Shown here: in pieces, positions 1 to 26,786 of the stretch
How positions within the stretch are numbered: position 1 is the stretch's first letter
Layout: the number at the start of each line of letters is the position of its first letter
Source of the DNA: a virus
IMG/VR virus record: IMGVR_UViG_3300031963_000801
Coordinates: 1-26,786 of that record
Strand: one strand, 5' to 3'
DNA: 26,786 bases
Made by a program: the position numbers and the translations under genes
Notes under the pieces: model-generated
What the model was told of the DNA's origin: nothing
Seen by the model: only the letters and a program-made list of their open reading frames with translations
The model's database searches: none

Positions 1-31
1 CATGGCCAGTTCACACACCGTAACGCACGCG

Positions 32-373
32 CTACAACCTGAGCACCCGCCGCCCGTCCTCCACGCTCCGCACCTCCCCCGCAAACCCGCCCATCTCCTC
101 CACCATCCCCAGAAACGACCGCTGCTCACTCGTCAGCCGGCCCTTGGGCGCCTTCACCTCCAGCGCTGCGAACACCGCCAACCGCTGACCCACCATCTCC
201 GGCGTCACCGTCACCGTGCGCAGGCCGATCAGGTCGCTGCTGCCCTTGCACAACCCGAACTGCACCGGCCGCCCGTTTCGGTCCAGCAGCGTGCCAGTGT
301 TGTTTCTCCAAAGTCGGACCGGGCCCCTCGACAGCTCCAGGCGGATCTGCTGCTGGGTCTGCTGTTCGGTCAC
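32..373 (-). CDS. VRR-NUC domain nuclease (Holliday-junction resolvase-like)
   Basis: This is a 113-aa protein that looks like a stand-alone VRR-NUC nuclease of the PD-(D/E)XK superfamily, a family common in phage replication and recombination modules. Visible signs are the N-terminal helix, the block LWRNNTG, the GSSDLIG block carrying the catalytic Asp, and the FAALEVKAPKGRLT block carrying the E-x-K pair, followed by EQRSFLGMV and a C-terminal GG-x-AGEVRSVED strand-helix. The length is typical of single-domain phage versions. It starts with GTG, overlapping the stop of the upstream gene as GTGA, so it is probably translationally coupled as the last gene of the minus-strand operon. The likely role is cleavage of branched DNA intermediates. 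The 31 bases beyond its stop hold no complete gene; a minus-strand ATG at 3-1 could begin another gene outside the window. Confidence 0.8.
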   Translation of the reverse strand: MTEQQTQQQIRLELSRGPVRLWRNNTGTLLDRNGRPVQFGLCKGSSDLIGLRTVTVTPEMVGQRLAVFAALEVKAPKGRLTSEQRSFLGMVEEMGGFAGEVRSVEDGRRVLRL

Positions 374-996
374 GCCACACCCTCCCGCAACGCCTCAAAC
401 CGCATCCCCAGCACCATCACCGGCCGCCGTTCGCGAATCGCCAACGTGATCGCCTGCCTGCTCACATGCAGCTCAGCCGCCGCACGCCTCGCACTCGGCC
501 ACACCTTCCCAGTCTCGCAACACCTAACCCGCCAGTCGCCACGCCGTCGCGGATACCGTGCCGCCACCGATTCGGCCAGCTCCCGATCCTCCAGCAGCAG
601 GAACAACCGATCCGCTCCGTAGCCGCCCAACACCGCCGGCCGTTCCCTGGCCAGCCGCCGCCATGCTGCCCGGGTGATGTACCGGTTCTTGCCCCGAATG
701 ATCGGCTGCAGGATCGCCGCCGTCTTCGGCCTTCGCAGCCATGCTTCAACTCTGCAGCCAGGGCATCCCAGGATCTCGGCCGCGCCGCCCGTAGTCACCC
801 ATTCGCCAGCATTCACCCGCACCGGTAACCCCATCTTCACCATCTTCAGTTGGATCGCATGACGGCTTCGATGCGGCCACCCTGCAGGGTTCGCAATCCG
901 TCGATACCGGCGCACAAGCTCCAGCAGCGGCACGTCGCCGGCTAGTTGCTCCAGTGCGGCGGTCTCGGCGGGGGTCCAGAAGGGGGCGGAGGTCAT
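370..996 (-). CDS. multi-HTH DNA-binding protein with SANT-like and NUMOD1-like segments
   Basis: This 208-aa basic protein appears to be built from three DNA-binding units. Residues ~5-55 (FWTPAETAALEQL ... WPHRSRHAIQLKMVKMGL) resemble a Myb/SANT-like helix bundle. Residues ~65-110 (WVTTGGAAEILGC ... RYITRAAWRRL) look like a small winged helix or excisionase-type HTH. The last ~45 residues (CCETGKVWPSARRAAAELHVSRQAITLAI) match the pattern of NUMOD1-type repeats found beside homing nucleases. No catalytic nuclease motif is visible. An in-frame TTG lies at 1005, but I chose the ATG at 996 because it overlaps the stop of the upstream ATP-pyrophosphatase gene as ATGA, the same coupling seen elsewhere in the operon. 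The role is uncertain: a regulator or a DNA-targeting accessory protein. A degenerate homing-type protein that has lost its nuclease is an alternative. Confidence 0.65.
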   Translation of the reverse strand: MTSAPFWTPAETAALEQLAGDVPLLELVRRYRRIANPAGWPHRSRHAIQLKMVKMGLPVRVNAGEWVTTGGAAEILGCPGCRVEAWLRRPKTAAILQPIIRGKNRYITRAAWRRLARERPAVLGGYGADRLFLLLEDRELAESVAARYPRRRGDWRVRCCETGKVWPSARRAAAELHVSRQAITLAIRERRPVMVLGMRFEALREGVA

Positions 997-1796
997 GTCA
1001 TGCAATACCCAGACTCACATCCATCTTGCTCATCGATCCATTCGGGGAACAGCCCCAGCTGGTCGGGGATGGCTTGATCGATCGGCCGGTGCTTCCTGGC
1101 CCCAATCCCGGAGATGAACACGGGATCCTTCCCGATCGCTTCACGCTTGGCGTTCAGGTGCCTTTCAAGCGCTGCGACACGATCAAACAGGATCGGCCGT
1201 TCCTGACGCATCGCCACCCATTGGTCTGTCGTCTTGTAGGGGCAGAACCAGCAGGAGGATTTCGGCGGCTGCGGCAAGCCAGCAGCGGCCACCAGTCGCA
1301 AGCACTCTTGCCGATCAATGCCCAGCTCGATCAGTGGATAGGCGCTGCTGTAGCCGTCGGATTCGCGGGAGGGTGTGGCCCGGTGTGGTTCGTCGGTGCT
1401 GATGCCTTTGCCCAGGATGCAGCCGGGTGCGTTCGCCTTGATCCACCGGGCGATGGGTTTGATCTTGAACTCCTGGGTGCAGTTCCTGTTCCCTGGGGCG
1501 CCGTTGTCCATTCGCACGGGGATGTCGATGGATCGAACCGGGCGGTGCAGGTCGGCGTAGAGATCGACCGGAGTGCCATCACGGCGGGTGCGATGGATGT
1601 CCACCCACCGGATGCCATGGGCCGCGGCGTAGGGCTTCAGTACCTCGGCGACGTACCGCAGCGTCCGGGGATCCTCGGCCTTATCTCCGACGTTTGCGAA
1701 TATAAAAGTGCGGTAGGGGATTTTCCCCTGCGCAGCGAGCACAAGGCAAGCCGTGGACTGCACACCGCCGCCGCAGCTGAACACGTATTTGCTCAT
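993..1796 (-). CDS. PAPS-reductase/DndC-family N-type ATP pyrophosphatase
   Basis: This 267-aa protein belongs to the adenine nucleotide alpha hydrolase superfamily, PAPS-reductase-like branch. The PP-loop is at residues ~7-15 (SCGGGVQST) and is followed by FIFANVGDKAEDPRTLRYV, the usual strand-helix after the loop. Further on are NRNCTQEFKIKPI (a Cys-x-x-Glu block typical of the branch), GISTDEPHR, YPLIELG and a C-terminal SCWFCPYK with two close cysteines. Family members activate substrates by adenylation, and phage copies are often found beside helicases and nucleases; their substrate is generally unknown. It overlaps both neighbours by 4 nt. Its coding strand is C-rich relative to G, whereas the helicase next to it is G-rich on its coding strand, which hints at separate acquisition. 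A DNA-modification or sulfur-transfer role is inference. Confidence 0.8.
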   Translation of the reverse strand: MSKYVFSCGGGVQSTACLVLAAQGKIPYRTFIFANVGDKAEDPRTLRYVAEVLKPYAAAHGIRWVDIHRTRRDGTPVDLYADLHRPVRSIDIPVRMDNGAPGNRNCTQEFKIKPIARWIKANAPGCILGKGISTDEPHRATPSRESDGYSSAYPLIELGIDRQECLRLVAAAGLPQPPKSSCWFCPYKTTDQWVAMRQERPILFDRVAALERHLNAKREAIGKDPVFISGIGARKHRPIDQAIPDQLGLFPEWIDEQDGCESGYCMT

Positions 1797-3181
1797 ACCA
1801 GCGCCCTCTCAAACTGCCCCTTCGTCTGCCGCGCCGCCAGCACATGACGCGCCCAGCCGCGCGGCGACTTCATCCCTCTTCGCCGCCCCACCTCGATCAG
1901 TTCCTCCAGCGTCTGGGCACTGCCCTGTTCACGCTTTCGCGCACGCGCCACCGCATCACGGTCAACCTCCACCAGGTTTCCATCCACCGTCATCAGCTCC
2001 CTTCTCTCCACCGCAAACCGATGCCCGCATTCCCCGCACTTGCTCGCCTGGCTGCTCATCGCGGCGAAACACTTTGGGCATACCTTCACGCTCAGTGCTT
2101 TCTCTCTCGTGCGCTTCCGCCGTCCGTCAAGGCTCCACTCATGCACCGCCAGCGGGTGATCCAACCGCCCGCAGTTCCCCACGTGATCCAGCACCAGCAG
2201 ATCACTCTTCCCCGGTGCAATTCGCAACCCCCTTCCGTTTCCCTGCAGCCATGCCGTTAGGCTCTGCGTCGGCCGCAGCCAGATCACCGCATCGATCTCT
2301 GGCACATCAACCCCAGCGATCCATAGCTGCGCACACGCCACCAGATCCAATCGCCCGGCCCGCAACCCCAACACCGCCTCACGCCGCTCCACGCCATCAC
2401 TCCCGCCATGCACCGCCATGGCCCTGAACCCCGCACGCTGCCACTGCTCCGCCACCGCTTCCGCATGGGCCACCGTCGTGCAAAACGCCACACCACGCCG
2501 ACCCACACACAGCCGCTGCCAGTGGCTCAGCGCATCGCCCACCACCGTCGGCTTCGACAAAATCGCCCCCGCCTGTCCTTGGTCAAAATCACCCGCCCGG
2601 GTGTTCACCTTCGACAGATCAGCGCCAGGCGGCGCATACACCCGCACCGGTGCCAGCAATCCCTCCTCAATCAGCTCCGCCGTCGTGCACGTCGGCACCA
2701 GCCGGTCGAACACCTCACCCAGACCACGCCCATCAAGCCGCTGCGGAGTGCCGGTCAACCCCATCAGCGACGGGTTGCCTGCGGCAGCGATCACCTTCCG
2801 GTACGTGTCCGCTACCGCCAGGTGGCACTCATCGATGATGATCAGATCCGGCCGCGGCAACCCCGCACGCCGCACCGCCGTCTGCACCGCAACAACCTGC
2901 ACCGGCACCCGGTAGTTAGCTGATCGCCCCGCACGGATCTGTCCGTGGTGAATACCCGCAGCCGTCAGCCGCTCACTGGTGTCCTCAAGGATCTCCTTCA
3001 GGTGCGCCAGGAACCACACGCTCCTGCCCTTCGCTACTGCCTGCCGCACGATCTCGGCCGCCGTTGCTGTTTTCCCAAACCCAGTTGGTGCCACCAGGAT
3101 CGGCGCACGCACACCCTCGGCATACGCACGCCGCAGGTCGGTCAGTGCTTGCTCTTGCCGGGGGCGGAGCGTGACGGTCAT
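1793..3181 (-). CDS. SF2 DEAD/DEAH-box helicase (SSL2/RAD25-like)
   Basis: This 462-aa superfamily 2 helicase has the N-terminal LRPRQEQAL motif, Walker A APTGFGKT at residues 31-38, DECH box at 117-120 (LIIIDECHLA), motif III-like LTGTPQRLDG, and a C-terminal RecA fold with VAFCTTVAHAEAVA, VAVHGG-like and QGNGRGLR (motif VI). Near residue 370 is a CxxC...CxxC zinc ribbon (CPKC ... CGEC). Family members unwind or remodel DNA using ATP, and in phages serve replication or recombination. The open frame extends back to 3301, but that would overlap the divergent gene. I chose the ATG at 3181 because conserved helicase sequence begins immediately after it (MTVTLRPRQEQ). It is the first gene of the minus-strand operon, and its stop overlaps the start of the next gene as ATGA. 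Confidence 0.88.
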   Translation of the reverse strand: MTVTLRPRQEQALTDLRRAYAEGVRAPILVAPTGFGKTATAAEIVRQAVAKGRSVWFLAHLKEILEDTSERLTAAGIHHGQIRAGRSANYRVPVQVVAVQTAVRRAGLPRPDLIIIDECHLAVADTYRKVIAAAGNPSLMGLTGTPQRLDGRGLGEVFDRLVPTCTTAELIEEGLLAPVRVYAPPGADLSKVNTRAGDFDQGQAGAILSKPTVVGDALSHWQRLCVGRRGVAFCTTVAHAEAVAEQWQRAGFRAMAVHGGSDGVERREAVLGLRAGRLDLVACAQLWIAGVDVPEIDAVIWLRPTQSLTAWLQGNGRGLRIAPGKSDLLVLDHVGNCGRLDHPLAVHEWSLDGRRKRTREKALSVKVCPKCFAAMSSQASKCGECGHRFAVERRELMTVDGNLVEVDRDAVARARKREQGSAQTLEELIEVGRRRGMKSPRGWARHVLAARQTKGQFERALV

Positions 3182-3276
3182 TCCCACTTGTGCGCTTGGG
3201 TATCCATGGGCGGCCGCTTGCTGTCTCCTGTGCTTCGGATAGGCTAACCCGGTAGCGATCAAAACCGCAACCGCCT
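3182..3276. promoter_or_regulatory. divergent early intergenic region
   Basis: These 95 bases separate two divergent early operons (helicase leftward, RHH/primase rightward), so both promoters are expected here. I see only weak sigma70-like boxes, for example TTGCTG (3219) and TAGGCT (3241) spaced 16 nt apart for the rightward direction. No clear operator repeat is visible. The adjacent ribbon-helix-helix gene would be a natural regulator of this region, but that is inference. Confidence 0.3.
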
Positions 3277-3462
3277 GTGTCCGCAGCTCCCTCACCGGCA
3301 CCCGTCCGCAAGCGGGCCCAACGGCGCACCATCACCCTTGACCTCCCCGATGAGCAGGTCAACTGGCTCGACGCCCAAGCCGGCGACGTCATGTCTCGCT
3401 CAGCCTTCGCCCGGGTTCTCATCGCCCGCGCCATGCAGGCCGACGCTTCACCCGCGGCCTGA
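3277..3462 (+). CDS. small ribbon-helix-helix (CopG/Arc-like) DNA-binding protein
   Basis: This 61-aa basic protein has an N-terminal charged tail (VRKRAQRR), then a beta strand TITLDLPDEQ and two helices (VNWLDAQAG, SRSAFARVLIARAMQ). That is the strand-helix-helix order and size of CopG/Arc/MetJ repressors, which dimerise and insert the strand into the DNA major groove. The start is GTG. Its stop codon overlaps the ATG of the primase-helicase gene (TGATG), so the two are coupled. It lies at the divergent early control region and may autoregulate it. It could also assist replication initiation, as it is encoded directly upstream of the primase. Confidence 0.65.
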   Translation: MSAAPSPAPVRKRAQRRTITLDLPDEQVNWLDAQAGDVMSRSAFARVLIARAMQADASPAA

Positions 3463-6131
3463 TGCCTCCCTCCCGATCGCTCGACGCAGCCGATGGCCGG
3501 TGGTTCGACATCCTCACCACCCTCGGCGGAATCCATGCCGACTATCTGCAGGATCGCCATGGGCCCTGCCCGCTCTGCGGCGGTGAGGATCGCTTCCGAT
3601 GGGACGACCTCGACGGCAAAGGCGGCGGCTACTGCAACCAATGCGGCGGACCCCACCAATCAGGCGGCGGCATCTCCGGTATCACCCTCCTCATGCGAGC
3701 CCGGGACTTGACCTTCAAGGATGCCGCCCGTGCTGTTGAGCAGCACTTAGGTCTCCCCTCACCGGCCCGGCCGTCATCAAGCACGCCACCGCCTGCGCCA
3801 CCACGTAAGCCCAGGCGCCCGGCACGCATCCCCGACAAACCCCCAGCCGACGCAACACCCCCAACCCTCGATGGCGCCGTTGCGCAGTGGCCCTACCGCG
3901 ACGACAACGGTGATCAGCTCTTCTGGATCCAGCGTGTCAACCTCGCCACCGGCGGCAAGCTCTTCATCCATCGCACATGGATCGATGGCCGCTGGCATCG
4001 GCCCTCAAAGCGCGATCCCTTTACCTCCGAATGGCCCTCACCTCGCCCCCTCTACAACCTCCACCTCCTCAAGCAGCACCCAGACCTCCCGGTGCTGCTG
4101 ACCGAAGGCGAGCAAACCTGCGACGCTGCCGCTCGCCTCTTCTCCCCCTCCGTTCTTTGCCTCGCCTGGCCCAACGGATCGAAGGCCATCGATCGCGTTG
4201 ACTTCACACCCCTCGCCGGTCGCAAGGTCACCCTCTGGCCTGATGCCGACGACGCCGGCCGGCTCTGCATGGCCAAACTCGCCCCCATCCTCCTCGCCGC
4301 AGGTGTCACCCGGGTCCGCATCGTTCAACCCCCCACCGACGTCCCCAAAGGCTGGGATCTCGCCGATGCCACCGACTGGGACACCGAACGCGCTCGCGCA
4401 CACGTCGCCGCGCATCGATCTGATCCCATCACTCTGCCGGAACCCAAACCCGAACCGGAGCCAGAGACGGACAACACAGATCGAGTCATAGGCGACCTGC
4501 CCAAGTACACACCCTTCACCTGCCTCGGCTTCGACGGTGACGCCTACTACTACCAGCCCGCCAACACCGGTCAGGTCATGCGCCTCACCGGCGCCGGCCA
4601 CTCCTCCACCAACCTCCTTCGCCTCGCCACCATCGCCTACTGGGAAACCCTCTACCCAGCCAAAACCGGCGTCTCATGGAACTCCGCCGTCTCTGACCTC
4701 TTTGCTCAGCAAGCCGCTGTCGGCATCTACTCCCCCGATCGCATCCGTGGCCGCGGGGCATGGTGGGATCAAGGTCGCTCCGTCCTTCACCTCGGCGATC
4801 GTCTCATCGTTGATGGCGCTACACATTCCGTCATGGCTCCCCCGCCATCGCGGTTCTCCTATCAACGTCTCGCCGCAGTAGACATCCCCGATACCCTCGC
4901 TCCACTCACCGATCAGCAGGGCGCCGAACTCCTCGACATCGCTTCCCGCTTCCACTGGGAAGTCCCCGCCTCTGGGCTCCTCCTCGCCGGCTGGACTGCC
5001 CTCGCCCCCATCTGCGGCGCCCTCTCTTGGCGCCCGCACGCCTGGCTCACCGCTTCCCCGGGTTCCGGTAAGTCCGCCATCCTCGATCGCTTCCTCGGCA
5101 CCCTCCTTGATTCCATGGCCCTATGGCCTGAGGGCACCACCACCGAAGCATTCATCCGCCAGGAACTTCGCGCCGACGCCATCCCCGTCGTCTTTGACGA
5201 GGCCGAATCAAACGAAAAGGCAGACCAGCAGCGCATTCAGAACATCCTCGCCCTAGCACGCGTCGCCTCCTCCTCCGGTCGTGGTGTCATCGGCAAAGGC
5301 GGAGCCGATGGTGCAGCGCAACGCTTCACCATTCGCTCCATGTTCCTCCTCTGCTCCGTCTCCACTGCCCTCAAGCAAGGCGCCGATCAGTCACGCTTCG
5401 CTCAGCTCACACTACGCAACCCCAACCACCTGCCCAAGTCCGAACGCATCGCCCACTGGAACAACCTCGACCGTGATCTCACCGACATCATCACGCCAGA
5501 GATCGGTCATCGCCTCATCCTACGTTCCGTTCGCCTCATCCCCATCATCCGCGATTCCGTCGCCGCCTTCCGTCGCGCTGCCGCCGATCGCTTCGACTCT
5601 CAGCGGCAGGGCGATCAATACGGCACCATCCTCGCCGGTGCATGGTCCCTCATGAACTCCACCGTCGCCACCATCGATGATGCCTATGCCCTCATCGATC
5701 AAAACGACTGGGAATCCTACCGAGAAGCCACTGAACTCCCCGACGAGCATCAGTGCCTCCAGGCCATCCTCCAGCATCAGATCCGCGTCGAAGGTGACCG
5801 CGGCTCTGCCTTCACCCGCACCGTTTCTGAACTCATAGACCTCGCCAGCCCCGCCTCCCTCACCACCTCCATGGAGGTGTCCCAGAACCAGGCCCGCGCC
5901 CACCTCGGTCGCATCGGCCTCAAGGTTGACCATGTGGAAAACGCCCTCTGCCTCATGGTCCACAACCACGCGATCGCGTTACGCCGCATCCTCACCGATA
6001 CCCCCTGGGCGCACTGCTGGCCCACCGTGCTCCGTCGTCTGCCCGGTGCATCCAAGGCTCCCGTAACACGCTTCATCGGCCAGGCCACGGTCGCCCGCGC
6101 AACAGCCGTTCCCCTCGCTTCCATCGGCTGA
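3462..6131 (+). CDS. P4-type primase-helicase (zinc finger, TOPRIM, DUF927-like ATPase)
   Basis: This 889-aa multidomain replication protein carries a zinc-binding primase module at residues ~14-95: C36-x2-C39 (CPLCGGEDRFRW) and C58-x2-C61 (CNQCGG), then a helical segment. A TOPRIM-like domain spans ~205-300, with VLLTEGEQTCDAA at ~210 and LWPDADDAG at ~258 supplying the acidic metal ligands. A C-terminal ATPase of the DUF927/P4-helicase type has Walker A TASPGSGKS at ~530 and Walker B PVVFDEAE at ~575. The layout parallels phage P4 alpha protein, which primes, unwinds and binds iterons in its own origin. The gene begins with ATG overlapping the preceding stop and ends ten bases before the GTAAC-box array at 6141-6440. 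Two further boxes lie inside its 3' end (5978, 6064). Its coding strand is strikingly C-rich, unlike the late genes. Confidence 0.88.
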   Translation: MPPSRSLDAADGRWFDILTTLGGIHADYLQDRHGPCPLCGGEDRFRWDDLDGKGGGYCNQCGGPHQSGGGISGITLLMRARDLTFKDAARAVEQHLGLPSPARPSSSTPPPAPPRKPRRPARIPDKPPADATPPTLDGAVAQWPYRDDNGDQLFWIQRVNLATGGKLFIHRTWIDGRWHRPSKRDPFTSEWPSPRPLYNLHLLKQHPDLPVLLTEGEQTCDAAARLFSPSVLCLAWPNGSKAIDRVDFTPLAGRKVTLWPDADDAGRLCMAKLAPILLAAGVTRVRIVQPPTDVPKGWDLADATDWDTERARAHVAAHRSDPITLPEPKPEPEPETDNTDRVIGDLPKYTPFTCLGFDGDAYYYQPANTGQVMRLTGAGHSSTNLLRLATIAYWETLYPAKTGVSWNSAVSDLFAQQAAVGIYSPDRIRGRGAWWDQGRSVLHLGDRLIVDGATHSVMAPPPSRFSYQRLAAVDIPDTLAPLTDQQGAELLDIASRFHWEVPASGLLLAGWTALAPICGALSWRPHAWLTASPGSGKSAILDRFLGTLLDSMALWPEGTTTEAFIRQELRADAIPVVFDEAESNEKADQQRIQNILALARVASSSGRGVIGKGGADGAAQRFTIRSMFLLCSVSTALKQGADQSRFAQLTLRNPNHLPKSERIAHWNNLDRDLTDIITPEIGHRLILRSVRLIPIIRDSVAAFRRAAADRFDSQRQGDQYGTILAGAWSLMNSTVATIDDAYALIDQNDWESYREATELPDEHQCLQAILQHQIRVEGDRGSAFTRTVSELIDLASPASLTTSMEVSQNQARAHLGRIGLKVDHVENALCLMVHNHAIALRRILTDTPWAHCWPTVLRRLPGASKAPVTRFIGQATVARATAVPLASIG

Positions 6132-6268
6132 GATCCCTTGCGCCGCAACGGTGTTACGCCGTTACAGCCCCTGTAACGCTGTTACCACCCCTGTAACACG
6201 CAAATCGACTGCGCCGCAACGGTTCTCGGCGGTTGTTACGCTGTTACGCCCAAAACCGCCCAGGGAGT

Positions 6269-6324
6269 CATACGTGCACGTGTGTGCGTGTGTGCGTGCA
6301 TGTGCGCGTGTGTGCGCACGCGTA
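6269..6324. repeat. 56-bp alternating purine-pyrimidine (Z-DNA-prone) tract
   Basis: Every step from 6269 to 6324 alternates pyrimidine and purine, mostly TG, CG and CA dinucleotides, without a break. Such tracts can flip to Z-DNA under negative supercoiling. It lies between the two iteron clusters. No protein-coding reading is likely here. Confidence 0.85.
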
Positions 6325-6346
6325 TCTATCTATCTATTTCTCTTTA
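6323..6346. repeat. TATC tetranucleotide repeat and pyrimidine AT-rich tract
   Basis: Almost four TATC units (6323-6337) run into a TTTCTCTTTA tract. Only 5 of these 24 bases are G or C, in surroundings well above 60% GC, so this is the most easily melted spot of the region. It directly follows the alternating tract and precedes the second iteron cluster, as expected for a DNA unwinding element. Confidence 0.6.
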
Positions 6347-6567
6347 GGTGTAACAATGTAACAACAGGGGTCCCAGCCCAGTCGTGCCAACGGTTTTCGG
6401 TGTTACACCAGGCGTAACACCGGCGTAACACCTGTAACAGCCCTCCAGAAGCCCCTGCAAGGCCCTCAACCCCCTGTCACGCCCTTCCGCCTGCTCGCCG
6501 CCTTCCGCCCCGCTCCCAGCGCTCCTGACCGCAACCGGGAACCCTGATCACAGACAACCCGCACCCC

Positions 6568-6729
6568 ATGCCCGAGACCATGAACCTCGACACCCTCATC
6601 CATCACGCCCCGCAGGAAACCGAAACCGACGTCCTCACGGCCATTGACGTCCTTGAGTTGGTCAAAGCTGAACTGATCGCTGCCGCTCAGGCCCACGACG
6701 AAACCGAGGAGGGCGAAGGCGATGCCTAA
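6568..6729 (+). CDS. small acidic protein of unknown function
   Basis: This 53-aa ORF begins MPETMNLDTLIHH and ends with a strongly acidic tail (DETEEGEGDA). The middle (DVLTAIDVLELVKAELIAAAQ) is a probable amphipathic helix. It is too short for family recognition. Support comes from its position at the start of the rightward late block and from overlap of its 3' end with the next small ORF (ATGCCTAA). No strong Shine-Dalgarno is visible (GCACCCC precedes the ATG), and an internal ATG at codon 5 is possible. Confidence 0.5.
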   Translation: MPETMNLDTLIHHAPQETETDVLTAIDVLELVKAELIAAAQAHDETEEGEGDA

Positions 6730-6814
6730 GGGATCCATGTACGCCAACGGCAAAGGCAAGCCGCCCAAGCCGCCCAAGAAACCCAAGGCGATCCGCAAGG
6801 GTTCCAAGGGGTGA
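6722..6814 (+). CDS. very small basic protein of unknown function
   Basis: This 30-aa, lysine- and proline-rich ORF (MPKGSMYANGKGK, then KPPKPPKKPK, ending KGSKG) overlaps the preceding ORF by 8 nt and is preceded by GAGGGCGAAGGCG, which offers a Shine-Dalgarno-like GGAGG-type match. Short basic proteins of this kind are common in phage genomes next to packaging genes. The acidic/basic pairing of these two neighbours is notable, but no function can be assigned. Confidence 0.45.
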   Translation: MPKGSMYANGKGKPPKPPKKPKAIRKGSKG

Positions 6815-6830
6815 ACAACCCGCTACACTT

Positions 6831-6856
6831 CCGGCAGCGTTCCTTACCGCTGCCGG
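6831..6856 (+). promoter_or_regulatory. hairpin directly before the small terminase start
   Basis: A perfect 9-bp inverted repeat (CCGGCAGCG ... CGCTGCCGG) with an 8-nt loop ends one base before the GTG of the small terminase gene. There is no T-run after it, so it is not a normal terminator. It would sequester the region where a ribosome binds. A TACACT box at 6824 with a poor -35 (TTCCAA, 6802) could be a promoter whose transcript begins inside the hairpin; that part is weak. Confidence 0.5.
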
Positions 6857-7357
6857 GTGTCGCAAGCCGCAGCTATCACCACAAGAACCGGCAGGCGCCG
6901 CAAGCTCACCCCTGAGCTGATCGCCAAAGTCCGCGACCTGGTGCCTTCCGGCGCCCCTGACAAGACGATCGCCGCAGCCTGTGGCATCACTCATCAGGCA
7001 TGGTGCCTATGGCTCAAACGAGCAAGAGACGGCGTTGGTGATGAGCTTGAGCGCGAATTATTTGAAGCTGTTCAACAAGGCCGCGCACAAGGTGAGCTAA
7101 CACATATACAAAAGATTTTTGCCGGAGACTCCAAAGACTCGCAGTGGCTCCTCACCCATTCCCCCCACTGGCGCCATAACTGGAGCGACAACGCCGCTGC
7201 GCAACGTGCAGTGCAACGGCAGATGGATGGCGTTGTTGCCGCGATCGAATCCACGCAGTCGCTGAGCACCGAACAGAAACACGACCTGTTGCTTCAGTTG
7301 CAGGCTCGTGGCCTCGGTGGCGTGTTGCCGCAGGTTGAGGCCGATGCTGGCACTTGA
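6857..7357 (+). CDS. terS: terminase small subunit
   Basis: This 166-aa protein has an N-terminal HTH (RRKLTPELIAKVRDLV ... DKTIAAACGITHQAWCLWL), then a helical oligomerisation segment and a C-terminal tail (STEQKHDLLLQLQARG). That is the usual order for small terminases, which recognise the packaging site and hand DNA to the large subunit. The start is GTG, immediately after a hairpin. The end overlaps the large-subunit gene by 14 nt. From about 7050 the DNA becomes noticeably more AT-rich than its surroundings. Assignment rests on the HTH plus position directly before the large terminase. Confidence 0.78.
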   Translation: MSQAAAITTRTGRRRKLTPELIAKVRDLVPSGAPDKTIAAACGITHQAWCLWLKRARDGVGDELERELFEAVQQGRAQGELTHIQKIFAGDSKDSQWLLTHSPHWRHNWSDNAAAQRAVQRQMDGVVAAIESTQSLSTEQKHDLLLQLQARGLGGVLPQVEADAGT

Positions 7358-8951
7358 TCCGCTCGCGGCAGGCATTGCACGGCAGCGGCTGGCGTTGAAG
7401 CAGTCGCGCACGGAGGACAGAACTTATGATGTCAGCTTTGGTGATCATATTTATAATGTTTACCCCAAGTTTCCATTTACGCGCCACACTAATCGACTTA
7501 TTGAAATTGGGCAGAGGGTTTTTGATGGTGAGATATCGCGGACGCTTTTGATGCTTCCGCCTCGGCATTACAAATCAACTGTTTTCAGCCGCTTTGGGCC
7601 ATCGTATTTTTTGCGTCGGCATCCTGAGCGCACTTGGGCACAGGGGGCCCATACGCAAAATCTGGCAGCCGAGTTTGGAAAAGCCGCCCGCGATTATTTT
7701 GTGGCCGCTGGTGGAGCGCTTGATTTTAGCAGTTCTGGCAAACTCCGCTGGACTATTGCCAACACACTTGGCGGATTCTGGGGTGCGGGTGTTGGCGGTG
7801 GGACCGGCCTTCCTGGAAACTTCATTAACATCGATGATCCGATAAAGAACCGCGAAGAGGCTGAAAGCGCGGCATACAGGAGGAAAACTCAGGACTGGAT
7901 TCTAAACGTGATGTTTGCTCGCGAAGAACCAGGGTGCGGCAAGCTCATCACTCATACCAGATGGGCAGATGCCGACGTGATTGGCTGGCTTTTGAGCCAA
8001 GTGGAGGAGCTTGAGAGAGATGGCAACGCCGACGCTGCCGAACCATGGCATGTGATTGAGTTGCCGCTGATTGCTGAGCCTATCCAAGTCGCGATGCCTG
8101 CATCGGTGACACGTGAGCGAGATGATCGACTTCCAGGCCAGGCGCTGGATCCCACGCGATATGACGAGGAATGGGCACGGAAAAAACGTCTCAACCTGCC
8201 TGACCGCGACTGGGCAGCGCTTTACCAGCAGCGGCCGACTCCAAGCGGCGGCACGGTGTTCAACGGTGCCATGCTGCGGTTCTACGGCACCAAGGATCGC
8301 CCGGGCCATGAAGGCGATGCAATCCTGCCTGATCGATTCATTCGCAAGGTGGCATCGATTGATTGCACCTTCAAAGACAACCCGGGAACGGACATGGTGG
8401 CGTTCCAGAACTGGGGGCAGACTAATGCGGGGGTGTGGCTACTTGATCTAATGAATCAGCGGATGGATTTTAGCGACACAATGGACGCAATTAAAGCGAT
8501 GTGGCCTGCATGGCAGTTTGGCGAACTGCTGGTGGAAGATAAGGCCAACGGGTCGGCGGTGGTGTCTGTGTTGAAACGCGGAGCCCAGAACTTCCTGCTG
8601 CACGCAATAGAGCCGGACGGTGGCAAGGTGGCTAGGGCGAATGCGACGACACCGCAATTCAATCAGGGGCGTGTGTTCCTCCCCCGCTGGCACCCGCTGA
8701 CGCCGTTGCTGGTAAGCCAGCTTCTCAAGTTTCCGGGGGATACATACGACGACCAAGTGGACGGGCTGACACAGCTGATTAACTACGTCGCCGGCACCGG
8801 CCCCATGCGCGTGACGACCGTTCAATGGGGCTTCGGCGCCGACCAAGGTCCAATGCCACCGGCAACACCGACCACGGGCCACGGCGAGCGGCGGATCCTT
8901 GAGGGGATGCCGGCGATCCCGGACCCGGATGATGAGTCCTTCTACGGATAA
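7344..8951 (+). CDS. terL: terminase large subunit
   Basis: This 535-aa packaging motor has a Walker A-like MLPPRHYKST at residues ~70-79, Walker B FINIDDP at ~160-166, and a coupling-type THTRWADADVIG motif. The C-terminal RNase H-like nuclease carries acidic residues in VASIDCTFKDN (~336), LLVEDKANG (~395) and YDDQVDGL (~468). Terminase large subunits cut concatemeric DNA and drive it through the portal using ATP. The frame opens at 7308, but the ATG at 7344 is preceded by TTGAGG at good spacing and gives the normal length. The first ~600 bases are richer in A/T and use more T-ending codons than the rest, suggesting mosaic ancestry. The next gene starts 5 nt after the stop. Confidence 0.93.
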   Translation: MLALDPLAAGIARQRLALKQSRTEDRTYDVSFGDHIYNVYPKFPFTRHTNRLIEIGQRVFDGEISRTLLMLPPRHYKSTVFSRFGPSYFLRRHPERTWAQGAHTQNLAAEFGKAARDYFVAAGGALDFSSSGKLRWTIANTLGGFWGAGVGGGTGLPGNFINIDDPIKNREEAESAAYRRKTQDWILNVMFAREEPGCGKLITHTRWADADVIGWLLSQVEELERDGNADAAEPWHVIELPLIAEPIQVAMPASVTRERDDRLPGQALDPTRYDEEWARKKRLNLPDRDWAALYQQRPTPSGGTVFNGAMLRFYGTKDRPGHEGDAILPDRFIRKVASIDCTFKDNPGTDMVAFQNWGQTNAGVWLLDLMNQRMDFSDTMDAIKAMWPAWQFGELLVEDKANGSAVVSVLKRGAQNFLLHAIEPDGGKVARANATTPQFNQGRVFLPRWHPLTPLLVSQLLKFPGDTYDDQVDGLTQLINYVAGTGPMRVTTVQWGFGADQGPMPPATPTTGHGERRILEGMPAIPDPDDESFYG

Positions 8952-8956
8952 CGATC

Positions 8957-9808
8957 ATGACCGCAACCGCCGCTCCACTCGCCCGCCGCGGCGCCCGCAG
9001 CCTCAAAATCAGGGGCGCCCCTGAGATGCCGGCTGATGCTGCGCTCGGGAAGTTCCCACCGCCGACGGACATCAGTGAGCAACTGGTAGCCGACAACCTC
9101 AAGCTCGCATTTTCCCGCGCCAACCGATATGCCGGCAGGACGCGGATGCCGTTGGATGAGTTGGAGGCTGCCGCGTTCGTCGGGCTGATGAATGGTGCAC
9201 GGCGGTTCGATCCGTCTCGCGGGTGGAAGTTTTCCAGTTGCGCCGTGCCCTTCATCGATGGCGCGATCCTCCGGTTCCTCAGGGACAAGGGTCACGCGAT
9301 CAAGTTCCCTGTGAGATGGAGGGAACACGGCCCGAAGGTGCGGAAGCTGATCGAACAAGGCGCTTCCGTGGCCGAGATTGAACAGCAGACCGGGATGGAT
9401 GCCGACGAGGTGCGGGCGTTCATTCTCGCCACTGGGCCCACCAGCGAGCTTGATCCGAACATGGTCGGCCAGGCTGATCCGCTCGATTTCATCGCCGAGG
9501 AACTGCCCGAAGCTGAGGACGTGATGGGGGTGATGGAACAGGCGCTGCGGAAGATGCTGCCGGCTGATGTGGCGATCCTCACCACGTACTGGGCAGATCC
9601 AGCCCGCAACAGCTACCCGATGCGGCAACTGCAGGCGCTCGATCGATGCGTGCGTCTGGTGGTAGGCCCGAACCAGCACCGACGGCCGACCGTTGCGACG
9701 GCACTCGGGTTTGAGGTGGAGATCACGCCGGTGGAGGATGCCACGCGACGGCAACGGCGCACGCGACAGGAGCTGACGACGCAGGCGGAGCAGTTGGGAT
9801 TGCTGTAG
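8957..9808 (+). CDS. phage-encoded sigma-70 family factor
   Basis: This 283-aa protein has a clear sigma region 2 at residues ~43-112. It begins LVADNLKLAFSRANRYAGR, continues LDELEAAAFVGLMNGARRFDPSRG, and ends with WKFSSCAVPFIDGAILRFLRDKG, following the classic region 2.1-2.4 pattern. Region 3-like sequence follows (IKFPVRW and the HTH GASVAEIEQQTGMDADEV). The C-terminal ~90 residues replace an ordinary region 4 with a basic, less recognisable segment (RRPTVATALGF ... RRQRRTRQEL). Such a factor would redirect host RNA polymerase to phage promoters. It sits between terminase and portal, an unusual place for a regulator. Its TAG stop is followed immediately by the first copy of the GGAAAACTGA motif. 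Confidence 0.78.
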   Translation: MTATAAPLARRGARSLKIRGAPEMPADAALGKFPPPTDISEQLVADNLKLAFSRANRYAGRTRMPLDELEAAAFVGLMNGARRFDPSRGWKFSSCAVPFIDGAILRFLRDKGHAIKFPVRWREHGPKVRKLIEQGASVAEIEQQTGMDADEVRAFILATGPTSELDPNMVGQADPLDFIAEELPEAEDVMGVMEQALRKMLPADVAILTTYWADPARNSYPMRQLQALDRCVRLVVGPNQHRRPTVATALGFEVEITPVEDATRRQRRTRQELTTQAEQLGLL

Positions 9809-9809
9809 G

Positions 9810-9819
9810 GGAAAACTGA
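9810..9819 (+). promoter_or_regulatory. GGAAAACTGA late motif, copy 1
   Basis: Exact copy, starting two bases after the sigma-factor stop codon and ending exactly 21 nt before the GTG start of the portal gene. No good Shine-Dalgarno lies between it and the start. Confidence 0.7.
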
Positions 9820-9840
9820 GGCATCGAATAGTGGTGATCA

Positions 9841-11307
9841 GTGCCGCTGCTAAAATACGACCATCCGCAGAGTGACGCTGGGCTGCCGTCGTTTGTGCAT
9901 CCGGCGCTTGCCGATGTGCTGGACGAGCTTGAGGTTGCGGGTGATCTGTGGAAGCGGTTGAAGGGTGCGGCGGAGAAATATCTGCCCAAGGAACTGAAGG
10001 AACCGCCGAAGGCATATCAGGCGCGGTTACAACGTTCGACATTCACCAGCTTTTTTCGTGAAGGCATCGTTGCGTTTGCCGGCAGCCTGAGCCGGTTTGA
10101 ATGTCGCGATGCGCCGAAGTCCTTTATGGACAACCTGTCGAATATTGACGGGTCGGGGACGAGCCTTAAGGCGTTCATGATGATCGCTGATGCTTGGGTG
10201 TTGCGTGATGCGGGGTGTCTGCTGACGGTTGACATGCCAAAGGAGGCGCCGAAGGACCGCGCAGAAGAGGTGCGCATGGCTCGCCGACCGCATCTTGCCC
10301 AGGTGCAACGGCGGCATGTGTTGAACTGGCGCACCGAGGAGGTCGGCGGCGTGCAGGTATGCGTTGCCTGCACCGTGATGGAATGGGCTCAGGTTGAAGA
10401 TGGCGCCTACGGGATCAAGTACGAACCCCGCTACCGCGAGATGGTGGGAGGGAAGTGGCGGCTGCTGAAGCTGGAGCAGCAGGCAGAAGGAGCCAAGACA
10501 TGGCGCGTTGAAGAGGTGGACAAAGACACGTTCACCGACTTCCGCGGCAATGAGCTGCAGTATCCGCCGGTGGTGTGGTATGGCGCGACGCCGGACGGGT
10601 TCGGGATGGGCGAGCTGCCGATGAAGTCGCTGGGCGACCTGAACCTGGCGCACTTCCGCGAGTGGAGCGATAAGGCCGAGCAGTTGCATCGGACGGTGCT
10701 GATCACCCCATGGCGTGAGGGTGCGGCGCCAAGGTCGCCCGGCATGGTGTTGGGGCCCCATGGCGGGATTGAGGTGCCGAGTGGTGGGAAGGTGGGGCTG
10801 CTGGAGCCGTCCGGGTCGTCGCAGGACTACCACCAGAAGCAACTGGAGCACATCGAGAATCTGATTGATCGCCAGACGCTGGCGTTCCTGAGTGGTGGAT
10901 CGGCGCAGAAGACCGCAACGCAGAGCATCCTTGAGAGTGCGCAACTGCAGGCGACGCTGACCACGCTGTCTGAATCAAAGGGATCAGCGATGGAATCGAT
11001 CTATCGCCTGTGGGGTCAGTTCACCGGTGAGACGGTGGTGCAGGGTGCAGGGATCGACATGGCGCCAGGGATCGCTGATGCGATGGTGACACCGGAGACG
11101 CTGACGCTGGCCGACAAGCTCTACAACTCGGGCCTCATTTCCAGGGAGACGGTGGTGAGCCTGCAGCATCGCGCCGGGCTTTTGGGTCCTGGGCGGACGG
11201 TGGAGAAGGAGCTGGAGGTGATCAAGAAGGAGGAGCCGGTGCCGGCTAATGTGCCTGGGGTTGGGGATCCGGAGACGGTAGACTTCATGCCGCAGGGGGC
11301 GAACTGA
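9841..11307 (+). CDS. portal protein (DUF4055-like)
   Basis: This 488-aa protein is positioned right after terminase and sigma genes and before the MuF-type gene. Recognisable blocks include the early HPALADVLDELEVAGDLWKRLKGA, the YQARLQRSTFTSFFREGIVAFAG segment, WVLRDAGCLLTVDMP, LNWRTEEVGG, the central PPVVWYGATPDGFGMGELPM and HFREWSDKAEQLHRTVLITPW, and a C-terminal helical region rich in Q and E. These match the DUF4055 portal-like family. Portals form the dodecameric gate for DNA entry and exit and bind the terminase. The start is GTG; the next gene begins at the overlapping stop (TGATG). Upstream control is probably through the GGAAAACTGA motif 21 nt away. Confidence 0.85.
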   Translation: MPLLKYDHPQSDAGLPSFVHPALADVLDELEVAGDLWKRLKGAAEKYLPKELKEPPKAYQARLQRSTFTSFFREGIVAFAGSLSRFECRDAPKSFMDNLSNIDGSGTSLKAFMMIADAWVLRDAGCLLTVDMPKEAPKDRAEEVRMARRPHLAQVQRRHVLNWRTEEVGGVQVCVACTVMEWAQVEDGAYGIKYEPRYREMVGGKWRLLKLEQQAEGAKTWRVEEVDKDTFTDFRGNELQYPPVVWYGATPDGFGMGELPMKSLGDLNLAHFREWSDKAEQLHRTVLITPWREGAAPRSPGMVLGPHGGIEVPSGGKVGLLEPSGSSQDYHQKQLEHIENLIDRQTLAFLSGGSAQKTATQSILESAQLQATLTTLSESKGSAMESIYRLWGQFTGETVVQGAGIDMAPGIADAMVTPETLTLADKLYNSGLISRETVVSLQHRAGLLGPGRTVEKELEVIKKEEPVPANVPGVGDPETVDFMPQGAN

Positions 11308-11993
11308 TGGCTAGGCGATATGCGCGAGACAATCGCGGGCGGTTTTCGTCCACCGGTGCGACGGCACGCGGCGGGCGGCTGAGGACGGCGAGCGGGCAGA
11401 AGCGTCAGACGCAGACGCGGAAGATCAGCGCGAGGCCGGCGGGGACGATCGGGAAGGCCAGGGCGCCGAAGCCTGCGGGTCCGGCGAACAGCATCCGGCG
11501 CACCCGCGTGCAGCCGCTGGTGCAGCGTGCGAACAACGTGAGGCCGTATCGCCCGGCGACGTTTGACGGGAAGTTTGCACAGATCGACCGGCAGATTGAT
11601 CGCTCAATGAAGCCGCTAGTAGATGACATGCGAGCGATCAGCAACCGTGCCAAGGCGCTGAAGCCTGAAATCGACAAGATGAGCCGCCGGATTGAGCGGA
11701 CGAACGCACGGTCTATTTCCGACAGGCGGAAAAAGGGCATTGATGGTGAGATCGCTAGAGCGGAGCTTGGGGCGATGGGCACCAAGCCGGGCCGGAAAGC
11801 GATCCAGCGACGGATGGGCCGGGCAATGGATGCAGCAGCACGGGGCAGCAAGCCAGCACGGAAAGCAGTGAGGGTGTATGTGGATCAGTTGGCAGGGATG
11901 GGACCGGGAAAAATGAAGGGAGCAAAGAACAACCTGAGGCCCGGCCCGAGGAACACTGATGGACCACCAAAGCGTCGGCGGAAGCGGAAGTAA
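11307..11993 (+). CDS. basic virion-type protein with RDxxGRF N-terminus
   Basis: This 228-aa, very basic protein opens with MARRYARDNRGRFSS and GATARGGRL, a motif almost identical to that of the 46-aa protein encoded at 12126-12266. The middle has a predicted long helix (FDGKFAQIDRQIDRSMKPLVDDM ...), and the C-terminus is Arg/Lys/Pro-rich (GPPKRRRKRK). I do not recognise the family. Position between portal and MuF genes suggests a head-associated or DNA-contacting role, for example an internal protein. It is not plausible as a major capsid protein: too small, too basic, no HK97-like pattern. Translation is coupled to the portal stop (TGATG). Confidence 0.7.
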   Translation: MARRYARDNRGRFSSTGATARGGRLRTASGQKRQTQTRKISARPAGTIGKARAPKPAGPANSIRRTRVQPLVQRANNVRPYRPATFDGKFAQIDRQIDRSMKPLVDDMRAISNRAKALKPEIDKMSRRIERTNARSISDRRKKGIDGEIARAELGAMGTKPGRKAIQRRMGRAMDAAARGSKPARKAVRVYVDQLAGMGPGKMKGAKNNLRPGPRNTDGPPKRRRKRK

Positions 11994-12123
11994 GGTAACG
12001 GCAGTGGGTCGAATCCTGCGGCCGAAGCATGGCGAACCGCGTCGGCATCATGTGATCCGCGTTGGTGCTGATGGGAAAGCGCGGACGGTGGTGAAGCGCG
12101 ACCTGCCGGTGGTGGAGGGCTGA
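11959..12123 (+). CDS. small basic protein of unknown function
   Basis: This 54-aa ORF begins at an ATG overlapping the end of the previous gene, preceded by GAGGAAC. A second in-frame start, GTG at 12004, is preceded by AAGG and would give 39 aa. The shared core is GRILRPKHGEPRRHHVIRVG, followed by KARTVVKRDLPVVEG, with several His and Arg residues. It is not recognised. It ends three bases before the next small gene, so it is likely co-translated. Confidence 0.5.
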   Translation: MDHQSVGGSGSKVTAVGRILRPKHGEPRRHHVIRVGADGKARTVVKRDLPVVEG

Positions 12124-12125
12124 GG

Positions 12126-12266
12126 ATGGCACGCCGGTATTCACGGGACAATCAGGGGCGGTTCGCTTCCGTGGGTGCCACTGCTCGGGGCGGTCGGTTG
12201 AAGACTGCCGCCGGTAACACGCGGGCCAAGGCACAGCACTCACGCCGTCGCCGTAAGCCCAAGTGA
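12126..12266 (+). CDS. small basic RDxxGRF-motif protein
   Basis: This 46-aa protein (MARRYSRDNQGRFASVG, then ATARGGRLKTAAG, with a basic tail RRRRKPK) is a short paralogue of the N-terminus of the protein encoded at 11307-11993. The ATG is preceded by GGGCTGAGG, a good Shine-Dalgarno. Its stop overlaps the GTG of the MuF gene as GTGA. The RDxxGRF motif recurs at the start of many small phage proteins, but its function is not known to me. Confidence 0.65.
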   Translation: MARRYSRDNQGRFASVGATARGGRLKTAAGNTRAKAQHSRRRRKPK

Positions 12267-13267
12267 GCCCCACCGGCCCCCGTCAGCAGAAACTCGCCGA
12301 CGACTACGCCGCGGCGCTTGAACGCCTGGGCAACCGCTCGGCACGGGCCACCGGCCAGGCGCTGGAAGCCAGCCTGAATGAACTGCTGACGGATCTGCGG
12401 CGGTTCTACGCCGGGTTCAACGATCCGCAGTCGCCGTGGACCTATGAGTACAGCATCGGCGAGGCAACCGCCCGCTACAACACGCTGGTGCAGCAGGCGC
12501 AGGGCTTCATGCCGGAAGAACGCCTGGCAGCATTGCAGGCGGTCTATCAGCAGGATCTGGCCGCTGCCGCAAGCCTCGGCGCGGAGCTGAGCGGGAAGCT
12601 GATCAAGCTGGTAGATCGTGCCGCCGACACGTTCGCCGGTGCCAGCGAAGCTGCCGTCAAGGCTGCCGCCGAGATCACCAGCGCATACATCCGCGGCGAG
12701 ACGATGGCGTTCCGCAACACCCTGGTGCAGATCGTCACCCGTGGGGCATCGAAGGGCAGAGGGTTCCGATCGATCGAGATGGACATCCGCAAGGCGCTGC
12801 AGGGTGCGACGGATCCTGAGGGACTGACCCAGCGGATGGGGTTGAAGCAGCGTGCAGAGCTGATCGCCCGGTCAGAGCTGAGCAATGCGTACGTCAGGGC
12901 GCAACAGGAAACGGCGCGGGAAGCGGGGTACGACCTGGTGCGATGGGTGGCGACCACGGATGAGCGCACGTGCATGTTCTGCGGGTCAAGGCACGGGAAG
13001 ATCTACCGCCGGGAAGATGTGGTAGCGCCTGCGCATCCTCGCTGCCGTTGCGCCCTGGTCCCTGCACCTGAAGGCAGCGAGGAAGGCGATCAGGATGGCG
13101 AGTATTGGGCAAAGAGCCGTGAGGAGATCGTGGCGGAGATTGCGAAGGCGAAGTCGCAGGATCTGAACAAGGTATCTGCAGATCTGGCCAAGTATCTGAA
13201 GAAACCAACACCATCGGAACGGCGGCAGTTTCCTGGCATTGAGGTGGCGGTTCTGCCGGTGGCGTGA
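12263..13267 (+). CDS. MuF-type minor head / head morphogenesis protein
   Basis: This 334-aa protein has an N-terminal helical half and a C-terminal phage Mu gpF-like domain. The diagnostic part is RAELIARSELSNAYVRAQ near residue 200, then VRWVATTDERTCMFCGSRHGK (split here only for description: the CxxC is at ~237-240), and the closing AHPRCRCALVP near 255-265. Members of this family are minor capsid components near the portal, and often neighbours of the portal gene, as here. The GTG start overlaps the stop of the small upstream gene. The next gene begins 12 nt after the stop, where one would normally expect scaffold, protease or capsid genes; none are found. Confidence 0.88.
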   Translation: MSPTGPRQQKLADDYAAALERLGNRSARATGQALEASLNELLTDLRRFYAGFNDPQSPWTYEYSIGEATARYNTLVQQAQGFMPEERLAALQAVYQQDLAAAASLGAELSGKLIKLVDRAADTFAGASEAAVKAAAEITSAYIRGETMAFRNTLVQIVTRGASKGRGFRSIEMDIRKALQGATDPEGLTQRMGLKQRAELIARSELSNAYVRAQQETAREAGYDLVRWVATTDERTCMFCGSRHGKIYRREDVVAPAHPRCRCALVPAPEGSEEGDQDGEYWAKSREEIVAEIAKAKSQDLNKVSADLAKYLKKPTPSERRQFPGIEVAVLPVA

Positions 13268-13279
13268 GAAAATAGGGCC

Positions 13280-13489
13280 ATGACTGAACCGCTTAGGCTA
13301 TTCCTTTCCCTGCGTGCCGGCGTTGCCCTACGCGATGCAGAAGGCACCCGGCAGCTTCTACGTCGTGCTGCCACGGAGTTTGATCAGGGCGAAGGCGAGC
13401 GGATGCTGATCATGCTCACCCGCGGGCTGGATCCGGTGGCGAAGCAGTGGATAGCAAACCTGCTGGGGCCACGGAAAACTGCAGCATGA
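13280..13489 (+). CDS. small protein of unknown function
   Basis: This 69-aa protein (MTEPLRLFLSLRAG ... GERMLIMLTRGLDPVAKQ) is probably mostly helical. The ATG is 12 nt after the MuF stop, with AGGG just upstream. Its last codons form a 9/10 match to the late motif, and its stop overlaps the start of the next gene (ATGA). It is not recognised; position suggests a small head or connector accessory protein. Confidence 0.6.
   Translation: MTEPLRLFLSLRAGVALRDAEGTRQLLRRAATEFDQGEGERMLIMLTRGLDPVAKQWIANLLGPRKTAA
13473..13482 (+). promoter_or_regulatory. GGAAAACTGA late motif, copy 2 (9/10)
   Basis: GGAAAACTGC lies within the final codons of the gene ending at 13489 and 3 nt before the ATG at 13486. 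The single mismatch and the coding overlap make this the least certain copy. Confidence 0.45.
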
Positions 13490-13977
13490 GCCTCCCCACC
13501 CTGGACCCCCTGTGGCGCACGTCGCCGGATGATCGGGACATCATCCGGCAGTACGCGAGGTTGTCGGCAAGCTCGGCATCATTGACGGTGGTGACGGATC
13601 AGCTCAATGGTGTCGCCAAGGTGTCGCCGAGCACGGTGACGCGTGTGCAGGGAATGATTGATGAGATCGAAACGCTAGAAGCGGATCACGCCGATGCGGT
13701 ATCCAGTGGGACCGCGCATCTTGGGAACGTCACAAGCTATGAGGGTCCGGCGCCGGGGGTGAAGCTGAGCAAGGCCGATCGGCAGCGGAAGCTGGACGTG
13801 ATCGAGTGGGACACCGACCTGCTCAAGATCAAAACCACCAGCAGCGGCAGCGGAAGCAGCACGGCGGAAGGCGTGAGGTTGGCCAGGGTGGCGGAACTGA
13901 AAGACAGGATCCTGACGGCGGTGGGGTTAGATGATGCCAGCGGTGGGGATGGGACGTTTCCGGTGTATCGGAGCTGA
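13486..13977 (+). CDS. putative head-tail connector/adaptor protein
   Basis: This 163-aa protein starts MSLPTLDPLWRTSPDDRDI. An in-frame upstream ATG at 13447 lies inside the previous gene and is unlikely. It has helical segments (VTRVQGMIDEIETLEADHADA; LARVAELKDRILTAVGL) and a Ser/Gly-rich linker near residue 130. There is no firm family match. Its length and position, first of a run of 140-170-aa genes between MuF and tail genes, match head-tail adaptors of the HK97 gp6 class. The stop overlaps the next ATG (TGATG). Confidence 0.6.
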   Translation: MSLPTLDPLWRTSPDDRDIIRQYARLSASSASLTVVTDQLNGVAKVSPSTVTRVQGMIDEIETLEADHADAVSSGTAHLGNVTSYEGPAPGVKLSKADRQRKLDVIEWDTDLLKIKTTSSGSGSSTAEGVRLARVAELKDRILTAVGLDDASGGDGTFPVYRS

Positions 13978-14477
13978 TGGCCTCCCCCTTCGCTGAGGTC
14001 GGTAACGCCCGCCTCCTGTGGCTGCAGCCCGGGTCTGCACCGGCGAACTTCCGCCAGGGCCCTGCCGCGGTGAGCACCACGAGGGTCGTGATCGAAGCGT
14101 TCCTGCGGGCCGTGGTTCCCACCTCGCCGATGGGTTCTGCTGCAGTCGAAGGCCGGCAGTCGGTGGTGAACGCGGTGGATCGGCGCGTCACCGCATGGAT
14201 CATCCGGTATGCCACGGTCCCCACCGGCGCCGACTGGCTGGCGGCCGGCAGCGCCTGGACATGGACGGAAACCGGACTGCTGCCGGCGGGCCTTGGTGCG
14301 AGCCGTGCTGATCTGCAGTGCTACTGGGGACCGCTGCCCCCCAGCCTGGCCACGGGCCGGCTGGGGGTGTTCAACCTCGAGCAGGTCGGCGGGGACTACG
14401 GCACCGGCGGCATCGGTGCGGCGGTGCGTGCGGAAGCTGGGGACAGCATCATGGGATCGCTGCAGTTCGCGCAATGA
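13977..14477 (+). CDS. putative head-closure/connector protein
   Basis: This 166-aa protein is rich in small residues and aromatic blocks (LLWLQPGSAPANFRQG, WIIRYATVPTGADWLAAG, WTWTETGLLPAG, CYWGPLPPS). The pattern suggests a beta-rich connector, like stoppers or head-closure proteins, but I cannot name a family. It is translationally coupled to both neighbours (TGATG before, ATGA after). Confidence 0.55.
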   Translation: MASPFAEVGNARLLWLQPGSAPANFRQGPAAVSTTRVVIEAFLRAVVPTSPMGSAAVEGRQSVVNAVDRRVTAWIIRYATVPTGADWLAAGSAWTWTETGLLPAGLGASRADLQCYWGPLPPSLATGRLGVFNLEQVGGDYGTGGIGAAVRAEAGDSIMGSLQFAQ

Positions 14478-14908
14478 GGGTCCGGGTCAAAACCAGTCGA
14501 GCGCTGGGCGCTGCAGCACAGGCGGCGAGTGAGGCGGCGGCAAAGGCGGTGTTTGCGGAGTTGGCGGGTCGATTCCAGGATGCGCTGCGGAAACAGGTTT
14601 ATCAGTGGCCCCGTCAGACGATTAGGAGCAATGATCAAGTCGTTTATTCACCACGAAACATTATTGATACGGCTACCTTGGCGCAACAGCAGCAGGCCCC
14701 TAGGATCGAAGGCAGCCGGGCGATATATCGATGGACGGCACCTTATACACGGGCTGTATTCTTGGGCGCGAGACTGCGGAACGGCACCATCTTGCCACCT
14801 CGCAATGCACCGGCTGCTGTGCTTGGCACCGAGCCCGTGGCCGGCATCCCTGTTTATGACGCTCGTGCGCGGTTTCGGGAGGTGTGGCTTAAGCGGTTTC
14901 GAGGCTGA
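14474..14908 (+). CDS. putative tail-completion / HK97 gp10-like protein
   Basis: This 144-aa protein begins MRVRVKTSRALGAAAQAA. The first ~45 residues form a helix (EAAAKAVFAELAGRFQDALRKQVYQW) and the rest is strand-rich, with YRWTAPYTRAVFLGARLRNG and a final ARFREVWLKRFRG. This helix-then-beta organisation with a closing R-x-x-W-L block resembles HK97 gp10-type neck proteins. Its start overlaps the previous stop as ATGA. The stretch 14590-14770 is more AT-rich than surrounding genes and may reflect exchange. After its stop comes the third GGAAAACTGA copy. Confidence 0.6.
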   Translation: MRVRVKTSRALGAAAQAASEAAAKAVFAELAGRFQDALRKQVYQWPRQTIRSNDQVVYSPRNIIDTATLAQQQQAPRIEGSRAIYRWTAPYTRAVFLGARLRNGTILPPRNAPAAVLGTEPVAGIPVYDARARFREVWLKRFRG

Positions 14909-14910
14909 TG

Positions 14911-14920
14911 GGAAAACTGA
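14911..14920 (+). promoter_or_regulatory. GGAAAACTGA late motif, copy 3
   Basis: Exact copy, two bases after the TGA of the preceding gene and exactly 21 nt before the ATG at 14942. The intervening sequence holds no purine-rich ribosome site close to the ATG. Confidence 0.7.
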
Positions 14921-14941
14921 GGGGAACCCGCCTTTCCTGCT

Positions 14942-15253
14942 ATGGCTATTCGTCGTGATTCCCGAGGTCGCTTTGCTGGCGGCGGCGGTGGTGGTGGTGG
15001 TGGTGGTAAGCCGAAGCTCGTAGGCTCAGGCCGTGTCAAGCAGCCTAACCGCCTAACCTTCCGTGGAACCGATGCGGAGGGCATGGCGGTCTTTGGAAAT
15101 GCAAAGAAGCCAAAGGGCAAGAAAATCCCTGCCAATACACCACAGACAGCAGCTAAATCCAGGGTGGCCAAGCAAGTAGCGGAAGCGAACGCATTGATCA
15201 AGCGGCAGAATCAACAACTTAAAGGCGGGATGAAGGGAGTGAAGTGGCGTTGA
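14942..15253 (+). CDS. basic glycine-run protein with RDxxGRF N-terminus
   Basis: This 103-aa basic protein begins MAIRRDSRGRFAGG and continues into a run of ten glycines. It then has a Lys-rich stretch (NAKKPKGKKIP) and a C-terminal helix (KQVAEANALIKRQNQQL). It shares the RDxxGRFA start with the proteins at 11307 and 12126. The glycine run is encoded by mixed GGC/GGT codons and may vary in length. Function unknown. The motif copies before (14911) and after (15261) make this a one-gene unit. Confidence 0.65.
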   Translation: MAIRRDSRGRFAGGGGGGGGGGKPKLVGSGRVKQPNRLTFRGTDAEGMAVFGNAKKPKGKKIPANTPQTAAKSRVAKQVAEANALIKRQNQQLKGGMKGVKWR

Positions 15254-15260
15254 CCCGCAG

Positions 15261-15270
15261 GGAAAACTGA
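15261..15270 (+). promoter_or_regulatory. GGAAAACTGA late motif, copy 4
   Basis: Exact copy, seven bases after the preceding stop and exactly 21 nt before the ATG at 15292. Again no strong Shine-Dalgarno is present near the start. Confidence 0.7.
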
Positions 15271-15291
15271 GCAGACAGCCGCGATGGCCCG

Positions 15292-16038
15292 ATGAAATCC
15301 CTGCCCTTCCACGTCAAACCAAGACAGGAAACCAGAGACGTCGGCAACCCTGATACCGGCATCCTCCGGTTCCCGGTGTTCCTGTCGCTCACCCTGGCCG
15401 AACGGATCCAGGTTCGTGAGGTTGACCGGTCGGATGATGTGTTCAAGGCGACGGCGGATCTGGTGATCAGCATCGTGGATCGGCAGTCGCCGGACCCGCT
15501 GCCTGAGGGATATGACCGGCAGCAGGAAATCGCTCGGGTGTATGCCATCGTCAATCGACTGATTGAATCCCCTCAGGATGATGCCGTAGGTCTACCGCCT
15601 GAGGAGGTGGTGATCATGGTGCTGTTTGCGGATGACATCAGCGAGGTCCGGCGCCAGAGCGAGCAGAACGAGGAGGCCAAGATCGTCCGCGCCTGTACGG
15701 CGATCATCGGTAGCCGTCTCGAGGGATACGACGACTGGAGCGACGACGACACCAGCAAGCTCCCTGAGGATCTGATCAGCGCGGTGTTTGATTTCTATCG
15801 GGCCGAGCTGGCGCACATGAGCGACGCCCCCGACCTGGATCAACTGCGGAAGAACCTGGAGGATGCATTGGGGGAGTTGCAGATGGCCGATGGCAGCCGG
15901 CCCCCGAACCCGACTGGGGAGCCATCTTCTGGCGACTCCGCGACGCTTTCCCCGGAGCCCGAGAGTTTCATCCCGAGCGATTCGCCCATCTCCCCGTCGC
16001 CTACATTTTCCAAGCCGTCGAGGCGGCCGAGGCGTTAG
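15292..16038 (+). CDS. putative tail assembly chaperone, zero-frame product (G-like)
   Basis: This 248-aa protein has a convincing first ~195 residues: VKPRQETRDVGNPDTGILRF (beta start), VFLSLTLAERIQVREVD, then acidic helices (VFKATADLVISIVDRQ, PPEEVVIMVLFADDISEVRR). The remaining ~55 residues (PPNPTGEPSSGDSATLSPEPE ... SKPSRRPRR) are low-complexity and look like the wrong frame of the overlapping downstream coding segment. Tail assembly chaperones of long-tailed phages are made as a short form and a -1 frameshifted long form that coat the tape measure before tube assembly. The gene precedes the tube gene rather than following it, which is a less common order. The start ATG is 21 nt after motif copy 4. 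Confidence 0.72.
   Translation: MKSLPFHVKPRQETRDVGNPDTGILRFPVFLSLTLAERIQVREVDRSDDVFKATADLVISIVDRQSPDPLPEGYDRQQEIARVYAIVNRLIESPQDDAVGLPPEEVVIMVLFADDISEVRRQSEQNEEAKIVRACTAIIGSRLEGYDDWSDDDTSKLPEDLISAVFDFYRAELAHMSDAPDLDQLRKNLEDALGELQMADGSRPPNPTGEPSSGDSATLSPEPESFIPSDSPISPSPTFSKPSRRPRR
15868..15906 (+). other. candidate -1 ribosomal frameshift window
   Basis: Two homopolymer runs fall where the zero frame (from 15292) and the -1 frame overlap: TTG-GGG-GAG at 15868-15876, where a tRNA on GGG can slip back onto GGG, and CGG-CCC-CCG at 15898-15906. A further GCC-CCC-GAC occurs at 15826. None is a canonical lambda-type heptamer, so the exact site is uncertain, but the frame relation (-1) is what the chaperone mechanism needs. 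Confidence 0.45.
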
Positions 16039-16547
16039 AGCGTCGCCGGCTGCATCGCGAAGAGCTGCCGATCGCCGGTCTGCTGACCTGGCACGCGAAC
16101 AAGGAACGCGACGCCAAGCGCCGGCCCGAGCCGTTCGTTCCCCGCGACTTCTGCTGGTGGGGTGAGGTGGAAGAGGCACCGAAGGGCACCGCCGAAGCCG
16201 GCGCGGCGATGATCGAGCTGATCCGGCGCGAGCAGTTCGGCGGGCAGTTCCATGGGCCATGGACTGAGGAGCTGGAAACGGCTGGGGCGAAGGCGAAGGC
16301 GCCAGATCTGCTGGCCTGGGCTGCAGCGGATGCGATCCTGCTGGCGCCGCATCGTGTTGATGCGCAGCGATGGGGCGGCTACCTGATCGCCATGGCCGAG
16401 GCATCAGGCCAGACGCGGGAGTTCTTCAACGAGGCGGGAGACTCTGCGCTGCTCGTGGTGCCCGAGACCGTTGGAGAAGAGGGCGAAGTTGAGGCGGATC
16501 CCCAGGCCGTTCTCCCCATTGCTGGATCACCCGACGTAGACGATTGA
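15870..16547 (+). CDS. tail assembly chaperone, -1 frame extension (T-like segment)
   Basis: The -1 frame is open from 15792 to 16547 and codes for well-formed protein well before its first ATG/GTG/TTG (GTG at 16167). It contains PDWGAIFWRLRDAFPGA, FAHLPVAYIFQAVEAAEAL, LLTWHANKERDAK and FVPRDFCWWGEVEEA, rich in aromatics unlike the zero-frame alternative. The start coordinate is the first plausible slip point and is approximate. A fused product would be about 418 aa. Starting at GTG 16167 instead would discard about 100 residues of sensible sequence. A sequencing indel in a single-frame gene is the alternative explanation. The last 122 bases overlap the minus-strand AP2 gene. Confidence 0.65.
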   Translation, partial: GGVADGRWQPAPEPDWGAIFWRLRDAFPGAREFHPERFAHLPVAYIFQAVEAAEALERRRLHREELPIAGLLTWHANKERDAKRRPEPFVPRDFCWWGEVEEAPKGTAEAGAAMIELIRREQFGGQFHGPWTEELETAGAKAKAPDLLAWAAADAILLAPHRVDAQRWGGYLIAMAEASGQTREFFNEAGDSALLVVPETVGEEGEVEADPQAVLPIAGSPDVDD

Positions 16548-16746
16548 CCTGGCCCTCGGCTTCGGTGACGGATGGGAAATACCCGATGGAGATCTGCCGG
16601 CCGCGATACCAGATCCGGCCCTGCCATGGCCGCTGTCGGTTCCTGGGGCGGTAGGCAACACCTGGGGGCAGGGTGCCGGGCGGAATCATCATCAGCAGGT
16701 TACGCGGCAGGGACTGCTGAGGGAGACAGAACAGTTTCCCTCGCAT
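16426..16746 (-). CDS. AP2/ERF-type DNA-binding protein on the minus strand
   Basis: This ORF of up to 106 aa has a core at residues ~30-70 (GVAYRPRNRQRPWQGRIWYRG then RQISIGYFPSVTEAEGQ) that follows the AP2 domain pattern: three strands with W/R contacts, then GYF and an alanine/glutamate-rich helix. AP2 domains in phages occur in homing endonucleases and integrases, but no HNH is attached here. Its ATG shares the CATG palindrome with the start of the tail tube gene, and its C-terminal tail runs antisense to the chaperone end. A second start, Met-Met at codon 19, may be the real one. No clear ribosome site is visible for either. It is probably a moron-type insertion or a remnant of a homing element. 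Confidence 0.6.
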   Translation of the reverse strand: MRGKLFCLPQQSLPRNLLMMIPPGTLPPGVAYRPRNRQRPWQGRIWYRGRQISIGYFPSVTEAEGQVNRLRRVIQQWGERPGDPPQLRPLLQRSRAPRAAQSLPPR

Positions 16747-17599
16747 GGCACGCGCATTCGGCTACAGGGTCTATGCCCAACTGATCAAACCTTCCGCTGT
16801 TGATGCCGCGATCGCGGCGATCGCGACGGCGGAAGCCTCGCGGAACGTGATCGGCGCCAGCGGGTTCATGGACATCACCACGCTTGTGAGCGCATCGGCG
16901 ACGGTGGATCAGTACGGGCTGGGCGTGGGTGAGACCTACGGGATCACGTTGAACCAAGGCACCCGGACCGTGACGAACGCGGCGCTGGCGTCGAACGTCG
17001 CGACCCTGACGATCGGCACGCATCCGATGACCGTGGGTAGCCGGGTGGTAGTGGCAGCCCTGCCGTCGCCGTTCGCCAGCCTCAACGGGACCTACACCAT
17101 CACCGCGATCACCGGCACCACCGTCAGTTACGCCCTGGCGGGTGCGAACATCACGAGCGCATCGGTGGCGGCCGGCACTGCGACCGGCGGGGCGGATCTG
17201 AAAATGGACGGTACGGATGCGCCGTTCCGGATCCTGGGGCTGCAGACCGCCAGCTTCTCGAGCGACACCAACAGCGAGGAGGACGAGACCTTCGACGACG
17301 AGTCGGGCGGTTTCGTGCGGTCGGAGGCCACCAGCAAGAACGCCTCTATGGCCTTCGCCGGCAAGGCGAACTTATACGACTCGGCGTACAAGCTGATGCG
17401 GCTGGCGGAGAAGCGGAACGTGGCGGACGGCCTGATGTGCAAACTGGTGCGGGTGGGCCCTCGCGGTATCGATGAGTACACGTTTGGCGTGGGGATGTTC
17501 TCGGGCCTGGAATCGCCCGCAGAGGCCGGCACCACGGTGAAGTGGAACAGCAGCTTCGAGTTCGACTCGGCGCCGGGCCTGGTGTTCGCGAACGCTTGA
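16745..17599 (+). CDS. putative major tail tube protein with inserted Ig-like domain
   Basis: This 284-aa protein starts MARAFGYRVYAQLIKPSAVD. Residues ~77-150 form an inserted beta domain (LTIGTHPMTVGSRVVVAAL, NGTYTITAITGTTVSYALAG) of the Ig/IPT-like type that often decorates phage tails. The flanking parts give the tube fold: GLQTASFSSDTNSEEDETF, KNASMAFAGKANLYDSAYK and a final GTTVKWNSSFEFDS strand. Tail tube proteins polymerise around the tape measure. Identification rests on beta-rich pattern and position before the tape measure. It is followed by a hairpin and a strong terminator, consistent with high-level expression. It is preceded by GAGGGAGAC about 20 nt upstream rather than the GGAAAACTGA motif. 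Confidence 0.72.
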   Translation: MARAFGYRVYAQLIKPSAVDAAIAAIATAEASRNVIGASGFMDITTLVSASATVDQYGLGVGETYGITLNQGTRTVTNAALASNVATLTIGTHPMTVGSRVVVAALPSPFASLNGTYTITAITGTTVSYALAGANITSASVAAGTATGGADLKMDGTDAPFRILGLQTASFSSDTNSEEDETFDDESGGFVRSEATSKNASMAFAGKANLYDSAYKLMRLAEKRNVADGLMCKLVRVGPRGIDEYTFGVGMFSGLESPAEAGTTVKWNSSFEFDSAPGLVFANA

Positions 17600-17613
17600 G
17601 GGTGACGGTTGAC

Positions 17614-17636
17614 GCCTAGCCCCGTTGGGGTTAGGC
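17614..17636 (+). terminator. stem-loop after the tail tube gene (no U-tract)
   Basis: GCCTAGCCCC-GTT-GGGGTTAGGC forms a 10-bp stem with one G-U pair and a 3-nt loop, 14 bases after the tail tube stop. No T-run follows, so it may act as an mRNA 3'-end stabiliser or pause site rather than as a complete terminator. Confidence 0.45.
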
Positions 17637-17698
17637 TCATGCGTGCAGCCCGTCAGGGGTTGCACAGGATCGGACAGGGGGTCAACCCTGCCCGGAAC

Positions 17699-17707
17699 TG
17701 GCATAAT
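17699..17707 (+). promoter_or_regulatory. possible extended -10 promoter element
   Basis: TGG-CATAAT matches an extended -10 box at five of six core positions. No good -35 is found at normal distance. If active, a transcript would begin near 17714 and could end at the terminator around 17798. Confidence 0.3.
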
Positions 17708-17713
17708 CACTGG

Positions 17714-17798
17714 GTGTCTCCGGTGAAAGTGACCCCGGCCGTGAGAAGTTGGGGGTCACGTGGATTAAGCGAGAGGGGGCCCCTAGGGGCCCTTTCTT
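17714..17798 (+). ncRNA. candidate ~85-nt small RNA or tail-tube 3'UTR RNA
   Basis: Between a possible extended -10 and a strong intrinsic terminator lies about 85 nt with no ORF on the plus strand. It contains a perfect 8-bp stem, GTGACCCC (17729-17736) with GGGGTCAC (17752-17759), followed by the GC-rich terminator hairpin. This two-hairpin layout is typical of small bacterial RNAs. It could equally be the processed 3' end of the tail tube mRNA. Its 3' end stops about 20 nt short of the convergent 85-aa gene, so it is not antisense to that coding sequence. Confidence 0.35.
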
Positions 17799-17800
17799 AT
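17772..17800 (+). terminator. intrinsic terminator after the tail tube gene
   Basis: A 16-bp perfect palindrome (GGGCCCCTAGGGGCCC, 17777-17792) is extended by further A-U and G-U pairs and followed by TTTCTTAT. This is a textbook Rho-independent terminator on the plus strand. On the minus strand the palindrome is followed by CCTCTC, so it is probably weaker in that direction. Confidence 0.78.
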
Positions 17801-17817
17801 TGCGCGACCTCCAGCCC

Positions 17818-18075
17818 TCACATCAGCGGATCATCCCAAGGCGGCACCGGATCAGACTCTGCCATCTGCTCACGGGCTGCCGCGGCAGCAATCAGCGACG
17901 GTGCGCCGAGGTTCTGCCGCATGGCCAGCAGGGTCATGGCCTTCTGGGAATACCACGCCCGGAGCAGTTGCTTCGCCATGGTCCGCAACGCCACCACATC
18001 GTTCGTGCCGTCGATCGTTCGGACCATGCGTTCCTGCTCGAACTGCTGCCCGATCGTCATCCCCATCGGTTCCAT
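17818..18075 (-). CDS. 85-aa helical protein on the minus strand (unknown)
   Basis: The sequence starts MEPMGMTIGQQFEQERMV and looks like a real small protein: amphipathic helices (ALRTMAKQLLRAWYSQKA, MTLLAMRQNLGAPSL), an alanine run, and an acidic end (PVPPWDDPLM). Alternative starts at codons 4 and 6 are possible; the motif-like IGQQF would remain in all. The QQF...R opening followed by helices recalls, weakly, the small NblA-type proteins of cyanobacteria and their phages, but I would not assign it. It runs opposite to the tail genes, convergent with the tail tube terminator and divergent from the gene at 18142, so it is likely a separately controlled moron. Confidence 0.55.
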   Translation of the reverse strand: MEPMGMTIGQQFEQERMVRTIDGTNDVVALRTMAKQLLRAWYSQKAMTLLAMRQNLGAPSLIAAAAAREQMAESDPVPPWDDPLM

Positions 18076-18110
18076 GCGAGGCCGGCGGTATTTCGGTCAG
18101 TGTTCCCGTA

Positions 18111-18120
18111 GGAAAACTGA
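18111..18120 (+). promoter_or_regulatory. GGAAAACTGA late motif, copy 5
   Basis: Exact copy located in the divergent gap between the minus-strand gene (starting 18075) and the ATG at 18142, exactly 21 nt before that ATG. Because no plus-strand gene ends here, this copy shows the motif belongs to the downstream gene's leader rather than to 3' ends. Confidence 0.75.
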
Positions 18121-18141
18121 TGATGATGTACCGGGGAAAGA

Positions 18142-18576
18142 ATGACCCTCCCCACCGACGCGCTCGGCGTCTATGACCTCCTGGCCGCGGATGTCACCCT
18201 CGCGGCACTGCTGGGGACGTACCTCACGGCGCAAGGCACCACCATGCCGGCGATCGCTACCCTCTGGCCCGGTGAATCCCTCCCAGGCGGCACCGTCGCC
18301 CGTGGCGTCGAGGTGGTCATCGCCCGCGGCACCACCGGCACCAACGAGCCGGACCTCACCGATGGCGGCACCATCGGTCGCACCATCAGGCTCTATGCCA
18401 CGCAATGGGAACCGGTGAGCGGTGCGCAGAACCTTGAGGCCGCCGTTGCCCGTATCGGTCGGATCCTGCCCGGTGCGACATGGCAACCTGTAAGCCTTCC
18501 TGATGGGTTGACCGGACTCGGGCAATACGCGATCCGGTGGGAGCAGTCTGAAGCCGTTGTCTGGCAGGAAAACTGA
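18142..18576 (+). CDS. putative minor tail / tail-completion protein
   Basis: This 144-aa protein begins MTLPTDALGVYDLLAADVTLAALLG. It has helix-beta organisation with GVEVVIARGTTGTNEP, TIRLYATQWEP, LEAAVARIGRILPGA and a closing YAIRWEQSEAVVWQEN. The architecture is compatible with tail terminator or completion proteins (lambda gpU/HK97 gp10-like), though these usually lie before the tube gene. GGGGAAAG precedes the ATG. Its stop codon is the TGA contained in motif copy 6. Confidence 0.6.
   Translation: MTLPTDALGVYDLLAADVTLAALLGTYLTAQGTTMPAIATLWPGESLPGGTVARGVEVVIARGTTGTNEPDLTDGGTIGRTIRLYATQWEPVSGAQNLEAAVARIGRILPGATWQPVSLPDGLTGLGQYAIRWEQSEAVVWQEN
18567..18576 (+). promoter_or_regulatory. GGAAAACTGA late motif, copy 6
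   Basis: Exact copy whose last three bases are the stop codon of the preceding gene. It ends 20 nt before the GTG start of the tape measure gene; AGGAAGG lies between and can serve as ribosome site. Confidence 0.65.
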
Positions 18577-18596
18577 ACCAGTAGGAAGGCCCGGGC

Positions 18597-21596
18597 GTGT
18601 CTGATTTCCAGATCTCAGTAGACCTGGATTCCCGTGGCATCCTCTCCGCGTTCCGGGAGATCGAGGCCCAAGCTCAGGCCACCGGCCGGAAAGTTGGCCT
18701 CGGCATTGAAGATCCCCTTAACAGGTTCGGCAAGCGGTCCATCGCCGCGTTGTCGCAGGAGCTGGCGCGGCTGCAGAGCCGCCAGGTGCGCCTCAACGTG
18801 GACAGTTCCGCGTTCGCCAAGACCGGCGCGAAGATCCGCGAGATCGAGGGCCTGATTCAGCAGGTCAACCGCCGCCAGCTTGCCATCAACACCGACCCGC
18901 GCTCGCTGGTGGTGATGCGGCAGAGGGTGGCGGACCTCACCGGTGAGCTGGAAAAGCTGCGAATCGGTTCGCCGGCCTTTAAGCGGCTGCAGTCGGACAT
19001 TGCCGGTGCGACAAAGGAACTGGAGCGAGCGGAGCGGGCAGCGGGGACAGCCAAGAACGCATTCGGTGGTCTGGTGGGTGTGCTTGCTGGCTTCGGTGCC
19101 GGCGCTGCACTGGTGGGGTTCTTGAAGTCATCGGTCGGGGAAGCGATCGCGCTTGAGACCACAACCCGCAGGCTTACCAACACCCTCGGCGAGCAAGGTG
19201 CCGCCGGTGCCCTGGCGTTCACCCGGGGCCTTTCGGATCAGCTCGGCCTTTCGTTCAAAGTCCTCTCCGGCAGCTTCGCATCCTTCACTGCTGCAGCGAC
19301 CGCGGCGAACGTGCCGATCACGGTGCAGCGGGATCTGTTCGCTGCGGTGGCCAAAGCGGGGCAATCGCTCGGGCTGAGCAATGACGAGGTGAACGGATCG
19401 CTGCTGGCGCTGCAGCAGGTTGCATCGAAGGGCACGGTGCAGATGGAGGAACTGCGGGGGCAGCTCGGGGAACGGCTGCCGATCGCGTTCGCTGCTACCG
19501 CGCAGGGCCTGGGCATCACGTCGAAAGAGCTGATCAAGCTGGTGGAATCCGGCCGGCTGACGGCGGATCAGTTTTTCCCGGCCCTCACCAAGGGCCTGAA
19601 CGATCTGACCAAGAGCGCGGGCGGTGCGGAAACGACGGCGCAGAAGCTGGCGAAGCTGGAAAACGCGTGGGTGAACTTGCAGACGCAGTTCGGGCAATCT
19701 GCACTGCCTGCCGTGACAGGCTTTGTAACCAAGCTGACGGAATCACTCAGGGAGCTTGAGGTGCAGCAAAAGAAGCTGGATCTCAACAAAACGTTTGGCC
19801 TTGTCGGTGTAGAGGCTGAGCAGCTTGTCGGCACTCTGGAGCAGATCCAGACGCAATACAATCTGTCATGGCAAGAGGCCAAGAACCTGCTGAACGAGCA
19901 GATCAAAAGCGCAGGAGCAGCAAAGAGTACGTTTGGCATCCTGAATCTGAGCGGGCAGCAGTTTGGGAAGATTCAGCTCGGACTGATTGATGGTGCTATC
20001 CGGTTCCGCTTGGCCAATCGGGATGCGGTCGCGGAAACGAAAGCGCAGGAAGCGGCGGCGGCTGCACTCCTGGCGCAGCAGCAGAAGCTGAACGAGGAAA
20101 AGCAGAAAGAGCTGAGCGCGCAGGCCGCCATCGCCGACGCCGTGACCACCCTGGCCGACGCACAAGGCCGCGCCGCGCAGGGTGCCGCCAGTCTCGCCGT
20201 CTCGCAGCGTGATGCGGTGCTGTCCTACAGCTCTGCGGTGCAGAGCGTCGAACAGAGCCGGTTCGACATCGCCAAGTCGTTCAACCAGTTTGAGCTGAGC
20301 AAGCTGCAGGAACGCGGCGCGAGTGAGGCGCAGCTGCGGGCAAAGCGGAAGGAAGGCGAAGCGATCGAACTGGCGGCCCTGCAGTCGCGGATCCGACAGC
20401 AGGAGTTTTCACAGAAGGTCGAACTCGACACCCTGGCGATCAAACAGCAGGCGGCCCGGCTGGAGGCTGATCAGGCCCTGCGGGGTGCGGTGATCAATGA
20501 GCGGAAAGCTGCCCTCGCCCTCAGCCAGGCGGAACTGATCACCGATCAGCAGAAGCGGGCCGTGGCGGTCGAAACCGCACGCCTCACACTGGAGGCCGCA
20601 TCACTGGACCGGCAGGGTGCGGAAGCGAAGTTTGCGGCACTGGCCAAGCTGCAGCCCTTGGAGGCCGCGACGGTGTTCGCCACGCAGCAGGCGGCGCGGA
20701 ACCAGGAGGCTGCCGCTGCTGCAGCCCTCGGCTATGGCGTCGCCGTAGATGGCACGCTGACCAAGATCCGCGGCGTCGCCGGGTCGTTCCAGGGCCTCGC
20801 CACTGCGACCGGCCTCGCAGCAGATGAGCAGGGCCGGCTGGCGGCGCTTGCGGCACGGACGGGGCTGGAAGCCAAGATCGCGGCCGATGGAACGGTGCAG
20901 ATCGGGCAGGCGATCAAGGGCGCCCAAGGCGGCGCCAACACCCTCGCCGGCAGCTTCACCAAGGTGGGCGATAAAGCCCCGGTCGCCGCGCAGGGTGCAA
21001 GGGACTTCGCCGGGTTCCTGTCGAAAGGTCAGCAGTTCGCCAAGGGCATCAGCGATCAGCGGATGGATACCGTGGTGGGTCGTGCAGCCGGGCAGGCGCA
21101 GGGCCTCGCCGGACAGATGGGCGCTGCAGCTCGTGCAGCGGATCAGTTCTACCGCACCCTCGCCGCTGCATCAGGACTTCCCGGCGCACGGTGGGCAGGC
21201 GGCCCGGTGGAAGCCGGCGGCAGGTATCGCATCAACGACGGCCCCGGTGGCCGCAGCCTCGGGCAGGAGGCGTTCCTGTCCAGCAGCGGCCAGCTCAGCC
21301 TGATCAAACGGCCGGCAAACAGCCTATGGAACGCCCCCAGTCGTGGCCTGGTGATTCCTGCTGCCATCACGGAAGAGCTGAAAGCTGCAGGTGCTGTGGG
21401 TGCCGGCCGTGCAGTGTCACGGGTGATGCCTCGCGCAGCCGGCGGCGATCCTGCGACGGCAGCCCTGGCGGTGGAGGTGTCGCGGCTGGGGTCTGAGGTG
21501 CGGGAACTGAACCGCAAACGCTGGGACGTTCACGTGAGGTTGCAACAGGACGGCAGCGGGCTCCGGATGCAGAAGCTCCTCAACGGCATCCGCTGA
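18597..21596 (+). CDS. tail tape measure protein
   Basis: This 999-aa protein has an N-terminal helical part (FREIEAQAQATGRKVGLGI ...) and a hydrophobic segment at residues ~154-175 (FGGLVGVLAGFGAGAALVGFL). A conserved tape-measure domain at ~180-335 includes GTVQMEELRGQLGERLPIAF and LVESGRLTADQFFPALTKGL, matching the TIGR02675-type tape measure N-terminal domain. A long Ala/Gln/Glu-rich coiled-coil region lies at ~480-720. By the usual ~0.15 nm per residue the tail would be near 150 nm, the siphovirus range. The segment near residues 380-470 is coded by slightly AT-richer DNA and may be a swapped module. The start is GTG with AGGAAGG upstream. Confidence 0.93.
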   Translation: MSDFQISVDLDSRGILSAFREIEAQAQATGRKVGLGIEDPLNRFGKRSIAALSQELARLQSRQVRLNVDSSAFAKTGAKIREIEGLIQQVNRRQLAINTDPRSLVVMRQRVADLTGELEKLRIGSPAFKRLQSDIAGATKELERAERAAGTAKNAFGGLVGVLAGFGAGAALVGFLKSSVGEAIALETTTRRLTNTLGEQGAAGALAFTRGLSDQLGLSFKVLSGSFASFTAAATAANVPITVQRDLFAAVAKAGQSLGLSNDEVNGSLLALQQVASKGTVQMEELRGQLGERLPIAFAATAQGLGITSKELIKLVESGRLTADQFFPALTKGLNDLTKSAGGAETTAQKLAKLENAWVNLQTQFGQSALPAVTGFVTKLTESLRELEVQQKKLDLNKTFGLVGVEAEQLVGTLEQIQTQYNLSWQEAKNLLNEQIKSAGAAKSTFGILNLSGQQFGKIQLGLIDGAIRFRLANRDAVAETKAQEAAAAALLAQQQKLNEEKQKELSAQAAIADAVTTLADAQGRAAQGAASLAVSQRDAVLSYSSAVQSVEQSRFDIAKSFNQFELSKLQERGASEAQLRAKRKEGEAIELAALQSRIRQQEFSQKVELDTLAIKQQAARLEADQALRGAVINERKAALALSQAELITDQQKRAVAVETARLTLEAASLDRQGAEAKFAALAKLQPLEAATVFATQQAARNQEAAAAAALGYGVAVDGTLTKIRGVAGSFQGLATATGLAADEQGRLAALAARTGLEAKIAADGTVQIGQAIKGAQGGANTLAGSFTKVGDKAPVAAQGARDFAGFLSKGQQFAKGISDQRMDTVVGRAAGQAQGLAGQMGAAARAADQFYRTLAAASGLPGARWAGGPVEAGGRYRINDGPGGRSLGQEAFLSSSGQLSLIKRPANSLWNAPSRGLVIPAAITEELKAAGAVGAGRAVSRVMPRAAGGDPATAALAVEVSRLGSEVRELNRKRWDVHVRLQQDGSGLRMQKLLNGIR

Positions 21597-21601
21597 GCGC
21601 C

Positions 21602-21611
21602 GGAAAACTGA
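21602..21611 (+). promoter_or_regulatory. GGAAAACTGA late motif, copy 7
   Basis: Exact copy five bases after the tape measure stop, only 3 nt before the ATG at 21615. No alternative start exists about 21 nt downstream, so spacing differs from the majority and resembles copy 2. Confidence 0.65.
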
Positions 21612-21614
21612 GTC

Positions 21615-22364
21615 ATGAGCGTCACGCTGGCCGGGCAGACAATCTCGCGCCTGCAGGCCCAGCCTTGCGGGTGGCAGGACACTGATGTTCGTGCCGGCCT
21701 TGTAGCGCGTCGGTGGTCGGTCGTCGGGCGGGTGCGTGCCGCGCAGTGGATCGCGATATGGAACGCGTTTGAAACCTGGCAAGCGGCGCGGATCAATGAC
21801 GCGCCGACGATGGCCAGCCTGGCGGTCGGCACCACGATCTCATTCTCGGGATCCTCCTACGGGCGCACATGGACGAACGTCCCCTGCTGGTTCACCGGCC
21901 CGCCTGAAGGCCAGGCGACGGGCGTATTCATCACCGTCTCATTCGAGTTGGTGGCCGCCGCCGATGCCCTGGCGGTCATGCTCAGGCAGGAGGAACTGAA
22001 CCGGCTCGAAGATGCCGCGCTCCTCCCGAACTACGGCACCTATTCCCTCGGCGGCGTCACCCTGACGCTGCTGGACGAACCGGACGGGTTTGAAGACGGC
22101 CCGACGATGGGCCTGGCGGCCACCGGAACCGGGATCGTGCAGGGGCCACGGAAAGCGACGCAGGTCAAACAGATCAACGGATGGTGCGCACCATCCAACA
22201 AATCGACCCTGATGACCTGGTACGCCAACGCCGTGCAGACCCGACCGACGACCGGATCATGGTGGCCCATCACTGAACCGCAGTTTTCGCAGGATCGGCT
22301 CCTCGTCAATGGCGCCATGGTCGAACGCCTGATCGTTGCCGTCACCCTGAAGCTGACGCCGTGA
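21615..22364 (+). CDS. putative distal tail protein
   Basis: This 249-aa beta-rich protein begins MSVTLAGQTISRLQAQPCGW. Blocks such as RRWSVVGRVRAAQWIAIWNAFETW, SYGRTWTNVPCWFTGPP and WWPITEPQFSQDRLLVNGAMV suggest a two-domain tail-tip protein. Its place directly after the tape measure and before a hub-like protein is that of distal tail proteins, which close the tube and anchor the tip. No specific family motif is certain. The stop overlaps the GTG start of the next gene (GTGA). Confidence 0.6.
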   Translation: MSVTLAGQTISRLQAQPCGWQDTDVRAGLVARRWSVVGRVRAAQWIAIWNAFETWQAARINDAPTMASLAVGTTISFSGSSYGRTWTNVPCWFTGPPEGQATGVFITVSFELVAAADALAVMLRQEELNRLEDAALLPNYGTYSLGGVTLTLLDEPDGFEDGPTMGLAATGTGIVQGPRKATQVKQINGWCAPSNKSTLMTWYANAVQTRPTTGSWWPITEPQFSQDRLLVNGAMVERLIVAVTLKLTP

Positions 22365-25300
22365 CGGTAGACGTTCGCTGCACTGTCGTCACGGACCGGG
22401 GGATCAGCACCACCGGATCGATCTCTGAGGACCACATTGATACGACGAACGTGCTCGCCCGGGTGCGGGGCACGATCGAGTTCGCCGGCATCTACAACAT
22501 GGCCCGCGGCACCGCGGTCAACGTCGCCTACACCGTGCCGGGCTTCAATCAGGTAACCCGGTTCCCGCGGCAACTGTGGGTGCTGAGCAGCAAGGTGGAT
22601 CCGTTCGCTGAGATCACCACCACGGAAGTCGGCTGCAGGCTCACCCTCATGGGCGATCTGCGGCCACCGGATGAGGTGCAGGCTGCCGACGCGGATCCGG
22701 AATTGCCGGCGAACATGCAGGGCCAGATCCCGCTGCCGATCTACGCCCGGGACGTGCTGGCCGATTGCCTGAACAAGATCGGCCTCACCGCTGCCGCCGG
22801 CAATACGGCGCTCGTGAGTTCGTTCCTGCAGGAGCAGTTCGACACCAGCGCCGGCTATGTCCAGGTGATCAATGATCTGCTCGCGTCGGAATCCTGCTAC
22901 GGGTTCGTCAATGCAGCCGGCCAGTTCGTGGTCCGCAAGATCCGGGACGCCGGCAGTGTTGCCGCGGTGCTAACGCGGGATGCCCTGCTGACGATGGAAG
23001 GGATCGAAGGCGGGCCGCCGCCTGCTGATCAGATCCGGGTCACATGGGACGGTGCGGTGCAGTCGCCTCCAGGGCTGGAACTACCGGAAATTCCGGTGTT
23101 ACCGGAACTGCCGGAAGTTTCGAGCATCATGATCAACGGCGTGGCGATCAGCCCTGAGCAGAAGGCCACGCTGGACGCCAAGGCGGCAGAGATCGCTGCA
23201 GAGCAGAACCTGCCGCTCAGCATTGCCAAGGGCATCGTCTACGAAAGCATCAGGTCGCAAGGCGCCACGATCGGCGCAGGCGGTGCACTGGCTGCGTCCA
23301 CCTCTCAATTCAATGACGGCATCAGCGGCAGCAATGTCCAGGGTGCCAGCTATTCGGATCAGAGCCGGCGGGTTGATGACTACAACCAGCCTGGAACCGA
23401 TGACCCAGGCAATCCTGGAACGCCCGGCGGGCTGCTCAACTGGACGTATGAAGAAAATATCTCATCCCCGCAAACCTTCAGGCAATCCTATGTGAAAGAG
23501 GTTGGCGGGACGACCGTAGACGCGGTTGACATCGTGGTGTTCGCCTCTAAGTCCGTCTCCACCACCACGTTTGAAGATGTCAGCTACATCGATCTCGAAG
23601 GGAAGGTGCAAACCGAAAGCGTAGCGGTCACCCGCGAGACGATCACCGATAACTGCGTAGGACCGATCAACCCGACACGGTGGAAATCGAAGCTGGAAAA
23701 CGGATCCCCGGCGCGGGCGGCCGATCTGGTGCAGTCGCGTTCGCGCACCACGTTTGATTATACCCCCACCAAAGACGGGCTGCGGACGCTGCAGGAAGTG
23801 ACGGAAGAATACGAACCTATCATCGGATTTGGTGGCCGGCTGGGGATCAAGAACTGGGTCGGGATTGACCTGGGCTTTGCCGAAGTGCTCGTCAGCCGTA
23901 CGGAAACCATCTACGCGACAAGCGAAACCACCGTATTCGGCAACAGCGGAGCCCCGATCGGCTCGTTCGATCGCACCAAAACCACCGTCAATCGCTGGCT
24001 TGCATGGGGTGCGACGCAGGAAGGCACGCATGGCGCCGGCATTGTCGCCCAAGCGCTGGAGGTGCTGGAAGATGCGCCGAGGATCGCCGGCATCTACGAA
24101 CTGGTCGACGCCTGCACCGCTCTGGTATTCGACGGGTCAGAGGTGCGCATTTCCCAAGGTCGCGGCATCGTGCAGAGTCTCCCCCCGCGGCAGGATCAGC
24201 TCCGCGATCGCCTCACCCGTAACACCCCGGGCGGCAGCGGGTTCACCTCGCTCAACTTCTCACCCACCGGCACGCCAACAGGCACCGCACGCTATCTGCT
24301 CCCCTATCCAGCCGACGACACCGTGCAGGGCGTCGAGGTTGACCCGGTGACCCTGCAGCCGCAGGTAGTGCCGGGGAACGTGCAGGAGCAGGCGCGGCAG
24401 TTCGGCTTGACGCAGAACTACCTGGCGTATGGCCACGCGAACGGGGTGGCAATCACGACCGAGATCCGGAACCTGCCATCCGAACCGCTGGGGACATTCT
24501 GCATCGATGCCGCCGGGGTGTCGGCCGTGTTCCGGTCCAACGGCCAATCCTGGGCATGGGGCCCCGAGGGCATGATCGTCGGCGCTGATGCGTTGCTCCA
24601 TGGCACCGCGGGCACGTATGCCGCGCCTGAGTTTGACGACTGCTGGGTGCCGGTGCCGGTCGCGATTGATGACCTGGTGGCCGCTGCATCGGTGACGACG
24701 AACTCAAGCCCGGCACCAGCGAACACGATCACCACGCCCGGAGGGTTTGACCCAGTGAACCCGGGCAGCCTGTGGGGCACCCTGCCGACGAATGGAACCG
24801 ACGTGCCGGCGCAGGTGCGATCGATCGCGGTGGTGATCGAGCCGCGGAATGAACGGGTGGCGATCAGGGCCACAAGTCAAACCGGCGTGACCATCCGGGA
24901 ATACGACTACCCGCTGAATCTGGGAACTGAGGTGATCCAGGCGGTCACCCTCACCAGTGTCGAACTGCCGGTGATCGTTGCCCTGCCGCTGACGACCATC
25001 GCGGTAGGCCCGGTGGCGCCGCTGGTGTATCAGCCGGCAGAGATCACGTTGCCGCTGACGACTGTGACGGTCACGGCGCCAGAACCGGAGGTGTTGGAGG
25101 TTACCTCCGTGGTTTCGCTGCCGCTGACGATCATCACGGTAGGACCGATCGCGCCGGATGTTGCTACGAGCGTGGTGGTGGTGGACTTGCCGCTTACCAC
25201 GATCACGGTGGGCACACTGGAGCCAACGGTAAGCGAGATTGGGCCGACGACGGATCCCAATTTCTCCAGCGTTTCCCTGCTGCTGCCCTGCAACGGTGTA

Positions 25301-25897
25301 GACAGCAGCACCACGTTCACAGACGCAAGCGGCAACGCCGTTGCCATCACGGTGTTTAATGGCGCCAAGATCAGCACAACCCAGAGCAAGTTTGGCGGGG
25401 CGTCTGCCTTCTTCGATGGAACAGGGGACTACTTGCGGACGATGACAAACTCCACCCTGTTTGACTTCTCTAGTGGGGCCTTTACGGTTGAACTGTGGTT
25501 CTATCAGACGGGATCCAAGCGGGGACACCTGATCTCATACAGAGAGGCAGATTGGCGAATGGAAGTCGGGCCCAATCAGGAGGTCTACTGGGTTACGCCG
25601 TTTACTGCGCGGATTACGTCGGCTTCGGGTGTTGCCCCACTGAACCAGTGGAACCATTTGGCAGCGGTCAGCGACGGCACAACGACCACCCTTTACTGCA
25701 ACGGCACGGGCCAAGGCACCACGACATCCAATCCATTCGCCGGGGCCGGCGGTAGTACCGGGATCTACATCGGCCGCAACCCAGCGACCACCGCACGGGA
25801 CTTTAACGGCTACATGGACGACATTAGGGTAACCAAAGGAGTTGCTAGGTACACCGCCAACTTCACCCCGCCCACGGCGCCGTTCCCCACCTCCTAG
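22361..25897 (+). CDS. tail tip hub/receptor-binding protein with LPLTT repeats and C-terminal LamG domain
   Basis: This 1178-aa protein has a first ~240 residues that resemble a baseplate-hub fold (LARVRGTIEFAGIYNMARG, VVRKIRDAG, GIEGGPPPADQIRVTWDG). A Pro-rich linker (LPEIPVLPELPEV, ~240) and a Gly/Pro linker (~343-358) separate it from a central region. Residues ~874-965 hold four tandem 22-23-aa repeats beginning LPLT. The last ~210 residues are a LamG/concanavalin-like lectin domain: SAFFDGTGDYLRT, FTVELWFYQTGS, WNHLAAVSDGTTTTLYCNG, IGRNPATTARDFNGYMDDI. LamG domains bind surface glycans, so the C-terminus is probably the host-recognition part. The GTG start overlaps the previous stop. 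Confidence 0.82.
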   Translation: MTVDVRCTVVTDRGISTTGSISEDHIDTTNVLARVRGTIEFAGIYNMARGTAVNVAYTVPGFNQVTRFPRQLWVLSSKVDPFAEITTTEVGCRLTLMGDLRPPDEVQAADADPELPANMQGQIPLPIYARDVLADCLNKIGLTAAAGNTALVSSFLQEQFDTSAGYVQVINDLLASESCYGFVNAAGQFVVRKIRDAGSVAAVLTRDALLTMEGIEGGPPPADQIRVTWDGAVQSPPGLELPEIPVLPELPEVSSIMINGVAISPEQKATLDAKAAEIAAEQNLPLSIAKGIVYESIRSQGATIGAGGALAASTSQFNDGISGSNVQGASYSDQSRRVDDYNQPGTDDPGNPGTPGGLLNWTYEENISSPQTFRQSYVKEVGGTTVDAVDIVVFASKSVSTTTFEDVSYIDLEGKVQTESVAVTRETITDNCVGPINPTRWKSKLENGSPARAADLVQSRSRTTFDYTPTKDGLRTLQEVTEEYEPIIGFGGRLGIKNWVGIDLGFAEVLVSRTETIYATSETTVFGNSGAPIGSFDRTKTTVNRWLAWGATQEGTHGAGIVAQALEVLEDAPRIAGIYELVDACTALVFDGSEVRISQGRGIVQSLPPRQDQLRDRLTRNTPGGSGFTSLNFSPTGTPTGTARYLLPYPADDTVQGVEVDPVTLQPQVVPGNVQEQARQFGLTQNYLAYGHANGVAITTEIRNLPSEPLGTFCIDAAGVSAVFRSNGQSWAWGPEGMIVGADALLHGTAGTYAAPEFDDCWVPVPVAIDDLVAAASVTTNSSPAPANTITTPGGFDPVNPGSLWGTLPTNGTDVPAQVRSIAVVIEPRNERVAIRATSQTGVTIREYDYPLNLGTEVIQAVTLTSVELPVIVALPLTTIAVGPVAPLVYQPAEITLPLTTVTVTAPEPEVLEVTSVVSLPLTIITVGPIAPDVATSVVVVDLPLTTITVGTLEPTVSEIGPTTDPNFSSVSLLLPCNGVDSSTTFTDASGNAVAITVFNGAKISTTQSKFGGASAFFDGTGDYLRTMTNSTLFDFSSGAFTVELWFYQTGSKRGHLISYREADWRMEVGPNQEVYWVTPFTARITSASGVAPLNQWNHLAAVSDGTTTTLYCNGTGQGTTTSNPFAGAGGSTGIYIGRNPATTARDFNGYMDDIRVTKGVARYTANFTPPTAPFPTS
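24983..25255 (+). repeat. four tandem LPLT-x-x-x-V coding repeats
   Basis: The units begin at 24983, 25049, 25118 and 25187, spaced 66, 69 and 69 bp. Each encodes LPLT(T/I)-x-x-V followed by a Pro-Glu or Pro-Val stretch. DNA identity is highest in the first ~20 bases of each unit. They form a probable beta-stalk or spacer before the LamG domain. Confidence 0.8.
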
Positions 25898-25903
25898 TCA
25901 CCG

Positions 25904-25913
25904 GGAAAACTGA
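25904..25913 (+). promoter_or_regulatory. GGAAAACTGA late motif, copy 8
   Basis: Exact copy six bases after the stop of the hub gene and 23 nt before the GTG at 25937. No Shine-Dalgarno is seen near that GTG. Confidence 0.68.
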
Positions 25914-25936
25914 AAGCAGACCAGCAGCCTAGCCCC

Positions 25937-26374
25937 GTGCCCGTCACCGTCAGCTATTACAACCACACGGCACTCCGTGAGCGGAACGGTGGGTTTCCAA
26001 TCACGGATTCCTTCATCGTTAACCTCTACACCGTGCTGCCGTTCAATGCAACGGCAACCACCAAGGCTGCCGCAGAATCTGGCGCCACTCAACTCAGTAC
26101 CGCAAACGGTTACACCCAGAACGCAAAAGCCCTAACCGGCGTGGCACTGGCCACCGTCAACACCAAGGACTGCAGGCTCACATTCAGCGCGGTCAACTGG
26201 GACGCTACAGGTGCAGGAATCACGGCAAATTTTGCCATGATCTACGACGATACCCAAACTGACGATCCGCCACATTCGCATATCGACTTTGGCGGTTCTG
26301 TTACAGCCGTCGCTGGCTCACAGTTCAGGATCAATCCCAACGCCGCCGGTTACGTCCTCTATGACGTGCCCTGA
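25937..26374 (+). CDS. putative tail-tip beta-sandwich protein
   Basis: This 145-aa protein begins MPVTVSYYNHTALRERNGG. It is beta-rich with many Thr/Ala/Asn residues: VNLYTVLPFNATATTKAAAE, ANGYTQNAKAL, LTFSAVNWDATGAGITANF, HSHIDFGGSVTAVAGSQFRI. Several blocks (NGYT, GAG, PHSxIxFxxxxxxxAG) recur in the next gene, so the two are probably paralogues. They may be tip or fibre subunits; no family can be named. GTG start. The next ATG is 2 nt after its stop. Confidence 0.62.
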   Translation: MPVTVSYYNHTALRERNGGFPITDSFIVNLYTVLPFNATATTKAAAESGATQLSTANGYTQNAKALTGVALATVNTKDCRLTFSAVNWDATGAGITANFAMIYDDTQTDDPPHSHIDFGGSVTAVAGSQFRINPNAAGYVLYDVP

Positions 26375-26376
26375 TC

Positions 26377-26786
26377 ATGACGCTTAACGCAACCATCACG
26401 CCGAAGGAACTTGAACGTCAGGCCACCGAAGCATTCATCGGCAAATCCTGGCGCGTGTTCCTGGCCCTACGGCAAGGCACTGGATTAAGCGTCACCAGCA
26501 CTAGCGCTGCATGGACCGCCGAGAAGGTGCCAACCGCCAACGGTTACACCGACGCTACCGGCACTATCGCAGCCGGCACTTACAACACCACCACAGCGGC
26601 CTATGAGCTGGCCGCACTTACGGCAACGTTCACATCCACTGGTGCCGGCTACAGCTACGACAGCGTGATCATTCAGGTTGATAACGCCACCTATCCCCAT
26701 TCGGTCATCCTCTTCGATGCGCCGATCTTCCTGGCGGCCGGTCAAAATAAGGTCTATTCCGCTGTGCTGGTTCAGAACAACGCATG
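26377..26786 (+). CDS. putative tail-tip protein, 3' end outside the window
   Basis: The open frame begins MTLNATITPKELERQATEAF and continues to the window edge (at least 136 aa). It has KSWRVFLALRQGTGLSVTS, NGYTDATGTIAAGTYN, FTSTGAGYSYDSVIIQVD and YPHSVILFDAPIFLAAGQN. The order of these blocks matches the preceding gene, pointing to tandem duplication and divergence. It is incomplete, so total length and C-terminal content are unknown. Confidence 0.6.
   Translation, partial: MTLNATITPKELERQATEAFIGKSWRVFLALRQGTGLSVTSTSAAWTAEKVPTANGYTDATGTIAAGTYNTTTAAYELAALTATFTSTGAGYSYDSVIIQVDNATYPHSVILFDAPIFLAAGQNKVYSAVLVQNNA

Follow-up and report, generated by a model that had tools for sequence, protein, structure and literature searches.

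The 300 bp that lie directly 3' of the primase-helicase gene in the DNA analyzed here (the window, 26,786 nt, a fragment of a cyanophage genome) very probably serve a tailed cyanophage as its replication origin, with the adjacent primase-helicase as the protein that recognizes them. Comparison with related loci shows that the sequence of the boxes repeated in this region covaries with the C-terminal wing of the protein. Besides, the putative binding domain and the box array are swapped together as a cassette of about 600 bp. These two observations give strong support to the original prediction that the gene and its site make up a single initiator-origin unit.

We found 13 GTWAC boxes within 6153-6438, where the chance expectation is about 0.14 in 300 bp. 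The whole window contains 34 of them against 12.9 expected, a number that none of 100 shuffles reached (shuffle maximum 23). Since GTTAC is the reverse complement of GTAAC, they represent a single asymmetric site in two orientations, with the consensus [CTG]GTAAC[AG] in the window. The first box is located 22 bp 3' of the stop codon of the primase-helicase, as in most relatives, and two extra GTWAC (5978 and 6063) are inside the 3' end of the gene. None of the elements of the array is assigned to a strand. The left cluster has seven boxes, five outer ones (6153, 6161, 6173, 6181 and 6193; 6153..6197) with a spacing of 8-12-8-12 and an inner pair 8 bp apart (6235 and 6243; 6235..6247). Between them there is a spacer (6198..6234) with a dyad or hairpin element, degenerate here and with a covarying stem in relatives. 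The right cluster has six boxes: an inner pair, also 8 bp apart (6350 and 6358; 6350..6362), a spacer with the counterpart of the dyad element (6363..6401) and four outer boxes (6402, 6414, 6425 and 6434; 6402..6438). The inner pairs of the two clusters have opposite orientations, around a perfectly alternating purine-pyrimidine tract of 57 bp that is Z-DNA-prone (6269..6325) and the AT-rich TATCTATCTATTTCTCTTTA tract (6322..6353), a probable unwinding element whose motif adjoins the right inner pair in relatives too. The alternating tract is the only one of at least 16 bp in the window. Thus, the 13 boxes in two clusters, far above the shuffles, were confirmed as originally predicted, and so was the repetition of 8-bp and 12-bp spacings, which recur both in the window and across relatives. 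The perfect alternation is also there, but is 57 bp long instead of 56, and the TATC tract, claimed to be the most AT-rich spot, is indeed the AT-richest 31-40-mer but tied with another at about 7420-7450.

We initially retrieved 80 loci from IMG/VR and 24 from cyanobacterial genomes, and the total was later extended to about 330, including repeats of the same contig. The same array architecture was found at the same place in more than 100 distinct relatives. Approximately two thirds of those with enough 3' sequence carried GTWAC arrays at the corresponding place, and in the remaining ones another box word occupied the same slots (GTAGAC, GTGAGA, GTAAGA, GGAAC, GGTAC, GCAAC or GTTAGG, among others). 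The word changes as a whole from one array to another, and the types found also include GTAAC, GTCAC and GGGAC. The conservation of the spacing in relatives had been proposed as a check; the distances between boxes showed peaks at 8-9, 12 and 42-45 bp. Boxes were about sevenfold denser inside the array than within the primase gene or upstream of it. In 57 of 118 loci (3.2 expected), the longest alternating tract was the one in the central slot of the array. Many relatives have a GA- or AT-rich slot instead, so alternation is favored rather than required, and we discarded the alternating tract as an obligatory part. The 42-45-bp spacers carry an inverted repeat with covarying arms, 82.9% of the cells being paired versus 23-47% when the arms were slid, and 8 of the 12 pairs of the stem were changed on both sides; the copy in the window is itself degenerate. 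A search of Rfam gave no match. These repeats (6198-6234 and 6363-6401) are possibly a hairpin or dyad site, for priming or for a second protein.

The window and the prophage loci encode their own terminase and portal or capsid-type genes. The only chromosomal locus that was checked, L087, is a prophage with the gene order helicase, primase, terminase and sigma factor, like the window. In the window, a sigma-70 region 2 protein is encoded at 8957-9808, between the terminase and the structural genes, and this protein is also present in L087, a prophage of a cyanobacterium. In L002 a second RHH/NikA-like gene is found directly downstream of the array (179-544 after the end of the primase match), and the same happens at other loci. 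More distant homologues have arrays as well. The isolate phage phi1422 of Bdellovibrio has 12 GGTAAC directly 3' of the gene, in the Acinetobacter phage Acjo_20 the array is upstream of the gene and in the Serratia phage MQ-4 it is displaced 1.7 kb downstream; in the three of them the array is a leading word cluster of the genome. No array was found within 3 kb in four other distant homologues (Pseudomonas ZRG1 and Dolphis, Bordetella PBb001 and Microcystis Mwe-JY13).

The gene preceding the array (3462..6131, + strand) codes for a primase-helicase and putative initiator of 889 aa, with a Zn ribbon, a TOPRIM domain, an AAA+ helicase (Walker A GSGKS, Walker B VVFDEAE) and a C-terminal winged helix. 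It matches the Zn-ribbon model PF08273 (3.9e-12) and PHROG 35358 (1.9e-131), and is 57% identical to its counterpart in Synechococcus phage S-H1. Within the family, PF08273 was detected in 55 of 56 members and Toprim models in a part of them; no SF3 Pfam model matched either the protein of the window or the relatives. The full AF2 model (pLDDT 85) had SCCmec Cch as the top PDB match (3e-8), with NrS-1, PriRep1, SaPI Rep, the poxvirus (MPXV) E5 and TOPRIM primases among the other matches. Actually, the description of the protein as P4-type holds for the N-terminal Zn-ribbon/TOPRIM part, but SCCmec Cch and SaPI Rep are the closest matches to the models of the helicase and the C-terminal domain. 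The C-terminal winged-helix domain, approximately residues 775-889 (5784..6128, + strand), is the putative reader of the boxes. In the AF2 model of the last 200 residues (pLDDT 93.9) it finishes in a beta-hairpin with strands 864-870 and 877-884. Its structural neighbors were all weak (Z below 5), namely SaPIbov1 Rep (8tch), the relaxosome protein TcpK, SCCmec Cch and PriRep1, and Foldseek with this domain alone gave nothing significant. In TcpK it is a beta-wing placed in the major groove that binds the repeated boxes of this protein (PMC6137059). Free-standing copies of the binding domain, considered under the idea of an Odn-like nuclease, were not found, the sole matches that were not full length being a truncated primase and a frameshifted one.

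The wing carries the motif LPGAxKxGVxRFxG, and the residue preceding the conserved F tracks the end of the box: R goes with ..AC, Y or H with ..AGA and W with ..AGG. A K located three residues before the R goes with boxes starting with GG, and was seen with GG boxes only. In the window this residue is R870, which closes the first strand of the wing as assigned by AF2 (codon 6069..6071, + strand); the residue at this position changes together with the bases that end the box. Boxes were called by degenerate patterns, as exact words mislabel the degenerate arrays of picocyanobacterial prophages and the mixed GTAAG/GTCAG arrays. Among 130 distinct C-termini, the automatic caller gave an AC box to 85 of 86 R cases, and the sole exception, L035, was a z-score miscall that in fact carries 13 GGGAC boxes. 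The correspondence was 20/20 for W and AGG, 18/19 for Y and AGA, and 4/5 for H and AGA, the H exception (L252) being a weak fit. The Y exception, L033, has a mixed array, with 8 GTGAG and 6 GTTACA boxes between -70 and +400 of the primase stop together with a Y-type wing, and is perhaps an intermediate or an origin of double specificity. A sliding-block nearest-neighbor test gave only a mild C-terminal signal, and it was the residue-level view that was decisive.

The rules of this code were written down before being applied to C-termini not seen earlier, and the box class was predicted correctly in 19 of 19 (R and AC 15/15; H and GTNAGA 4/4, one of them with a weak z). The start of the box was also correct, GG with K in 6/6 and GT without K in 9/9. 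Two loci fall outside this prediction, L289 for being a fragment and L311 for having a residue that the rules do not cover. The latter has S in the wing (SNSESF) and GTGAGA boxes, beyond the four-letter code. Before these rules were written, two loci that apparently had no array, L034 and L035, had been noted to carry a GKVRF motif that predicted AC boxes starting with GG, and 14 and 13 GGGAC, respectively, turned up at a distance of 1.2 kb (1.0-1.5 kb past the primase stop). These displaced arrays have the full architecture, including an alternating tract of 71 bp, and are separated from the initiator gene by inserted genes. The best natural pair, L280 (GPTHF, GTAAG) and L285 (GPTRF, GTAAC), have proteins 88% identical (94 of 110 residues in the domain), and 10 of the 13 boxes show the matching G/C swap, always at one position of the box. 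Outside the boxes the identity was 84.5%, with only 6 G/C differences in 233 bases. Given that this domain has other differences between the two loci, the comparison implicates the wing residue rather than proving its role.

Exchange of the whole module is also observed. L053 and L133 have flanks with about 90% identity, and from 300 bp before to 300 bp after the stop they diverge, with identities mostly of 43-55% (one 100-bp block has 74%). The divergent stretch corresponds to the binding domain and the array, and the box types are different. L019 and L043 display a similar exchange, with the RHH gene conserved.

That members of one clade have both box and wing in common could be taken as shared ancestry only, with no functional matching between them. 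We consider this extremely improbable. Over a tree built without the C-terminal domain we counted 14 residue changes, 14 box changes and 15 joint ones, against at least 32 when the box labels were shuffled; these counts are indicative, the tree being approximate. The cassette swap between flanks of about 90% identical DNA, the base swap in most boxes of L280 and L285 and the success of the rules written beforehand all speak against mere descent. Another candidate to explain the boxes is a small ribbon-helix-helix-like protein of 61 aa, identified by iterative HMM and alignment, whose gene (3277..3462, + strand) overlaps the primase start. The boxes would then be its operator, repressing the operon or neighboring genes. 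Proteins of this type often bind short tandem boxes, and by iterative HMM nearly every relative with enough upstream sequence had the gene immediately before the primase, although the copy in the window had no Pfam match. In L032, L046, L048 and L075 an unrelated small ORF (66-117 aa) takes its place. As a reader of the boxes we rejected it, since the box type does not track the RHH sequence: L019 (GTAAC) and L043 (GCAAC) have near-identical RHH proteins and different boxes, L074 and L077 have a common box and different RHH, and four GTGAG loci possess the array with no recognizable RHH upstream. A role of the boxes as operators upstream of the operon was also discarded, as they are not enriched there (3.2 per kb versus 24.8 in the array). 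The operator explanation is therefore very unlikely, and binding of the boxes by the RHH protein only, which the original prediction had put forward as the finding that would go against an origin, is disfavored by the same near-identical proteins and by the full arrays without a recognizable RHH. This protein is probably an autoregulator or copy control element.

Part of the data would also fit a site for partition, packaging or recombination, whose reader could be the primase-helicase or another protein. The terminase genes are just downstream of the array, and the covariation is compatible with a parS-like or packaging role of the same protein-site pair. However, covariation and cassette swap link the array to a primase-helicase, its center is AT-rich, its layout matches the known PICI origins (PMC6092414) and it is found away from the gene in Serratia MQ-4 and in L034 and L035. 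We find such a site without origin function quite unlikely. GC skew, suggested as a check, gave a mixed answer and was rejected as proof of an origin. The minimum in the window is at 7205, about 0.8 kb from the array, and a turning point near the array is also present in Acjo_20 and MQ-4, but in S-H1 and phi1422 no such turning point is found there. At 7000-7200 of the window the skew changes sign though both flanks have their genes on the + strand.

As a replication origin, the array would work as follows. The C-terminal winged helix would bind each GTAAC box, with the bases being read by the beta-wing: R870 may contact the G opposite the final C of the box, and the residue three positions before (K in the GG types) the second base. 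The two opposed clusters would load two helicase assemblies around the AT-rich and alternating center, which would melt, and the TOPRIM part would prime afterwards, possibly at the dyad elements. Origin specificity might then be a short evolvable code. A single substitution in the wing (R, H/Y, W; V to K) would define a new box word; the dozen or so copies in the array would then be rewritten base for base, or domain and array would be swapped as a cassette. This would generate mutually non-recognizing origin types, perhaps under the pressure of rival phages, satellites or origin-targeting nucleases. We consider this evolutionary scenario about as likely as not. In any case, these loci, which number in the hundreds, provide a large natural data set for initiator-origin co-evolution: there are around ten box types, some natural pairs are near-minimal, and the code that links residue to base is readable. 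The sequence alone is enough to read how a protein would recognize the DNA at a virus replication origin, the origins and box types of uncultured phages can be predicted from the protein, and direct tests become possible of origin specificity, of incompatibility and of the capture of origins by satellites.

Several known systems have some of these features. The alpha protein of phage P4 is a multifunctional Zn-ribbon primase-helicase that recognizes origin iterons. It resembles the protein described here in the N-terminal Zn ribbon and TOPRIM primase (the PF08273 match), but SCCmec Cch is the closest match to the model of our helicase, and neither the box code nor the layout of the array is the same. 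The short iterons of geminiviruses match specificity residues of the initiator Rep (the iteron-related domain), but that Rep is an unrelated protein, a rolling-circle HUH initiator found in plant viruses. The archaeal plasmid pRN1 (orf56-orf904) has a small regulator, a primase-helicase with a C-terminal winged helix and an essential site 3' (PMC4234260). The gene order is the same as here, but the enzyme has an archaeo-eukaryotic primase and an SF3 helicase, and the origin is a 100-nt stem-loop instead of box clusters. In the Vibrio cholerae PLE satellites, the DNA-binding domain of RepA varies together with the origin, and both are exchanged as one module on an otherwise retained protein, maybe driven by an origin-cutting phage nuclease, ICP1 Odn (PMC8263062). 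The exchange of initiator domain plus origin is thus common to both, but PLE uses a RepA_N initiator and three iterons of about 30 bp in a handful of elements, and we found no residue-level code reported for the RepA-ori pair. The closest parallel is with the PICI satellites, in which two sets of iterons flank an AT-rich region 3' of the initiator gene (PMC6092414) and, in SaPI Rep, the C-terminal domain recognizes the iterons (as mentioned in PMC7581432, citing Ubeda 2007). Here too the array is immediately 3' of the initiator gene and the C-terminal domain weakly matches the structure of SaPIbov1 Rep (8tch). The differences are that the present unit belongs to tailed phages and prophages with their own terminase and portal or capsid-type genes, includes a Zn-ribbon/TOPRIM primase in the same protein and a small RHH gene before it, and is characterized by a wing code of one residue, by dyad elements and, frequently, by an alternating tract. 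The original prediction took the arrangement as one not recognized from phages, and we did not find it described for phages like these, but the iteron layout was already described for PICI satellites (PMC6092414). By this comparison, the system would work as a SaPI-type unit in phages and not in satellites, the code and the partner domains being new. It is most likely a SaPI-like initiator-origin unit of tailed phages with an unusually legible specificity code, so that a layout described as unique to PICIs is also present in tailed phages.
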